Part shown: positions 1 through 64,000 of the stretch, in pieces | Numbering within the stretch: position 1 is the first letter of the stretch | Layout of the letters: every line of letters starts with the position of its first letter | Assembly: GCF_027625935.1 (NCBI RefSeq) | Contig: NZ_CP115300.1 | Coordinates: forward strand, 2,914,001 to 2,978,000 | Origin: Streptomyces camelliae | GTDB lineage: Bacteria; Actinomycetota; Actinomycetes; Streptomycetales; Streptomycetaceae | Length of the DNA stretch: 64,000 nt | Direction of reading: 5' to 3' | The notes under the pieces: model-generated | The model's database searches: none | Seen by the model: only the letters and a program-made list of their open reading frames with translations | Told to the model about the DNA's origin: nothing | Translations under genes and position numbers: made by a program

Positions 1-2878
1 TGCGGCCGGCCGAGACCAGGCGCAGGACGTCCCGCTCCCGGCTGGTGAGACCGAGGGCCGCGGCCGGGTCGGCGGAGGTCAGAGCCTGGCTCGGGACCCG
101 GGTGAGGGTGAGGCGGGCGCGCTGGGCGAGCCGGGTGACCGCGTCGGCCAGGGGGCGGGCGCCGAGGTGGGCGGCGACCGCTCCGGACAGCCGGAGCAGT
201 TCCACCGCGCGGTCGCGTGCGCCGTCGTCGCCGTCGGCTTCGGCGAGGAGGGCCGCGGCGAGGCGGCGGCGGACCCGGGCGAGGTCGTAGGGGCGGTCCA
301 GACACTCGAAGGCGGTGACCACCGGTGACCAGAGCTCGGCGGTGTCCCGGCCCTGGGCGCGGAGCAGCTCGGCGCGCGTCCACTGGTCGTACGCCTGCCA
401 CAGCGGGGCACCCGTGGTGAGCGTGCGGACGGTCTCGGAGAGCCGGTCGAGGACCTCCGCGCGGCCGGGCCGGGCCGCGGGCAGTGTGCGGGTGTCGGCC
501 TCGGCGCCGGCGGCGGCCAGCAGCAGCGGCCAGCCGTAGCGGTGGGTGCCGGGCGGGAACCCGGCGTCCAGGGCCTGGAGCAGCACGGCGCGGGCGTCGG
601 CGACGCGGCCCTCCTCGGCGGCGATGCCCAGGGTGACGCGGGCCAGTGGCAGGAAGTGCTGGGGCATGGGGTCGTGGGTGCCGAAGTGGGCGCGGGCGGC
701 GGCGAGATGCCGGCCGGCCTCGGCGAGGTCGCCGCGGGCGAGGGCGAGGTCCGCCAGGTGCAGGGCGCCCGCGCCCCGCGGCTGGGCGCCGTGGCCACCC
801 CGGGCCGCGTGCGCGGCTGCCTCGGCCGCCTTGGGCCACTGGCCGAGCGCGAGGTGCGCCTCGGACAGGTTGCACCACATCCGGGCCTCGGAGTCCAGCA
901 GCCCGTGGGCGCGGGCGAAGGCGATGCCCTCACGCAGCAGGGGCGCGGCCTCCCGGTCGAGGCCGACGGACTGCAGCTCGGACGGCAGGTTCACATACGC
1001 GCGGCCCGCCATCTGGCGCAGGCCCTCCGCGAGGGTGTCCTGGAGCACCTGCCGCATCTGTGCGAGGCCGGTGTCCGGGTCGCCGGAGTCCACCGTGAGA
1101 CAACCGAGCGTGAGCCGTGCGTGCAGCTCGATCTCGCGGGCGCCCACCATGCGCGCGTACTCCACGGCCCGCTCGGCGGCGGCCAGGGCTTCGGGGCCGG
1201 GCCGGTGCAGCATGGACCAGTTGGCGGCGCGGGCCAGTACCTCGGCGTGCACCTCCGAGGGCGGCAGACCGCGCACCAGGTCCTGGGCGGTGGCCAGTTC
1301 GTGCCAGCCGTCGCCGCGGCCCAGGGCCTGGACGAGGCGGGAGCGCTGGATCCAGAACCAGGCGGCGCGCTGGGGGTCCGGCTCGTCCTCCAGCAACCGC
1401 AGCGCCCGCTTGGTGATCTTCAGCGCCCGTTCCCGCTCGCCGCCGAAGCGGCCCGCGACGGCGGCCTCGGCCATCAGGTCGAGCGGGCGCAGCGCAGTGG
1501 TGGCCGGGTCGCAGCCGCACGGTGGGTAGACCTCGGTGTAGTCGACCGGGCGCAGGGCGGAGCGGACCTCCTCGGGCACGCTGTCCCACAGCTCCATCGC
1601 CCGCTCCAGCAGCCCCAGTTGCTCGGTGTAGGCGTGCCGGCGGCGGGCCACGACGGAGGCGTCCAGGACGGCGGGCAGGGCCTTGGCCGCGTCGTGCGCG
1701 TGGTACCAGTAACTGGCCAGGCGCATCACGCGTGCGTCGGCCGGGACGAGCGTGGGGTCGGCCTCCACGGCTTCGGCGTAGCGGCGGTTGAGCCGGGAGC
1801 GCTCGCCGGGCAGCAGGTCGTCGGAGACGGCCTCGCGGACCAGGGAGTGCCGGAAGCGGTAGCCGTCGCCGGCCGGGGTGACGGTCAGGATGTTGGCGCC
1901 GACGGCGGCCCGCAGCGCCTCGATGAGGTCGTCCTCGCCGAGCCCTGTCACGGCGGCGATCAGCCGGTACTCCACGGTGGAGCCGCCCTCGGCGACGATC
2001 CGGGCGACCCGCTGGGCGCTCTCGGGCAGTGCCTCGACCCGGACCAGGAGCAGATCGCGCAGGGAGTCGGTGAGGCCGGCGCAGCGTCCGTCGCAGCCGG
2101 CGACGGCCAGTTCCTCGACGAAGAAGGCGTTGCCGTCGGAGCGTTCGAAGATCTCGTCCACGCGGGCGGGGTCGGGTTCGGCGGCGAGGATGCCGGCGAT
2201 CTGGCGGGCGACCTCCTCGCGGGTGAAACGGGCGAGTTCGATCCGGCGGACCGTGCGCAACCGGTCCAGCTCGGCGAGCAGGGGACGCAGCGGATGGCGG
2301 CGGTGGATGTCGTCGGAGCGGTAGCTGGCGAGGACGAGGAGCCGGCCGGCGCGCAGGGTGCGGAAGAGATAGGCGAGGAGGTGGCGGGTGGAGGCATCGG
2401 CCCAGTGCAGGTCCTCCAGGACGAACACGACCGGCTGCTCGGCGGCGACCCGCTCCAGCAGCCGGGCGGTCAGCTCGAACAGGCGGGCCGTGCCCTGCTC
2501 GTCGTGCCGCCCGGCACCGGCCTCGCCCAGGTCGGGCAGGAGCCGGGCGAGCTCCTCGACCTGTCCGCTCGCGGCGGCGGCGAACCGCTCGGGCAGGGCG
2601 TCGCGCAGGGCGCGCAGCGCGGTGGAGAAGGGCGCGAACGGCAGCCCGTCCGCGCCGATCTCGACGCAGCCGCCGACGGCCACCACCGCGTGCCGGGCGG
2701 CCGCCGCGGCGAACTCCTCGACGAGGCGGGTCTTGCCGACGCCGGCCTCCCCGCCGAGCAGCAGCGCCTGCGGCTCGCCGGCGCGGGCGCGGGCGAGCGC
2801 GTCGTTCAGCGTGTCCAACTCGTCGGTGCGGCCTACGAACACGGGACTGACGGACCTGGTCTCCACGGGCCCGAGCAT
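1..2878 (-). CDS. LAL-type LuxR family regulator with AAA/STAND ATPase domain (3' end beyond window)
   Basis: Large ATP-binding LuxR regulator, a STAND-type transcription activator. Reading from 2878, the start leads into a VSPVFVGRTDEL segment and a Walker A motif, GGEAGVGKTR (about residues 42-51), then a Walker B-like VVFVLEDLHW, a long helical TPR-like middle, and at the window edge the LuxR helix-turn-helix beginning LTSRERDVLRLV. The last codons and stop lie left of the window. The chosen ATG has no clear ribosome binding site. The same frame stays open upstream through an Ala/Thr-rich repeat to an ATG at 3373, which overlaps the stop of the 63-residue gene as ATGA, so the protein may be about 165 residues longer. 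Target genes and ligand are unknown. Confidence 0.85.
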   Translation of the reverse strand, partial: MLGPVETRSVSPVFVGRTDELDTLNDALARARAGEPQALLLGGEAGVGKTRLVEEFAAAAARHAVVAVGGCVEIGADGLPFAPFSTALRALRDALPERFAAAASGQVEELARLLPDLGEAGAGRHDEQGTARLFELTARLLERVAAEQPVVFVLEDLHWADASTRHLLAYLFRTLRAGRLLVLASYRSDDIHRRHPLRPLLAELDRLRTVRRIELARFTREEVARQIAGILAAEPDPARVDEIFERSDGNAFFVEELAVAGCDGRCAGLTDSLRDLLLVRVEALPESAQRVARIVAEGGSTVEYRLIAAVTGLGEDDLIEALRAAVGANILTVTPAGDGYRFRHSLVREAVSDDLLPGERSRLNRRYAEAVEADPTLVPADARVMRLASYWYHAHDAAKALPAVLDASVVARRRHAYTEQLGLLERAMELWDSVPEEVRSALRPVDYTEVYPPCGCDPATTALRPLDLMAEAAVAGRFGGERERALKITKRALRLLEDEPDPQRAAWFWIQRSRLVQALGRGDGWHELATAQDLVRGLPPSEVHAEVLARAANWSMLHRPGPEALAAAERAVEYARMVGAREIELHARLTLGCLTVDSGDPDTGLAQMRQVLQDTLAEGLRQMAGRAYVNLPSELQSVGLDREAAPLLREGIAFARAHGLLDSEARMWCNLSEAHLALGQWPKAAEAAAHAARGGHGAQPRGAGALHLADLALARGDLAEAGRHLAAARAHFGTHDPMPQHFLPLARVTLGIAAEEGRVADARAVLLQALDAGFPPGTHRYGWPLLLAAAGAEADTRTLPAARPGRAEVLDRLSETVRTLTTGAPLWQAYDQWTRAELLRAQGRDTAELWSPVVTAFECLDRPYDLARVRRRLAAALLAEADGDDGARDRAVELLRLSGAVAAHLGARPLADAVTRLAQRARLTLTRVPSQALTSADPAAALGLTSRERDVLRLVSAGR

Positions 2879-2929
2879 CGCACGAGGCCCGGGCGACGGG
2901 TCACCGGTTTTCCACAGGCCCGGTGCGAT

Positions 2930-3250
2930 GGTCGTACTGACGGCCGGGAGGGCCGTGGTGGTCGCGACGGTCGTGGCGGTCCGGGCGGTGGTGGCGGTCG
3001 TGGCGGTCCGGGCGGTGGTGGCGGTCCGGGCAGTCGTGGCGGTCGCGGCAGCCCGGGCAGTCGCGGCGGCCCCGGCGGTCGCGGCAGTCATGGCGGCCCT
3101 GGCGGTCGTGGCAGTCGCGGCAGCCCGGGCGGTCGTGGCGAGCGCAGAAGTCGTGGCGGTCCCAACGGCCGTGACCGCCCCGGCAGTCTTGGTGGTCCCA
3201 ACGGCCGTGGCCGCCCCGGCAGTCGTGGCGGGCGCGGCAGTCGAAGCGGG
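2930..3250. repeat. Imperfect 3-nt-periodic repeat tract (GGC/GGT/CGT-rich on + strand)
   Basis: About 320 bases of imperfect repeats built on motifs such as GGCGGTCGTGGCGGTCCGGG. On the minus strand, in frame with the LAL regulator, it reads as Ala/Thr-rich protein with G/C in nearly every third codon position. On the plus strand it reads as Gly/Arg/Ser-rich. It fills most of the 491-base gap between 2878 and the small gene at 3370, and no other gene is seen there. Confidence 0.7.
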
Positions 3251-3369
3251 GGACGGAAGAGGGCCGACCCCCGTACGGCCCCCTTCCGCCCGGTCCTGGT
3301 CCGCCGCCCCGCCCCGGACCGCCGCAGGGTCCCTTTCCGCCGGCCCTCCCCCTTCCGCCGGCCCGGTGC

Positions 3370-3561
3370 TCATGCGGTGCGCGGGAGCCGCTGCCGGCGG
3401 GGCCGGTCGGTATGGGAGTCGGCGCCCGTGCTGTCGTGGCCGGCAGGTTCCGCGCGGCGGGCGGCGCGGCGGCCCCGGGTGACGGTGCGGGCCAGCCGCT
3501 CCTGCTCGGCCTCGCGGAGCAGCTGGGCGGTGTGCATCTTCTGGTACTCGATCTCGATCAC
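3370..3561 (-). CDS. Small basic hypothetical protein (63 aa)
   Basis: I do not recognise a named family. The GTG start at 3561 follows a GAGGG ribosome binding site with 7-base spacing, which supports this start over longer options. The product begins MIEIEYQKMHTAQLLREAEQ, an amphipathic helix, and ends in an Arg-rich, disordered-looking tail. It lies immediately upstream of the LAL regulator region on the same strand, and its TGA stop overlaps an in-frame ATG of the regulator frame (ATGA). That suggests translational coupling if the longer regulator start is real. Confidence 0.65.
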   Translation of the reverse strand: MIEIEYQKMHTAQLLREAEQERLARTVTRGRRAARRAEPAGHDSTGADSHTDRPRRQRLPRTA

Positions 3562-3694
3562 GGCGTTTCCCTCGAAGAGAGTCGGTGTGGTGCGTCGCGT
3601 TCTGCGATGCCTCCACCTTCGTCCGGGAGGGGGGTGTGCCACATCGGGAGAGTTCCGCATCTTCGTGCCGCCCGCGGGCCGCACGCGCGCGTAA

Positions 3695-3741
3695 GGGGCC
3701 TTAGGGCATCCATAAGGTGCGCATGGATTCCCTAAGGCCCC
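3695..3741 (-). terminator. Hairpin terminator downstream of the acidic membrane protein gene
   Basis: Perfect 12-bp inverted repeat, GGGGCCTTAGGG (3695-3706) with CCCTAAGGCCCC (3730-3741), with partial extra pairing in the loop. It sits just past the stop of the gene at 3758-4375. There is no long U tract, as is common in Streptomyces. Confidence 0.7.
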
Positions 3742-3757
3742 TGGGACCTGCGCCTTC

Positions 3758-4375
3758 TCAGCCGGCCGAAGGCAGGCCGAGCAGGGCGTCGGAGTACTTC
3801 AGGACCGCCAGGAGAAGGCCGATGACACCGAGCGAGACACCCGCCCAGGCGACCGACCTGATCCAGTGCGCCTGCGGGCGGCCGGGGGTGCCGAACGCGG
3901 GCCGGGCGAGCACGACCACGCCGGTGAGCAGCGCGGCCAGCGCGAACAGGCCGGCCCACAGGGCGGTGCTGTGCCAGGCGTTGCCGTAGACCGCCTTGAT
4001 CTGCGTGGCGACGCTCGCCGTAGAGGAGGTGCGCAGCTGGCCGACGAGCTGTTCGCGGGCGCCGGCGACCGTGCCGATCCAGCCACCGCTGAGCGAGACC
4101 AGGCCCAGCGCCGCGGAGACGACGGCACCGGCACCCTGCCCGACCCCGGACGGCACCTTGGCCTCCGGCTCGACGCCGTCCTCGTCGACGCCGTCCTCGT
4201 CGACGCCGTCCTCGTCGACGGCGTCCTCGTCGACGGCCTTCTCCTCGCCGGGCTCTTCCTGCTCGGCGTCCTCCTCAAGAGCCTCCGCCCGGGCGGCCTC
4301 GTCCTCGGTGGCGGCCTCCACCGCCGTCTCGTCGTCCTTGCGCGCCTCAGCGCCTGCCTCTGTCTTCGTTCCCAT
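3758..4375 (-). CDS. Membrane protein with acidic DEDGV-repeat N-terminus (205 aa)
   Basis: Function unknown. The first ~75 residues are soluble and strongly acidic, rich in Glu/Asp/Ala, and include a tandem VDEDG-type repeat encoded by 15-nt units around 4175-4235. About three hydrophobic segments follow (around AGAVVSAALGLVSL, STALWAGLFALAALLTGVVV and SVAWAGVSLGVIGLLLAV), so the protein is probably membrane-anchored with an acidic cytoplasmic tail. ATG 4375 is preferred; an in-frame GTG at 4384 would add three residues. The hairpin at 3695-3741 ends the transcript. Repeat number in the acidic tail may vary between strains. Confidence 0.6.
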   Translation of the reverse strand: MGTKTEAGAEARKDDETAVEAATEDEAARAEALEEDAEQEEPGEEKAVDEDAVDEDGVDEDGVDEDGVEPEAKVPSGVGQGAGAVVSAALGLVSLSGGWIGTVAGAREQLVGQLRTSSTASVATQIKAVYGNAWHSTALWAGLFALAALLTGVVVLARPAFGTPGRPQAHWIRSVAWAGVSLGVIGLLLAVLKYSDALLGLPSAG

Positions 4376-4410
4376 GCCCGGCACCGTACGGACGCCGTCT
4401 GAGAAGTCTC

Positions 4411-4989
4411 TTAATGATCGTTCTGCCCGCTACGCGCGCGTGCAGCCCGCCACTCCGGGGCGAGCACCGACCAGACCTCGGTGTCGTGGCGGACGCCGTG
4501 GTGCAGGTGGTTCTGGCGGAGCACCCCGTCGCGGGTCATGCCGAGCCGCCGGGCGACCGCGATGCTCGGCTGGTTGCCGGAGGCCGCATGCCACTCCACG
4601 CGGTGGATGCCCCGCTCCTCGACGGCCCAGTCGATGAGGATCCGCATCGCGCGGGTGATCAGTCCGCGCCCGGTCGCGGCGGGTTCCAGCCAGCAGCCGA
4701 CCTCGCAGTTGCCGCGCTCGGCGTCGAAGTTCAGCGTCAGTACACCACCCACGAGCTTCCCGTCCAGCCAGATGCCGTGGTAGGAGGCGCTGTCGGCGGC
4801 GCGCAGATCGGCGTACCGCTGGAGCGTGGCCTTTGCGGAGTCCACGTCCGTGGCCTGCGAGCCGAACGGGATGAACTGCCCGATGAACTCCCTGCCGCGG
4901 TCCAGGTGGGCGAGGAACTCCTCGGCGTGCCAGACCTCCAGGGGCCGCAGTTCGGCGCCGTCGTCACCCAGGGATATCGCGTACATCAT
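4411..4989 (-). CDS. GNAT family N-acetyltransferase (RimJ/RimL type)
   Basis: 192 residues resembling ribosomal-protein/aminoglycoside-type acetyltransferases of the RimJ/RimL group, which use acetyl-CoA. The acetyl-CoA loop region reads VGCWLEPAATGRGLITRAM, with the following VEWHAASGNQPSIAVARRLG segment typical of the family. Tandem ATGs at 4989 and 4986 follow GGGGGAGGAAC, so one of these is the start; the longer ORF to 5040 has no such site. The gene overlaps the 3' end of the MMPL exporter gene by 26 bases, so the two are probably co-transcribed. The substrate cannot be told from sequence. Confidence 0.8.
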   Translation of the reverse strand: MMYAISLGDDGAELRPLEVWHAEEFLAHLDRGREFIGQFIPFGSQATDVDSAKATLQRYADLRAADSASYHGIWLDGKLVGGVLTLNFDAERGNCEVGCWLEPAATGRGLITRAMRILIDWAVEERGIHRVEWHAASGNQPSIAVARRLGMTRDGVLRQNHLHHGVRHDTEVWSVLAPEWRAARARSGQNDH

Positions 4990-7195
4990 GTTCCTGTTCC
5001 TCCCCCAGCTCGGCCATCGAGACGGTCCCGAGCCTCTCATGGGCGGTGCGGCACTCGGGCGGCTCGATGCTGACGCGGGGCAGGCGGCGCTCCAGCCAGG
5101 CGGGCAGCCACCAGTTGGCGGGGCCCAGCAGATGCATCAGCGCGGGCACGAGCAGCGTGCGCAGCACGAAGGCGTCGAGGGCGACGGCGGAGGCGAGGGC
5201 GATGCCGAACATGGCGATGACCCGGTCACCGCTGAGCACGAAGGCGAGGAACACCGAGATCATGATGACCGCGGCGGAGTTGATGACCCGGCTGGTCTCG
5301 GCGAGGCCCACGCGGACGGCCCGCCGGTTGTCGCCGGTCTCCAGCCACTCCTCGTACATCCGGCTGACCAGGAAGACCTGGTAGTCCATGGAGAGGCCGA
5401 AGAGCACCGAGACCATGATCACCGGCAGGAACGGCTCGATGGGGCCGGCCCGGCCGAGGCCGAGCAGTTCGCTGCCCCAGCCCCACTGGAAGACGGCGAC
5501 GACGATGCCGAACGCGGCGGCGACCGCGGCGACGTTCATCGCGGCGGCCTTCGCCGGGATGCCGAGCGAGCGGAAGGCGACCAGCAGCAGGAGACAGCCC
5601 AGCCCGACGACCGCGCCGATGAACAGCGGAAGTTTGCCGACGATCACATCCGCGAAGTCGTCGTAGCCTGCGGTCACCCCGCCGACCTGGACGTGGAGGG
5701 AGGTGCCGGTCTCCGCGCGGGGCAGCACGTGGGTGCGCAGCCGGTCCACGAGGTCGCTGGTGGCCTGCGACTGGGGCGCCGAGTCGGGTACGACCGTGAG
5801 GTAGGCGATGCCGCCGCCGGTGTCGTAGGCGGCCGGGGTGACGGAGGCGACGCCCCGGGTGGCGCGCAGGGTGGTGTCGAGGTTGTCCAGGGCGAGCTTG
5901 TCGGCGGCTCCGTCCACCCGGGTCACCAGGGTGAGCGGCCCGTTCACGCCCGGCCCGAAGCCCTCGGCGAGCAGGTCGTAGGCCTTGCGGGTGGTGGAGG
6001 TGCGCGGGTCGTTGCCCTGGTCGGAGGTGCCGAGGTGCAGGGAGAAGGTGGGCAGGGCGAGGACGGCGATGACGAGGACGGCGAGCGCGCCGAGCAGCTT
6101 GGGGTGGCGTTCGACCAGCGCCGACCAGCGGGCGGCGAGGCCCGTGGGCAGCTCCGGGCGCGGCCCGTGCTCGGCGAGCCGACGCCGCTCGCGGCGGCTG
6201 AGGGCGCGCGGTCCGATGTACGACAGCAGGGCGGGCAGCAGGGTGACCGAGGCGGCGACGGTGAGCACGACCGTCAGCGAGGCCGCGACGGCGACCCCGT
6301 TGAGGAAGCTCAGCCGCAGTATCAGCATTCCCAGTAGGGCGATGCACACCGTCGCACCCGCGAACACGACGGCACGTCCGGTGGTGGCGACGGCGTTCAC
6401 GGCGGCCTCGGTGACGCTCAGGCCGCGTTTCAGTCCGCGCCGGTGTCTGGTCACTATGAACAGCGCGTAGTCGATGCCGACGCCGAGCCCGATCAGCATG
6501 CCCAGCATGGGTGCGAAGTCGGCGACGGTCATGGCGTGTCCGAGCAGCCCGATGCCGGCGTACGCGGTGCCGACGCCGACCAGCGCGGTGGCGATCGGCA
6601 GCAGGGAGGCGGCGAGCGAGCCGAAGGCGAGGAACAGCACGACGGCCGCGACGAGCACGCCGACCAGCTCGGCGGTGTGTTCGCGTGGGGACGCGGTGAG
6701 CCCGATCGCGCTGCCGCCCAGCTCCACCTGGAGCCCGTCGCCCTGGGCGGCCTTGGCGGTGCGCACCACGGCCTGGGCCTCGGACTTTCCGATCGCGTCC
6801 GACTGCTGGGTGAAGGTGACGGTGGCGTACGCCGTACGGCCGTCGGCGCTGATCCGCTGCGCGCCCTGGGCGCCGTACGGGCCGGACACCGAGGCCACGC
6901 CGGGCAGTGAGGCGATCCGGTCCAGGGTGCGGGTCATGGTCTGCTCGACGGCGGCGGCCCGGACGCTGCCGCCGGTGGTGTGCCAGACGACGGTGTCACT
7001 GTCCCCGCCCTGACCGGGGAAGCCCTCCTGGAGCAGCTGGGCCGCCCGGCCGGACTCGGTGCCCGGGACCTCGTAGTCGTTCGAGTACGACGTACCGGCG
7101 ACGGCGGCGGCCGCGCTCACCCCGCCGAAGGCGAGAAGCCACAGCAGCACGGTGATCAGCCGGTGCCGGACACACCAACGGGCGAGGTCTGCCAC
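4964..7195 (-). CDS. MMPL/RND family transporter
   Basis: Integral membrane exporter of 743 residues in the actinobacterial MMPL (RND superfamily) group, which move lipids or drugs using the proton gradient. It shows the family's duplicated layout: a first membrane helix (LITVLLWLLAFGGV), an extracellular domain, a helix bundle with the GIDYALFIVTRHR motif, a second extracellular domain, and a second bundle with LSMDYQVFLVSRMYEEW. GTG 7195 has a GGGAG site upstream and gives the usual MMPL N-terminus; the ORF extension to 7294 does not. The acetyltransferase gene overlaps its end. About 200 bases of non-coding DNA upstream probably hold the promoter. Substrate unknown. Confidence 0.88.
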   Translation of the reverse strand: MADLARWCVRHRLITVLLWLLAFGGVSAAAAVAGTSYSNDYEVPGTESGRAAQLLQEGFPGQGGDSDTVVWHTTGGSVRAAAVEQTMTRTLDRIASLPGVASVSGPYGAQGAQRISADGRTAYATVTFTQQSDAIGKSEAQAVVRTAKAAQGDGLQVELGGSAIGLTASPREHTAELVGVLVAAVVLFLAFGSLAASLLPIATALVGVGTAYAGIGLLGHAMTVADFAPMLGMLIGLGVGIDYALFIVTRHRRGLKRGLSVTEAAVNAVATTGRAVVFAGATVCIALLGMLILRLSFLNGVAVAASLTVVLTVAASVTLLPALLSYIGPRALSRRERRRLAEHGPRPELPTGLAARWSALVERHPKLLGALAVLVIAVLALPTFSLHLGTSDQGNDPRTSTTRKAYDLLAEGFGPGVNGPLTLVTRVDGAADKLALDNLDTTLRATRGVASVTPAAYDTGGGIAYLTVVPDSAPQSQATSDLVDRLRTHVLPRAETGTSLHVQVGGVTAGYDDFADVIVGKLPLFIGAVVGLGCLLLLVAFRSLGIPAKAAAMNVAAVAAAFGIVVAVFQWGWGSELLGLGRAGPIEPFLPVIMVSVLFGLSMDYQVFLVSRMYEEWLETGDNRRAVRVGLAETSRVINSAAVIMISVFLAFVLSGDRVIAMFGIALASAVALDAFVLRTLLVPALMHLLGPANWWLPAWLERRLPRVSIEPPECRTAHERLGTVSMAELGEEQEHDVRDIPG

Positions 7196-7399
7196 GGACG
7201 TGCTCCCAGGATGACGATTTTTGGATCTTTGGCCGGGAACAATCGTCCATAAACTGAACTGCCCGCAAAGAACGGATGAGCAATCGCAGGACACTCTTGC
7301 AGGCGAAAGTGATCGTTTGCCGTGTTCGTGGGCTTCTTCACACGAGTGGGAGGGACGTCACAGGACACTTCGGCGAACTCTGTCGTGCCTCCGGACGCT

Positions 7400-7756
7400 T
7401 CAGCCGGGCTGGTCCCCCAGCGCCATGATCATCGTCCCGGCGATCAGCAGCCACAGGGCCCTGCGGGTACGGCCCCGGCCGCCGAGCAGCGCGGCGAGGG
7501 CGCAGACGGCGGCACCGAGGGCATAGGCGGCGGGGACGCGGGCGGGGGCGGCGGCGGTGAGCTTGAGCAGGGCTGCGGCGAGACCGGCGAGGGTCAGCAG
7601 CACACCGGTGCCGGCGGCGAGCCAGCGGGCCCGGCGGGCACCCTCGACGTGGTCCGCCGCTTCTTCGTCGCTGTCTTCCGCGATGTCGCTGTCTTCCGCG
7701 ATGTCCTCGACGTCGGCTATCGCGGGTCGGGGGTCGGAATCGGTGCGTGCCCTCAT
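7400..7756 (-). CDS. Small membrane protein with acidic N-terminus (118 aa)
   Basis: Hypothetical protein. An acidic N-terminus with a duplicated EDSDIAEDSDEE stretch (two near-identical short repeats) is followed by three likely transmembrane helices: WLAAGTGVLLTLAGLAAALL, AYALGAAVCALAALLGG and RALWLLIAGTMIMALG. The ATG at 7756 is the first start that excludes the low-complexity antisense extension. It is on the same strand as gatB but separated from it by the hairpin at 7797-7825, so it is probably a separate unit. No function is inferred. Confidence 0.6.
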   Translation of the reverse strand: MRARTDSDPRPAIADVEDIAEDSDIAEDSDEEAADHVEGARRARWLAAGTGVLLTLAGLAAALLKLTAAAPARVPAAYALGAAVCALAALLGGRGRTRRALWLLIAGTMIMALGDQPG

Positions 7757-7796
7757 GGCGGGCGAGCGTAGTACCTCCGGCCCGGGAGCAGGAGAA

Positions 7797-7825
7797 CGGC
7801 CCCGGAGGACGTGCCTCCGGGGCCG
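7797..7825 (-). terminator. gatCAB operon terminator
   Basis: Perfect 12-bp stem, CGGCCCCGGAGG with CCTCCGGGGCCG, and a 5-base loop, 15 bases past the gatB stop codon. Confidence 0.8.
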
Positions 7826-7839
7826 TGCCGAGTGTGGGC

Positions 7840-9354
7840 TCAGCCCTCGCTGACGCCCAGCTTCGCCAGGATCAGCTCCTTGACGCGGGCCGCGTCGGCC
7901 TGACCCCGGGTGGCCTTCATGACCGCGCCGACCAGGGCGCCGGCCGCGGCCACCTTGCCGCCGCGGATCTTGTCCGCGACGCCCGGGTTGCCGGCGATGG
8001 CCTCGTCGACGGCCGTGCCGAGGGCCGAGTCGTCGGACACGACCTTCAGGCCGCGCTTGTCGACGACCTCGTCCGGGGTGCCCTCGCCCGCGAGGACGCC
8101 CTCGATGACCTGCCGGGCCAGCTTGTCGTTCAGGTCGCCCTTCGCGACGAGCTCGGTGACCCGGGCGACCTGCTGCGGCGTGATGGCCAGCTCGTCCAGT
8201 GCCTTGCCGGACTCGTTCGCGCTGCGCGCCAGTTCGCCCATCCACCACTTGCGGGCGGAGGCCGCGTCGGCACCGGCGTCGATCGTGGCGACGATCGGGT
8301 CCAGCGCACCGGCGTTGAGGATCGCCTGCATGTCGGTGGCCGAGATGCCCCACTCGGCGAGCAGCCGGGTACGGCGGACCAGCGGCAGCTCCGGCAGGGC
8401 CGCGCGGATCTCCTCGACCCACTCCCGGGAGGGGGCCACCGGCACCAGGTCCGGCTCGGGGAAGTACCGGTAGTCCTCGGCCTCCTCCTTCACGCGGCCC
8501 GAGGTCGTGGACCCGGTGTCCTCGTGGAAGTGGCGGGTCTCCTGGACGACCGTGCCGCCGTCGTTCAGTACGGCGGCGTGCCGCATGATCTCGAAGCGAG
8601 CCGCGCGCTCCACGGAGCGCAGCGAGTTGACGTTCTTCGTCTCGGAGCGCGTGCCGAACGTCGAGCTGCCCTTCGGCATCAGCGACAGGTTCACGTCGCA
8701 GCGCATCTGGCCCATCTCCATGCGGGCCTCGGACACGCCGAGGGCACGGATGACCTCGCGCAGCTCACGGACGTACGCCTTGGCCACCTCGGGGGCGCGC
8801 TCGCCGGCGCCGACGATGGGCTTGGTGACGATCTCGATGAGCGGGATGCCCGCGCGGTTGTAGTCCAGGAGCGAGTGCTGCGCGCCGTGGATACGGCCGG
8901 TCGCGCCACCCACGTGGGTGGACTTGCCGGTGTCCTCCTCCATGTGGGCGCGCTCGATCTCCACGCGGAAGGTCTCGCCGTCCTCCAGCTGCACGTCGAG
9001 GTAGCCGTTGAAGGCGATCGGCTCGTCGTACTGGGAGGTCTGGAAGTTCTTCGGCATGTCCGGATAGAAGTAGTTCTTCCGGGCGAAGCGGCACCACTCG
9101 GCGATCTCGCAGTTCAGCGCGAGACCGATCTTGATCGCGGACTCGACGCCGGTCGCGTTGACGACCGGGAGCGCGCCCGGCAGGCCGAGGCAGGTCGGGC
9201 AGGTCTGCGAGTTGGGCTCGGCACCCAGCTCGGTCGAACAGCCGCAGAACATCTTGGTCTTGGTGCCGAGTTCGACATGGACCTCAAGGCCCATGACGGG
9301 GTCGTAGGACGCCAGCGCGTCCTCGTACGACACCAGGTCGGTCGTGGTGGTCAC
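7840..9354 (-). CDS. gatB: Aspartyl/glutamyl-tRNA amidotransferase subunit B
   Basis: 504 residues, full length. GatB is the kinase/tRNA-binding subunit that phosphorylates misacylated Glu-tRNA(Gln) or Asp-tRNA(Asn) before amidation in the cytoplasm. Visible family features are [19 protein letters not shown] at the N-terminus, the CPTCLGLPG cysteine pair (zinc site with the earlier CGCS), [18 protein letters not shown], and the YqeY-like helical tail rich in [15 protein letters not shown]. The start is GTG 9354, preceded by GAGAGGGA. It is the last gene of gatC-gatA-small gene-gatB. Confidence 0.97.
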
Positions 9355-9370
9355 GGTGAAAACTTCCCTC

Positions 9371-9613
9371 TCAGCCCAGCAGGACGTCGTCGTCGCCCAG
9401 CCGCTTCAGCTCGCGGTAGAGGATGGCGAGGCCGGTGACGATCGCGACGGCGGACACGGTGGCGTCGATCAACCTCAGCGTGTCCTGCTCGGCGCGGGCC
9501 TTCTTGATCTGCTTGGCGACACCGATCGCGCCGAACGCGGTGGTGGCCATCGACAGGTACGTACCGGACTTGGACTTCTTGAAGCCCTTGGCCTTGGACA
9601 GTGCCTTGCTCAC
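9371..9613 (-). CDS. Small conserved membrane protein between gatA and gatB (80 aa)
   Basis: Hypothetical protein with a basic N-terminus ([16 protein letters not shown]) and two hydrophobic helices around [11 protein letters not shown] and [17 protein letters not shown]. The GTG start at 9613 overlaps the gatA stop as GTGA and has GGAGG about 10 bases upstream, so translation is probably coupled to gatA. It lies 16 bases before gatB. A small membrane protein at this place between gatA and gatB is, as far as I recall, usual in Streptomyces; I know of no assigned role. Confidence 0.75.
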
Positions 9614-11109
9614 AGCGACGGAGCCTCCTCCAGCAGCGGGTGTCCCCACTTTTCCACGAAGGCGGCCTCGACGGCGGCGCCCACCTTGTACAGGCGGTCG
9701 TCCTGCAGCGCCGGGGCGATGATCTGCAGGCCCACCGGGAGGTTGTCCTCCGGGGCGAGGCCGCAGGGCAGGGACATGGCCGCGTTGCCCGCCAGGTTGG
9801 TCGGGATGGTGCACAGGTCCGCGAGGTACATCGCCATCGGGTCGTCGGCGCGCTCGCCGATCGGGAAGGCGGTGGTCGGGGTCGTCGGCGAGACGATGAC
9901 GTCGACCTGCTCGAAGGCCTTCTCGAAGTCCCGCGTGATGAGCGTGCGGACCTTCTGGGCGGAGCCGTAGTACGCGTCGTAGTACCCGCTCGACAGGGCG
10001 TATGTGCCGAGCATGATGCGGCGCTTGACCTCGGGGCCGAAGCCCGCCTCACGGGTGAGGGAGGTGACCTCCTCCGCCGAGCGGCCGCCGTCGTCGCCGG
10101 TCCGCAGGCCGTAGCGCAGGCCGTCGAAGCGGGCGAGGTTGGAGGAGCACTCGGAGGGGGCGATCAGGTAGTACGCCGACAGCGCGAGGTCGAAGGACGG
10201 GCAGTCCAGCTCGACGATCTCGGCGCCCAGCTCCTTCAGCAGCGCGACGGACTCGTCGAAGCGCTGGATGACACCGGCCTGGTAGCCCTCGCCGCGGAAC
10301 TGCTTGACCACGCCGACGCGCATGCCCTGCACGGAGCCGTTCTTCGCGGCCTCGACCACCGGCGGGACCGGGGCGTCGATGGAGGTGGAGTCGAGCGGGT
10401 CGTGCCCGGCGATCACCTCGTGCAGCAGGGCGGCGTCCAGGACCGTACGGGCACAGGGCCCGCCCTGGTCCAGGGAGGACGAGAAGGCGACCATGCCGAA
10501 GCGGGACACCGCGCCGTACGTCGGCTTCACGCCGACCGTGCCGGTGACGGCGGCCGGCTGGCGGATGGACCCGCCGGTGTCCGTACCGATGGCGAGGGGC
10601 GCCTGGAAGGAGGCGAGCGCGGCGGAGGAACCGCCGCCCGAGCCGCCGGGGATCTTGGTGAGGTCCCAGGGGTTGCCCGTCGGGCCGTAGGCGCTGTTCT
10701 CGGTGGAGGACCCCATGGCGAACTCGTCCATGTTGGTCTTGCCGAGGATGACGACGTCGGCGGCCTTCAGCTTCTTGGTGAGGGTGGCGTCGTACGGCGG
10801 GATCCAGCCCTCCAGGATCTTCGAGCCGACGGTCGTGGGCACGCCCTCGGTGGTGAAGATGTCCTTGAGCGCGAGCGGGACGCCGGCCAGCGGGCCGAGC
10901 TTCTCCCCGCGCGCCCGCTTCTCGTCCACGGCGCGGGCCTGGGCGAGCGCGCCCTCGCGGTCGACGTGCAGGAAGGCGTGCACCTTCTCGTCGACGGCCT
11001 CGATCCGGGCGAGGTGGGCCTCGGTGACCTGGACGGCCGTGAGCTCGCCGGAGGCGATCTTCTCGGCGATCTGCGCGGCCGTGAGCTTGATGATGTTGCT
11101 GTCCGTCAT
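9610..11109 (-). CDS. gatA: Aspartyl/glutamyl-tRNA amidotransferase subunit A
   Basis: 499 residues. Amidase-signature subunit that releases ammonia from glutamine for transamidation of Glu-tRNA(Gln)/Asp-tRNA(Asn). The Ser-cisSer-Lys catalytic set is visible: the Lys in [10 protein letters not shown], the Ser in the [12 protein letters not shown] amidase signature, and the Ser of [11 protein letters not shown]. The ATG at 11109 follows GGGGGAGGAG with 8-base spacing. gatC ends six bases upstream, and the next gene overlaps the gatA stop, so this is a tight operon. Confidence 0.97.
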
Positions 11110-11114
11110 GGTGG

Positions 11115-11411
11115 TCACTCCTCCCCCAGGATCTGCGGCACCTTGAAACGCTGCTGCTCCTGGGCCGGGGCGCCGGAGAGCGCCTGCTCGGGGGTGAGCG
11201 AGGGACGGATCTCGTCCGGCCGCATGACGTTCGTCAGCGGGAGCGGGTGCGAGGTCGGCGGTACGTCTTGGTCGGCGACCTCGCTGACGCGGGCGACCGC
11301 GCCGATGATGTCGTCGAGCTGTCCCGCGAAGTGGTCGAGTTCTTCGGGCTTCAGCTCCAGACGCGCCAGCCGGGCGAGGTGGGCGACCTCCTCGCGCGTG
11401 ATGCCAGGCAT
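11115..11411 (-). CDS. gatC: Aspartyl/glutamyl-tRNA amidotransferase subunit C
   Basis: 98 residues, the small belt subunit that stabilises GatA on GatB. It shows the family opening [17 protein letters not shown], then [23 protein letters not shown] and [14 protein letters not shown] segments, and ends [11 protein letters not shown] 11411 follows GAGGATCGCTGC. It is the first gene of the operon; the 160-base gap upstream holds a large inverted repeat (11458-11510). Confidence 0.95.
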
Positions 11412-11457
11412 GCAGCGATCCTCTGGGGTGAGTGTGTGTGGTTTGGGGCCGGGGGCC

Positions 11458-11510
11458 GGCGTCACATTTCTGCCGTCCGCCCGAAGCGCGGCAGGCGGAA
11501 ATGTGACGCC
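11458..11510. terminator. Large hairpin between the cupin gene and gatC
   Basis: Perfect 13-bp arms, GGCGTCACATTTC (11458-11470) and GAAATGTGACGCC (11498-11510), enclosing a second 5-bp stem, TGCCG/CGGCA. It may terminate transcription of the cupin gene or be an operator or RNA element ahead of gatC. The AT-rich centre of each arm is unusual for a Streptomyces terminator. Confidence 0.55.
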
Positions 11511-11572
11511 AGTCCCCAATCCTATGGGGCAGGGCCCCGTGCCCGTGAAACGGTTTGCCGGGGCCCCGCCCG

Positions 11573-12067
11573 TCAGCCCCGGCGGCCTTCCCAGACCTCG
11601 CTCTTGAGGAAGTGGTTGTCGTACCGCTCCTGCACTTCGAGGATGCTCTCCGGAGTGGCCTCGCCGACGCGGATGCGCTGGAGGTGACGGAAGTACTCGA
11701 AGCGCTCGATGCCCGGGGTGAAGACGATGAGGATGTCCGCCGTGGCGTCCGGGACGGCGGCGAAGGCGTGCGGCTTCTCCGGCGGGACGATGACGAGATC
11801 GCCGCGCTCGGCGGTGACGATGTCGTCTCCGGACAGGATCTCGGCGGACCCGTCGAGCAGGTAGAACATCTCCGCCCCGGTGTGGTGGAGGTGCGGCCGC
11901 GCTCCGTCGGCGCCCTCGGCCAGGGTGACGCGCACGGTGGACAGCGCCCCGCCGGTCGCACTGCGGTCGGCCAGGAGCTGGACGCCGACGGGGGTGTCCC
12001 CGACCACCTCGGCCTCGACGCCGCGCACGATCACGGAATCGTCGAACTTCGGCACGAACAGTGACAT
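11573..12067 (-). CDS. Cupin domain protein
   Basis: 164 residues forming a single cupin barrel. The metal-binding motif [17 protein letters not shown] (about residues 58-74) and second motif [16 protein letters not shown] are visible, so a metal site is likely. ATG 12067 follows GGAGGGAACGTC. The C-terminal part ([21 protein letters not shown]) resembles a family of actinobacterial cupins of unknown substrate. It is probably a separate unit from gatC because of the hairpin between them. Confidence 0.8.
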
Positions 12068-12100
12068 GACGTTCCCTCCTGCTGATGTCGTGTGAGGTCG

Positions 12101-12290
12101 TCAGACCGCGAAGAGCAGTCCGGCGCCGATCAGGACAACGATCGCGGTGGCGAAGTGGATCCCGAACGCCACGGCTTTCGTCCCGCCGTTGCGCAGCACG
12201 ATGAACATGTCGCCGAACGGTACGAGTGCCACGGCGAGCATGAACCACGCCTCGGCCCGCGTCTCCGGCGAAGGCGAGTCATTCAACGCT
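12101..12290 (-). pseudogene. 5'-truncated DUF4267-like small membrane protein
   Basis: The frame reads [20 protein letters not shown] then [18 protein letters not shown] and a final hydrophobic helix. This matches my memory of the C-terminal half of DUF4267 proteins, which are normally about 130 residues. The first half with its helices is missing: upstream of the AEAWF segment the frame reads an unrelated short peptide and meets the TetR fragment at about 12300. I infer loss of the 5' end by deletion. Confidence 0.55.
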
Positions 12291-12319
12291 GGGATTGAGA
12301 GCAAAGCTAGAAGATCTGC

Positions 12320-12745
12320 AGCCGCTTCAAGGGCAAGGACGCGATCATGGCGGCGGTCGCGGTCCAGGGCTGCGCCGACCTGGCGGCAGAGCTACGGCAG
12401 GCGCGCGCCGCCGCACAGGGCACACGCGAGGCGCTCGCGGCCATCGCCCGCACGTACACGGCCTTCGCCCGCCGCCGGCCCGCCCTCTACGACGCGATGT
12501 TCACCCACCTGGTGGACCTGCCGTTCGCGACGGAGGAGGCACCGGCGCCGCTCAAGGAGGCGTTCGGCGAGCTGCTCGTCGTGGTGGAGCCGACGGCGCA
12601 CGAGGGAGAGGACCCCGGGCTGCCGACGGAGACGTTCTGGGCGGCCCTGCACGGTCTGGCGACACTGATGCGGAGCGGCCGGCTGCCGGAGGATGGGCAC
12701 GAGCGAAGGCTGGAGCTGCTGATCGGCCACTTCAGCGCCCCGTAG
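12320..12745 (+). pseudogene. 5'-truncated TetR family regulator (C-terminal ligand domain only)
   Basis: In this frame the sequence starts RFKGKDAIMAAVAVQG, which is what follows the recognition helix in TetR regulators (a LYRRF-type ending). It continues with a full C-terminal domain: AAIARTYTAFARRRPALYDAMFTH through LELLIGHFSAP. The whole DNA-binding domain is absent. It faces away from the truncated DUF4267 gene, so one deletion probably removed both 5' ends and the shared promoter. Confidence 0.6.
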
Positions 12746-12824
12746 GGGCGCGGGGCTGTGTCGATGTGCGGCTGCGCCGCGATGGGTCCCCCGGGTTCGA
12801 GCGAAGCCGAGAATGTGGGGGAGC
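12735..12824. repeat. Composite Streptomyces REP-like element (types B and A)
   Basis: Right after the TetR fragment is a GCGCCCC-GTA-GGGGCGC hairpin, then a segment whose complement reads GCGGCGCAGCCGCACATCGA, then a TCCCCC...GAGCGAAGCCGAG...GGGGGA hairpin. Related copies lie at 29110-29147 and 42956-42993 (type A) and 39763-39813 (type B), and part of type B lies in the array at 27610-27975. Confidence 0.6.
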
Positions 12825-12919
12825 GACCAGCCACGACGAACCGGCAGCCGCCGACGGCGAACGGACCCCCTGGGGCGAGGGCCCGCCGCCCGGCCGAGTC
12901 GAACCGCGGGTGGGAGAGG

Positions 12920-15175
12920 CTATTCGGCGGCCGGCAGCGCCGCACGCGGCCGCTGCCAGCCCCGGGACCCGCGCGCCCGCAGCCACGCCGTGGTCTCCTC
13001 GGGCGGCATCGCCGCTGCCACGAGCCACCCCTGCACGGCATCACACCCCAGATCCCGCAACCGCTCCCACGTCTCGTCGTCCTCCACACCCTCGGCGACG
13101 ACGAGCAGCCCCAGCGAGTGCGCGAGATCCACGGTGCACCGCACGATCTCCGCGTCCTCCGCGTCGACGGCCAGCCGGGCCACGAAGGAGCGGTCGATCT
13201 TCAGCTCGCTCACCGGCAGCCGCCGCAGATGGACCAGGGAGGAGTACCCGGTGCCGAAGTCGTCCAGCGACATCTTCACCCCGTGCCCGGTGAGCCCGGC
13301 GAGGGTGTCGGCGGCGCGCTGCGGGTCCTCCAGCAGCACATGCTCGGTTATCTCCAGCTGCAAGGCGCCCGCGGGGACCCCGTGCCGGGCCAGCCGCGCA
13401 GCGACCGATCCGGCGAAACCGGGCGTGTGGACATCGCGGGGCGAGACGTTCACCGCCACCGGCACCCGCAGCCCCTGCGCCCGCCACCGGGCGACCTGTC
13501 CGAGCGCGGTCTCCAGCACGTACTCCGTCAGATGGGGCATCAGCCCGGAGGACTCGGCGATCGCTATGAACTCGTCCGGCGGCACCTTCCCGCGCTCGGG
13601 GTGCACCCAGCGCACCAGCGCCTCCAGGCCGGCGACCTGGCCGTCGAAGCGCACCTTGGGCTGGTAGTGCAGCTGCACCTCGTGCGCGTCCAGCGCCCGG
13701 CGCAGATCGCCCAGCAGGCCGAGCCGGTCGGGGGTGTTGGAGTCCCGCTTGGACTCGTAGACCTCGACGCCCGTACGGTCCCGCTTCGCCTGGTACATCG
13801 CCACGTCCGCCCGGCGCAGCAGGCCTTCGGCGTCCAGGGCGTGGTCGGGGAAGACGGCGACGCCCGCGCTGGCCTCCAGGACGAGGGTGAGGCCGTCGAG
13901 GTCCAGCGGGGAGCTGAGGGCGGTGACGAGGCCGCGGGCGACGCGCGTGGCCGACGTGGTGGAGTCGGCGACGGGCAGTAAGACCGCGAACTCGTCCCCG
14001 CCGAGCCGCGCGGCCTCCGCGCCGCGCGGCAGGGCGATCCGCAGCCGGTCGGCTATCTGAAGCAGCAGCCGGTCACCGGCGAGATGACCGAGGGTGTCGT
14101 TCACCGAACGGAAGCGGTCGAGGTCGATCAGCATGAGGGCGGAGCGGGCGCCGATGCGTTCGGCGTCGTCGAGGGCGGTCCAGATCCGCTCCAGCAGCCA
14201 CTGCCGGTTGGGCAGCCCGGTCAGCGGGTCGCGCAGCTGTTCCTCGGCACGCGCGCGTGCCATCCACAGCGTGGAGTCGAGGGCGATGAGCGGGATGGCG
14301 AACAGTGGCAGCAGGACCGGCTCGGCGTCGGCGACGACGCACAGCAGGGGCGCGATGCCGAGCAGGGCGACGGCTATCAGGCCTTGTCTGACCAGGGAGG
14401 CGCGGTGGACCGCGGGCACCTTGCCGCCGTGCGGGGCGTGCAGGTACCACAGCAGGCCACGGCTGACGGCGAGATAGGCGACGGCGACGAGGACGACCTC
14501 GGGCACGGTGGCGATGCTCCAGCTGCCGGGCCGCCAGGGCGTCTCGACGCTCGGGACGCGGCCGAAGGCGCCGAGCAGCAGGGCGCCGGTGCCGATGCCG
14601 AGGAGGTCCACCGCGCCGTGCAGGACGCCCTGGCGCCAGCGGTGGCGGCGGGCGATGCCGACCAGGACGACGACGGTGAGGCTGACCATGCCGGCGGGCA
14701 CCCAGCCGTAGAGCAGCAGGACGGCGAGGGTGAGGGCGGCGCCGGAGCCGGTGCCGCCCCACCAGCGGGCACGGCCCAGCATGACGAGGTGACCGACGAT
14801 GACGCCGGTGAGCAGGGCCAGCGACCAGCCGACGGTGCCGCCCGGGAAGAGGGCGTGGTGGCCGGTGAAGGCGCGGTAGAAGCCGGCGCCCAGGACGAGT
14901 GCGGCGGCGGCCATGACGGCCGCGGGCAGTGCGGGCCAGGACGGCTGCCGTTCGGTGTCCGGGCCGGTGCCGACGCCGGTCAGGGCGCGGGCGGGTTCGA
15001 GGGCGGTCAGGGGTATCGGCGGATGGGCCTCGGCGACGGCGCCCGGTCCGGCCAGGCGCGCCCGGCCCGCCGGGCGTCCGCTGTCCCGTCCCGTCCACCG
15101 GGTCCCGCGCCAGGCGGCCGCGCGACGGCGCAGGCGCAGCCGCGAGTCCGGGGCGATGCTCTCGGTCGGTTCCAT
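12920..15175 (-). CDS. rmdB: Membrane GGDEF-EAL protein, c-di-GMP phosphodiesterase (RmdB-like)
   Basis: 751 residues. About seven or eight N-terminal transmembrane helices (residues ~80-300) precede a GGDEF domain with an intact RLGGDEFAV site (residues ~392-396) and an EAL domain with LEALVRW (~517-519) and DDFGTGYSS. All key residues for both diguanylate cyclase and phosphodiesterase activity appear present; the S. coelicolor homologue RmdB is reported as a phosphodiesterase affecting development. The ATG at 15175 follows GAGAGGGACGGGA. It is next to ligA, as I recall for rmdB in S. coelicolor. The gene symbol rests on this context and domain order. Confidence 0.88.
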   Translation of the reverse strand: MEPTESIAPDSRLRLRRRAAAWRGTRWTGRDSGRPAGRARLAGPGAVAEAHPPIPLTALEPARALTGVGTGPDTERQPSWPALPAAVMAAAALVLGAGFYRAFTGHHALFPGGTVGWSLALLTGVIVGHLVMLGRARWWGGTGSGAALTLAVLLLYGWVPAGMVSLTVVVLVGIARRHRWRQGVLHGAVDLLGIGTGALLLGAFGRVPSVETPWRPGSWSIATVPEVVLVAVAYLAVSRGLLWYLHAPHGGKVPAVHRASLVRQGLIAVALLGIAPLLCVVADAEPVLLPLFAIPLIALDSTLWMARARAEEQLRDPLTGLPNRQWLLERIWTALDDAERIGARSALMLIDLDRFRSVNDTLGHLAGDRLLLQIADRLRIALPRGAEAARLGGDEFAVLLPVADSTTSATRVARGLVTALSSPLDLDGLTLVLEASAGVAVFPDHALDAEGLLRRADVAMYQAKRDRTGVEVYESKRDSNTPDRLGLLGDLRRALDAHEVQLHYQPKVRFDGQVAGLEALVRWVHPERGKVPPDEFIAIAESSGLMPHLTEYVLETALGQVARWRAQGLRVPVAVNVSPRDVHTPGFAGSVAARLARHGVPAGALQLEITEHVLLEDPQRAADTLAGLTGHGVKMSLDDFGTGYSSLVHLRRLPVSELKIDRSFVARLAVDAEDAEIVRCTVDLAHSLGLLVVAEGVEDDETWERLRDLGCDAVQGWLVAAAMPPEETTAWLRARGSRGWQRPRAALPAAE

Positions 15176-15434
15176 TCCCGTCCCTCTCACACCCGGCGGT
15201 GCCCACGCCACGCGGCCCGACGTCCGTCACCCATCAGCGGCTCCGCGTTGAAGAAACGTTCCCCGCGCCTTGGGAGCGCGCGGGGATGCCCCGACCGCAG
15301 CTGGGCACGGCAGGTGCACACCTCAACAGTAGGCCGCTGAAGGCTTCCACGGGCACCGGTCGGCAACGGTTGCCCGAATGCGCCCAGGCCACCCGTATGC
15401 ATCTGATATGCGCCGATCGGGTGGCCTTCAACCG

Positions 15435-17648
<2,214 letters not shown>

Positions 17649-18656
17649 TTACTCTGGGTTGTCCGCGAGGGATCTCGCCGCCCGGACGCAGTGGGCGAGC
17701 GCCTGGCGCGCGTAGGCGGGGGAAGCGCCTGCCAGACCGCACGCCGGGGTCACCGTGACGGCCTGCGCGAGCAGCCCTGGTCGCAGCCCCAGCCTGCGCC
17801 ACAGCGTCCTGACACCCATGACGCTACCGGCAGGGTCTGACAATGGGCCGTCCGTGCCCGGTACGACACCGGCGAACAGCCTTGTGCCGGCCTCGACGGC
17901 CTCGCCGATGACATCGTCGTCACGCTCGGTGAGGAGCGAGAAGTCGAAGGCGACGGCGGCCACGCCGGCCCGGCGCAACAGGGCGAACGGCACGTCGGGG
18001 GCGCAGGAGTGGACGACCACGGGGCCGTCGTCGTGCACGCCGACGACATCCCGGAGCGCGGCCTCCACGAGCTGGCGGTCGACGGCGCGGTGGGTGCGGT
18101 AGCCGCTGGCGGTGCGGACCTGGCCGCGCAGGACGGCGGTGAGCGAGGGCTCGTCGAGCTGGAGGACGAGGCGGGCGCCGGGGATGCGGCGCCGTACCTC
18201 GGCGAGGTGGAGGCGGAGGCCCTCGGTGAGGGAGGCGGTGAGGTCACGGCAGGCGCCGGGGTCGGAGAGGGCGGCCTCGCCGTTCTTCAGCTCCAGGGCG
18301 GCGGCGAGCGTCCAGGGGCCGACGGCCTGCACCTTGAGGTCGCCCTCGTACCCTTGCGTGAACTCCTCCAGGGCGTCCAGGTCCTCGCCCAGCCAGGACC
18401 GGGCACGCTTGGTGTCCCGGCCCGGCCGGTCCCCGATCCGCCAGCCGCTGGGCTCCACGCGCGCGTACAGCTCGACCAGCATCCCGGCGGTGCGGCCGAT
18501 CATGTCGGCGCCGGGCCCGCGCGCGGGCAGCTCGGCGAGGAACGGGAAGTCCTCGAAGCTTCCGGTGACTGTCTTGGCGGCTTCCCTGGCGTCGCCGCCG
18601 GGCATGGACCCGATGCCGGTGGCCGGGGGGAACGTGAACTCGCTGCTCTCACTCAC
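17649..18656 (-). CDS. MetE-type (cobalamin-independent methionine synthase C-terminal) family protein
   Basis: 335 residues, only the C-terminal barrel type of MetE. It opens TGIGSMPGGDAREAAKTVTG and has WTLAAALELKNGE, the VVHSCAPDVPFALLRRAG segment and TVTPACGLAGASPAYARQAL near the end. The His/Cys and late Cys fit a zinc thiolate site used for homocysteine-type substrates. Stand-alone MetE C-domain proteins are common in actinomycetes but their substrates are poorly known, so I do not assign metE. It is upstream of ligA on the same strand. The start GTG 18656 has only a weak ribosome binding site. Confidence 0.75.
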   Translation of the reverse strand: MSESSEFTFPPATGIGSMPGGDAREAAKTVTGSFEDFPFLAELPARGPGADMIGRTAGMLVELYARVEPSGWRIGDRPGRDTKRARSWLGEDLDALEEFTQGYEGDLKVQAVGPWTLAAALELKNGEAALSDPGACRDLTASLTEGLRLHLAEVRRRIPGARLVLQLDEPSLTAVLRGQVRTASGYRTHRAVDRQLVEAALRDVVGVHDDGPVVVHSCAPDVPFALLRRAGVAAVAFDFSLLTERDDDVIGEAVEAGTRLFAGVVPGTDGPLSDPAGSVMGVRTLWRRLGLRPGLLAQAVTVTPACGLAGASPAYARQALAHCVRAARSLADNPE

Positions 18657-18683
18657 TCCGGAAGGGTATGCCGTGGCCGTACA

Positions 18684-18708
18684 AGGGGGCTCCGCCCCTG
18701 GACCCCCG
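18684..18708. repeat. Short GC-rich REP-like hairpin
   Basis: GGGGGCTCCGCCCCTGGACC-type sequence, a motif I recall as widespread in Streptomyces intergenic DNA. It lies between the SDR gene and the MetE-like gene. Confidence 0.35.
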
Positions 18709-18818
18709 CCTGTGCCCGCCCACCACCCGACCCGGTCGGCTGAAGAGCGCGGCCCCGGTCCGGGACCAGGTCTGTGCCGGCCAGGCCCGGATCGTGGCGG
18801 CGTCGGCGGCCTTGGAGG

Positions 18819-19508
18819 TCACCGGCCCGGCCGTACCGTCAGGTCGTTGACCTCGGCGTCCCTGGGCAGGTCCAGGGCCATGAGGATCGTTGTGGCGACC
18901 GACTCGGGATCGATCCACTTCGCGGGGTCGTAGTCCTTGCCCTCCTGCTGGTGGACCTTGGTCTGCATGGGGGTGGCCGTGCGGCCCGGGTACACCGTGG
19001 TGACGCGGACGCCGGCTGCGTGTTCCTCCTGGCGCAGGGAGTCGGCCAGGGCCTTCAGGCCGTGTTTCGAGGCGGCGTAGGCGGACCAGCCCGCGTGGGC
19101 GCTCAGGCCGGCCCCTGAGTTGACGAAGATCACATGGCCGCGGGCGGCGCGCAGCTGGGGCAGGAAGTGCCGGGTCAGCTCGGCCGGGGCGATCAGGTTG
19201 ACGTTGAGCTGGTGGTGCCAGGACTTGGTGGTCAGGTCGCCGACCTCGCCCAGGTCGACGACCCCGGCGATGTGGAGCAGGGAGTCCACCCGGTCGGGGA
19301 GCGTCTGGTGGGAGAACGCCCAGGAGAGCCGGTCCGGGTCTGCCAGGTCGCCCACCAGGGTGCGGGCGCCGGGGAACTCGGCCGCCAGCTCCTTCGCGCG
19401 GCCCGCGTCGCGCGCGTGCAGGACGATGTCGTCCCCGCGCGCGTGCAGCCGGCGGGCGACGGCGGCGCCGATGCCGGAACCGGCGCCGGTGATCACATGA
19501 GTAGCCAT
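18819..19508 (-). CDS. Short-chain dehydrogenase/reductase
   Basis: 229 residues with a classical SDR fold. The nucleotide-binding motif THVITGAGSGIGAAVARRL is at the N-terminus, and the catalytic set is visible as FVNSGAG (Ser), YAASKHGLKAL (Tyr and Lys of YxxxK) and the PGRTATPM loop. Probably NADP(H)-dependent, from the basic residues after the first strand (HARDAGRAKE). An alternative ATG at 19517 would add three residues. It lies 16 bases after the LOG-family gene on the same strand. Substrate unknown. Confidence 0.85.
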   Translation of the reverse strand: MATHVITGAGSGIGAAVARRLHARGDDIVLHARDAGRAKELAAEFPGARTLVGDLADPDRLSWAFSHQTLPDRVDSLLHIAGVVDLGEVGDLTTKSWHHQLNVNLIAPAELTRHFLPQLRAARGHVIFVNSGAGLSAHAGWSAYAASKHGLKALADSLRQEEHAAGVRVTTVYPGRTATPMQTKVHQQEGKDYDPAKWIDPESVATTILMALDLPRDAEVNDLTVRPGR

Positions 19509-19524
19509 GCCCGCCATGCTCGCA

Positions 19525-20064
19525 TCAGCGGGCGCCCAGGTGGCCTTCCAGGTGGGCCAGCGCGGCGACGGGTTCCTCGGCGAAGTACATCAGCTCGGCC
19601 AGCGGACGCGGCAGGAAGCCCTCGGCCTCCATGCGGCGGAACTGCTCCTTGAGGCCGTCGTAGAAGCCCGCGGTGTTCAGCAGCACGACCGGCTTCTCGG
19701 TGCGGCCGTGCTTCTTCAGCTCCAGGATCTCCGTGGCCTCGTCCAGCGTACCGGTGCCGCCCACCATGATCACCACGGCGTCGGCCTTCTCCAGCAGCAG
19801 CTTCTTGCGCTCGGCGAGGTCGGCGGCGATGACCATCTCGTCGGCGCCCGGCCGCGCCTTGTTCGCGAGGAAGTCCACGGACACGCCCAGCAGCCTGCCG
19901 CCCGCCTCGTGCACCCCGTCGGCGACGACCTTCATCAGACCGACGTTGGAGCCGCCCCACACCAGGGTGTGGCCGGCCTTGCCGAGCAGTTCCGCGAACT
20001 CGCGCGCGGGGCGCGTGTAACGCTCGTCGAGGTCGGCGGCGGACAGGAAGACGCAGATGTTCAT
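19525..20064 (-). CDS. LOG family (TIGR00730) Rossmann protein
   Basis: 179 residues of the LOG/lysine decarboxylase-like family, whose characterised members are cytokinin riboside 5'-monophosphate phosphoribohydrolases. It opens MNICVFLSAADLDERY and contains the family loop as MVGGTGTLDEATEILELKKHG. The usual PGGxGTxxE has Val for Pro at the first position, while the glycines, Thr and catalytic Glu remain. ATG 20064 is the first Met of the fold. It is divergent from the DUF427 gene and is followed closely by the SDR gene. True substrate unknown. Confidence 0.8.
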   Translation of the reverse strand: MNICVFLSAADLDERYTRPAREFAELLGKAGHTLVWGGSNVGLMKVVADGVHEAGGRLLGVSVDFLANKARPGADEMVIAADLAERKKLLLEKADAVVIMVGGTGTLDEATEILELKKHGRTEKPVVLLNTAGFYDGLKEQFRRMEAEGFLPRPLAELMYFAEEPVAALAHLEGHLGAR

Positions 20065-20115
20065 GGCCCCCACCGTACGCGGGAAGAACCGGGCGCCCGC
20101 CGGTGCTGTCCGGAT

Positions 20116-20439
20116 ATGACCGAAGGACACACCATCACCATCGAGCAGGGCGAGCGGCACGTGCGCGTGGTGCACGGCGATCTGGTGCTCGCGGAGTCCG
20201 ACCGTCCCCTGGTGCTGCGCGAGACGGGCTGTCCCGCGCGGTACTACATCCCCGCCGAGGACGTACGCCTCGACCTGCTGACCCCCTCGGACACCCACAC
20301 CGTCTGCCCCTTCAAGGGCACGGCGTCGTACTGGTCGCTGCCGGACGCGCCGGACCTGGTCTGGGCGTACCCCGACCCCAAGCCGGGAGTCTCGGAGATC
20401 AAGGATCACTTCTGCTTCTACGACGTCGACGTGTCGTGA
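20116..20439 (+). CDS. DUF427 domain protein
   Basis: 107 residues matching the DUF427 fold: ITIEQGERHVRVVHGDLVLA, RYYIPAEDVRLDLL, THCPFKGTASYWS-like (here THTVCPFKGTASYWSL) and the ending VWAYPDPKPGVSEIKDHFCFYD. No enzymatic role is established for the family that I can name. ATG 20116 gives the usual family start. It is divergent from the LOG gene, with about 50 bases between them. Confidence 0.8.
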   Translation: MTEGHTITIEQGERHVRVVHGDLVLAESDRPLVLRETGCPARYYIPAEDVRLDLLTPSDTHTVCPFKGTASYWSLPDAPDLVWAYPDPKPGVSEIKDHFCFYDVDVS

Positions 20440-20476
20440 GCGATGAGTCCATGCGGGTACGGCAGTCTGCACCGAC

Positions 20477-21259
20477 ATGGACAAGAAGACGACTTCCCGC
20501 GACGGCACCGCCCTCGCGTACGAAGTGACCGGCCAGGGGCCCGCGGTGATCCTGGTGTGCGGCGCGATGTCCACCGGCGGCACCGTGGCACCCCTGGCCG
20601 CCCGGCTCGCGGACCGCTGCACGGCCGTCGTGTACGACCGCCGGGGCCGCGGCGCGAGCGGGGACACGGCGCCGTACGAGGTCGCGCGTGAGGTGGAGGA
20701 CCTGGCCGCGCTGCTCGACGCGGTCGGCGGGGACGCCTCGCTGTTCGGGGTCTCCTCGGGCGGTGCGCTGGTGCTCCGCGCGGCGGCGAGCGGGCTGCCG
20801 CTGCGCCGGGCGGCGGTGTACGAGGTGCCGTACGCCGACTTCCTCCAGGGCGGCGCCGAGCGCGAGGCCGTGTACAAGGAGCAGCTGAGCAAGGCACTGT
20901 CCGACGGCCGGCGCGGGGACGCGGTGGAGCTGTTCCTGCGGCTGACCGGGCTCGGCGAGGAGATGATCCAGGGAGCCCGGCAGTCGCCGATGTGGGCCGG
21001 CATGGAGGCCGTGGCACCGAGTCTCGCGTACGACGACGCCGTCATGGGCGACGGACTGCTCCCGCGCGAGCGGCTCGCGGCGGTCTCCGTGCCGGTGCTG
21101 TCCGTCGTGGGCGGGGCGAGCCCGGAGTGGATGCACCGGTCGGCCCAGGCCGTCGCGGAGGCGGTGCCCCAGGGCACCTACCGGGTGCTTCCGGGGCAGA
21201 CCCACATGGTGGAGCCGGCGGTGCTGGGGCCGGTGCTGGCCGACTTCTTCACCGGCTGA
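20477..21259 (+). CDS. Alpha/beta hydrolase
   Basis: 260 residues. It opens with TSRDGTALAYEVTGQGPAVI, has an oxyanion region CGAMSTGG, the nucleophile elbow LFGVSSGGALVL (catalytic Ser) and a late His in LPGQTHMVEPAVLG. The acid is probably the Asp/Glu near SVVGGASPEW. It lies 37 bases after the DUF427 gene on the same strand. Short direct repeats of GGATTCACCGGCTG follow the stop codon around 21247-21290. Substrate unknown. Confidence 0.85.
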   Translation: MDKKTTSRDGTALAYEVTGQGPAVILVCGAMSTGGTVAPLAARLADRCTAVVYDRRGRGASGDTAPYEVAREVEDLAALLDAVGGDASLFGVSSGGALVLRAAASGLPLRRAAVYEVPYADFLQGGAEREAVYKEQLSKALSDGRRGDAVELFLRLTGLGEEMIQGARQSPMWAGMEAVAPSLAYDDAVMGDGLLPRERLAAVSVPVLSVVGGASPEWMHRSAQAVAEAVPQGTYRVLPGQTHMVEPAVLGPVLADFFTG

Positions 21260-21298
21260 GGATTCACCGGCTGCTGAGGATTCACCGGCTGAGGATCC

Positions 21299-21328
21299 GG
21301 CGGCGTACCCCCGGAGAGCCACGCCGCC
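21299..21328. terminator. Bidirectional hairpin between the hydrolase gene and mnmA
   Basis: Perfect 8-bp stem GGCGGCGT/ACGCCGCC with a 14-base loop in the 86-base gap between the two convergent genes. Confidence 0.5.
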
Positions 21329-21345
21329 GACGTACCCCGTGAGAG

Positions 21346-22470
21346 CTACACCGCGGACGCTGTCGCGCGCGTGGTCGTCGCGATCGTCGCCGAGCCGACC
21401 ACGCGCGTGCCGTCGTACAGGACGATCGCCTGGCCGGGGGCGACACCCCGGACCGGCGCGGTGAAGGTGACGCGGAGTTCGCCGTCGACCGGCTCCGCGG
21501 TGACCTCGGTCTCGCCGCCGTGGGCGCGCAGCTGGGCGGTGTAGGTGCCGGGGCCGGTGGGGGCGGTGCCGCACCAGCGGGGCTTGATCGCGGTCAGGGC
21601 GGTGACGTCCAGGGCGGCCGCGGGGCCGACGGTGACCGTGTTGGTCACCGGGGAGATGTCGAGGACGTAGCGCGGCTTGCCGTCGGGGGCCGGGGTGCCG
21701 ATCCGCAGGCCCTTGCGCTGGCCGATGGTGAAGCCGTACGCCCCCTCGTGCGTGCCCAGCTTGGCGCCGGACTCGTCCACGATGTCGCCCTCGGCCCTGC
21801 CCAGGCGCTGGGCGAGGAAGCCCTGGGTGTCGCCGTCGGCGATGAAGCAGATGTCGTGCGAGTCGGGCTTCTTGGCGACCGCCAGCCCGCGCCGCTCGGC
21901 CTCCGCGCGGATCTCGTCCTTCGTCGTCACCGTGTCACCGAGCGGGAACATGGCGTGCGCGAGCTGCCGGTCGTCCAGCACACCGAGGACGTACGACTGG
22001 TCCTTGGCCATGTCGGACGCGCGGTGCAGCTCACGGGAGCCGTCCTCGCGCACGATCACCTTGGCGTAGTGGCCCGTGCACACCGCGTCGAAGCCCAGCG
22101 CGAGCGCCTTGTCGAGCAGCGCGGCGAACTTGATCTTCTCGTTGCAGCGCAGGCAGGGGTTGGGGGTGCGGCCGGCCTCGTACTCGGCGACGAAGTCCTC
22201 GACCACGTCCTCGCGGAAGCGGTCGGCGAGGTCCCAGACGTAGAACGGGATGCCGATGACGTCGGCCGCGCGGCGGGCGTCGCGCGAGTCCTCGATGGTG
22301 CAACAGCCCCGCGCGCCGGTGCGGAAGGACTGCGGGTTCGCGGAGAGCGCGAGGTGGACGCCGGTGACGTCGTGGCCGGCTTCCGCGGCGCGCGCGGCGG
22401 CTACGGCGGAGTCGACTCCGCCGGACATGGCGGCGAGGACGCGGAGGGGGCGCTGCGGGGTCTCAGTCAT
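21346..22470 (-). CDS. mnmA: tRNA 2-thiouridylase MnmA
   Basis: 374 residues. MnmA adds sulfur to U34 of Glu, Gln and Lys tRNAs, using persulfide supplied by a cysteine desulfurase. The PP-loop ATP site [13 protein letters not shown] is at the N-terminus. The two catalytic cysteines are in [12 protein letters not shown] and [12 protein letters not shown], and the QRKGLRIG and YVLDI segments of the C-domain follow. ATG 22470 has GGAGGGGCT directly upstream. nifS lies upstream on the same strand and probably supplies its sulfur, but the 343-base gap between them holds an RNA element on the other strand. Confidence 0.96.
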
Positions 22471-22546
22471 AGCCCCTCCAGGGTACGGGGCCCGGGAGGA
22501 GCCCCCGAAAAGTTTGAAGCGGCTGAAAAAATCAAGGCCAGACCCC

Positions 22547-22574
22547 TTGCGCACGATAGGTCCCGATTTATCCT
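22547..22574 (+). promoter_or_regulatory. Possible promoter for the TPP-riboswitch-like RNA
   Basis: TTGCGC (22547-22552), a 16-base spacer and TATCCT (22569-22574) resemble a housekeeping -35/-10 pair. Transcription would start near 22580, just before the base-paired 5' end of the RNA element. Found by eye only. Confidence 0.35.
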
Positions 22575-22582
22575 TGTATTAG

Positions 22583-22789
22583 ACCTACAAGACGAGTGAG
22601 GGAGTTCAAGCGGAGTAGCCGACTTCAGCGAGAGATACAGGATCTCCCTTCACCGAGAGGTACGAGTCTCCGCTGGTGCCGACGTCGACGCTCGGGCTGA
22701 GAGGCCGGAAGGTCGCAAGTACTGGACCGGAAGGCGACCCCTACTACCTGATCCGGACAATACCGGCGAAGGGAACCCGCCTTGTAGGT
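22583..22789 (+). ncRNA. TPP (thiamin pyrophosphate) riboswitch-like RNA, orphan
   Basis: All three conserved TPP-aptamer blocks occur in order on the + strand: GGTGCC (22675-22680), GGGCTGAGAG (22694-22703), and ACCTGATCCGGACAATACCG followed by GCGAAGGGA (22746-22774). The last block is nearly identical to known THI elements. An optional hairpin, GGTCGC/GCGACC, lies between blocks two and three, as in actinomycete examples. The ends pair: ACCTACAAG (22583-22591) with CTTGTAGGT (22781-22789), and TACGAG with CTTGTA nearer the core. P2 looks weak by eye, so the aptamer may be decayed. No thiamin gene follows; the next sequence is the antisense of nifS. Confidence 0.75.
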
Positions 22790-22813
22790 CGCTGTATGTC
22801 CCGGCCCGGATGC

Positions 22814-23983
22814 TCAGCTGAGGCCCGCCGCCCGCGCCCGTTCCACCGCCGGGCCGATCGCCTTCGCCACCGCCTCCACGTCCGCCTCGGTCGAGGTGTG
22901 GCCGAGGGAGAAGCGCAGGGTGCCGCGGGCCAGCTCCGGGTCGATACCGGTGGCCAGCAGCACATGGCTGGGCTGGGCGACGCCCGCGGTGCAGGCGGAG
23001 CCGGTGGAGCACTCGATGCCCTGGGCGTCCAGCAGGAGCAGCAGGGAGTCGCCCTCGCAGCCGGGGAAGGTGAAGTGGGCGTTGGCCGGAAGCCGCCCCT
23101 CGGGTGCCGGGTCGCCGCCGAGGATCGCGTCCGGTACGGCGTCACGCACGGCGTCGATCAACTGGTCGCGCAGCGCGCCGACCTCGCGGGTGAACTCCGC
23201 GCGCCGCTCGGCGGCGAGCCGGCCGGCGACGGCGAAGGACGCGATGGCGGGGACGTCGAGGGTGCCGGAGCGGACATGGCGCTCCTGGCCGCCGCCGTGC
23301 AGGACGGGGACGGGGGTGTGCTCACGGCCGAGCAGCAGCGCCCCGATGCCGTACGGGCCGCCGATCTTGTGGCCGGAAACAGTCATCGCAGCGAGGCCTG
23401 AGGCGGCGAAGTCGACCGGGACCTGGCCGAAGGCCTGGACCGCGTCGGCGTGCAGCGGGATGCCGAACTCGGCGGTGACGTCGGCGAGTTCGCGCACCGG
23501 CAGGATCGTGCCGATCTCGTTGTTGGCCCACATCACGGTGACCAGGGCGACGTCGCCGGGATTGCGGGCGATGGCGTCCCGCAGGGCCTCGGGGTGGACG
23601 CGGCCGTAGGAGTCGACGGGGAGGTACTCGACCGTCGCGCCCTCGTGTTCGCCGAGCCAGTGGACGGCGTCGAGGACGGCGTGGTGTTCGACGGGGCTGG
23701 CCAGCACCCGGGTGCGGGCCGGGTCGGCGGCGCGGCGGGACCAGTACAGGCCCTTGACGGCGAGGTTGTCGGCCTCGGTGCCGCCCGAGGCGAAGACGAC
23801 CTCGCTTGGGCGGGCGCCCAGCGCTTCCGCGAGGGTTTCGCGGGACTCCTCGACGGTGCGGCGGGCCCGGCGGCCGGCTGCGTGCAGGGAGGAGGCGTTG
23901 CCCGTGATGCTCAGCTGGGCGGTGAGTGCCTCTGCCGCCTCCGGGAGCATGGGGGTCGTCGCGGCGTGGTCGAGGTAAGCCAT
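22814..23983 (-). CDS. nifS: Cysteine desulfurase (NifS/IscS family)
   Basis: 389 residues. PLP-dependent enzyme that converts cysteine to alanine plus an enzyme persulfide used for Fe-S clusters and thiolated tRNA. The PLP lysine is in [12 protein letters not shown] (Lys206) and the sulfur-carrying cysteine in [15 protein letters not shown] (Cys331). The short active-site loop fits group I enzymes. ATG 23983 begins the standard [11 protein letters not shown]. mnmA lies downstream on the same strand, so a NifS-MnmA sulfur relay is likely. The orphan TPP-type RNA points toward its 3' end. Confidence 0.95.
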
Positions 23984-24062
23984 GGTGAGCCCGATTCTAC
24001 GGGTCCCGCACGGCTGGGCCCGGCCTCGGATGCGCCTTCTTGCGCGGGAGTCGGCCGGCCGG

Positions 24063-24341
24063 TCACAGACTCCAGGAAACCGTGTGGCTCAGCTGCATCG
24101 ACAGGACCAGGACCGCCAGGTCCGCGAGGCCCAGGGCGAGGCCCAGCACGGCGCGGCCGCGGCGGGTGGTGCCCCGCCAGAGGGAGACCGCGGCCAGGGC
24201 GATGGCGATCGGGCCGAGGAAGATGTTGAGGACGAGCAGGCCGAGCAGGCCGAGGATGAAGGACGCCACGGCCATGCCATCGGCGTCGCGTGCGCGCCTG
24301 CGGGTGTCGGTACCGCTCGTGACGGGTGCGGTGAGTTGCAT
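24063..24341 (-). CDS. DUF4190 domain membrane protein (92 aa)
   Basis: Small protein with a charged N-terminus ([12 protein letters not shown]) and two hydrophobic segments: [27 protein letters not shown], the DUF4190 hallmark, and [22 protein letters not shown] 24341 follows CTGGAG at 10 bases. It lies 32 bases downstream of another small membrane protein gene and is probably co-transcribed with it under the TetR regulator at 24675. No function is known for the family. Confidence 0.75.
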
Positions 24342-24373
24342 GGTGGTCAGCTCCAGGAAGTCGTGGCGGACGG

Positions 24374-24541
24374 TCAGTTGACCGTCGTACGGCGCCGGCG
24401 GCCGAGGCGCTCGCGGATGGCGAACACGCCGAGCCAGACGGCGATGACGGCGGCGATGAGGCCGGTGACGGTGAGCGGCGCGTGGGCGACGGTGCCCAGT
24501 ACGACTCCGAAGAGCATGAGTGCGACGACGAGGAACAGCAC
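24374..24541 (-). CDS. Small membrane protein (55 aa)
   Basis: Begins VLFLVVALMLFGVVLGTVAH and continues with TVTGLIAAVIAVWLGVFAIRE, two transmembrane helices, then an Arg-rich tail (RLGRRRRTTVN). GTG 24541 has GGAGGGGGGATC upstream. The longer reading from 24610 runs through the operator palindrome and is unlikely. It is divergent from the TetR gene and shares its operator region. Confidence 0.6.
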   Translation of the reverse strand: MLFLVVALMLFGVVLGTVAHAPLTVTGLIAAVIAVWLGVFAIRERLGRRRRTTVN

Positions 24542-24582
24542 GGGATCGGATCCCCCCTCCGGGATGCCGTTGTGAAGTTTGG

Positions 24583-24667
24583 GTGAACAGTTGTAGTAAC
24601 AGTTGTTCACTGACTTCGAGTCTAGCGCCTTCCGCGGCTTTCCAATTCCGGAGAACAGTTGTTAACT
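24583..24667. promoter_or_regulatory. TetR operator cluster (three ACAGTTGT boxes)
   Basis: AACAGTTGT-type boxes occur at about 24586-24594, 24598-24606 and 24653-24662. The first two sit inside an outer inverted repeat, GTGAACA (24583-24589)/TGTTCAC (24604-24610). The third forms CAGTTGTTAACTG, a palindrome ending eight bases before the TetR start codon. The layout fits autoregulation plus control of the divergent membrane-protein genes. Confidence 0.6.
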
Positions 24668-24674
24668 GGATGAC

Positions 24675-25301
24675 ATGAGTCACACCCTCGGCATCCGGCA
24701 GGCGCAGAAGCAGAAGACCCGGCAGGCGTTCCTCGACGCCGCGCTCGCGCTGCTGGAGGAGCAGAGCCTGAGCAGCCTGGGTCTGCGTGAGGTCACCCGG
24801 GCGGTCGGCGTCGCCCCGACCGCCTTCTACCGGCACTTCCGCTCGACCGCCGACCTCGGGGTGGCGCTGGTCGACGAGGCGCTGGGCAGTCTGCACCCGA
24901 TGGTGCGCACGACGGTGTCGACGACGGGCGACAGCGAGGAACGCATCACGCGCGCCGTGCGGCTGATCGCCGATCACGTGGCCGCTCACCCGGCGCACGT
25001 GCGGTTCATCGCCCGGGAACGGCACGGCGGAGTGCAGCCCGTGCGGGAGGCGATACGGGACCAACTGGCCCGGTTCGCCGAGGAGGTGAAGACCGAGCTG
25101 GCCAAGGACCCCGAGGCCGAGGGCTGGAACGACGACGACCTGCTGATGCTCGCCCATCTCTACGTCGACCAGATGCTCATCACCGCCTCGCTGTTCCTGG
25201 AGGCGCAGGAGGCTCCGGCGGAGGAGCGGGAGCGGGTCACGCAGCGCGCCCTGCGGCAGTTGCGGCTCATCACGATCGGCCGCAGCCACTGGCTCGGCTG
25301 A
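24675..25301 (+). CDS. TetR family transcriptional regulator
   Basis: 208 residues. The N-terminal helix-turn-helix reads RQAFLDAALALLEEQSLSSL then VTRAVGVAPTAFYRHFRST. The C-terminal domain, with FIARERHGGVQPVREAIRDQ, resembles the FabR-like TetR branch that senses acyl groups in other bacteria; I give that only as a lead. Operators in front of the gene suggest autoregulation and control of the divergent small membrane proteins. ATG 24675 starts the conserved part; another ATG at 24670 is out of frame. Confidence 0.85.
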   Translation: MSHTLGIRQAQKQKTRQAFLDAALALLEEQSLSSLGLREVTRAVGVAPTAFYRHFRSTADLGVALVDEALGSLHPMVRTTVSTTGDSEERITRAVRLIADHVAAHPAHVRFIARERHGGVQPVREAIRDQLARFAEEVKTELAKDPEAEGWNDDDLLMLAHLYVDQMLITASLFLEAQEAPAEERERVTQRALRQLRLITIGRSHWLG

Positions 25302-25320
25302 ACGACCGTACGCATACGGT

Positions 25321-25351
25321 GGGGGCGGCACGTCCGGTGCGTGCCGCCCCC
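25321..25351. terminator. Bidirectional terminator after the TetR gene
   Basis: Perfect 12-bp stem GGGGGCGGCACG/CGTGCCGCCCCC with a 7-base loop, 20 bases after the TetR stop and 30 bases before the end of the convergent lipoprotein gene. Confidence 0.75.
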
Positions 25352-25380
25352 GCCGGCGTACGGCCGACGGTCCTTTTCGG

Positions 25381-25773
25381 TCAGCCCTGCTGAACCTGGC
25401 CGCCGTTCTGCCCACCGCCCTGGCCGCCGCAGCCGCCACCCTGACCGCCGCCGGCCGGACCGCCGCCGGAGCCGCCCCGGCCGCCGCCCGCCGGACCGCC
25501 GCTCGGCATGCCCGACGGCATCCCGCTGGGAGCGCCGGTCGGCTTGGCCGTGGACGCTCCCGAGGGCATGCCGGACGGTGCCCCGCTCGGCCGGCGTCGC
25601 TGCGCCCCGGCGCTGGGCATGCCCGACGGCGCCGAACAGGCCTGCTGCTGACCGGAGTTGCCGCCGCCGGAGGACCCGGAGGAGGACGACGAGTCACCGG
25701 AGCCGCAGGCGGCGAGGAGCAGCGGGGACAGGGCCAGCAGGGCGACGGCGGGGGCGAGACGGGCGCGCTTCAT
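25381..25773 (-). CDS. Secreted lipoprotein, Gly/Pro/Ser-rich low complexity (130 aa)
   Basis: A basic start (MKRARLAP), hydrophobic core and lipobox LLAAC give a clear lipoprotein signal; the Cys is followed by a Ser-rich linker. The rest consists of repeats of SGAPSGMPSG type and then Gly-rich [13 protein letters not shown] sequence, with little or no globular fold expected. It lies downstream of the WYL regulator on the same strand and ends at the shared terminator. Role unknown; a cell-surface spacer or binding polymer is possible. Confidence 0.65.
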   Translation of the reverse strand: MKRARLAPAVALLALSPLLLAACGSGDSSSSSGSSGGGNSGQQQACSAPSGMPSAGAQRRRPSGAPSGMPSGASTAKPTGAPSGMPSGMPSGGPAGGGRGGSGGGPAGGGQGGGCGGQGGGQNGGQVQQG

Positions 25774-25817
25774 GAGAATCAGCTCCGGTGCGGATGAGGA
25801 GGTCCTGAGAGCCGCAC

Positions 25818-26843
25818 TCAACCAACGCCGCCTTGGCGGTACTTGAGCCTCTCCTGTCCCCCGGCTGTCAATTCCGCTTCCCCGGGCTCCTGGTACAGAG
25901 CCGTGACGGAACGGGCACCCGCCAGCAGTTCCGCACGGGCCTCGGGCGGGTCCAGGAGCTCCACCCGGTCGGAGAAGGCCAGGAGTTGGCGCACCGCGCG
26001 CAGCACCGGGTACGTCAGCCGGGCGGTGACCCACTCGCCGGTGCCGTCGTCGTCGGGCAGGGCGGTCAGCTCGGCGGCCGCCATCCGCCGGAAGACGTCC
26101 AGGAAGGTGCGCCGGAGCCGGACGGTGACCTCGATCCCGCCGTCCCGCTCCTCCACCTGGCGGCGCAACACCTCCCAGGCGTCGGCGAGTTCGACCCCGT
26201 CCCTGCGCCGTACGGGGTCGTCGAGGAGCCTGGCCGAGTGCACCCGGTCGGCCCGGAACAGCTGCGGACGGCCGCGCCGGTCGGCGACCAGATACCAGAC
26301 GCCCGCCTTGGCGACGAGGCCGTACGGGTCCACGGTGTACGTCCGCGGCTCCTGTTCCCCGCTGTGCCGGTAGCGCAGCCGCAGACGCCGGTCGGAGAAG
26401 ACGGCGTCCTGGAGCGCGGCCAGGTCGGCGCTCTGCCGGGGTCCGACGCGCCAGCGGGTGGCGTCGACCAGGATGCGGCGGCTGGTGAGGTCGGCGGCGG
26501 GCCGGTACGGGGCCGGGAGCGCGGCCATGACCTTGCGCAGGGCCGAGCCGAGCGCCGCGTCGAGACCGAGCTCGGCGTGGGCGCCCTGCGCGGCCAGGAC
26601 GAACAGGGCCCGGGACTCGTCGGCGGTCAGGCCGGTGACGTCGGTGCGGAATCCGGCGAGGAGTTCGATGCCGCCGTGCCGGCCGCGCTCGGCGTACACC
26701 GGGACACCGGAGGCAGACAGCGCCTCGATGTCCCGGTAGATGGTGCGGACCGACACCTCCAGCCGGTCGGCGAGTTCATGGGCGGGGACCCGGCCCCGGG
26801 TCTGCAGGAGCAGCAGGATCGACAGCAGCCGGTCGGACTTCAC
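25818..26843 (-). CDS. WYL-domain transcriptional regulator (YafY type)
   Basis: 341 residues. The N-terminal DeoR-like winged helix reads RLLSILLLLQTRGRVPAHEL then RTIYRDIEALSASGVPVYAE. A WYL domain follows (PYGLVAKAGVWYLVADRRG, with the W-Y-L triad), then a WCX C-terminal extension. GTG 26843 gives the usual start for this family. It is divergent from the DinB-like gene at 26947 and may regulate it. WYL domains bind nucleic acid or other ligands in characterised members; the effector here is unknown. Confidence 0.85.
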   Translation of the reverse strand: MKSDRLLSILLLLQTRGRVPAHELADRLEVSVRTIYRDIEALSASGVPVYAERGRHGGIELLAGFRTDVTGLTADESRALFVLAAQGAHAELGLDAALGSALRKVMAALPAPYRPAADLTSRRILVDATRWRVGPRQSADLAALQDAVFSDRRLRLRYRHSGEQEPRTYTVDPYGLVAKAGVWYLVADRRGRPQLFRADRVHSARLLDDPVRRRDGVELADAWEVLRRQVEERDGGIEVTVRLRRTFLDVFRRMAAAELTALPDDDGTGEWVTARLTYPVLRAVRQLLAFSDRVELLDPPEARAELLAGARSVTALYQEPGEAELTAGGQERLKYRQGGVG

Positions 26844-26946
26844 ACGGTGAGCATCGCGCCCCGCGCGGGCCGGGCGCAAATGTTGACGGAGTCTGTCAGG
26901 TTATCCGGGGATGCTCGGCGCACCAGCCCAGCGAGAGAGGCAGCTC

Positions 26947-27546
26947 ATGACCACCGACGGTTTCACCGACCCGCGCCCCGTCTACACCCGCGCCACCGCA
27001 CAGGCGTCCGCGCTGATCAGCGCCGTACGCCCCGAGGACCTGACCCGCCCCACCCCCTGTACCGAGTTCGACGTACGCGGTCTGCTGAGCCACATCGTCG
27101 GCGGCTCCGGGCGGATCGCGGTGGTCGGCGAGGGCGGCGACGGGATGGCCGTCGAGCCGATCGCCGGGGACGTCGAGGACGACGGCTGGGCCGCGGCCTA
27201 CGACGAGATCAGGAACCGGGTGCTCAAGGCCTGGGAGAGCGACGAGCGGATGACGAGCACGGTGCGCGTCCCCTGGGGAGAGGTCCCGGGCCACGCGGCG
27301 CTGTCCGGCTACGTGATGGAGATCGTGACGCACACCTGGGACCTCGCCGAGGCCCTCGGCCACCCCCACGAACTCGACCCGGAACTGGCCGAGTTCGCCC
27401 TCACCACCGCCCGCACCGTCCTGCCCGACTCCCGCCCCCGCGACACCGCCACCCCCTTCGCCCCCCGCACCCAGGCCCCCGAGAACGCCGACCCCTACCA
27501 GCAACTGGCCGCCTGGCTCGGCCGCACCCCCCTCGACCACGCCTGA
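26947..27546 (+). CDS. TIGR03086 family (DinB/MDMPI-like) metal-binding protein
   Basis: 199 residues of the DinB_2/mycothiol-dependent maleylpyruvate isomerase-like fold. The first helix bundle has RPTPCTEFDVRGLLSHIVGG, with His as a probable metal ligand, and the second has VMEIVTHTWDLAEALG, the family's HxWD ligand motif. Related enzymes use mycothiol as thiol cofactor in actinomycetes. ATG 26947 follows GAGAGAGG. It is divergent from the WYL regulator. Its last 77 codons are repeated twice more downstream at essentially full nucleotide identity. Confidence 0.8.
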   Translation: MTTDGFTDPRPVYTRATAQASALISAVRPEDLTRPTPCTEFDVRGLLSHIVGGSGRIAVVGEGGDGMAVEPIAGDVEDDGWAAAYDEIRNRVLKAWESDERMTSTVRVPWGEVPGHAALSGYVMEIVTHTWDLAEALGHPHELDPELAEFALTTARTVLPDSRPRDTATPFAPRTQAPENADPYQQLAAWLGRTPLDHA

Positions 27547-27643
27547 CAGGGGGCCGGCACGGCGCTCACCCGCGCCACGAAGCGAGGTCCCGGGCCACGC
27601 GGCGCTGTCCGCCACGCGGCGGCAGCCGCATATCGGATGCAGC

Positions 27644-27877
27644 GTGATGGAGATCGTGACGCACACCTGGGACCTCGCCGAGGCCCTCGGCCACCCCCAC
27701 GAACTCGACCCGGAACTGGCCGAGTTCGCCCTCACCACCGCCCGCACCGTCCTGCCCGACTCCCGCCCCCGCGACACCGCCACCCCCTTCGCCCCCCGCA
27801 CCCAGGCCCCCGAGAACGCCGACCCCTACCAGCAACTGGCCGCCTGGCTCGGCCGCACCCCCCTCGACCACGCCTGA
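27644..27877 (+). pseudogene. Second partial copy of the DinB-like gene (C-terminal 77 codons)
   Basis: Encodes VMEIVTHTWDLAEALG through GRTPLDHA and stop, the same as the intact gene's C-terminus, but lacks the first two thirds. GTG 27644 or ATG 27647 could start it; no convincing ribosome binding site is seen, so I treat it as a non-functional fragment. Confidence 0.7.
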
Positions 27878-27974
27878 CAGGGGGCCGGCACGGCGCTCAC
27901 CCGCGCCACGAAGCGAGGTCCCGGGCCACGCGGCGCTGTCCGCCACGCGGCGGCAGCCGCATATCGGATGCAGC

Positions 27975-28208
27975 GTGATGGAGATCGTGACGCACACCTG
28001 GGACCTCGCCGAGGCCCTCGGCCACCCCCACGAACTCGACCCGGAACTGGCCGAGTTCGCCCTCACCACCGCCCGCACCGTCCTGCCCGACTCCCGCCCC
28101 CGCGACACCGCCACCCCCTTCGCCCCCCGCACCCAGGCCCCCGAGAACGCCGACCCCTACCAGCAACTGGCCGCCTGGCTCGGCCGCACCCCCCTCGACC
28201 ACGCCTGA
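27975..28208 (+). pseudogene. Third partial copy of the DinB-like gene (C-terminal 77 codons)
   Basis: Identical to the copy 331 bases upstream. The downstream flank diverges after 28218 and runs into the end of the thioesterase gene. Confidence 0.7.
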
Positions 28209-28271
28209 CAGGGGGCCGGACGGAGCCGCGGCACACACCCGTGCCACGCCTGACGGGGACCGGTACGGCGC

Positions 28272-29168
28272 TCAGCTGAGCCTGACGCGGGCGAGCTGGC
28301 GGGACTGGGCGACCAGGCGGTTCTCGGTGTCCCAGACCTCGGCGTCCTCCTCCAGGAAGCCGCCGGCCAGGTTGCGGGTGGTGATGGCGACCCGGAGCGG
28401 GCCGGGGGCCGGGCGGTGGCGGACATGGACCGTGAGTTCCACCGTGGGGACCCAACCCTTGAGGCCGATCTCGAAGGCCGTCGGGGGCAGGGCGTCCACC
28501 GCCAGGAGGAGCGAGAGGGGGTCCGCGTCGCGGCCGTCGGCCAGGCCGAACCAGGCGCGCATCTCGCCCCTGCCGGAGGGGGCGCCGAGGGCCCAGCCGA
28601 GCGTCGACGGGTCCAGCTTCAGCATCAGGCGGTCCGCGATGGCCGAGCTGCCCTCGACCGGTGCCGGGCCGTCCTCCGGACCGAAGCACTGGTCCAGGGG
28701 CGGGATCGCGGGCGGGGTCGCCGTCGTGCGGACGTCGTCGGGGAGCTCCGCGAGGTCGCCGTACGAGGCGAGGACGCGGATGCGCTCCACCTCGTTGCCC
28801 GCGTCGTCGTACTGGAAGAGGGAGGCCTGGCCGGTGGAGAGGGTGCGGCCGGTGCGGACCGTCTCCGTGCGGACGACCGCCGGGCCGGGGTGGGACGCGG
28901 TCAGGTAGTGCGCGGAGATGGTGAAGGGGTCCGGGTGCGGGAGCGTGTCCGCGAGGGCCCGGCCGAGCACGGCCAGCAGATAGCCGCCGTTGACGGCGCT
29001 GATGATGGTCCAGCCTGCCGAGAGGTCGATGTCGTAGACACCGGGCTCGCGCCGGGTGACCGCGGTGTCGCGGTCGAACTCGCTGTCGCCGATCACGGCC
29101 GGTGCTGGGGATCCCCCCGCGCGAGCGCAGCCGAGCGTGGGGGACGGTGCGGAAGCTGCTTCTGGCAT
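28272..29168 (-). CDS. TesB-like acyl-CoA thioesterase (hot-dog domain)
   Basis: 298 residues with the double hot-dog layout of acyl-CoA thioesterase II: EFDRDTAVTRREPGVYDIDL, then AGWTIISAVNGGYLLAVLGRAL, HPGPAVVRTETVRTGRTLST and the second domain with EIGLKGWVPTVELTVHVRHR. It would hydrolyse acyl-CoA. Near the N-terminus, the segment PSPTLGCARAGGS is encoded by a type A REP-like hairpin (29110-29147) that appears to sit in frame inside the gene. The ATG at 29168 is upstream of it; a start after the repeat is an alternative. Confidence 0.8.
   Translation of the reverse strand: MPEAASAPSPTLGCARAGGSPAPAVIGDSEFDRDTAVTRREPGVYDIDLSAGWTIISAVNGGYLLAVLGRALADTLPHPDPFTISAHYLTASHPGPAVVRTETVRTGRTLSTGQASLFQYDDAGNEVERIRVLASYGDLAELPDDVRTTATPPAIPPLDQCFGPEDGPAPVEGSSAIADRLMLKLDPSTLGWALGAPSGRGEMRAWFGLADGRDADPLSLLLAVDALPPTAFEIGLKGWVPTVELTVHVRHRPAPGPLRVAITTRNLAGGFLEEDAEVWDTENRLVAQSRQLARVRLS
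29110..29147. repeat. Type A REP-like hairpin inside the thioesterase N-terminus
   Basis: TCCCCCC...GAGCGCAGCCGAG...GGGGGA, the same arrangement as at 12786-12824 and, in reverse orientation, 42956-42993. It preserves the reading frame of the thioesterase gene. Confidence 0.6.
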
Positions 29169-29333
29169 GGATGAACGGTACAACAGGAAACTACTAAGCG
29201 GTAGCTTTCTGCTGCTAGGCTTCGTCTTACCGTTCGCCTCCGGTTCCCCCTCACGGGTGAGGTTCCGGCAATTTCTAGGTAAGTGTCCGGAGACGTCCAC
29301 AACCTCTGGCATCCGATTCCCCTCTATGGGGAC

Positions 29334-30581
29334 ATGAGCCTCACCGGGACTCCGTTCCTCTACACGACCATCGTGCTGGCCGTGGTCGCCCTGATACTGC
29401 CGCTCGTTCTGTGGTCGCGGGTGCGCGGGCCCAAGGCCCTGCGCGCCGCGGCCCGCGTGCTGATGCTCCTCTTCGCCCAGGTCACCGCCATCACCCTGGT
29501 CTTCGTGCTGGTCAACAACGCCAACAACCTGTACGACAACTGGGCCGACCTGATCGGCACGGGCAACCATGTGCAGCAGGCCGCCAACCTCGGCGCCGAC
29601 GGCACGGGCGGAATCGCGTACAAGAAGCTGCCCAAGGTGCAGCAGAAGTTCACCCAGGCCGACGGTCCCGGTATGCACGCGGCCGGCGGGGTACAGGTCA
29701 CCCAGCTCAAGGGCCGGGTGTCGGGCGTGAACGCCGAGGTCTACGTCTGGCTGCCGCCGCAGTACAACGACCCGGCGTACAAGAACAAGAAGTTCCCGGT
29801 CGTGGAACTGCTGTCGGGCTACCCGGGCTCGGCGAAGGCCTGGTTCGGGTCCATGAAGGTGCACGAGCAGCTGGCACCGCTGATGAGGAGCGGCCAGGTC
29901 GCGCCGTTCATCCTGGTGTCCCCGCGCACGAACCTGATCGCCAAGATCGACACCGGGTGCGCCAACATCCCCGGCACGGTGAACGCGGACAGCTGGCTGA
30001 GCATCGACGTACCGAAGATGATCACGGACAACTTCCGCGCCCAGTCCGCGCCGGACGGCTGGGCCGCGGCCGGCTACTCGGCCGGCGCCCACTGCGCGAC
30101 CAAGCTCGCCGTCGCCCACCCCGACCGCTACCGGGCCGCCATCAGTCTCTCCGGCTACAACGACCCGATCGGCGAGCGCAACTCGCTGGCCGCGGGAAGC
30201 GAAGAGCTGCGGCGGGCCAACAACCCCTACTACATCCTGAAGAACTACCGCACCCCGCCGAGGATCTCGCTGTACATCTCCGGTGAGAACGGCGACGGCT
30301 ACCAGGCCGGTGTCGCGCTGGAGCAGATCGCGAAGCCGCCGACGTACGTGCGGGTGGTGTTCCTGCCGCGCAGCATGGGCGGGCACTCGATGGCGCTGTG
30401 GCGGCCGCAGGTGCCGACGGTGTTCGAGTGGCTGACGCTGCAGATGACGGGGCACAGCGCCCCCGGGCACACCCACACGTCCACCCCGCTCAGTCCTCTG
30501 TCACCGTCGACCGGCGGTTCCACGCGCGCGGAGCTCGCCAGTGGAACCGCATCGCGAGCAGGCGGAGCACAAAAGCGGTGA
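29334..30581 (+). CDS. Membrane-anchored esterase (alpha/beta hydrolase, esterase D-like)
   Basis: 415 residues. Two N-terminal transmembrane helices (FLYTTIVLAVVALILPLVLW and RVLMLLFAQVTAITLVFVLV) anchor an extracellular hydrolase domain. The domain has AEVYVWLPPQYNDPAYKNKK, the nucleophile elbow AAAGYSAGAHCATKLA and a late His in MGGHSMALWRPQV. Relatives include mycolyltransferase-like and enterochelin-esterase-like enzymes. The ATG at 29334 gives a sensible start, but an in-frame GTG at 29283 cannot be excluded. The low-complexity C-terminus overlaps the end of the convergent TRIC-type gene by about 92 bases. Confidence 0.8.
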   Translation: MSLTGTPFLYTTIVLAVVALILPLVLWSRVRGPKALRAAARVLMLLFAQVTAITLVFVLVNNANNLYDNWADLIGTGNHVQQAANLGADGTGGIAYKKLPKVQQKFTQADGPGMHAAGGVQVTQLKGRVSGVNAEVYVWLPPQYNDPAYKNKKFPVVELLSGYPGSAKAWFGSMKVHEQLAPLMRSGQVAPFILVSPRTNLIAKIDTGCANIPGTVNADSWLSIDVPKMITDNFRAQSAPDGWAAAGYSAGAHCATKLAVAHPDRYRAAISLSGYNDPIGERNSLAAGSEELRRANNPYYILKNYRTPPRISLYISGENGDGYQAGVALEQIAKPPTYVRVVFLPRSMGGHSMALWRPQVPTVFEWLTLQMTGHSAPGHTHTSTPLSPLSPSTGGSTRAELASGTASRAGGAQKR

Positions 30582-31146
30582 CGACCGCGAGCCCACTGGT
30601 GAGGGGGGTCAGGGCGCCGTAGCGGATGCAGAGCACGACCATCGTCGAGCCGACGATCGCTGGGACCGCGTACAGGTCGCGGTCCCAGCGCAGCAGTGAG
30701 GGCACCTCGTTGGCGAGCACGTCCCGCAGCACGCCGCCGCCGACGGCGGTCGCGAGGCCCAGCGTCGCCGACGCGGTCAGACCGAGGCCGTAGCTGTACG
30801 CCTTCGTCGTACCGCTGACACAGAACAGGCCGAGGCCGGCCGCGTCGAAGACGAGCACCGCCGCCTGGATCCGCTCCACGTGCGGATGCAGGAAGAAGAC
30901 GACGAGGGCGGCGAGCAGGGGGGTGAGGAAGTACCCGAGATCGGTGAAGGCGGCCGGGGGTACGGCCCCGATGATCAGGTCGCGGAACAGGCCCCCGCCC
31001 AGCGCGGTGACCTCGGCGAGGACGGCGATGCCGAACACGTCGAAGTTCTTCCGGACGGCCAGCAGCGCGCCGGAGATCGCGAACACGAAGATGCCGATGA
31101 CATCGAGCGTGTGCTGGACAGAGGGGGTGAAGAGAGGCTGAAGCAC
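30490..31146 (-). CDS. TRIC-type/UPF0126 membrane protein
   Basis: 218 residues, seven predicted helices in two repeated halves: FVFAISGALLAVRKNFDVFG, then LAEVTALGGGLFRDLIIGAVPP, and in the second half GLGLFCVSGTTKAY and ATAVGGGVLRDVLANEVPSLL. The repeated GGGxxRD motif is the hallmark of the bacterial TRIC-like (YadS/YicG) family, trimeric cation channels. GTG 31146 sits directly after AGGGG, so the ribosome binding site spacing is odd. Its 3' end overlaps the convergent esterase gene. Confidence 0.85.
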   Translation of the reverse strand: MLQPLFTPSVQHTLDVIGIFVFAISGALLAVRKNFDVFGIAVLAEVTALGGGLFRDLIIGAVPPAAFTDLGYFLTPLLAALVVFFLHPHVERIQAAVLVFDAAGLGLFCVSGTTKAYSYGLGLTASATLGLATAVGGGVLRDVLANEVPSLLRWDRDLYAVPAIVGSTMVVLCIRYGALTPLTSGLAVVTAFVLRLLAMRFHWRAPRAWNRRSTVTED

Positions 31147-31159
31147 CCCCTATTTTTAC

Positions 31160-31909
31160 TCAGCCCGCCTGTTCGAAGTGGAACGCCCTGATGAAGCAGT
31201 CCCGTGGCTGGTCGATCGCGAACATGACGCAGTCCACGAGGGAGTGTGCGGTGAGCTTGTCGCCCGCCCCGCGCGGCGTCGTGTCCCAGTCCGGGCCCAG
31301 CGGGTCCGGGTTGCTGAAGTCGGGCGGGTACAGCGAGATGACACGTACGCCGTGCGGCCGCAGCTGGGGCGAGAGCAGGTCGGCGAGACCGGCCTGGCCG
31401 TGCTTGGCCGCGTAGAAGGCGGCGTGGGCCTGGGTACGGTGGTTGCCGGTGAGCCCGGCCGACGAGATCAGGTTGACCACGTCGGGCCGGTCGGACTTCA
31501 GCAGCAGCGGCAGCAGATGCTTGGTGACGAGGACGGTGCCGGTCACGGTCGAGGCCACGGTGGCCGCGATGTCCTCGTCGGCGGCGGAGGCGAGGTCGTC
31601 GCCGGGCAGCCAGCGGGCGCCGTTGTTGACGAGCACGTCGATGTGATCGGTCACCTCGGCGATCCCGTCGGCGAAGGCACGCACCGATGCCGGGTCCGCC
31701 AGGTCACAGCGGAAGGCGTGCACCTTGTCGAAACCGAGGCCGCGGATCTCGTCGGCCGTGCGCTGCGCCGCCCTCACGTCCCGTGCGGAGAGCAGGACTT
31801 CGTCGCCGCGCCGGGCGAAGAAGATCGCGAGGGTCCGGCCGAAGTCCCGGGCGGCCCCGGTGATGACCACGCGCCGGGCACGGGGCCGGCCGCCGTTCTG
31901 AGGTGTCAC
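31160..31909 (-). CDS. Short-chain dehydrogenase/reductase
   Basis: 249 residues. The coenzyme motif RRVVITGAARDFGRTLAIFF has Asp-Phe in the usual GxG loop (GAARDFG), a slight variant. The NNGARWLPG segment follows, then the catalytic LISSAGL (Ser) and YAAKHGQAGLADLL, where the tetrad Tyr-x-x-x-Lys reads FYAAKHG. GTG 31909 trims an N-terminal run that belongs to the opp terminator region. The TRIC-type gene starts 13 bases downstream, so they are likely co-transcribed. Substrate unknown. Confidence 0.8.
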   Translation of the reverse strand: MTPQNGGRPRARRVVITGAARDFGRTLAIFFARRGDEVLLSARDVRAAQRTADEIRGLGFDKVHAFRCDLADPASVRAFADGIAEVTDHIDVLVNNGARWLPGDDLASAADEDIAATVASTVTGTVLVTKHLLPLLLKSDRPDVVNLISSAGLTGNHRTQAHAAFYAAKHGQAGLADLLSPQLRPHGVRVISLYPPDFSNPDPLGPDWDTTPRGAGDKLTAHSLVDCVMFAIDQPRDCFIRAFHFEQAG

Positions 31910-31930
31910 TGTGGTGTCCGTACATGTCGG

Positions 31931-31980
31931 CTGACACACCGATGCCCCGTCCGTACGAGGGCGGGGCATCGCTGTGTCAG
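31931..31980 (-). terminator. Terminator of the oligopeptide transporter operon
   Basis: 19-bp stem with one mismatch, CTGACACACCGATGCCCCG pairing with the copy at 31962-31980, with an 11-12 base loop. It lies immediately after the oppF stop codon. Confidence 0.75.
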
Positions 31981-31988
31981 GGAGCCGG

Positions 31989-33520
<1,532 letters not shown>

Positions 33521-33524
<4 letters not shown>

Positions 33525-34618
33525 AGCTTCGGCGCAATCTCTTCGGTCCAGATCCGCTCTCGGTCCTCGGCCGGGAGGTGGCAGGCGGACCAGTGCCCGG
33601 TGCTCACCTGCTCCAGCTCGGGGCGCACCGTGCGGGTGACGTTCCCCTTGGGGGTGTCCGCGTACGGGCAGCGCGGGTGGAAGGCACAGCCCGAGGGGAC
33701 GTTGATGAGGCTCGGCGGCTGGCCCTTGACCGGGATGAGCCGTTCGGAGGTCTCCCGGTCGATGCGGGGCATCGACCCGAGCAGGCCCCAGGTGTAGGGG
33801 TGCTGCGGCTTCTCGAAGACCTCGTCCGCCGCGCCGCGCTCCACGCAGCGGCCGCCGTACATCACGAGGACGTCGTCGGCGATCTCGGCGACCACACCGA
33901 GGTCGTGGGTGATCATGATGACCGCGGAGCCGAACTCCTTCTGCAGGTCCCGGATCAGGTCGAGGATCTGCGCCTGGACGGTCACGTCGAGGGCGGTGGT
34001 CGGCTCGTCCGCGATGAGCAGCTCGGGGTTGTTCACCAGCGCCATGGCGATCATCGCGCGCTGGCGCATACCGCCGGAGAACTCGTGCGGGTAGCCGTCG
34101 ACGCGCTTGGCCGGCTCGGGGATGCCGACCCGGTCGAGCATCTCGATGGCCCGCGTGCGGGCGACCTTCTTGCTGACGTCGTGGTGGACCCGGTAGGCCT
34201 CGACTATCTGGTCGCCGACCTTGTAGTAGGGGTGCATCGCGGACAGCGGGTCCTGGAAGATCATCGCCATCTCGCGGCCGCGGAGCCTGCGCACCTCGTC
34301 CGGGGACGCGGCGACCAGCTCCTTGCCGTCCAGCCAGATCTCGCCGGACATCTGCACGTTCTTGCCGCGCGCTCCGAGCCGGTGCAGGCCCATGATGGCG
34401 AGCGACGTGACCGACTTGCCGGAGCCGGACTCGCCGACGATGGCGAGGGTCTTGCCCTTCTCCAGCGAGAAGGACAGTCCGTCGACGGACTTGACCAGGC
34501 CGTCGTCGGTCGGGAAGTGCACCTTGAGGTCGCGGACTTCGAGGAAGGCGCGGGACGCCTCCGGCTGCGCGTCGGTGGGCTCGCCGGCTGCCGCGCCGGT
34601 CTTGGAGAGTTCGGTCAC
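33521..34618 (-). CDS. oppD: Oligopeptide ABC transporter ATP-binding protein
   Basis: 365 residues. Walker [15 protein letters not shown], signature [19 protein letters not shown], Walker [16 protein letters not shown] and the H-loop [11 protein letters not shown] are intact. The C-terminal FHPRCPYAD cysteine segment is typical of peptide transporters (some carry an Fe-S cluster there). Start and stop codons overlap oppB and oppF by four bases each (GTGA), so translation is coupled through B-D-F. Confidence 0.93.
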
Positions 34619-35628
34619 GAGAGCCTCACCCGCGGGTCGGCGGCGGCGTAGAGCACGTCCACCACAAGGTTTGCGATCACTACGAAGAAGGCGGCGAGGA
34701 GGGTCACGCCGAGGATCTTGGGCAGGTCGTTGTCGGTGATGCCGGCCACCGCGTACTCACCGACGCCGTGCAGCGAGAACACGGTCTCGGTGATCACGGC
34801 GCCGCCGAGCAGCAGACCGAGGTCCATGCCGAAGACCGTGAGGATCGGGCTGAGCGCGGCGCGCAGTCCGTGCCGGACCACGACCCTCCGCTCGCGCAGG
34901 CCCTTGGCCCGGGCGGTGCGGATGAAGTCCTCGTTCATCGTCTCCAGCATGCCCGAGCGGGTGAGTCGCGCGTACACGGCGGAGTACAGCAGGGCGAGCG
35001 AACACCACGCCGGGAAGAGGGTGTTGGCCCATTCCGAGGGGTTCGTGGTGAACGGGACGTATTCCTTGCCGAAGATCGGCCACGGACCGGGGTCGGTGAA
35101 GAGCAGCAGCGCCAGGTTGCCCGTGAAGAACATGGGCAGCGAGACACCGGCGAGCGCGACGCCCATGAAGGTGCGGTCGAAGAACGAGCGCGGCTTCAGC
35201 GCGGAGATGACACCGACCACCACACCCGACAGCAGCCACAGCACGGCGGCACCGCTGGCCAGCGAGATCGTCACCGGCATGCGTGAGGTGAGGTCCGGCC
35301 AGACCGCCTGGTGGGTCTTGAACGAGTAGCCGAAGCAGGGTGCGTCGCAGTGCACCGTGGTGGGGCCGAGGTCGTAGGTGGCGCCGGCCACGATCCCCTT
35401 GATGAAGTGCCAGTACTGGACGTAGATGGGCTGGTCCAGACCGAGGTTGTGCTTGACCGCGGCGATGTCCGCCTTCGACGGGCTCTTGCCGATGTACTGC
35501 TGCGCCAGCTGATCCGCTGTCTGGCCGGCGAGTCGCGGCAGCAGAAAGAAGATGGCGAAGGTGACCGCGGTGACGACCAGCAGCAGGATCACTGCCGCGA
35601 ACGTCCGGCGGAGGATGTACGAGATCAC
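34615..35628 (-). CDS. oppB: Oligopeptide ABC transporter permease
   Basis: 337 residues with about six transmembrane helices. It opens ISYILRRTFAAVILLLVVTA and ends [21 protein letters not shown], the standard C-terminus of DppB/OppB permeases. The EAA loop near FIRTARAKGLRERRVVVRHGLR contacts the ATPases. GTG 35628 lies 72 bases after the oppA stop, beyond a strong hairpin, and has no clear ribosome binding site. Confidence 0.92.
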   Translation of the reverse strand: MISYILRRTFAAVILLLVVTAVTFAIFFLLPRLAGQTADQLAQQYIGKSPSKADIAAVKHNLGLDQPIYVQYWHFIKGIVAGATYDLGPTTVHCDAPCFGYSFKTHQAVWPDLTSRMPVTISLASGAAVLWLLSGVVVGVISALKPRSFFDRTFMGVALAGVSLPMFFTGNLALLLFTDPGPWPIFGKEYVPFTTNPSEWANTLFPAWCSLALLYSAVYARLTRSGMLETMNEDFIRTARAKGLRERRVVVRHGLRAALSPILTVFGMDLGLLLGGAVITETVFSLHGVGEYAVAGITDNDLPKILGVTLLAAFFVVIANLVVDVLYAAADPRVRLS

Positions 35629-35640
35629 GGGGACCGGCGC

Positions 35641-35674
35641 TGGTGCCCGCGGACCGTGAGGCCCGCGGGCACCA
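35641..35674 (-). terminator. Intra-operon hairpin between oppA and oppB
   Basis: Perfect 12-bp stem TGGTGCCCGCGG/CCGCGGGCACCA. In binding-protein operons such hairpins typically protect or partly terminate the upstream message, so the binding protein is made in excess of the permease. Confidence 0.65.
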
Positions 35675-35700
35675 ATGCCTTCACCTGCCTTCCGGGGCTG

Positions 35701-37458
35701 CTACTTCTTCGTGGTGCCGAGGTTGAGGTAGTCGTACTGACCACTGAAGGCCGCCGTGGAGACCACGTTGGTCGCCCAGGGCGAGCGGTACAGCAGGACC
35801 TTGAAGTAGGTCAGCGGGACGAGGACGGCGTCGTCCATCGCCTGCTGGTCGATCTGCGCGTACAGGGCGTTGCGCTTGGCCACGTCCGGCTCGGCGATCG
35901 CCTGGGCGAGCGTGTCGTTGACCTTGCTGTTGTCGTACTGCGACAGGTTGGTGTTGCCGGACTGGCTGATCGCCTTGCCGTTCAGGATCTGCTGCAGGAA
36001 GCCGTAGCCGGAGGGCCAGTCGGCGCCCCACTGCATCATGATCAGGCCGATGTTCTGCTGCTCGGTGAACTTCGGCACACCGGCGTAGTCGGTGAAGTAC
36101 TTGCCCTGCGGGTACTGCTTCAGGCTGGCGTTGATGCCGACCTTCTTCAGCGAGTTGATGATCGCCGTGGCGGCGTCGACCTCCTGCTGACGGTCGGAGC
36201 GCGCCGAGATGTTGGTGGTGATCGGCCCCTTGCCGCAGGCCTTCAGCTGGTCCTTGGCCTTGGCCACGTCACCGTGGCTGCCCGCGGAGGCGTAGACGTC
36301 CGCCTTCTGGTAGCCGGTGATGTCCGGCGGCAGGACGGTGGAGGCGACCTCACCGCGGATCGGGCCGCCCTCTGCGGTCTGCACGGAGACCTTGTCGATG
36401 GCGTACTCGACCGCCTTGCGGCAGGCCACGTTGTCGAACGGCTTGGCCTTGGTGTTGATGGCCATGTAGACCAGGCGGCCGGCGTAGGTGTTGTCGGTCG
36501 CGGCCTTGCCGTCGGCCTGGGTGAGCAGCTTGGCCTGGGTGGAGGCCTGGACACCGGTGCCCGCGAGGTCCACGGTGGCGTCGCCGGACTGGAGGTCCTG
36601 GTCGATCGTCTCCTGGTTGACCTTCAGCTTGACGACGATCTTGTCCGGGTACTGCTTGCGCAGCGGGTCGGTCTTCGGGTCCCAGTTCTTGTTGCGGACC
36701 AGGACGACCTGCTTGCCCTCCTCGTAGCTCTGGAACTGGTAGGAGCCGGAGGACACGATGTGCTTGACGTAGTCGACGCCGTCGTCCTTGGACTGCGGCA
36801 CCGGAGCCGTCTGCGGGGCCGAGACCAGGTAGTCGAACTCCTGGAACGGACGGTTCAGGTGGAAGACGATCGTGGTGTCGTCGGGCGTCTCGATCGAGGA
36901 CAGGCCCTTGGGGTCCTTGTCCTTGTACGGGCCCTTGTACTTGTCGCCGTCCTGCATGAACTGCTGGAAGTAGTTCGGGCCGAGCGAGAGCACGTCACGC
37001 GCGAAGTTGGACCGCTCGACGGCGTACTTGACGTCCTTCGAGGTGATCGGCGTGCCGTCCTGGTACTTCAGGCCCGCACGCAGCTTGTACGTCCAGGTCT
37101 TGCCGCCGTCGCTCGGGACGCCCTTGCTCGCGGCGAGGTCCGGGACGAGGGTGTTGCCCTTCGAGCCGGGGGCGGGCTCGAACGTCATCAGCGGGCGGGC
37201 GTAGAGCCGGCTGAAGTTGTACATGTACGCGTAGTACGTGTTGCCCGGGTCGAAGGAGTCCGGCACGTCGGACATCTCGTAGACGACCGTGCCCCCCTTC
37301 TTGTCGGACGCGTTGACGACTCCCGTGGTCGCCGCGTTGGCACCGGCCGCCTTCGGGGTGCTGCCGCCGTCCTTGTTGTCATCGGCCTTGGTGCAGCCTG
37401 CAAGCAGCAGGCTGGCGGAGCCGAGGGCCGCGACCGCGGCAAGTGCTGACCTTCGCAT
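35701..37458 (-). CDS. oppA: Oligopeptide-binding lipoprotein of the ABC transporter
   Basis: 585 residues. The signal peptide ends in the lipobox LLLAGC, so the protein is anchored outside the membrane. It belongs to the SBP_bac_5 family: GGTVVYEMSDVPDSFDPGNT near the start of the mature part, YKLRAGLKYQDGTPITSKDV, AVEYAIDK and GYGFLQQILNGK. It captures peptides for OppBCDF. The ATG at 37458 is preferred because GGAGGGGAAG lies about 12 bases upstream; the ATG at 37479 overlaps that site. Order in the operon is C-A-B-D-F. Confidence 0.9.
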   Translation of the reverse strand: MRRSALAAVAALGSASLLLAGCTKADDNKDGGSTPKAAGANAATTGVVNASDKKGGTVVYEMSDVPDSFDPGNTYYAYMYNFSRLYARPLMTFEPAPGSKGNTLVPDLAASKGVPSDGGKTWTYKLRAGLKYQDGTPITSKDVKYAVERSNFARDVLSLGPNYFQQFMQDGDKYKGPYKDKDPKGLSSIETPDDTTIVFHLNRPFQEFDYLVSAPQTAPVPQSKDDGVDYVKHIVSSGSYQFQSYEEGKQVVLVRNKNWDPKTDPLRKQYPDKIVVKLKVNQETIDQDLQSGDATVDLAGTGVQASTQAKLLTQADGKAATDNTYAGRLVYMAINTKAKPFDNVACRKAVEYAIDKVSVQTAEGGPIRGEVASTVLPPDITGYQKADVYASAGSHGDVAKAKDQLKACGKGPITTNISARSDRQQEVDAATAIINSLKKVGINASLKQYPQGKYFTDYAGVPKFTEQQNIGLIMMQWGADWPSGYGFLQQILNGKAISQSGNTNLSQYDNSKVNDTLAQAIAEPDVAKRNALYAQIDQQAMDDAVLVPLTYFKVLLYRSPWATNVVSTAAFSGQYDYLNLGTTKK

Positions 37459-37512
37459 GATGGTCTGCTTCCCCTCCATTGATCGGAAACTTAGAAGGAC
37501 TCTCGGGGCTGC

Positions 37513-38511
37513 CTAGCGGCTGCGGGGGTCGAGAGCGTCACGGAGACCGTCGCCGAGCAGGTTGAACGCCAGGACGGTGATGAAGATGGCGAGGCCCGGC
37601 ACGATCATGTACTCGGGATCGACCTGGTAGTAGGTGACGGCTTCCCGGAGCATGCCGCCCCACGAGGCCTGCGGGGGCTGGATGCCGACGCCCAGGAAGC
37701 TCAGGGACGCCTCGAAGAGGATGTTGGTCGGGATGAGCAGCGTCGAGTAGACGATGATCGGGCCGACCAGGTTGGGCATCAGCTCGCGGAAGAGGATGTA
37801 CGGACCCTTGGCTCCCATGCCGCGGGCGGCGTCGACGAACTCGCGCTCACGCAGGGCGAGCGTCTGGCCGCGCACGATCCGGCCCAGATAGGGCCAGTTG
37901 AAGAAGCCGATCACGAAGATGAGCACGCTCAGGTGCAGCGGCAGTCCGTTGAGGCCGAAGGCGCCGCCCTGGAGGGTGGCGGAGATGGCGATGGCGAACA
38001 GCAGCAGGGGGAAGGCGAGGAAGGTGTCCATCAGTCGGCTGATGATCGAGTCGACCCGGCCGCCGTAGTAGCCGGCGACGACACCCATGACGGCGCCGAT
38101 CACGTTGGACAGGATCGTGGCGCCGAAGGCCACGACCAGGGAGACCCAGGAGCCTTCGAGGATGCGGGTGGCGATGTCCCGGCCGAACTTCGGGTCGACG
38201 CCCAGCAGGTGAGACCCGCTCATGCCGCCCCAGCCGCCCTTGGGCAGCGAGGTGTCGGCGTCGATCAGGTCCTGGTGGAAGGCGTTCGGGTCGAGGCCGA
38301 GCATGGCCTGGATGGGCCGCGAGAGGACCGCCAGGAGGATCAGCAGGATCACGATGACGCCGCCGGCCACGGCGACCCTGTCCCGTTTGAACCGGGTCCA
38401 GGCGATCTGCCCCAGGGAACGACCCTCGATCTGCCCCTTCTCGGCTCCCGCCAGCACAGCCTCCGGCTGCGCTTCGGCTGCCGCCCCGGTGGTCTCGATC
38501 GGTGCGGTCAC
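37513..38511 (-). CDS. oppC: Oligopeptide ABC transporter permease
   Basis: 332 residues, six helices. An N-terminal cytoplasmic stretch (SLGQIAWTRFKRDRVAVAG) is followed by HLLGVDPKFGRDIATRILEG, a typical DppC/OppC motif, the EAA loop REFVDAARGMGAKGPYILFR and the ending FNLLGDGLRDALDPRSR. GTG 38511 has GAGAGGGG upstream and gives the usual N-terminus. It is the first gene of the opp operon, so the main promoter should lie in the 323-base gap upstream. Confidence 0.92.
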   Translation of the reverse strand: MTAPIETTGAAAEAQPEAVLAGAEKGQIEGRSLGQIAWTRFKRDRVAVAGGVIVILLILLAVLSRPIQAMLGLDPNAFHQDLIDADTSLPKGGWGGMSGSHLLGVDPKFGRDIATRILEGSWVSLVVAFGATILSNVIGAVMGVVAGYYGGRVDSIISRLMDTFLAFPLLLFAIAISATLQGGAFGLNGLPLHLSVLIFVIGFFNWPYLGRIVRGQTLALREREFVDAARGMGAKGPYILFRELMPNLVGPIIVYSTLLIPTNILFEASLSFLGVGIQPPQASWGGMLREAVTYYQVDPEYMIVPGLAIFITVLAFNLLGDGLRDALDPRSR

Positions 38512-38834
38512 GGTGAGCGACCCCTCTCGCCGGTGGTGACCGGCCTGCGCCTGCCGCGGATTGCGGCTTTGTCGACTTGCCATCGGCATGAGGTTTGACC
38601 CCCCTGCCTGAGTGGGGAGTCTTCAGCGTCGTTGTGATCACCCGCCAGGTCTGACGGCGAAAGTATGCACAACCGTGATGGAGTGCGAGGGAATCCGTTA
38701 TCCGAACACCCGGTAACGCCTCCCGGACGTGGTCCAGTTGGGACACAACGGCGAATCTGCGCAGTTCCGGACGCAAGAGGTGTGTCTACGCGCGCAGAGA
38801 TGTGTCAACCACGTAAATTCTGCGAACCGTTGCT
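38512..38834. other. Intergenic region upstream of oppC (no gene seen)
   Basis: 323 bases without a supported gene. It should hold the opp promoter on the minus strand. A short inverted repeat, CGTTA...TAACG, lies at about 38697-38719. I see no riboswitch or clear operator. Confidence 0.5.
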
Positions 38835-39653
38835 TCAGTAACCACCGTGCACCGGCGGATAGCCGTAACCGGCGGCGGGTGCCTGCGGCTGGGCCTGGGG
38901 CTGGGGGTGCGCCGGGGGTACGGCCGCGTGGGCGTCACGGTCGTAGAAGGGGCGGGCGTTGGCCCGCATCCACATCACGACCGGGTCGTGGTCGTCGGTC
39001 ATCGCGACCGTCGACACCGGCAGGCCCTCGGGGACCGCGCCGATGGACTGCTGCATCATCGCGCGCACCGAGTCGACGGCGGCCGGGGAGGTGTCGTACA
39101 CGTCCAGGCCGATCGCGAGGTACGGCGCCCCGAGCGCTGGCTGCACCCAGGCGCGGCGCAGGGAGCGCAGGGCGGGGGTGCGGTGGGCGTTCTGCGCGAG
39201 CAGGGCGTAGAACTGCGGGATCTCGATGCCGGGTTCGGTGAGGCGGAGGGGGCCGGCGGGCTGGCGGTCCAGGCCGGTGGCGATGCGGCGCAGGTCCAGC
39301 CAGGGGATGCCGACGCCGCCGCCCGGGGCGTGCGGGTTGAGCCAGAGGCCGTAGTGGTCGGGATAGAGGGTGCGGGCCACGTCGAGGCCGTCGACGAGCT
39401 CGTACGACCGGTTCCAGCCGCTGGCCGAGAGCTCCTGGGCGGAGGTCACGCAGGGGGCGTAGTGGAAGCCGTCGACCTCCATGTTTCCGTACTGGGCGTC
39501 CGGGGAGCCGGCCTGGCCGTGCCAGAGCAGCATCCAGATCTGGCCGGAGGAGGGGGTGGCGAGGGCGCGCAGCAGGGCCTCGTAGGCGTCGTAGCGTCCG
39601 GGCGTGACCTGGCGGAGTGTGTGCTCCACGCTGCCGCTGTGGCTCGCGCTCAC
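38835..39653 (-). CDS. SseB-family protein (enhanced serine sensitivity)
   Basis: 272 residues with N- and C-terminal SseB-type segments: LLRALATPSSGQIWMLLWHG, then GIPWLDLRRIA and PGIEIPQFYALLAQNAHRTP, and late PYLAIGLDVYDTSPAAVDSV. A Pro/Gln/Ala-rich tail ends the protein. Overexpressed SseB in E. coli alters serine sensitivity; no biochemical role is settled. GTG 39653 follows AAGGG at 8 bases. The second SseB-like gene lies upstream, and serine/glycine genes are 2-6 kb away. Confidence 0.75.
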   Translation of the reverse strand: MSASHSGSVEHTLRQVTPGRYDAYEALLRALATPSSGQIWMLLWHGQAGSPDAQYGNMEVDGFHYAPCVTSAQELSASGWNRSYELVDGLDVARTLYPDHYGLWLNPHAPGGGVGIPWLDLRRIATGLDRQPAGPLRLTEPGIEIPQFYALLAQNAHRTPALRSLRRAWVQPALGAPYLAIGLDVYDTSPAAVDSVRAMMQQSIGAVPEGLPVSTVAMTDDHDPVVMWMRANARPFYDRDAHAAVPPAHPQPQAQPQAPAAGYGYPPVHGGY

Positions 39654-39762
39654 CTTGCGTGCCCTTCTTTTCAGTGCCCCGTGTTTTGGGACAGCTTATT
39701 CGCCTGGTAGCTCGGGGCCTTCTGTTCGTACGCGGGTGCGGGGTCGTGCGTGGTTCTCGCGC

Positions 39763-39813
39763 CCACGCGGCGGAGCCGCATATCGGACACAACCCCGCGC
39801 CCCTTCGGGGCGC
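39763..39813. repeat. Type B REP-like element with hairpin
   Basis: CACGCGGCGGAGCCGCATATCG then a GCGCCCC-TTC-GGGGCGC hairpin (39797-39813), just past the stop of the upstream SseB-like gene. It closely resembles the element after the TetR fragment near 12735 and the segment inside the DinB array. It may also serve as a terminator. Confidence 0.6.
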
Positions 39814-39816
39814 GCC

Positions 39817-40611
39817 TCAGTGGCCGTACTGGTAGAAGGGCCGCACGTGCGTCCTCAGCCACTGCGCCACCGGGTCGTCCGTCACGTCCAGGAGGACCAG
39901 GCTGACCGGCCAGGCGACCGGGACCCTGCCCAGGGCTCGGGCCAGGGCGTCCATGGGGCGGGTGCGGAGGTCGCCTTCCCACTGGGAGAGTTCCACGCCT
40001 ATGAACATCACCGGGTCGTCCGTCTCGATGGCGGCCAGGCAGCGGCGGGCGGTGAGGACCACGCCGGTCTCGGCGAACTCGGCGGACGCGGCGGAGAGGA
40101 AGTCGACCGGGTCGTCCTGCCAGTCGGGCTCGAAGAGACGGACCCGGCCGCCGGTGTCGGGGTCGCCGTCGAGGGGGGTGCGGCCGGCGCGGCACAGCTC
40201 GGCCACGGCGGCCGGCGGGAGCGGGATGCCGACCAGCGCGTCCGGGTTCACGGCGAGGCCGACCTGCGGGGGCAGGCCGCGGGCGAACTCCACGGCCGGG
40301 GCGATGGTGTACGACATGTGGGAGCCGGCCGCCTGGCGCAGCTGCTCCTCGGAGCTGAACACCGGGACGTAGGCCTGGCCGTCGAGCTCCAGCGTGGGCA
40401 GGTCGAGGGTGCCGCTGCCCGGCCCGCCGCCGTTGGGCAGCGGGATCCACAGGAAGCTGCGGCCCAGCACCTCGATGATCCGGCCGGCCGCGGCGGGAAT
40501 GCCGAGGGAGGCCGAGAGCACCTCCTCCAGCTCGTTGCCGGGCCAACCGCCGTGCGGGTGGGGGTGTGTCTGTGCCGGGAAGTCCGCGGGAAAGTCCGCC
40601 GGGAAGTCCAT
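39817..40611 (-). CDS. SseB-family protein, second copy
   Basis: 264 residues. The first residues are a triple DFPA repeat (MDFPADFPADFPAQ) followed by His/Pro-rich sequence. The SseB domain includes LLGRSFLWIPLPNGG-like sequence (EVLGRSFLWIPLPNGG), LDLPTLELDGQAYVPVFSSE, GLAVNPDALVGIPL and, C-terminal, FIGVELSQWEGDLRTRPMD. It is related to the downstream SseB-like protein but clearly diverged. The two genes are co-directional, separated by about 160 bases containing a REP-like element. Confidence 0.8.
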   Translation of the reverse strand: MDFPADFPADFPAQTHPHPHGGWPGNELEEVLSASLGIPAAAGRIIEVLGRSFLWIPLPNGGGPGSGTLDLPTLELDGQAYVPVFSSEEQLRQAAGSHMSYTIAPAVEFARGLPPQVGLAVNPDALVGIPLPPAAVAELCRAGRTPLDGDPDTGGRVRLFEPDWQDDPVDFLSAASAEFAETGVVLTARRCLAAIETDDPVMFIGVELSQWEGDLRTRPMDALARALGRVPVAWPVSLVLLDVTDDPVAQWLRTHVRPFYQYGH

Positions 40612-40701
40612 CTGCCTACCGCCTGCTGGGAACCACTGCTGTGACCATGAAGGCTAGCGGGTGGCTGTGACAGTCCCCTCACCGTGTGAACACGGTCCCC
40701 C

Positions 40702-41346
40702 TCATCCGGTGAAGTCGATCCGGTGCAGGGTGTCCGCCGCGGCCCGGTCCAGCAGGGTCGCCGAACCGACACCGGCCGGCAGCTCGCCCCGCTCCGCGGC
40801 GGCGAGGAGGCGGGCGGTCGTACGGCGGTGGCGGGTGAAGGCGTAGCGGGAGACGCCGCGGCCACGCTCGCGCTGACCTGCGCGGGCGGTCTCCGGTGCC
40901 ACGTCGAGCAGGAGCAGGTGGAGGGTGCCGCCGCGTCGGCGGGCCTCGCGGGCGAGCCAGCCGCGCACCCAGGGCTGCGTGCCGCAGTCGTGCACGACGA
41001 CGCCCTCGCCGTCGCGCAGGGCGCGGCGCAGACCGGCGTAGTGGGCGAGGCGGACCAGCGGGCGGTAGAGCGCGTAGGGGACGAAGCGGGGGACGCGGGC
41101 GTCCCAGCGGTCGCGGGTGTCCTGGGAGTCGATGCGCCGGCCGGTCACCGTGCGGTGCATCAGGGTCGACTTGCCGCTGCCGGGCAGGCCGGTGATCACC
41201 ACCAGGTCCCCGGGGCCGAAGAGCAGGGCGCGGGGGCTGCGGCCCGACCGGTCGCGCAGGTCGCGGACGACCGTGGCCGGGGCGGAGCGCTGCTTCGGCA
41301 CCGCGATGCCACGGATGGCGGTGGCGTACACCGGGGTCCTGTTCAC
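40702..41346 (-). CDS. P-loop AAA-type ATPase/kinase-like protein
   Basis: 214 residues. The P-loop GDLVVITGLPGSGKSTLMHR lies near residue 60, and VVHDCGTQPWVRGWLAREAR resembles the Walker B/lid region of small zeta-toxin- or adenylate-kinase-like ATPases. The end has RYAFTRHRRTTARLLAAAE, which could be a lid arginine cluster. GTG 41346 follows GGGGAGG at 9 bases; the long ORF to 41646 runs into the glycine riboswitch and is not used. It is divergent from gcvT. Function unknown. Confidence 0.7.
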   Translation of the reverse strand: MNRTPVYATAIRGIAVPKQRSAPATVVRDLRDRSGRSPRALLFGPGDLVVITGLPGSGKSTLMHRTVTGRRIDSQDTRDRWDARVPRFVPYALYRPLVRLAHYAGLRRALRDGEGVVVHDCGTQPWVRGWLAREARRRGGTLHLLLLDVAPETARAGQRERGRGVSRYAFTRHRRTTARLLAAAERGELPAGVGSATLLDRAAADTLHRIDFTG

Positions 41347-41518
41347 CGTGATCGTCCTCCCCTGTCGATTCAGTAATAGCCCTGCCCGTGAAACGTAAAG
41401 AGAAGGTAATAGCCAAAGGTCGGCGGTAAGGTCCGCGTCCTGCCACAGGCCGGTTACAAAAGCCCCGTCGGCGTGCGATGATGTGGCCGCCAACTGCATA
41501 CCGGCCGTTTGAATCCGC

Positions 41519-41724
41519 GCGGGAGAGTCCCCAGCAGCCTTCGCTGGGGCGCCGAAGGAGCAAGTCCCTCCCTTGAATCTCTCAGGCCCCGTTACCGCGC
41601 GGGCGAGGCACATCTGAAAAGCGGGCCGCTTCCGCAGTGGCTCCACCCAAGGTGCAAGCCGTGATCGTCCCCGTGGCGGTCGCGGCGAACCTCTCAGGTT
41701 CCGATGACAGATGGGGAGGAACGT
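41519..41724 (+). ncRNA. Tandem glycine riboswitch upstream of gcvT
   Basis: First aptamer: GCGGGAGAGTCC, then GGCGCCGAAGGAGCAAG and AATCTCTCAGGCCC (41519-41586). Second aptamer: CACCCAAGGTGCAAGCCG and CGAACCTCTCAGGTTCCGAT, then GACAGATGGGGAGGAAC (41643-41722). This is the classic paired arrangement with a short linker, 39 bases before the gcvT start. By analogy it turns on the glycine cleavage genes when glycine is abundant. Confidence 0.93.
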
Positions 41725-41762
41725 TCCTCGCCCGTTCCGCTGTCCTGGGAGACGACCGACCG

Positions 41763-42890
41763 ATGAGCAGTACCGAACCCACTGAGCCGCGCCATACCGC
41801 GCTGGACGCGCTGCACCGCTCGCTCGGTGCGACGATGACCGACTTCGCCGGCTGGGACATGCCCCTGCGCTACGGCTCCGAGCGCGACGAGCACGTCGCG
41901 GTGCGGACCAGGGCCGGTCTGTTCGACCTCTCCCACATGGGCGAGATCACCGTGACCGGCGCCGAGGCGGCCGCCTTCCTGAACTTCGCCCTGGTCGGCA
42001 ACATCGCCTCCGTCGGCGTCGGCCGCGCCCGCTACACCATGATCTGCCAGGCCGACGGCGGCATCCTGGACGACCTGATCGTCTACCGGCTCGCCGACAC
42101 CGAGTACATGGTGGTCGCCAACGCCTCCAACGCCCAGGTGGTGCTGGACGCCCTCACCGAGCGCGCCGCCGGCTTCGACGCCGAGGTCCGCGACGACCGG
42201 GACGCCTACGCGCTGATCGCCGTCCAGGGCCCGCAGTCCCCCGGCATCCTGAAGTCCCTCACCGACGCCGACCTGGACGGGCTGAAGTACTACGCCGGCC
42301 TGCCCGGCACCGTCGCCGGCGTCCCCGCCCTGATCGCCCGCACCGGCTACACCGGCGAGGACGGCTTCGAGCTGTTCGTGAAGCCGGAGCACGCGGTCGA
42401 GCTGTGGCAGGCGCTGACCAAGGCCGGCGAGGGTGTGGGCCTGGTGCCGTGCGGCCTGTCCTGCCGGGACACCTTGCGCCTGGAGGCGGGCATGCCGCTG
42501 TACGGGCACGAGCTGAGCACCTCCCTCACCCCGTTCGACGCCGGGCTCGACCGGGTGGTGAAGTTCGAGAAGGAGGGTGACTTCGTCGGGCGCGAGGCGC
42601 TCCTGCAGGCCGCAGAGCGCGCCGAGCAGAACCCGCCCCGGGTGCTCGTCGGGCTGATCGCCGAGGGCCGTCGCGTCCCGCGCGCCGGGTACGCCGTCGT
42701 CGCCGGCGGCGAGGTGATCGGCGAGGTCACCTCCGGCGCCCCCTCCCCCACCCTGGGCAAGCCGATCGCCATGGCGTACGTCGACGCGGCGCACGCGGCG
42801 CCCGGCACCGCGGGTGTCGGCGTGGACATCCGAGGCAGCCACGAGCCGTACGAGGTCGTGGCGCTGCCGTTCTACAAGCGCCAGAAGTAG
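41763..42890 (+). CDS. gcvT: Glycine cleavage system aminomethyltransferase (T protein)
   Basis: 375 residues. Transfers the methylene carbon of glycine to tetrahydrofolate. It opens RHTALDALHRSLGATMTDFA and has GWDMPLRYGSERDEHVAVR, DLSHMGEITVTG, the folate-site segments DDLIVYRL and ARTGYTGEDGFELFV, and CGLSCRDTLRLEAGMPLYGH. The ATG at 41763 has GGGAGA 10 bases upstream. It is the first gene of gcvT-gcvH-glyA, under the glycine riboswitch; no gcvP is in the window. Confidence 0.96.
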   Translation: MSSTEPTEPRHTALDALHRSLGATMTDFAGWDMPLRYGSERDEHVAVRTRAGLFDLSHMGEITVTGAEAAAFLNFALVGNIASVGVGRARYTMICQADGGILDDLIVYRLADTEYMVVANASNAQVVLDALTERAAGFDAEVRDDRDAYALIAVQGPQSPGILKSLTDADLDGLKYYAGLPGTVAGVPALIARTGYTGEDGFELFVKPEHAVELWQALTKAGEGVGLVPCGLSCRDTLRLEAGMPLYGHELSTSLTPFDAGLDRVVKFEKEGDFVGREALLQAAERAEQNPPRVLVGLIAEGRRVPRAGYAVVAGGEVIGEVTSGAPSPTLGKPIAMAYVDAAHAAPGTAGVGVDIRGSHEPYEVVALPFYKRQK

Positions 42891-42955
42891 AGACTGGGCG
42901 CGAGCGCGTTCCTCGCGGGCCCCGTCCCGTGGCGGGCACGTGACCCTGCGCACAT

Positions 42956-42993
42956 CTCTCCCAAGCTTTCGACTTCGCTCAAGCAGGGGGACC
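42956..42993. repeat. Type A REP-like element between gcvT and gcvH
   Basis: The reverse complement reads GGTCCCCCTGCTTGAGCGAA then GTCGAAAGCTTGGGAGA, the same layout as the copies near 12786 and 29110 but with more changes in the stem. Confidence 0.5.
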
Positions 42994-43063
42994 TCCAGCC
43001 CACCAGCGGTTTTCGCAGTCCCCCCTTCATCAGCACTCCCGCGCGTACAGGAGAATTCAGGCC

Positions 43064-43450
43064 ATGAACAACCCCCAGCAGCTGCGCTACAGCAAGGAGC
43101 ACGAGTGGCTGTCGGGCGCCGAGGACGGCGTCTCGACGGTCGGCATCACGGAGCACGCGGCCAACGCGCTCGGCGACGTGGTCTTCGTCCAGCTCCCCGA
43201 GGTCGGCGACACCGTGACCGCGGGCGAGTCCTGCGGCGAGCTGGAGTCGACCAAGTCGGTCTCCGAGCTGTACTCGCCCGTCACCGGTGAGGTCACCGCG
43301 ATCAACGAGGACGTCGTCGAGGACCCCTCGCTGGTGAACTCGGCCCCCTTCGAGGGCGGCTGGCTGTTCAAGGTGCGCGTCGCCGAGGAGCCGGCCGGCC
43401 TGCTCTCCGCCGACGAGTACACCGCCTTTTCCACCGGCGAGGAGTCGTAA
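43064..43450 (+). CDS. gcvH: Glycine cleavage system H protein
   Basis: 128 residues. Lipoyl carrier protein shuttling the aminomethyl group between P, T and L proteins. The lipoylated lysine is in [20 protein letters not shown]. It has the usual opening [11 protein letters not shown] and the GGWLFKVRV segment near the end. It lies 173 bases after gcvT, with a REP-like element between, and four bases before glyA. Confidence 0.97.
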
Positions 43451-43454
43451 TCGC

Positions 43455-44720
43455 ATGACCGTCCTGAACACGTCCCTGCACGAGCTGGACCCGGAGATCG
43501 CCGCCGCGGTCGACGCCGAGCTCAGCCGCCAGCAGTCCACGCTGGAGATGATCGCCTCCGAGAACTTCGCGCCGCTCGCGGTGATGGAGGCGCAGGGCTC
43601 GGTGCTGACCAACAAGTACGCCGAGGGCTACCCGGGCCGGCGTTACTACGGCGGCTGCGAGCACGTCGACGTCGCCGAGCAGATCGCCATCGACCGGATC
43701 AAGGAGCTGTTCGGCGCCGAGTACGCCAACGTCCAGCCCCACTCCGGCGCCTCCGCCAACCAGGCGGCCCTGTTCGCCCTCGCCCAGCCCGGGGACACCA
43801 TCCTCGGCCTGGACCTGGCGCACGGCGGCCACCTGACCCACGGCATGCGCCTGAACTTCTCCGGCAAGCAGTTCAACGTGGTCGCCTACCACGTGGACGC
43901 CGAGACCGGCCTGGTCGACATGGCCGAGGTCGAGCGGCTCGCCAAGGAGCACCGCCCGAAGGTGATCATCGCCGGCTGGTCGGCGTACCCGCGGCAGCTG
44001 GACTTCGCCGAGTTCCGCCGGATCGCCGACGAGGTCGAGGCCTACCTGTGGGTCGACATGGCGCACTTCGCCGGTCTGGTCGCCGCGGGCCTGCACCCGA
44101 ACCCGGTCGAGTACGCGGACGTGGTCACCTCCACGACCCACAAGACCCTCGGCGGCCCGCGCGGCGGCATCATCCTCGCCAAGCAGGACTTCGCGAAGAA
44201 GCTGAACTCCTCCGTCTTCCCGGGCTTCCAGGGCGGCCCCCTGGAGCACGTGATCGCGGCCAAGGCGGTCTCCTTCAAGGTCGCGGCGAGCGAGGACTTC
44301 AAGGAGCGCCAGCGCCGTACGGTCGAGGGCGCGCGCATCCTCGCCGAGCGGCTGACGGCGGCGGACGCCCGCGAGGCCGGCGTGAACGTCCTGTCCGGCG
44401 GTACGGACGTCCACCTGATCCTGGTCGACCTGCGCGAGTCCGAGCTGGACGGCCGGCAGGCCGAGGACCGCCTCCACGAGGTCGGCATCACGGTCAACCG
44501 CAACGCCGTCCCGAACGACCCGCGCCCCCCGATGGTCACCTCGGGCCTCCGGATCGGCACGCCCGCCCTCGCCACCCGCGGCTTCACGGCCGAGGACTTC
44601 GCCGAGGTCGCGGACGTGATCGCCGAGGCCCTGAAGCCGTCGTACGACGCGGAGGCCCTGAAGGCGCGCGTGAAGGCGCTCGCCGACAAGCACCCGCTGT
44701 ACCCGGGTCTGAACAAGTAG
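43455..44720 (+). CDS. glyA: Serine hydroxymethyltransferase
   Basis: 421 residues, full length. PLP enzyme interconverting serine and glycine with tetrahydrofolate. It contains [33 protein letters not shown], split here as [18 protein letters not shown], and the PLP lysine in [20 protein letters not shown] 43455 is four bases after the gcvH stop, with GAGGAG inside the gcvH end as its ribosome binding site, so it is coupled to gcvH. A strong terminator follows. Confidence 0.97.
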
Positions 44721-44741
44721 GCCCGGACACGTAAGTCCCCC

Positions 44742-44787
44742 GGTGGGGCACTCTGGGAAGGGTGCCCCACCACCCCCTGTTTTTGCT
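44742..44787 (+). terminator. Intrinsic terminator between glyA and sdaA
   Basis: Perfect 10-bp stem GGTGGGGCAC (44742-44751)/GTGCCCCACC (44762-44771), followed by CCCCTGTTTTTG with a U5 run. It should separate the riboswitch-controlled genes from sdaA, at least in part. Confidence 0.8.
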
Positions 44788-44803
44788 GTCTTGAGGAGTG
44801 ACC

Positions 44804-46171
<1,368 letters not shown>

Positions 46172-46179
46172 GAGGATGG

Positions 46180-46222
46180 GGCCCTGACCAGCGCGTTCGA
46201 TTCTTTCGGCGTTGTCAGGGCC
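46180..46222 (+). terminator. Likely sdaA terminator
   Basis: Perfect 9-bp stem GGCCCTGAC/GTCAGGGCC with a 25-base loop, eight bases after the sdaA stop. Confidence 0.55.
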
Positions 46223-46345
46223 TTCCCTGCTCACGCGACGGGAGTCCCTGGAGACTCCCTGGGGCAGGCGTGAACGTCCCTTTGAAGTCCCTGGGGAAAG
46301 AGTCACCTCGACCCAATGACAAGAGTCTTGTCAAACGCGCTGCAC

Positions 46346-46518
46346 AGGGTGTCGGCGACAGCGAGACGGGGCTGTTCTGGAGCACGTTCCTGCGCTCCCT
46401 GCCCGAACGCGGCCTGGGCGGCGTCCGCCTGGTCATCGCGAACCGCCACAGCGGGCGGGTCAAGGTCGTGCGCAAGGTGATGCTGGGCGCCGCCGCCCTG
46501 ACGTGCCGCTTTCATTGA
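46346..46518 (+). pseudogene. Fragment of an IS256-family (Mutator-type) transposase
   Basis: The frame reads ETGLFWSTFLRSLPERGLGG, VRLVIANRHSGRVKVVRKVM and LGAAALTCRFH, matching the IS256-type segment around the second catalytic Asp (usually GVQLVISDAHEGLK...VLGAAWQRCRVHF). The Asp is replaced by Asn (VIANRH), and the frame stops right after CRFH. Only this ~57-codon piece remains. A perfect 15-base palindrome, GACAAGAGTCTTGTC, lies just upstream at 46318-46332. Confidence 0.6.
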
Positions 46519-46568
46519 AGCCGCCCAGCTCACTGCTGACGTATCGGATCCTGGGAAACTCCCGGTGA

Positions 46569-47078
46569 TTACGCCTTCGCCGCGGAGTCGGTGTCCACCT
46601 CGGCGAAGAACGCGTCGGCGATCTCCCGCGCCCGGCGCTCGTCGGTGATCGGCTCACCGAGGATGCGTCCGGCCAGGTCGGTGGCCAGCCTGAGCACATC
46701 CTCCCGGAGTGCCGCCTCGGCGACGATCCGGTCGGCTTCCAGCTGCGCCCTGGCCGATGCCACGAGTTCGTCGCGCCGCCGCTGCCCCTCGGCCCGGACC
46801 TCCTGGATGAGGAGGCTTCCCTCGTCGGCCGCGGCCTGCCGGATGCGGGCAGCCTCGTGGCGCGCCTCGGAAAGTTCGGCCTGGTATTCGGCGTGAATCT
46901 GCCGCGCCTCCGCATGGACGGCTTCGGACTGCTCGATGGTGCCCTCGATGGCTTCCTGCCGGGCCTCAAGGGTCTTGGTGATCCGCGGCACCAAGAATTT
47001 CGCGAAAGTGAAGAAGACCGCTGCGAAGCAGATCACCGCGACGATGAGCTCATTTACCTTCGGCTCCAAAGGTCCCAT
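46569..47078 (-). CDS. Orphan F0F1 ATP synthase subunit b-like protein
   Basis: 169 residues resembling AtpF. One N-terminal transmembrane helix (ELIVAVICFAAVFFTFAKFL) is followed by VPRITKTLEARQEAIEGTIE and a long helical stalk (EARHEAARIRQAAADEGSLL), ending with a delta-contacting LATDLAGRILGEPITDERR segment. All parts of a b subunit seem present, though the N-terminus is short. No other atp gene is nearby; the complete operon must be elsewhere. ATG 47078 has TAGGG upstream. The gene lies between the two sdaA 3'-end repeats, so it was probably acquired. Confidence 0.75.
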   Translation of the reverse strand: MGPLEPKVNELIVAVICFAAVFFTFAKFLVPRITKTLEARQEAIEGTIEQSEAVHAEARQIHAEYQAELSEARHEAARIRQAAADEGSLLIQEVRAEGQRRRDELVASARAQLEADRIVAEAALREDVLRLATDLAGRILGEPITDERRAREIADAFFAEVDTDSAAKA

Positions 47079-47112
47079 GCGAAAACCCTAGCAGCGCTGA
47101 AGGCCGCTGCAG

Positions 47113-47149
47113 AGGGGCGGACTTGCGGTGAACATCATCGAGTGCTGAG
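47113..47149 (+). repeat. Direct repeat, right copy of the sdaA 3' end
   Basis: Encodes [11 protein letters not shown] and stop in one frame, as does the real sdaA end, with three synonymous changes at the left (AGG, GGA, CTT). It is identical over the last 25 bases. It is followed at once by GAGGTGA, the ribosome binding site of the next gene, suggesting that sdaA once ran directly into that gene. Confidence 0.7.
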
Positions 47150-47158
47150 GTGAACCCC

Positions 47159-48955
47159 GTGACGGGCGGGGTGACGGGTGCTGCGGCACGGATACGTGTG
47201 CCGGTGGGCGAGGACGCGGAGCGCTGGGTCACGCGGGCCGGGTGCCGCCGGGTCCTGTTCGTCGTGCACAACGTGACGTCGGCGACGCGCCTGCTGGACC
47301 TGCTCCCGCTGTTCTCCGGCGACCTGCGCGTGCAGATGTTCGCCACCTGCACGGGCTCGTCCCCGTTCCTGGCCGGAGTGCCCGAGCTGCTGGCGCGGGC
47401 CGGACTCCCGGTGCTCCCCTGGGAGCAGGCCAAGGACACCACGTTCGACCTGGCCGTCTCCGCCAGTTACGGCGGTGAACTGGGCGCGATCCAGGGCAAG
47501 TTGGCGGTTCTGTCACACGGGGTCGGTTACAATAAGAGGCTGGCAACACCGGACAACACCGGACAACACCGGACAACACCGGTCTTCGGTCTCTCGCCTG
47601 ACTGGCTCCTCGACGACGGGCGTCCTCTCGCCCACACCACCGTTCTCTCCCACCCCGAACAGCTCGACCGGCTGCGCTCGTCCTGCCCGCAGGCGGCACC
47701 CACCGCGGTGCTCGCGGGCGACCCGTGCTACGACCGCATCCTCGACGCCCTCCCCCAACGCGCCCTCTACCGGCGGGCGTTGGGTGTGGGCCCCGGCCAG
47801 CGGCTGATCGTCGTCAGCTCCACCTGGGCGCCACGCTCCCTCTTCGGCCGAGCCGCGGAGCCGGAGGCGGACGATCTGCTGCCCTGGCTGCTGTCCCGTC
47901 TGTCGGCGGAGCTGCCGGCCGACGAGTACCGGACGGTCGCGGTCCTGCACCCCAACATCTGGTACGGCCACGGCCCCGGACAGGTCCGCGCCTGGCTGGA
48001 CAACGCGCGACGAGCCGGCCTCGACCCGGTATCTCCCCTCGACGGGTGGCGCCAGGCCCTGATCGCCGCCGACTGCATCCTCGGCGACCACTCCAGCGTC
48101 ACCTACTACGCGGCGTCGATCGGCGTCCCGGTCCTCCTCGGAGCGTTCCCCCAGCAGGACCTCGACCCGCTCTCCCCGGTCGCCGCCCTCGGCCGTACGG
48201 CACCCCGGCTCGTCCGCCGGGGCAGCCTGCGCGCGCAGATCGACCGTGCCATCGCCGCGCACGAGCCCGGCCGGTACAAGGAGCTGGCGGAACAGACCAG
48301 TTCGTCACCCGGGGAATCGGCCGCTCTGCTGCGTCGCCTGTTCTACGGCCTCATCGGCATCCCCGAGCCCGCGGAGCACCCCGCGCTGCTCGACCCGTTG
48401 CCGCTGCCGCCCTACCTGCCCGCCCGCCGTACCGCCCCGGTCCGCGTGCTCACCGGCGGCGCCGGCACGGATCCGGCGGAGGTCACCGTCGCCCGGTACG
48501 CCGTCGCCGGTGCCGGGGATCCGCCCGACGACTCGCCGGCCTGGGTGGACTGCGCCCACACACTGGTCGACGAGGAGACACGGGAGACCGGCCGGCTGCG
48601 CATCGCCGACGTCGTCGTACGGTATGCGGCCGGGGACGACCCTCGGCTCGGGCCGCCGGCCGCGTGGACGGCGGAGGCGCTCGACCGCTACCCGTACTGC
48701 GGGCTGGTCGCCTACGTCGACGGGCCGGACCGCTGTGTCGTCCGCACCCGCGCAGGGGACCTCGTACGCCTGTCCGCCGCGCCGGGGCCCGACGGGCGAG
48801 CCGACCTGTGCGATCCCGCCGCGTACGCCTCCGGGCTGTACGGCTGGCTCGCGAGTGGGCGGCAGCTGGCCGGAGCCATCCCCGGGATCACCGTACGGAC
48901 GGGTGACGCGGCCCACCGGGTGACTGTGGCGCCGCTCGCACCGGGAGCGCTCTGA
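47159..48955 (+). CDS. Glycosyltransferase-like (GT-B fold) hypothetical protein
   Basis: 598 residues. I recall related Streptomyces proteins annotated as translation initiation factor 2, which I think is wrong. The N-terminal half has VLFVVHNVTSATRLLDLLPL, FATCTGSSPFLAGVPELLAR and LAVLSHGVGYNKR. Then come VVSSTWAPRSLFG, VAVLHPNIWYGHGPGQVRAW and ADCILGDHSSVTYYAASIGV, typical of CDP-glycerol glycerophosphotransferase-like GT-B enzymes. GTG 47159 fits GAGGTGA at 5 bases. A 10-nt tandem repeat at 47545-47582 lies in the coding region. Convergent with the STAND gene. Confidence 0.6.
   Translation: MTGGVTGAAARIRVPVGEDAERWVTRAGCRRVLFVVHNVTSATRLLDLLPLFSGDLRVQMFATCTGSSPFLAGVPELLARAGLPVLPWEQAKDTTFDLAVSASYGGELGAIQGKLAVLSHGVGYNKRLATPDNTGQHRTTPVFGLSPDWLLDDGRPLAHTTVLSHPEQLDRLRSSCPQAAPTAVLAGDPCYDRILDALPQRALYRRALGVGPGQRLIVVSSTWAPRSLFGRAAEPEADDLLPWLLSRLSAELPADEYRTVAVLHPNIWYGHGPGQVRAWLDNARRAGLDPVSPLDGWRQALIAADCILGDHSSVTYYAASIGVPVLLGAFPQQDLDPLSPVAALGRTAPRLVRRGSLRAQIDRAIAAHEPGRYKELAEQTSSSPGESAALLRRLFYGLIGIPEPAEHPALLDPLPLPPYLPARRTAPVRVLTGGAGTDPAEVTVARYAVAGAGDPPDDSPAWVDCAHTLVDEETRETGRLRIADVVVRYAAGDDPRLGPPAAWTAEALDRYPYCGLVAYVDGPDRCVVRTRAGDLVRLSAAPGPDGRADLCDPAAYASGLYGWLASGRQLAGAIPGITVRTGDAAHRVTVAPLAPGAL
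47545..47582 (+). repeat. 10-nt tandem repeat (AACACCGGAC x 3.8) within a coding sequence
   Basis: Four near-perfect units of AACACCGGAC encode TPDNTGQHRTTP. The unit length is not a multiple of three, so gain or loss of one unit would shift the reading frame of the glycosyltransferase-like gene; the current number keeps it open. Confidence 0.85.
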
Positions 48956-48963
48956 GCCGCGGG

Positions 48964-51378
48964 TCAGGCCTCCGCCTCGGCCAGTCGCGCCCGCACGCGG
49001 GCCAGGCCGCTGTGGTTCTCGTACTCCTCGTAGCACGCGGCGGCGGTGCGCAGATCCTCCGCCTCCTCCGCCCGGCGGCCGGAGAGGCGATGGCAGCGGG
49101 CCCGCGCCTCGACGGCGTCGGCCAGTTGGAGCCCCGCGCCCGTCTCGGTCATCGCCTTGACGGCCTCGTCCAGGCAGACGCGCGCCTGTTCCGCATCGCC
49201 GGCGTCCAGGTGGGCGTCGCCCAGGCTCATGTAGACGCGGCCCGCGTTGTAGGTGTCGCCACCGCCCGGCAGCCGGCGGAACCGGGCGAGGGCGTCGTTC
49301 AACCCGGCGATGGCGGAAGGGAACTGGCGCTGCCTGGTCTGGGCACGGCCGATGTGGTGCGTCAGCAGGGCGGTGGCACGCGGCACGTCCTCCCAGCCGT
49401 CCTGCCCGGGGCCGATACGGCTCAGCATCTCCTGCGCCTCCTCGAAGCACCGCTGGGCCGCGGCGAACTCCCACTGCTTGAGGCGGAGCAGCCCCAGCGC
49501 CTCGGCCGCGGTCGCCTCACCCCGGTGGTGGCCGCAGGCCCGGTCCGCGTCCCTGGCCCGCACGAGGGCGTCCTCGGCGTCCGCTGCCCGGCCCGCCCCC
49601 AGGTAGCCGAAGGCGAGCTGCGTCCACATGCGGCCGACGGCACGCGGGTCGCCGAACTCCTCCGCACTGCGTTGAGCGGCCTCGACGCCCAGCAGATGTG
49701 TGTCGATCCACTGGGCGTGGAAGCCGAGCAGCAGATGCAGGCCCCACATGGCCTCGCACAACTGCCATACGTGGTCGTGCAAGCCATGGTGGGCGGCGGC
49801 CCGGATGACGGCCGCGAGATTCTCCCGCTCGGCGCGCAGTTCGGCCAGCGCGCGCTTGCCGTCGCCGGGGTCGCGCTGTTCCGGCAGGGTGAGTCCCCGG
49901 TAGGCGGGGCCGAGCCGCCAGCGCAGCGGCATGACCCGGAAGTCCGCGCCCGCGGCGAAGCGCAGGTGCGAAACCGCCACGCGGCGCACCGAGGTGGCCA
50001 TCCGACCGTGTCCGTCCTCGGCCTCCGCGAGCCCGTGGGCGTGGGCCCGGGTCAGGTCGTGGAACCGGTAGCGCTCCTCCCCGACCTCCTCCAGCAGATG
50101 CACCCGGGCCAGCTCCTCCAGCAGCGCCCGCGCCTCGTCCGCACCGACACCGGCCGCATGCGTGGCGCACCGGACGGTCACGGTGGGCCAGGGCCACACC
50201 GCGATCGCGCGATACAACGCGGCGCAGTCCGGGGTCAGTTCGGCGTAGGCGGCGTCCTGGACGAGCCGGACGGGGTCGGCCGTACCGTCCGGGGTGTCGT
50301 CGCGCACGGCGGTTCCTCCCTGGTCGTGGACGCGGTTCCGGTCCGACAGCTGCTGTGCGACGCGCTCCCAGGTCAGATGGTGCCGTACGGCCAGACCGGC
50401 GCCGGTGGTGCACACCGCGAGGGGGATCCCGCCCGTGCCGTCCGCCACGGCCCGGATCACGGCGTCCGGGGCGGACGGTCGGTCACCTCCGGCGACCCGC
50501 CTGATCAGCGTCGCCGCATCCTCGGCCGACAGCGGCCCCAGCGGATACGGCCGGGCCCCGTGGGCGGCCACGAGAGACCCCGGCCGGTACCGGCTCGTCA
50601 CCAGGACCAGGCAGTCCGGCGAGGCCGGGAGCAGTGGGATCACCTGGGCGTCGTCATGGGCGTCGTCCAGTACGACGATCAGGCTCCGGTCGGCGGTGCA
50701 GTCGCGGTACAGGTCCCGCTGGCGTGCCTCGTCGCCCGGCACCATGGCGGGCGGGACCCCGAGCCGCTCCAGGAAGCGCGCGAGGATGTCGGAGGGGGCG
50801 AGCGCCGTACCCGCCGACGCGCCCTTCAGGTCCGCGAACAGCACGCCGTCGGGAAACCGCTCCCGCAGCGCGGTCGCGCAGTGCACGGCGGCGGCGGTCT
50901 TGCCGATGCCGCCCGGCCCGGTGAGGACGGCGAGCGTGGGCGCACCCGGCGGGCGCTCCTCCTCGTCCAGCAGAGCCGTGAGCCAGGCGAGCACCTCGGC
51001 GCGGTCGGTGAACACGGCCGACGCCGGCGGCAGCATCTGCGGCCGCGAGGCACCGGGCGCCACGGCGGGTACGGTGCGCGGCGACAGCCACGCGGCCTCG
51101 CGGACCCACTCCGTCACCTCGCGGGCGAACTCCGGTGATCTGCTGGCCAGTTCGAGGAGCTGGCGGGCCGCGGCCGTCTGCTCAGGCTCGGTGACGGGAA
51201 GGGTGGGCCGGTGCGAATCCCCTTCTCCTGTAGCGGAGTTGCCCCCGGAACGGCCCCTGCTCAACAGCTCGTAGAGCCGCTCGGAGACCCGTCTGCCCGC
51301 CTCGCCGCCCGCTCCGGAGAGGGCTCCCGAAGCCACCGTGCCGACAGCCGAGAGCGCCATGCCCATCAACGGTTCCAC
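48964..51378 (-). CDS. STAND (NB-ARC) ATPase with TPR repeats
   Basis: 804 residues. An N-terminal helical segment, MGMALSAVGTVASGALSGAG, resembles a leader seen on many Streptomyces NB-ARC proteins. The NB-ARC core has P-loop GPGGIGKTAAAVH (~154-161), Walker B LIVVLDDAHDD (~233-243), sensor VLVTSRYRPG and the GGIPLAV motif. A winged helix follows, then a long TPR-like C-terminus. No LuxR or SARP DNA-binding domain is seen, so it is more likely a signalling or defence-type switch than a direct regulator. GTG 51378 follows GGGGGAG at 7 bases. Convergent with the gene at 47159. Confidence 0.82.
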   Translation of the reverse strand: MEPLMGMALSAVGTVASGALSGAGGEAGRRVSERLYELLSRGRSGGNSATGEGDSHRPTLPVTEPEQTAAARQLLELASRSPEFAREVTEWVREAAWLSPRTVPAVAPGASRPQMLPPASAVFTDRAEVLAWLTALLDEEERPPGAPTLAVLTGPGGIGKTAAAVHCATALRERFPDGVLFADLKGASAGTALAPSDILARFLERLGVPPAMVPGDEARQRDLYRDCTADRSLIVVLDDAHDDAQVIPLLPASPDCLVLVTSRYRPGSLVAAHGARPYPLGPLSAEDAATLIRRVAGGDRPSAPDAVIRAVADGTGGIPLAVCTTGAGLAVRHHLTWERVAQQLSDRNRVHDQGGTAVRDDTPDGTADPVRLVQDAAYAELTPDCAALYRAIAVWPWPTVTVRCATHAAGVGADEARALLEELARVHLLEEVGEERYRFHDLTRAHAHGLAEAEDGHGRMATSVRRVAVSHLRFAAGADFRVMPLRWRLGPAYRGLTLPEQRDPGDGKRALAELRAERENLAAVIRAAAHHGLHDHVWQLCEAMWGLHLLLGFHAQWIDTHLLGVEAAQRSAEEFGDPRAVGRMWTQLAFGYLGAGRAADAEDALVRARDADRACGHHRGEATAAEALGLLRLKQWEFAAAQRCFEEAQEMLSRIGPGQDGWEDVPRATALLTHHIGRAQTRQRQFPSAIAGLNDALARFRRLPGGGDTYNAGRVYMSLGDAHLDAGDAEQARVCLDEAVKAMTETGAGLQLADAVEARARCHRLSGRRAEEAEDLRTAAACYEEYENHSGLARVRARLAEAEA

Positions 51379-51575
51379 TCCGGAACTCCCCCCAACTCGC
51401 CGTTCCCGCCATCGTATCGACGCGCCGGGGAGGACAGGCCGGGATGACGTGCCGGGACGACGGGCGGGGGCGACCGGCGCGCACAACGGTCGGGGACGGC
51501 GAGCGGGAACGACCGGCGAGGACGACCGCCCGCGCCGCCCGGCGGGGATGCCGGTCGGGATGACCGGCGGTGGGT

Positions 51576-51760
51576 TCACGTCGTGGCCAGCAGCAGGTCC
51601 TCCCCGGTCGACGGCCGCAGGCCGTCCGGGCGGCCCGTGAAGTAGCGCTCGGCGAGGGAGGTGCCCGGGACGTGCCGGACGTGTGTGAAGCCGGCCTCGT
51701 GGGCCAGGGTCAGCATCTCCTCCGGGGTGTAGAAGCTCCGGAACGGCGTGCCCGCGCCGC
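51576..51760 (-). pseudogene. C-terminal remnant of a SAM-dependent methyltransferase (TIGR00027-like)
   Basis: The frame reads GTPFRSFYTPEEMLTLAHEA, GFTHVRHVPGTSLAERYFTG, RPDGLRPSTGEDLLLATT and stop. This matches the last ~60 residues of the class I methyltransferase family common in actinomycetes; the SAM-binding part is missing. It ends abruptly at about 51770, where a WD40 fragment on the other strand begins. Confidence 0.6.
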
Positions 51761-51781
51761 GTGCGCCGGCCTGGCTGGTAC

Positions 51782-51895
51782 GCAGGCCGGGACGGACCGG
51801 TCACCGCCCTCGCCTTCGGCCCGGACGGTCGGCTCGTGGCCACCGTGAACGGCCACGGGACGGCGCGCCTGTGGACGCGGGGGCCCGACACCTGA
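51782..51895 (+). pseudogene. C-terminal WD40-repeat remnant
   Basis: Reads DGPVTALAFGPDGRLVATVN then GHGTARLWTRGPDT and stop: one WD40 blade, the usual end of large Streptomyces WD40/NB-ARC proteins. No start codon or upstream blades are present. It meets the methyltransferase fragment head to head. Confidence 0.6.
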
Positions 51896-52006
51896 GGCTC
51901 GTGGGCGCGCGCCGCCGGAGGCTGATGTTCCTCCAGGGGCTACCCGACAGTAACCGCTTTCTCCTACGCTTCCGCCAACTCGACGGCAGCGAAGGGAAGT
52001 TCGGGC

Positions 52007-53044
52007 ATGCGGGTGATGAGAAGGCTGGCGGCGCTCGTGGGAGCGGCGGCGCTGCTGGCGGTGGTGCCGGGGAACGCCCACGCGGTGACGGGGAAGTTCT
52101 CCGAGACGACGGCCATCGGCACGCACAACGCGTACGACAAGTCCAAGTACACGTACTTCGCCCAGGCGCTGGACTCCGGCGCCTCGCTGCTGGAGATCGA
52201 CATCTACGCGGACAGCGTGAACCGGCGCTGGCGGGTGAGTCACAGCAGTCCGCTGGGCAACGACAACAACTGCGAGGACGCCAAGACGCCCGGCGAGCTG
52301 TACAGCAAGGACCGCAACCAGGACTTCGGCAGCTGCCTGGACAACATCGCGGCCTGGAACCAGCTGCACCCCGACCACCCGCCGATCGTCTTCAAGATAG
52401 AGATGAAGGTCGGCTTCAACAACGACGTCGGTCTCGGTCCCGACGAGTTCGACACCCTCATCGACCAGAAGCTCGGCAGCAGCGTCTACAAGCCGGCCGA
52501 CCTGCTGGGCTCGTCGTACTCCACGCCGGACGCGGCGGCGAAGGCGAACGCCTGGCCGAGCCGTGACTCCCTCAAGGGCAAGTTCCTCTTCGAGGTGATC
52601 CCCGGGACCGTGGAGATGAACAACCCGTTCGACCACTACTGGACGGACCAGGAGTACGGCGACCACCTGCGCGACCTGTACGCGGCCGGGAACATCGCGC
52701 GGGCCGAGGCCTTCCCCGCGGTGCTGGGCGCGGCGGGCGGCGACCCGCGGGCGAGCCGCTGGACCTCCGACACCTCGATCCGCCCCTGGTTCGTGTTCTT
52801 CGACGGCGATGCGGCGACGTACGTCAACAGCGGTTACGACACGTCGTTCTACTCCACGAACCACTACATCCTGATCATGACGGACGCCTACAACGTGTCC
52901 CCGGCGATCTCCTCGACCACCCCCACGGACGCCGAGGTGGCGGCCAGGCTGGCCCTGCTGGCCGGGGACCACGCGAGCATCATCACGTCGGACTGGTCGG
53001 GGAAGTCGGCGTCGGTACTCAGTTCGGTGGTCACCCGGAGCTGA
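52007..53044 (+). CDS. Secreted Ca2+-dependent phosphatidylinositol-specific phospholipase C
   Basis: 345 residues. The signal peptide (MRVMRRLAALVGAAALLAVV, cleavage near NAHA) shows export. The catalytic core resembles the calcium-dependent PI-PLC of Streptomyces antibioticus: first His in TAIGTHNAYDKSKYTY, metal ligands around LLEIDIYAD and second His in WRVSHSSPLGNDNNC. KIEMKVGFNNDVGL and FLFEVIPGTVE are later barrel strands. ATG 52007 follows GAAGGGAAG. It probably attacks PI lipids outside the cell. Confidence 0.82.
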   Translation: MRVMRRLAALVGAAALLAVVPGNAHAVTGKFSETTAIGTHNAYDKSKYTYFAQALDSGASLLEIDIYADSVNRRWRVSHSSPLGNDNNCEDAKTPGELYSKDRNQDFGSCLDNIAAWNQLHPDHPPIVFKIEMKVGFNNDVGLGPDEFDTLIDQKLGSSVYKPADLLGSSYSTPDAAAKANAWPSRDSLKGKFLFEVIPGTVEMNNPFDHYWTDQEYGDHLRDLYAAGNIARAEAFPAVLGAAGGDPRASRWTSDTSIRPWFVFFDGDAATYVNSGYDTSFYSTNHYILIMTDAYNVSPAISSTTPTDAEVAARLALLAGDHASIITSDWSGKSASVLSSVVTRS

Positions 53045-53146
53045 CGTTCCCCCGGGCGAGGGTGGATCGGGCGTGTCATCGTGGGGCATCACTCAACCAG
53101 CAACGCCAACTCCTTACCCCCACCGGTACTTCGAGGAGCCCCCCAC

Positions 53147-53701
53147 ATGCTCTCCGGCATCGATGTCAGCGCGTTCCAGTCGTCCTCGTACGACACGAGC
53201 GGCCTCTCCTTCGCCTTCGTCAAGGCGACGGAGGGCCGCTCGTACGTCAATCCCCACGCCACCGCCCAGGCGAAGACCGCCCGCGACGCCGGCCTGGTCG
53301 TCGGCTTCTACCACTTCCTGTGGCCCGGCAACCTCACCGCCCAGGCCGAACACTTCGTGACCGCCGCCCCCTCCAGGCCGGGCGACATCCTCGCCGTCGA
53401 CTGGGAGACCACGGGCGACGGCACCCACGCGAGCGGCGCGGAGAAGGACGCCTTCCTCAAGAAGGTGAAGGCCCTGCGGCCCACTCACCGGGTCATCCTC
53501 TACTGCAACCGCGACTTCTGGCTCACCGTCGACGACACCTCCTACGCGGGCGACGGCCTGTGGATCGCCGACTACGTGAGCGCGGGCCACCCCCGCATCA
53601 AGGCGAAGTGGCGCTTCCACCAGTACACCAGTGACCCGCACGACAAGGACGTCGCCGACTTCCCCAGCAAGGCCGCGCTGAGGGAGTGGGCGACGCCCTG
53701 A
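53147..53701 (+). CDS. Glycoside hydrolase family 25 lysozyme-like protein
   Basis: 184 residues of the GH25 barrel: MLSGIDVSAFQSSSYDTSGL, FAFVKATEGRSYVNPHATAQ, GLVVGFYHFLWPGNLTAQAE, the catalytic pair in ILAVDWETTG (DxE) and LWIADYVSAGHP, then FHQYTSD. GH25 enzymes cleave the MurNAc-GlcNAc bond of peptidoglycan. ATG 53147 has GAGGAG at 8 bases. There is no signal peptide, which is unusual for a lysozyme, so export must be by another route or the enzyme acts after lysis. Confidence 0.87.
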   Translation: MLSGIDVSAFQSSSYDTSGLSFAFVKATEGRSYVNPHATAQAKTARDAGLVVGFYHFLWPGNLTAQAEHFVTAAPSRPGDILAVDWETTGDGTHASGAEKDAFLKKVKALRPTHRVILYCNRDFWLTVDDTSYAGDGLWIADYVSAGHPRIKAKWRFHQYTSDPHDKDVADFPSKAALREWATP

Positions 53702-53725
53702 CCGCCCCGGCTCCCTTGACGGCCG

Positions 53726-54388
53726 TCAGCCGCGGAAGGTCGCCGGGCGTTCCGGGGAGGCCTCGGCGAGGGCCTTGGTCACGGCTTCCACGCCTGCCCG
53801 GAGGCCGTAGACCGGGGTGTCGGGCTGCTGGCGCCAGGAGTCGTCGATGCCGCCCGCGTCGACCGTGTCGAAGCCGAGTTCGTCGATGAGGGCGCGGACC
53901 TTGGCCTTGGCCGCCCCGTCGTCGCCGGCCACCGGGAGGGCGATGCGGTCGGGGTCGCCCGCCGGGCGGGGGCGGTCGAGGATGTCCTGGGCGTAGGTGC
54001 CGTTGAAGGCCTTGATCACCGGGTGGCCGAGGTGCTGCTCGGTCCAGCGGCTCTCGGTCAGGCCCTCGTCCTCGATCGCGGCGATGCGGCCGTCGCGCTG
54101 CTGCGGGTAGTAGTTGCCGGTGTCGATCACCGCCACGCCCTCGGCCGCGCCGTCCAGCAGGCCCGAGGGGAGGCTGGGGACGACCTTGAGGGGGACGGTG
54201 ACGACCACCACCTCGGCGCCCTTGGCCGCCTCCTCGGCCCGGACGGCGGTCGCGCCGGTCTCCTCGGCCAGTTCCCTGAGCGTCTCGGGGCCGCGGGAGT
54301 TCGCCACGGAGACGTCGTGGCCGAGAGCGGTGAGCCTGCGGGTGAGGTTGCCGCCGATGTTGCCCGCGCCGATGATGCCGATCTTCAT
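53726..54388 (-). CDS. NADPH-dependent F420 reductase-like oxidoreductase
   Basis: 220 residues with an N-terminal Rossmann domain, MKIGIIGAGNIGGNLTRRLT, then VSVANSRGPETLRELAEE. The segments VVVTVPLKVVPSLP, VAVIDTGNYYPQQRDG and HPVIKAFNGTYAQDI are typical of the NADP oxidoreductase (F420-dependent type) family, COG2085. ATG 54388 follows GGAAGG. Whether it uses F420 cannot be told. It ends 25 bases from the convergent GH25 gene. Confidence 0.82.
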   Translation of the reverse strand: MKIGIIGAGNIGGNLTRRLTALGHDVSVANSRGPETLRELAEETGATAVRAEEAAKGAEVVVVTVPLKVVPSLPSGLLDGAAEGVAVIDTGNYYPQQRDGRIAAIEDEGLTESRWTEQHLGHPVIKAFNGTYAQDILDRPRPAGDPDRIALPVAGDDGAAKAKVRALIDELGFDTVDAGGIDDSWRQQPDTPVYGLRAGVEAVTKALAEASPERPATFRG

Positions 54389-54505
54389 GACAGGCCTTCC
54401 GGAGTCGTTCGGGAGTGTTCCATGCGTGTGCATGCTCCTGATGTTCACGACAACTCCGTCGGCCCCGGCACTATTCCGGGGTCCCGGCAATCCCGGTGAA
54501 CCCGT

Positions 54506-55498
54506 TCAGGGGCGTACGACGATCTTGCCCAGGTGCGCGTTCGACTCCATCAGGCGGTGCGCGTCCGCCATGCGGTCCAGGCCGTCGTACACCTCGGCGA
54601 TCACCGGGCGCAGGGTGCCGTCGGCGAGGCCCGCCGCGAGGTAGTGGGCGGCGCGGCGGCGGCCCTCGGCGTTGCCGGTCACGATGAAGTTGGCATAGCC
54701 GTGGACCGTGACGGGCCAGTTCCGGGGCAGTTCGATGGGGCCGTCGGCCAGCCAGCCGTAGCTGACCATGGTGGCGTCGGCGGCGGCCGCTGCGCCCAGT
54801 TCCCGGAAGTACGAGCCGCCGATCGCGTCCAGGACGACCTCGGCGCCCCGGCCGCCGGTCAGCCGCCGGGTCTCCTTGATCACGTCCTCGTCCTCGCTGA
54901 CGATCACATGCTCGGCGCCCAGATCGAGCAGTGCCTGCCGCTTGGCCTCGGTGCGGGTGGTCGCGATCGGGATCGCGCCGGCCCGCCGGGCCACCTGGAT
55001 CGCCGCGGTGCCGACCCCGCTGGACGCCCCGGTGATCAGGACATGGTCGCCGGCCGCCGTCCCGGCCCGCTCGATCAGGGCGCCGTACGCCGTCGTGTAG
55101 GTGAGCCAGACGGCGGCCGCGGTGACGGCGTCGACGCCGGCCGGGCGCGGCACGAGCGAGGTCTCGGGGAGGAGGACGAGGTCGGCGTAGACGCCGTGGG
55201 TGCTGAGGTGGTGGTTCGCCGCCGCGAGCACCGGGTCGCCGGGCGCGAACGCCGTCACGCCCGCGCCGACCGCCACCACCTCGCCGGCGGCCTCGTAGCC
55301 GTTGCGGGAGCCCGGCAGGGTGGGCTGGTAGAAGTAGGTCCCGGCGCGCAGCATCGCCTCGGCCCGGTTCAGCCCGAGCGCCTCGACCTTCACCAGCACC
55401 TCACCCGGAGCGGGGTCGGGCAGTTCGGTCTCCTCGACCGTGAGGACCTCGGGTCCGCCGATCTCGTGGAAGAGCACTGTACGTGCGGTAGTTGTCAT
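54506..55498 (-). CDS. Zinc-type alcohol dehydrogenase-like / quinone oxidoreductase
   Basis: 330 residues of the medium-chain dehydrogenase family. N-terminal GroES-like part: GPEVLTVEETELPDPAPGEV and GLNRAEAMLRAGTY. Nucleotide domain: HVLITGASSGVGTAAIQVAR, then RTEAKRQALLDLGAEHVI. No catalytic zinc ligands are seen, so it belongs with NADPH:quinone reductases. ATG 55498 begins MTTTARTVLFHEIGG. It is divergent from the AraC-type regulator at 55602, which probably controls it. Confidence 0.87.
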   Translation of the reverse strand: MTTTARTVLFHEIGGPEVLTVEETELPDPAPGEVLVKVEALGLNRAEAMLRAGTYFYQPTLPGSRNGYEAAGEVVAVGAGVTAFAPGDPVLAAANHHLSTHGVYADLVLLPETSLVPRPAGVDAVTAAAVWLTYTTAYGALIERAGTAAGDHVLITGASSGVGTAAIQVARRAGAIPIATTRTEAKRQALLDLGAEHVIVSEDEDVIKETRRLTGGRGAEVVLDAIGGSYFRELGAAAAADATMVSYGWLADGPIELPRNWPVTVHGYANFIVTGNAEGRRRAAHYLAAGLADGTLRPVIAEVYDGLDRMADAHRLMESNAHLGKIVVRP

Positions 55499-55601
55499 GC
55501 CGTCGACGCTAGTTCCGGCGGGCGAGACGTTCCATGTCCTCCTGTCTCGGTTTCCTGTCCGAACGTCTCTCTCGTCCGGCCTCACTGGCTACAGTGAGGC
55601 C

Positions 55602-56522
55602 ATGGACGTGCTCAGCGATGTCGTCGCGGCCCTCCGCACCGGGCGGCCGCACTCCTCGCGCCGGTACAAGTACGCGCCCTGGGGACTGCGGTTCGCCGAC
55701 ACCGACGAGGCCGGGTTCCATGTGGTGCTGCGCGGCTCGGCCTGGCTGATCCCGAGGGACGGGGAGCCGGTGGCGCTCGCGCCGGGGGACGTCGTCTTCC
55801 TCGCGCACGGGCAGGGGCACTCCCTGGTCAGCTCCCCCGGGGTGCCCACGTACGAGGTACGGCTGCTGCCCGACGGCACCTGGAGCGGGAGCCCGCCCGG
55901 GGAACCCCGGCAGGGCTGCCCGGACACGGTCACGCTGTGCGGGATCTACCGGCTGGACCGCGACCGCTCCCACCGGCTGCTGGCCGACCTTCCGGAGGTG
56001 GTGCATCTGCCCGCCACGGTCGGCGGTCACCGCTCGCTGCGGGCGGCGGTGGAGCTGCTCGGGATGGAGCTGGAGGAGCAGCGGCCGGGCACCGACGCGA
56101 TCGTCACCTCGCTGCTCGACACCCTGCTGCTGTACATCCTGCGGGCCTGGTGGGAGGCCGAGCGCGCGGCAGGGCGGGCTCGGGGCTGGGCGGGGGCGCT
56201 GGCCGATCCGGCGGTCGCGGCGGCGCTGCGCGCGATCCACGCCGATCCGGCGCGGGCGTGGACGGTGGCGGAGCTGGGTGTCGTCGGCGGGCTGTCCCGG
56301 GCGGCGTTCGCGCGCCGGTTCGCGACGCTGGTGGGCGAGCCGCCGCTGACGTATCTGACCTGGTGGCGGATGACGACGGCGGGCCGGCTGCTGCGCCACG
56401 ACGACCTCTCCCTGCGCCAGATCGCCGAACGCACCGGCTACACCTCGGAGTTCGCCTTCGCCAAGGCCTTCAAGCGGGAGTACGGGGTGGCGCCGGGCCG
56501 GTACCGCAGAGGCGTGGCCTAG
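55602..56522 (+). CDS. AraC family regulator with cupin sensor
   Basis: 306 residues. The N-terminal cupin (RYKYAPWGLRFADTDEAGFH, then GDVVFLAHGQGHSL) belongs to the cupin_6 group. The C-terminal double helix-turn-helix reads VAELGVVGGLSRAAFARRFA and LRQIAERTGYTSEFAFAKAF, ending KREYGVAPGRYRR. ATG 55602 follows GTGAGG. It is divergent from the quinone-reductase-like gene, a frequent arrangement for AraC regulators of such enzymes. Its stop overlaps the end of the convergent GntR gene by four bases. Confidence 0.87.
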   Translation: MDVLSDVVAALRTGRPHSSRRYKYAPWGLRFADTDEAGFHVVLRGSAWLIPRDGEPVALAPGDVVFLAHGQGHSLVSSPGVPTYEVRLLPDGTWSGSPPGEPRQGCPDTVTLCGIYRLDRDRSHRLLADLPEVVHLPATVGGHRSLRAAVELLGMELEEQRPGTDAIVTSLLDTLLLYILRAWWEAERAAGRARGWAGALADPAVAAALRAIHADPARAWTVAELGVVGGLSRAAFARRFATLVGEPPLTYLTWWRMTTAGRLLRHDDLSLRQIAERTGYTSEFAFAKAFKREYGVAPGRYRRGVA

Positions 56523-57214
56523 TCAGCCCTCCCCCGCAACAACTCCAGCGTCTCCTCCAGTTCCGCCGTCAGCACCTCCGCCGCCCGCTCCGCGTCCCCG
56601 TCCGCGATGGCCTCGACGAGGGCCGCGTGGCTGTCGTCGCGGGTGTTGGGATCCCGCTCGCGCAGCCGGGTGAGGTCCAGCAGGGTCACCAGGCCCTCGC
56701 GCAGGACGGGGGCGAACTCGGTGAACAGGTCGGCCAGGACCGGGTTGTGGGCGGCGGTGACGACGGCCGTGTGCAGGGTGATGTCGGCGTCGATGAACTC
56801 CGCGTCGTCGCCGGCGGATGCCGCCCGGCGCCCGTCCAGCGCGGCCCGCAGCGCCTCGACGTCCTGAGGAGTACGGCGGTGCGCGGCGAGCCGGGCCGCC
56901 TGCACCTCCACTCCCATGCGGACCTCGTAGACGTCCGTGACGGCGGCCCGGCGCAGCCGGGTGGGCCAGTCCTCGGCGGGCTCGGTGGCGATGACGAAGA
57001 CCCCGGCGCCGTGCCGGGGCCGGACCAGCCCGGCGCCGGCGAGTGCGCGCAGTGCCTCGCGGACCGTGGAGCGGCCGACGCCGAGCTCCCTGGCGAGCGT
57101 GGTCTCGCCGGGCAGTTTGCCGCCGACCGGCCAGTGACCTGCGGCGATCTGCTGCCTCAGGCGCTGCGTGGCCTGTTCGACCAGCGGACTGGGGCGGAGG
57201 GCTTCGAGCGGCAT
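56519..57214 (-). CDS. GntR family regulator (FadR subfamily)
   Basis: 231 residues. The winged helix reads RLRQQIAAGHWPVGGKLPGE then LARELGVGRSTVREALRALA. The all-helical FCD domain has EVRMGVEVQAARLAAHRRTP, FIDADITLHTAVVTAAHNPV and DSHAALVEAIADGD, with Asp/His residues that could bind metal. It is divergent from the leuA-type gene; two identical boxes lie between them (57227-57275), so it probably regulates leuA and itself. Confidence 0.85.
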   Translation of the reverse strand: MPLEALRPSPLVEQATQRLRQQIAAGHWPVGGKLPGETTLARELGVGRSTVREALRALAGAGLVRPRHGAGVFVIATEPAEDWPTRLRRAAVTDVYEVRMGVEVQAARLAAHRRTPQDVEALRAALDGRRAASAGDDAEFIDADITLHTAVVTAAHNPVLADLFTEFAPVLREGLVTLLDLTRLRERDPNTRDDSHAALVEAIADGDAERAAEVLTAELEETLELLRGRAD

Positions 57215-57226
57215 CGGACGTCACCA

Positions 57227-57275
57227 ACTTGTCTGAGGAATCGGGGACTTCTTGGAATTCTCACTTGTCTGAGGA
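57227..57275. promoter_or_regulatory. Probable GntR operators (two ACTTGTCTGAGGA boxes)
   Basis: The 13-mer ACTTGTCTGAGGA occurs exactly at 57227-57239 and 57263-57275, 36 bases apart and on the same face of the helix. TTGTC resembles half-sites of FadR-type operators. The boxes lie between the divergent GntR gene and the leucine leader. Confidence 0.5.
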
Positions 57276-57301
57276 GCTGAGGTGTCGCTAGCGTACCCGG
57301 C

Positions 57302-57349
57302 ATGACGCTCCGCGGTCTGCTTCTCCTCGGCTGCCGCGGCGGGGTTTGA
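57302..57349 (+). CDS. Leucine leader peptide of leuA
   Basis: 15-codon [18 protein letters not shown] with four consecutive Leu codons (CTG CTT CTC CTC), followed after the stop by a GC-rich hairpin. This is the layout of ribosome-mediated transcription attenuation by leucine, described for leuA genes of actinobacteria. It is too short for ordinary gene finders. Confidence 0.75.
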
Positions 57350-57369
57350 CGCGACCGGCGCCCCGCCGC
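57336..57369 (+). terminator. Attenuator hairpin downstream of the leucine codons
   Basis: Perfect 9-bp stem GCGGCGGGG (57336-57344)/CCCCGCCGC (57361-57369) beginning just after the Leu run. A ribosome stalled at the Leu codons would cover or release the 5' arm, so leucine supply could decide whether this hairpin forms. Confidence 0.6.
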
Positions 57370-57422
57370 GGGACGCCGTGCTGCCGGTCACCGTCCGACC
57401 GAGCCGAAGGCAGCGACCGCCG

Positions 57423-59129
57423 ATGAAGACGCCGATGAAGACCCTGTGGAACCCGCAGCGTCCCAGCCCCATGCCGTACCACCGCTACCGCCCCTTCCAG
57501 GAGCGGGTGAACGTCCCTGTCACCGAACGGAGTTGGCCCTCCGCCCGCATCGAGCGCGCTCCCCTCTGGGTCCCCGTCGACCTGCGCGACGGCAACCAGG
57601 CGCTGGCCGAGCCCATGGACACCCCGCGCAAGCGCCGCTTCTTCGACCTGCTGGTGGCCCTGGGCTTCAAGGAGATCGAGGTCGGCTATCCGTCGGCCAG
57701 CCGCACCGACTTCGACTTCGTACGGCACCTGGTGACCGGCGGGGCCGTGCCCGACGATGTCACGCCCGTCGTGTTCACCCCGGCCCGCGCGGATCTGATC
57801 GACCGGACCTTCGAGTCGATCGCCGGGCTGCCGCGCGCCGTCGTCCACCTCTACATCGCGACCTCGCCGGTGTGGCGGGACGTGGTGCTGGGCCGGGATC
57901 GGGGCGAGGTGGGGCGGACGGTGCGGGAGGCGGCACAGCGGATGGCGCGGCGGGCCGGGGACGCGCCCGGCATCCGCTTCCAGTTCTCGCCCGAGACCTT
58001 CAACCTCACCGAGCCCGACTTCGTCCTCGAACTGTGCGACGGCCTCACCGAGTTGTGGGACGCGAGCCCGGACCGCCCGGTGACGCACAACCTCCCGGCG
58101 ACCGTCGAGATCGCCACCCCGAACGTGTACGCCGATCAGGTCGAGTACATGCACCGCCACCTGGACCGCCGGGACTCGGTGATCCTCTCCGTCCATCCGC
58201 ACAACGACCGCGGCACCGGCGTCGCCTGCGCCGAACTGGCCGTCCTGGCCGGTGCCCAGAGGGTGGAGGGCTGCCTGTTCGGCAACGGCGAGCGCACCGG
58301 CAACGTCGACCTGGTCACCCTCGCCCTGAACCTCTTCGCCCAGGGCGTGGACCCCATGGTCGACCTCGGCGACATCGACGCCGTACGCGAGACGGTCGAG
58401 CACTGCAACCGGCTGCCGGTGCACCCGCGCCACCCGTACGCCGGCGACCTGGTCCACACCGCCTTCTCCGGCACCCACCAGGACGCGATCAGCAAGGGCT
58501 TCGCGGAACACGCCCGGCGTGCGGCCGAGTCGGGGGTGCCCGAGCGGCAGGCGCCGTGGGCCGTGCCGTATCTGCCGATCGATCCGGCCGACGTGGGGCG
58601 GACGTACGAGGCGGTGATCCGGGTCAACTCCCAGTCGGGCAAGGGCGGGGTGGCGTATCTGCTGCGCACGCACGCGGGGCTGGACCTGCCGCCGGGCATG
58701 CGGCCGGAGTTCGCACGGATCGTGCAGGACGCGACGGACGACAGCGGCCGGGAGGCGACCCCCAAGGAGCTCTACGAGCTGTTCGAGGCGGCGTATCTGG
58801 CGGACGGCCCGGTCGGGCTCGACACCTGGTCCACACGGCGGGAGGCGTCCGGGGTGCACCGGTTCACGGGCACGCTCGCCTCGGGGGACGGCTGCGAAGG
58901 CACCGGCGACTCGCCGCTCGCGGCCTGCGCCAACGCGCTCGCCGGCGCCGGGTACCCGGTCGGCGTACTGGACGTGATGGAACAGCCGGACGTGGACGGT
59001 GCGGCGGTCGCCTACGCCGAGTGCCGGGTCGGCGGCCGTGTCCTGTGGGGCGCGGGCCGGGACGCCTCGGGGCTCGCGGCCTCGGTGCGGGCGGTGCTGT
59101 CCGCGGTGAACCGGGCGGCGGCCCGGTGA
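57423..59129 (+). CDS. leuA: 2-isopropylmalate synthase
   Basis: 568 residues. First committed enzyme of leucine synthesis, condensing acetyl-CoA with 2-ketoisovalerate. It shows [17 protein letters not shown] (metal Asp and catalytic Arg), [35 protein letters not shown] with metal histidines, [20 protein letters not shown], and a C-terminal LeuA regulatory domain. It is diverged from the leuA I recall as standard for Streptomyces (for example VGYPSAS instead of VGFPSAS), so it may be a paralogue. ATGs at 57423 and 57435 are both possible; neither has a strong ribosome binding site. The leader and GntR boxes lie upstream. Confidence 0.9.
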
Positions 59130-59239
59130 GCGAGGTGCTGCGCGCGGCAAGTCGCTGTAGGGGCTGTGGACAACCAAGTGAGCCCCGTGCAAGGCCCCTG
59201 GAGCGTACGGATCGGCGGACCGCGTGACGGTACGGCGAA

Positions 59240-59286
59240 GGGGGTGCCCCGCCGACGGAGGGATTCCGTACTGGCGGGGCACCCCC
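59240..59286. terminator. Bidirectional terminator after leuA
   Basis: Perfect 14-bp stem GGGGGTGCCCCGCC (59240-59253)/GGCGGGGCACCCCC (59273-59286), between convergent leuA and the EF-hand gene. Confidence 0.85.
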
Positions 59287-59295
59287 TCACGGGCG

Positions 59296-59508
59296 TCACT
59301 TGTTGAGGTACGCCCAGAACTCGTCGAACGACAGGACCTTGTCGCCGTTGAGGTCACGCTGGTTGATGATCGCCTGGGCGACCGTCTCGGTGACGTTCCA
59401 GTCGCCCTCCTGGGCCAGCGCGTGCTTGAACTCCGCAGCGGTGATGAATCCGTCACCGTCCGCGTCGATCCGCTGGAACTCCTTGCGTGCTGCCTCGATG
59501 TCCGCCAC
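59296..59508 (-). CDS. EF-hand calcium-binding protein (70 aa)
   Basis: Calmodulin-like protein with two EF-hands: DADGDGFITAAEF (loop 1, all ligands present) and DLNGDKVLSFDEF (loop 2, ligands present). Small EF-hand proteins of this kind act as calcium buffers or sensors in Streptomyces development. GTG 59508 follows AGGGGCGG; the upstream ORF extension is not conserved-looking. It ends at the terminator shared with leuA. Confidence 0.88.
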   Translation of the reverse strand: MADIEAARKEFQRIDADGDGFITAAEFKHALAQEGDWNVTETVAQAIINQRDLNGDKVLSFDEFWAYLNK

Positions 59509-59567
59509 CGATCCGCCCCTTTTGTTCGTGTTTCTTGTGCCGTGCAGGCGCACTGACGCTGGTCAGA

Positions 59568-60470
59568 TTAACGGCCCGTGTGCGCACGGAGTGCGGCGAC
59601 CACCCAGGCGAAGTCCTCGGCGTGCGGTGGGGCGGGCTGGCGGTTCACGATGGCGAGGAGTTCGCGGTAGCGGGCGATGCGCTCGTTGAACCCCGCCGTC
59701 ATGCGTTCCAGCACCTCGCCCCGGTCGGCGTCCCCGAACAGCTCCGCCAGGACCTCCTCCGCCTCGGGCGCCGTGGGCTCGACGCCCCGCTCCCGCGCCG
59801 GGGCGGCCAGGTCCACCAGCCGCTTGGCGAACCACATGGACCGTCCGCGCGGATGCCGGTCGGCGGCGTTGAACTCCATCGCGTGCCGCATCTGCGCCCG
59901 GAAGTCCGGGTCCTGGATCATCTCGGCCAGTTCCACCCAGGCGTCGGCCTCCTCGGGCGTCGGATCGTCCGCGAGGCGGACGGCGGTCTGCCGGATCCGC
60001 TGCCGGATGTCCGGGTCCACCGTGTCGAGACCGTGCAGGGTCTCGGTCACGAACTCCTCCATGATCCGCTGCCGCTCCGCCGCGGACAGCCGGGCCAGTT
60101 TGTTCATCAGGGTCATCTCCTCTGCCGTCGAGCCTCTCCTCGCGACCGTCGACAGCACGGCCCGGGTCACCTTCAGCGCCCTGATCTGCGCGTCCAGCGC
60201 CGCCACATGGGTGGCCGCGACCTCGGCGACCGAACGCTCCCCGGCCAGCACCTCGCGTACGTCGTCCAGGCCGAGCCCGAGCTCGCGCAGGGTACGGATC
60301 AGCTCCAGGCGGGCCACGCAGGCGGCGTCGTAGAGCCGGTAGCCGCCCGTGGAGCGGGTCACCGGGGTGAGTACGCCCTCGTCGGACCAGTAGCGGATGG
60401 TGCGCACGCTCAGCCCGGTGGCCCGGGCCAGCGCGCCGATCGTGAAGAGTCCGGTGCCGTCGTCGGTCAT
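59568..60470 (-). CDS. MerR family transcriptional regulator
   Basis: 300 residues. The N-terminal MerR winged helix reads FTIGALARATGLSVRTIRYW then SDEGVLTPVTRSTGGYRLYD, followed by the dimerisation helix (VAATHVAALDAQIRALKVTR). The long C-terminal domain (TAEEMTLMNKLARLSAAERQ, then FAKRLVDLAAPARERG) is of the kind seen in larger MerR regulators of unknown ligand. No obvious cysteine metal-sensing loop is present. It stands alone between the EF-hand and ADP-ribosyltransferase genes. Confidence 0.87.
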   Translation of the reverse strand: MTDDGTGLFTIGALARATGLSVRTIRYWSDEGVLTPVTRSTGGYRLYDAACVARLELIRTLRELGLGLDDVREVLAGERSVAEVAATHVAALDAQIRALKVTRAVLSTVARRGSTAEEMTLMNKLARLSAAERQRIMEEFVTETLHGLDTVDPDIRQRIRQTAVRLADDPTPEEADAWVELAEMIQDPDFRAQMRHAMEFNAADRHPRGRSMWFAKRLVDLAAPARERGVEPTAPEAEEVLAELFGDADRGEVLERMTAGFNERIARYRELLAIVNRQPAPPHAEDFAWVVAALRAHTGR

Positions 60471-60539
60471 GTCCGGGAGTCTGGGCCCTCCAGCGGGTGG
60501 AGACTCAAGGAGCGGGCCCGGGGACCCGCTCCGCGGCTG

Positions 60540-61166
60540 TCAGTGCCAGGGCTCGTAGTACGGGTTGCTCCGGCAGTCGTCCATGATCTCGATCTTCTTG
60601 ACCTTGTCGACCGGGCAGACGCCGATGATGTACTGCCGGGCGACGCCGCCGGGGAAGGCGACCTCGACCTGGTCGGCCCACTTGTGGGTGTCGCCGATGG
60701 TCTTGTTGACGTCGATGCCGCCGGGGGCGTCGATGTAGTAGTTCCAGCCGGACTTGTACCAGGTCTTGTACAGGTCGTGGTCGTAGGTCGTCGAGACGTA
60801 CGGGGAGGGCTGGTTGACGAGGACGTACTTCTCGATGTCGTACTGGCCGTTGACCACGTCCTTGGGGAAGAAGCCGACGGGGAAGATCGTGTCGGGGGAG
60901 CGGCTGTCGCTGCGGTAGAGGGTGCCGCAGGTGGTGCGCCAGGCGGGGGCCGGGGTGATCCGGCCGAGGTCCACGTTCCGGTCGGCGGCGGCCTTCAGCT
61001 TGTCCTCGAACTGGGGACAGGCCGGTGCGGCCGCCCTGGCGGGCGCGGCGGCCGCGTGCGAGGTCGCGGAGGCGGTGGCGGGGGCGGTGGCGGCCGTGGT
61101 GGCGAGGACGGCGCCGAGGGACAGGACGGCGGCGACGACACGGCGCCGCATTCGGGTGATGATCAT
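60540..61166 (-). CDS. Secreted DNA/guanine-specific mono-ADP-ribosyltransferase (ScARP/scabin-like)
   Basis: 208 residues. A twin-Arg-free, Arg-rich signal peptide (MRRRVVAAVLSLGAVLATTA, cleavage near ASA) indicates secretion. The mature part shows the pierisin-like R-STS-QxE triad: TLYRSDSRSPDTIF (Arg), SPYVSTTYDHDLY (STT) and ADQVEVAFPGG (QxE). Paired cysteines (CPQFED/TTCGTL and GVCPVD/DDCRSN) suggest disulfides. S. coelicolor ScARP (which I recall as SCO5461) modifies guanine bases and nucleosides. Start choice between 61166, 61151 and GTG 61175 is open. No immunity gene is seen next to it. Confidence 0.82.
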   Translation of the reverse strand: MIITRMRRRVVAAVLSLGAVLATTAATAPATASATSHAAAAPARAAAPACPQFEDKLKAAADRNVDLGRITPAPAWRTTCGTLYRSDSRSPDTIFPVGFFPKDVVNGQYDIEKYVLVNQPSPYVSTTYDHDLYKTWYKSGWNYYIDAPGGIDVNKTIGDTHKWADQVEVAFPGGVARQYIIGVCPVDKVKKIEIMDDCRSNPYYEPWH

Positions 61167-61272
61167 GCGCAGCACGATGTCGGCTGACCGGCCGCGGTGC
61201 GTGGATCATCACCCGAAAGGCGGCGTGTCCCACTGACTCGTGTTCACGTGGCCTTCCTCAACTGGCCGTCGC

Positions 61273-62475
61273 TCAGCGGAAGATGCCCGTGTGCCCGAGG
61301 GAGTAGCGGCCGGGCTGGGGGTAGACGGCGAGGCCGTGCGGGCCGCTGCCGGTCTTGATGCGGGCCAGTTCCTTGCCGGTGCGGGTGTCGATGGCGTACA
61401 CCTCGGCGTTGTAGCGGCCGGACAGCCACAGCACCGTGCCGTCGGCCGAGACGCCGCCCATGTCGGGGCTGCCGCCGCCGGGCAGATGCCACTTCTTGGT
61501 GAGCTTGTTCCGGGTGAAGTCGAAGACGGAGATGGAGCCCTCGCCCCGGTTGGAGATGTACATCTCGCGGGAGTCGCGGCTGATGTAGAGGCCGTGGGCG
61601 CCCTTGCCGGTGTAGAGGAAGCGGGGCTTGGTGAACTTGTCGCCGTCGAGGATCCACAGACCGTTGGCCATCATGTCGGCGATGTAGAACAGCTTGCCGT
61701 CCGGGGAGATCTTCACGTCCTGCGGCATCGCGCCGTGGAACGGCAGCTTCTCCTGCTCGACGACCCTCATCTCCGCGGTGTCGACCTTGAGGATCTCGCC
61801 GCTGAACTCGCAGGAGACGATGAAGTAGCGGCCGTCCGGGGAGAAGTCGGCGTGGTTGACGCCGTAGCAGCTGACCGGCACGGCCTTGACGACCTTCATG
61901 GTGTGCGCGTCCCGGAAGACCAGCTGGCGGTCCATGGAGGCCATGACGACGGCGTACTTGCCGTCGGGCGTGAAGTACAGGTTGTACGGGTCGTGCACGG
62001 CGACCGCCTTGCCGGCCTTGCCGGTCTTGGGGTCGATCGGGGTGAGGCTGTTGCCGAGGTCGTTGTTGACCCAGAGGGTCTTCAGGTCCCAGGACGGCAC
62101 GACGTGCTGCGGCTGGCGGCCGACCGGGATCGTGTCGATGACCTTGTAGGTCGCGGGGTCGATGACGGTGACCGTGTTGGAGTTGGTGTTGGGGACGTAC
62201 ACCCGGGACGGGAAGTCCTTGACGACCGGGGAGAGCTGGTTCGGCCGGTCGGCGGAGTAGAGGTCGGCCGGGTTCTCGACCGGGGGCATCCCGGGCAGCA
62301 CGTCCACCCGGTCCGGGTTCTGGTTCACCCGCGGCTGGACCGGGGCCTTGCTGCCGACGGCGTTGTTCTCGGCGTTCCCCCCCTTCGAGGATCCGGAGCT
62401 GCACGCGGACAGCAGCGTCAGGGCGGTGAGGGCGGCACCGGCGGCCAGCAGCCGGGCGGCTTTCGTGGTTCGCAT
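61273..62475 (-). CDS. YVTN-type beta-propeller lipoprotein
   Basis: 400 residues. The signal peptide ends in the lipobox LLSAC, so it is a surface lipoprotein. The rest is a seven-bladed propeller of YVTN-like repeats: VYVPNTNSNTVTVIDPATYK, VIDTIPVGRQPQHVVPSWD, LYFTPDGKYAVV, ADFSPDGRYFIV, VKISPDGKLFYIAD and MYISNRGEGSISVFDF. ATG 62475 overlaps the stop of the deacetylase-like gene as TGATG, so translation is coupled. Ligand unknown. Confidence 0.85.
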   Translation of the reverse strand: MRTTKAARLLAAGAALTALTLLSACSSGSSKGGNAENNAVGSKAPVQPRVNQNPDRVDVLPGMPPVENPADLYSADRPNQLSPVVKDFPSRVYVPNTNSNTVTVIDPATYKVIDTIPVGRQPQHVVPSWDLKTLWVNNDLGNSLTPIDPKTGKAGKAVAVHDPYNLYFTPDGKYAVVMASMDRQLVFRDAHTMKVVKAVPVSCYGVNHADFSPDGRYFIVSCEFSGEILKVDTAEMRVVEQEKLPFHGAMPQDVKISPDGKLFYIADMMANGLWILDGDKFTKPRFLYTGKGAHGLYISRDSREMYISNRGEGSISVFDFTRNKLTKKWHLPGGGSPDMGGVSADGTVLWLSGRYNAEVYAIDTRTGKELARIKTGSGPHGLAVYPQPGRYSLGHTGIFR

Positions 62476-63293
62476 CAGCTCAGCAGCTCCGTGGTGGTGA
62501 CCGCGCGCAGTCCGCGGCGGTCGAGTTCGTGAAGGACGTCGGGCAGGGCGGCGACGGTGTCCGGGTACCCGAAGTGCATGCTCACCACCGATCCGTTCTT
62601 CACCTCGGCGAGAACCTTGCGGGTGATGGCGGTGGCGCCCGGCCGGGTGTAGTCGAGCGAGTCGAGGTCGTACGACAGCACGTGCGGGTAGCCGGCCTCG
62701 CGGGCGAGCCGGGCGACCAGCGGGGAGGCGGTGGGCGACCGGGAGGGGCGGAACCAGGTGCCGATCGATCCGGTGAGCCGCTTCAGCCGGTCCGCGCAGT
62801 CGGTGATCTCCTTGCGGGCGTCGGCCTCGGCCATGCCGTTGATGGAGATGTGCCGCTGGGTGTGGTTGCCGAGGTCGTGACCGCCGTCGAGGATCCGCCG
62901 GGCGACGTCGGGGTGTTCGTCCAGCCAGGTGCCGACGGCCAGCACGGTGAGATGGGCGCCGGCCTTCTCCGCCGCGCCGAGCAGGGAGTGCGCGATGCCC
63001 GGATCCCCCTGGCCGTGGAAGGTGAGGGCGACCTGGGCGCGGGTGCGCGGGCCGTGGGTGATCTGGGCGGGCAGGCCGGGATAGGCGCGGGGGGCGGGGG
63101 CCGCCTGGACGGCGGCCGGCGGATGGCCCTTGCCGTGGACGGCGGACGGGGACGGGGCGGGGGATGTGGGGTCCGGGGTGGTGGTCGGGCCCGCCTGGCC
63201 CGCACCGCAACCGGCGGCGAGCGCGCCGCCGGCGACGAGTCCGGCGCCCGCACGCAGCACCCCGCGTCGGTTGGTCGTGGTCACCCGCACCAT
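62475..63293 (-). CDS. Polysaccharide deacetylase-like lipoprotein (catalytic Asp missing)
   Basis: 272 residues. Tat-like start (TNRRGVLRAGAGLVAGGALA) with a lipobox AAGC, so exported and lipid-anchored. The NodB domain is recognisable: LTFHGQGDPGIAHSLLGAAE takes the place of the usual TFDDGPD, so both Asp residues of motif 1 are lost. NHTQRHISING keeps the metal His pair, and TWFRPSRSPTASPLV and SYDLDSLDYTRPG follow. Because the catalytic base is missing, it may bind rather than deacetylate glycans. It is coupled to the propeller lipoprotein gene. Confidence 0.8.
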   Translation of the reverse strand: MVRVTTTNRRGVLRAGAGLVAGGALAAGCGAGQAGPTTTPDPTSPAPSPSAVHGKGHPPAAVQAAPAPRAYPGLPAQITHGPRTRAQVALTFHGQGDPGIAHSLLGAAEKAGAHLTVLAVGTWLDEHPDVARRILDGGHDLGNHTQRHISINGMAEADARKEITDCADRLKRLTGSIGTWFRPSRSPTASPLVARLAREAGYPHVLSYDLDSLDYTRPGATAITRKVLAEVKNGSVVSMHFGYPDTVAALPDVLHELDRRGLRAVTTTELLS

Positions 63294-63378
63294 TTAAGGC
63301 CGGGCAGGTAAGAAAACCGCCGATTGGCCCGTTTGAGGGAAGACTTCGGGTCGCGGTTGCGGCCACGCAGGCTGCTCG

Positions 63379-63882
63379 CTACCGGTCGGCAACCCTCATC
63401 TCGAACCATGTGGTCTTGCCGCGCGGCAGCAGGTCCACGCCCCACCGGTCCGACAGCTTGTCCACGAGGAACAGCCCGCGCCCGCTGACGTCCAGTTCCT
63501 GCACCGGCATCAGGCAGGGCAGCCCGCGCGAGGGATCGCGGACCTCCACCCGGATCCAGCCGGGGCGGCGGCGCATCCTCAGGCCGAAGACGCGGGCGCC
63601 GGTGTGCCGTACGGCGTTGCCGACCAGTTCCGACACGAGTAAGACGGTGTCCTCGGTGAGCTTGGGGGTCAGCCGCCAGGTGCGCAGGACGACGACCTGG
63701 GCGAGCCTGCGGGCGGTGGCCGCGGATTCCGGCCGGGACGGCAGCGGGACCTCCGCCTCCGTCGGGTTGCCGAACAGTTCGAGCGCTTTGAGCGCCTGTT
63801 CGTCCTCCACCCCGGGCGACCAGCGTGCCGCGGCCGCACGACTGTGTCCCCGTGGCTGTTCGATGCCCTCCAGCCCCGCCAT
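63379..63882 (-). CDS. RsbW-like anti-sigma factor / ATP-binding protein
   Basis: 167 residues. A poorly conserved N-terminus (SRAAAARWSPGVEDEQALKA) precedes a GHKL/HATPase_c domain: AATARRLAQVVVLRTW, TEDTVLLVSELVGNAVRHTG (N box), VRDPSRGLPCL (G1-like, here Asp-Pro-Ser) and SGRGLFLVDKLSDRWGVDLL (G2). Streptomyces has many such orphan serine-kinase-like regulators paired with anti-anti-sigma factors elsewhere. ATG 63882 is the best start. No sigma factor gene is adjacent within the window. Confidence 0.85.
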   Translation of the reverse strand: MAGLEGIEQPRGHSRAAAARWSPGVEDEQALKALELFGNPTEAEVPLPSRPESAATARRLAQVVVLRTWRLTPKLTEDTVLLVSELVGNAVRHTGARVFGLRMRRRPGWIRVEVRDPSRGLPCLMPVQELDVSGRGLFLVDKLSDRWGVDLLPRGKTTWFEMRVADR

Positions 63883-63967
63883 GCCCCCATGATGGCGGCC
63901 CGGAGCCGTCTTGGGGGCCGTTCCGGAGGAATACGCCCCCCTCGCGCCCCCGCTTCGCGCCGAGCGA

Positions 63968-63992
63968 CTGGCATATGCCGAGGGCATGCCAG
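63968..63992. promoter_or_regulatory. Palindromic element at the right edge
   Basis: CTGGCAT (63968-63974)/ATGCCAG (63986-63992), overlapping a second palindrome GGCATATGCC (63970-63979). It may be an operator ahead of a rightward gene beginning near ATG 63986, but only five codons (MPEVD) are visible, so no gene is called. Confidence 0.3.
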
Positions 63993-64000
63993 AGGTCGAC

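Follow-up and report, generated by a model that had tools for sequence, protein, structure and literature searches.

The window, a stretch of 64,000 nucleotides, carries between mnmA and a nifS-type gene an RNA whose family we read, with about an even chance of being right, as a small RNA gene that stands alone and descends from a TPP riboswitch, probably acting in trans with its P3 arm as the effector and a TPP sensor as an optional part. Insofar as sequence comparison can establish them, the gene, its fold, and its promoter are conserved, its location changes, and the aptamer core is lost in some lineages with retention of the arm. Transcription, the 3′ end, TPP binding, gating of the arm, and action in trans are what we infer beyond that. 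Riboswitches are taught as cis elements, and the new part here appears to be a known aptamer in a free-standing role. A stand-alone TPP aptamer family would naturally test how a sensor RNA turns into a trans regulator, and with full and sensor-less versions at one locus, the role of the remaining RNA becomes directly testable. If our reading is true, a path would be visible from a cis riboswitch to a trans RNA and on to a sensor-less RNA. We found no earlier description of this RNA in a literature search that left preprints and most subscription journals outside its scope, and no stand-alone TPP RNA was found in the available portions of the Streptomyces RNA literature (PMC3765725, PMC8079986, PMC11678152, PMC8388888, PMC9130861, PMC11077062).

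The RNA at the window locus

The preliminary description had proposed three conserved blocks of a TPP aptamer in order on the + strand, closed by 9 bp of complementarity and preceded by a plausible promoter, with nifS and mnmA both on the minus strand, and all of these elements are found (Table 1). The blocks are UGAGA, ACCUGAUCCGG (22746–22756), and CCGGCGAAGGGAA (22763–22775). The closing complementarity is exact (22583–22591 with 22781–22789), is lengthened to 10 bp by G22582–C22790, and continues beyond two A·C mismatches up to 22597/22775. The P2 helix is as weak as had been remarked. The P3 arm contains two conserved motifs, GGAGUAGCCGAC and GCCGACGUCGAC. The outer part of P3a is a GCC-GGAA-GGC hairpin as in an ordinary cis TPP riboswitch from another class (L298), and P3a looks like an elongated form of that hairpin. 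The GA of J1/2 and a second GA following P4 (22773–22774) could form the tandem G·A pairs of a k-junction, a motif for which we rely on the available part of PMC10573300. The longest mnmA frame opens at GTG 22554, within the promoter region of the RNA; the MnmA match runs from residue 38, and ATG 22470 is the likely start of mnmA.

Table 1 Features of the RNA gene and its neighbors, in window coordinates
Feature	Coordinates	Strand	Basis
A-tract, UP-element-like	22526–22531	+	A 71–85% in columns −64 to −61 from the P1 anchor, 152 distinct copies
−35-like box TTGCGC	22547–22552	+	T 53% and 77% at columns −45 and −44, 152 copies; 16-nt spacer here
−10 box TATCCT (TAnnnT)	22569–22574	+	TAnnnT at one of four adjacent offsets, 151/152 copies
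RNA body, P1 to P1	22583–22789	+	R1 match 22579–22795, 182.9 bits; RF00059 32.3 bits
Predicted transcript	~22582 to just beyond 22790	+	
P1 5′ strand	22583–22597	+	Pairs with 22775–22789; helix 1: 97.9% of cells paired, 6/14 pairs with both-side changes
J1/2 GA	22598–22599	+	Within GAGGGAG, 152/152 copies (motif also served to find copies)
P2 5′ strand GGG	22600–22602	+	Pairs with CCC 22738–22740; 100% paired over 3 pairs; changes limited to GC to GU, none on both sides
P3 arm: P3, extension, purine-rich internal loop, P3b, P3c hairpin	22604–22697	+	Helices 3–6 with both-side changes
P3 arm, proposed effector	22604–22697	+	Arm retained in RNAs without the TPP core
UGAGA, J3/2	22698–22702	+	150/152 copies
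P3a, GCC-GGAA-GGUC / GACC-GGAA-GGC	22704–22735	+	Helices 7 and 8 with both-side changes
P4/P5 with L5	22747–22772	+	RF00059 alignment; both-side changes: none in A1, some in A2; missing from core-less copies
P1 3′ strand	22775–22789	+	As for the P1 5′ strand
nifS-type cysteine desulfurase, convergent neighbor, outside the unit	22814–23983	−	NifS 380.2 bits, best family, below the equivalog cut-off of 530.75
mnmA, divergent neighbor, outside the unit	21346–22470	−	MnmA 417 bits, cut-off 284

A cmscan of 22480–22860 (381 bases) places RF00059 at 22668–22791 with 32.3 bits (E 1.1e-4), lower than its gathering score of 54.3, and returns no other family up to E 10; in a scan of the whole window at the gathering threshold, the RNA is absent from the list. 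Among the tests named in the preliminary description are the RF00059 score and conservation of the paired positions in relatives; the first falls below threshold, and the second is borne out. The RF00059 alignment opens only at 22668, and the family alignment puts the 5′ strands of P1, P2, and P3 at 22583–22607, ahead of the long P3 arm. When 19 other family loci were scanned at E 0.5, 15 matched RF00059 with 32.0–46.1 bits, none reaching 54.3, and L016, L026, L035, and L221 gave no match. Scores below gathering at every matching locus would explain the missing annotation of the family. Two cis TPP riboswitches are present elsewhere in this genome, one ahead of thiO (60.8 bits) and the other ahead of the gene for a thiamin ABC binding protein (49.9 bits, also under the gathering score), so the orphan RNA is an extra. 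Two TPP riboswitches are likewise reported for S. lividans in the available part of PMC8079986. Elsewhere in the window, at 41510–41720 (+), lies a tandem glycine riboswitch whose two matches (70.9 and 38.7 bits) are both above gathering.

Family membership, fold, and promoter

Folded on its own, the window sequence does no better than shuffles (z 0.02), so the support for the RNA is comparative. By DNA search, 28 of 101 genomes of the genus contain a homolog, as do 8 of 21 relatives; both counts include the genome of origin. An alignment of 31 copies (A1, made with MAFFT) was the source of the covariance model R1 (189 positions, 53 pairs), whose structure was hand-drawn from the alignment and RNAalifold. 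At E 1e-14, R1 matches 69 of 199 same-genus genomes, once in each, with 70.5–205.3 bits; under these strict filters the other 130 are without a match, so the RNA is not essential. Among 296 genomes of the class, six exceed 100 bits (five of the same genus and one of another family), and the remaining matches among those listed reach 56.4 bits; at E 1e-3, 226 of the 296 match, as expected from ordinary TPP riboswitches. Three of 296 phylum genomes pass E 1e-14. One of them (G511, carrying L298, 73.6 bits) looked like a distant family member but is an ordinary TPP riboswitch in cis, upstream of an ORF that we take, by eye, for thiG. Since a cis riboswitch reaches 73.6 bits, E 1e-14 alone does not define the family, and scores near 70 bits need inspection; both such copies of the genus sample (G403 and G443) were inspected.

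A pattern scan of named genomes yielded at least 120 records. Judged by their titles, the 120 listed belong to Streptomyces apart from four of Kitasatospora and one each of Catenulispora and Actinacidiphila, and S. griseofuscus DSM 40191 (L123) and S. viridochromogenes DSM 40736 (L081) are among the carriers. From one P1 end to the other, Streptomyces sp. CoH27 (L101) has the same RNA sequence as the window. A motif then located RNAs in 184 of 215 loci, leaving 152 distinct sequences. The 31 misses comprise two cis riboswitches (L001, L002), 24 loci that entered through lower-scoring R1 matches and were taken for ordinary TPP riboswitches (L163–L186), three RNAs cut by the locus end (L071, L073, L131), and two members of the family that have diverged (L160, L162). 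The RNA is ~210 nt at the window, and most full-length copies have 170–200 nt; between P1 ends the range is 159 to about 220 nt, with up to 236 as a model match and 120 in core-less copies. A coding RNA seems unlikely from this length variation, which arises through indels in P3c and P3a.

The fold is supported by covariation. In A1, 92.6% of cells pair and 23 of 53 pairs change on both sides, compared with 9.7 in shuffles and 5–12 in slid controls, and none of 500 shuffles reaches any of the measures; these counts come from the alignment that was the source of the drawn structure, and the shuffles keep no account of relatedness. The pair U22597–A22775, for instance, is U-A in 19 of the 31 rows, C-G in 10, and gapped in 2. 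In A2, an alignment of 102 rows made with the model, which leans to the structure and includes two weak second matches of about 20 bits, both-side changes occur in 37 of the 53 pairs. On comparative grounds, then, the RNA is real and better than a chance match.

The pocket is similarly well conserved, with UGAGA in 150 of the 152 copies, CCUGA in 150, the CG of P4/P5 in 147, and GAGGGAG in 152, and all five core motifs tested occur together in 146. The pattern that supplied 120 source loci required CTGAT and the P1 3′ strand, which makes conservation at those positions partly a product of the search; UGAGA lay outside the pattern. We assign ligand-pocket roles from known TPP aptamer structures, in which UGAGA of J3/2 is the pyrimidine-sensing element and P4/P5 with L5 the pyrophosphate-binding side. 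The family thus shares with RF00059 the conserved ligand-pocket nucleotides and core helices, including UGAGA, ACCUGAU, P4/P5, and the order of P2 and P3, and each model detects members of the other. It differs in a P1 of 12–15 bp, a P2 of 3 bp consisting only of GGG with CCY, a long P3 arm, an elongated P3a, scores below gathering, absence of the core in some lineages, a promoter of its own at P1, and the finding of no thiamin gene downstream.

When aligned by P1, the 152 copies share an A-tract, a T-rich −35 region, and a −10 TAnnnT. The last stands at a near-fixed distance in 151 copies, compared with 8.9 expected from dinucleotide shuffles, with the caveat that the four adjacent offsets were picked after the column composition of the 152 copies had been seen. 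From this near-fixed distance, transcription should start at the P1 helix, with the first P1 pair as the predicted start. Neither a U-run nor a clear terminator follows P1 in the window copy, and the downstream 70-mer folds at z < −2 in only 26 of 150 copies, a weak terminator signal overall.

Changing locations and copies lacking the core

The 152 copies lie beside TetR/ferredoxin genes (88), nifS/mnmA (19), VapB/NmrA (12), four smaller sets (11), and others (22), where a label requires only one named gene cluster among up to four neighbors. On the RNA tree, in which 85 of 149 inner branches are weak, the location labels need at least 16 changes compared with 60.8 in shuffles, a pattern that indicates a location that is inherited yet changes repeatedly. 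Loci without the RNA are found as well. The gap between the ferredoxin and TetR genes is 46 nt in a genome with the RNA at nifS/mnmA (G003) and 37 nt in one with the RNA elsewhere (G064), measured between tblastn match ends and with absence of the RNA judged by plain string tests. Conversely, among 20 genomes checked for nifS, mnmA is within reach in 17; the RNA lies in two of these gaps (G000 and G003), and the other 15, of 688–1094 nt, are without it by the string test. Two nifS/mnmA loci (L116 and L118) have a + strand gene of 221–259 aa between mnmA and the RNA, and this extra gene together with the gaps of 688–1094 nt suggests that the short gap in the window may reflect its loss. Two other RNA copies have structured RNAs nearby: a tRNA gene ~105 nt upstream of one (L028, 1224–1308) and a cobalamin riboswitch match just above gathering near another (L006, 2333–2404).

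Variation in location suggests that the RNA probably acts on distant targets and not on its neighbors. For the same reason, antisense control of nifS, which the preliminary description had entertained, is unlikely: nifS/mnmA adjoins the RNA in only 19 of 152 copies, and in the window P1 ends 24 nt before the nifS stop. The proposal of a stand-alone thiamin-sensing RNA fares better, the gene structure being upheld by the RNA's own promoter, lack of a fixed neighbor, and conserved fold, and the sensing being suggested by the conserved pocket.

At least 7 of the 69 carriers are without part or all of the TPP core and retain the promoter, P1, and the long P3 arm. Three of them (G013, G062, and G406) have no P4/P5, and UGAGG replaces UGAGA; G439 and G464 are without UGAGA and P4/P5; and in G403 and G443, 120-nt RNAs consist of P1 and the P3 arm only. 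G363, from the class sample, is likewise without P4/P5 and UGAGA. The genus cases come from nine inspected carriers below 120 bits, two of which (G416 and G476) retain the core. In G476 (L219), the letters of the ACCUGAU block are altered, possibly a sign of an altered ligand or of decay. The core-less copies are located at the ferredoxin/TetR locus with their promoter boxes kept, and P2 is altered in some of them. The flanking TetR and glycosyltransferase proteins gave a tree of 74 rows (8 of them core-less) whose strongly supported branches require three changes or more; we read these as core losses. Five pairs of core-less RNAs are 84–96% identical, compared with 70–83% in the next 50 nt and 72–91% in the promoter, on short flanks with gaps set aside and short of a formal selection test. 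Identity above that of the next 50 nt points to selection on P1 and the P3 arm in core-less copies.

The arm itself exists in two types. Type I, defined by at least two GCCGAC, accounts for 120 of the 152 copies and type II for 32. Two changes of arm type are needed on the tree, and one type II copy (L190) stands among type I copies. Type II occurs in Kitasatospora, Catenulispora, and some Streptomyces, and its members in A1 keep the core. Because the type II arm differs, one universal arm target is unlikely.

Proposed function and alternative explanations

A history consistent with these data, to which we give somewhat less than an even chance, is that the aptamer left its mRNA and became a relocating RNA gene coupling TPP level to distant targets through the P3 arm, and that the sensor was later lost in several lineages to leave a constitutive effector RNA. 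The RNA's own promoter would start transcription at the opening pair of P1, a long and locked helix, and the transcript would end soon after P1. The core (P2, UGAGA, P3a, and P4/P5) would probably still bind TPP, binding would determine how the long P3 arm is shaped or exposed, and the arm would act in trans upon an mRNA or a protein; lineages without the core would have a constitutive version of the RNA. A scan for the perfect complement of the conserved arm 12-mer GGAGUAGCCGAC gave no target signal, with 52 matches in 12 genomes (RNA genes included) compared with 86 for the reversed control.

The nearest precedents, as far as the available part of PMC8079631 goes, are SreA (SAM) and Rli55 (B12), trans-acting riboswitch RNAs of Listeria. 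Like these, the window family would be a riboswitch-derived RNA acting away from the next gene, as proposed here. According to that source, SreA retains cis control of a downstream operon and the Rli55 aptamer sets transcript length, whereas the present RNA is aptamer throughout, lacks a fixed downstream gene, and changes location. The HMP-PP (thiS) riboswitch is also a thiamin-pathway RNA, one that the available parts of PMC7266159 and PMC6429828 place always beside thiazole-synthesis genes, with an aptamer overlapping a terminator. Up to E 10 the scan matched RF00059 only, a result that would bear on thiS if that family is in the Rfam copy used. Ms1 (scr3559 of Streptomyces) is similarly a free-standing conserved actinobacterial noncoding RNA; by the available part of PMC9130861, it lies between SCO3558 (HAD hydrolase) and SCO3559 and binds core RNA polymerase. 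An Ms1/6S-like RNA was rejected on its flanks as given there, the HAD hydrolase and oxidoreductase being absent at the window and the scanned loci.

Other explanations fit parts of these data. The RNA might be a structural or protein-binding noncoding RNA that inherited the TPP fold as a scaffold, with TPP no longer the signal. We regard this as unlikely, though the likeliest of the alternatives. In its favor, the tree requires no fewer than three changes in which the core went and the remainder of the RNA was kept, and P1, by its length, looks locked in a way not expected of a switching P1 as we understand it. A scaffold has no need of a ligand pocket, however, and all five core motifs persist in 146 of 152 copies, with UGAGA, which the search pattern left free, in 150.

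An improbable reading is that of a local element that ends or insulates convergent transcription or yields TPP-dependent antisense RNA to the convergent gene by read-through. By gene calls from a home-made GC3 rule, 118 of 145 copies have their nearest downstream gene on the opposite strand, often as a convergent neighbor within about 80 nt (24 nt to the nifS stop here), and 87 of 140 have their nearest upstream gene on the same strand. The neighbors are unrelated, however, and the downstream gene is co-directional in 27 of 145; termination has no need of a 200-nt ligand aptamer with its own promoter, and most copies are without a strong terminator.

We give little credence to the idea that this is a standard cis-acting TPP riboswitch with a thiamin gene that escaped notice or disappeared recently, despite an aptamer homologous to RF00059 and the matching of ordinary TPP riboswitches by R1. 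An NmrA/DUF2867 gene on the + strand is the next one called in 10 of the 12 VapB/NmrA copies, and there the RNA may have a cis role. Against the cis reading stand the opposite-strand downstream genes (118/145), the varied contexts, and Pfam scans of 20 flanking proteins at 11 other loci, which found no thiamin family; two generic ABC-transport proteins (L020 and L023) lie upstream of the RNA. A cis position before a thiamin gene is thus found neither at the window, where nifS is convergent, nor at the 11 scanned loci.

It is similarly doubtful, to much the same degree, that the RNA is a selfish or hitchhiking small mobile unit with no cellular role. The location labels do change repeatedly on the RNA tree, but they cluster on it, each genome has one copy, and phage records and viral contigs gave no match to the pattern. 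Among plasmid records there is one true family member, carried by a 5.7-Mb Embleya replicon with no gene table in that collection, and four further matches are short (31–49 bases); carriage by phage or plasmid was rejected on this distribution. Least probable is a decaying relic, one of two readings in the preliminary description, which took the weak P2 to favor decay or an altered ligand: the score below threshold, the 3-bp P2, and the core losses agree with decay, but compensatory changes, promoters in 151 of 152 copies, UGAGA in 150, and persistence at many loci oppose it, and the weak P2 characterizes full-length family members in general, with GAGGGAG in all 152 copies (the motif being part of the search key).
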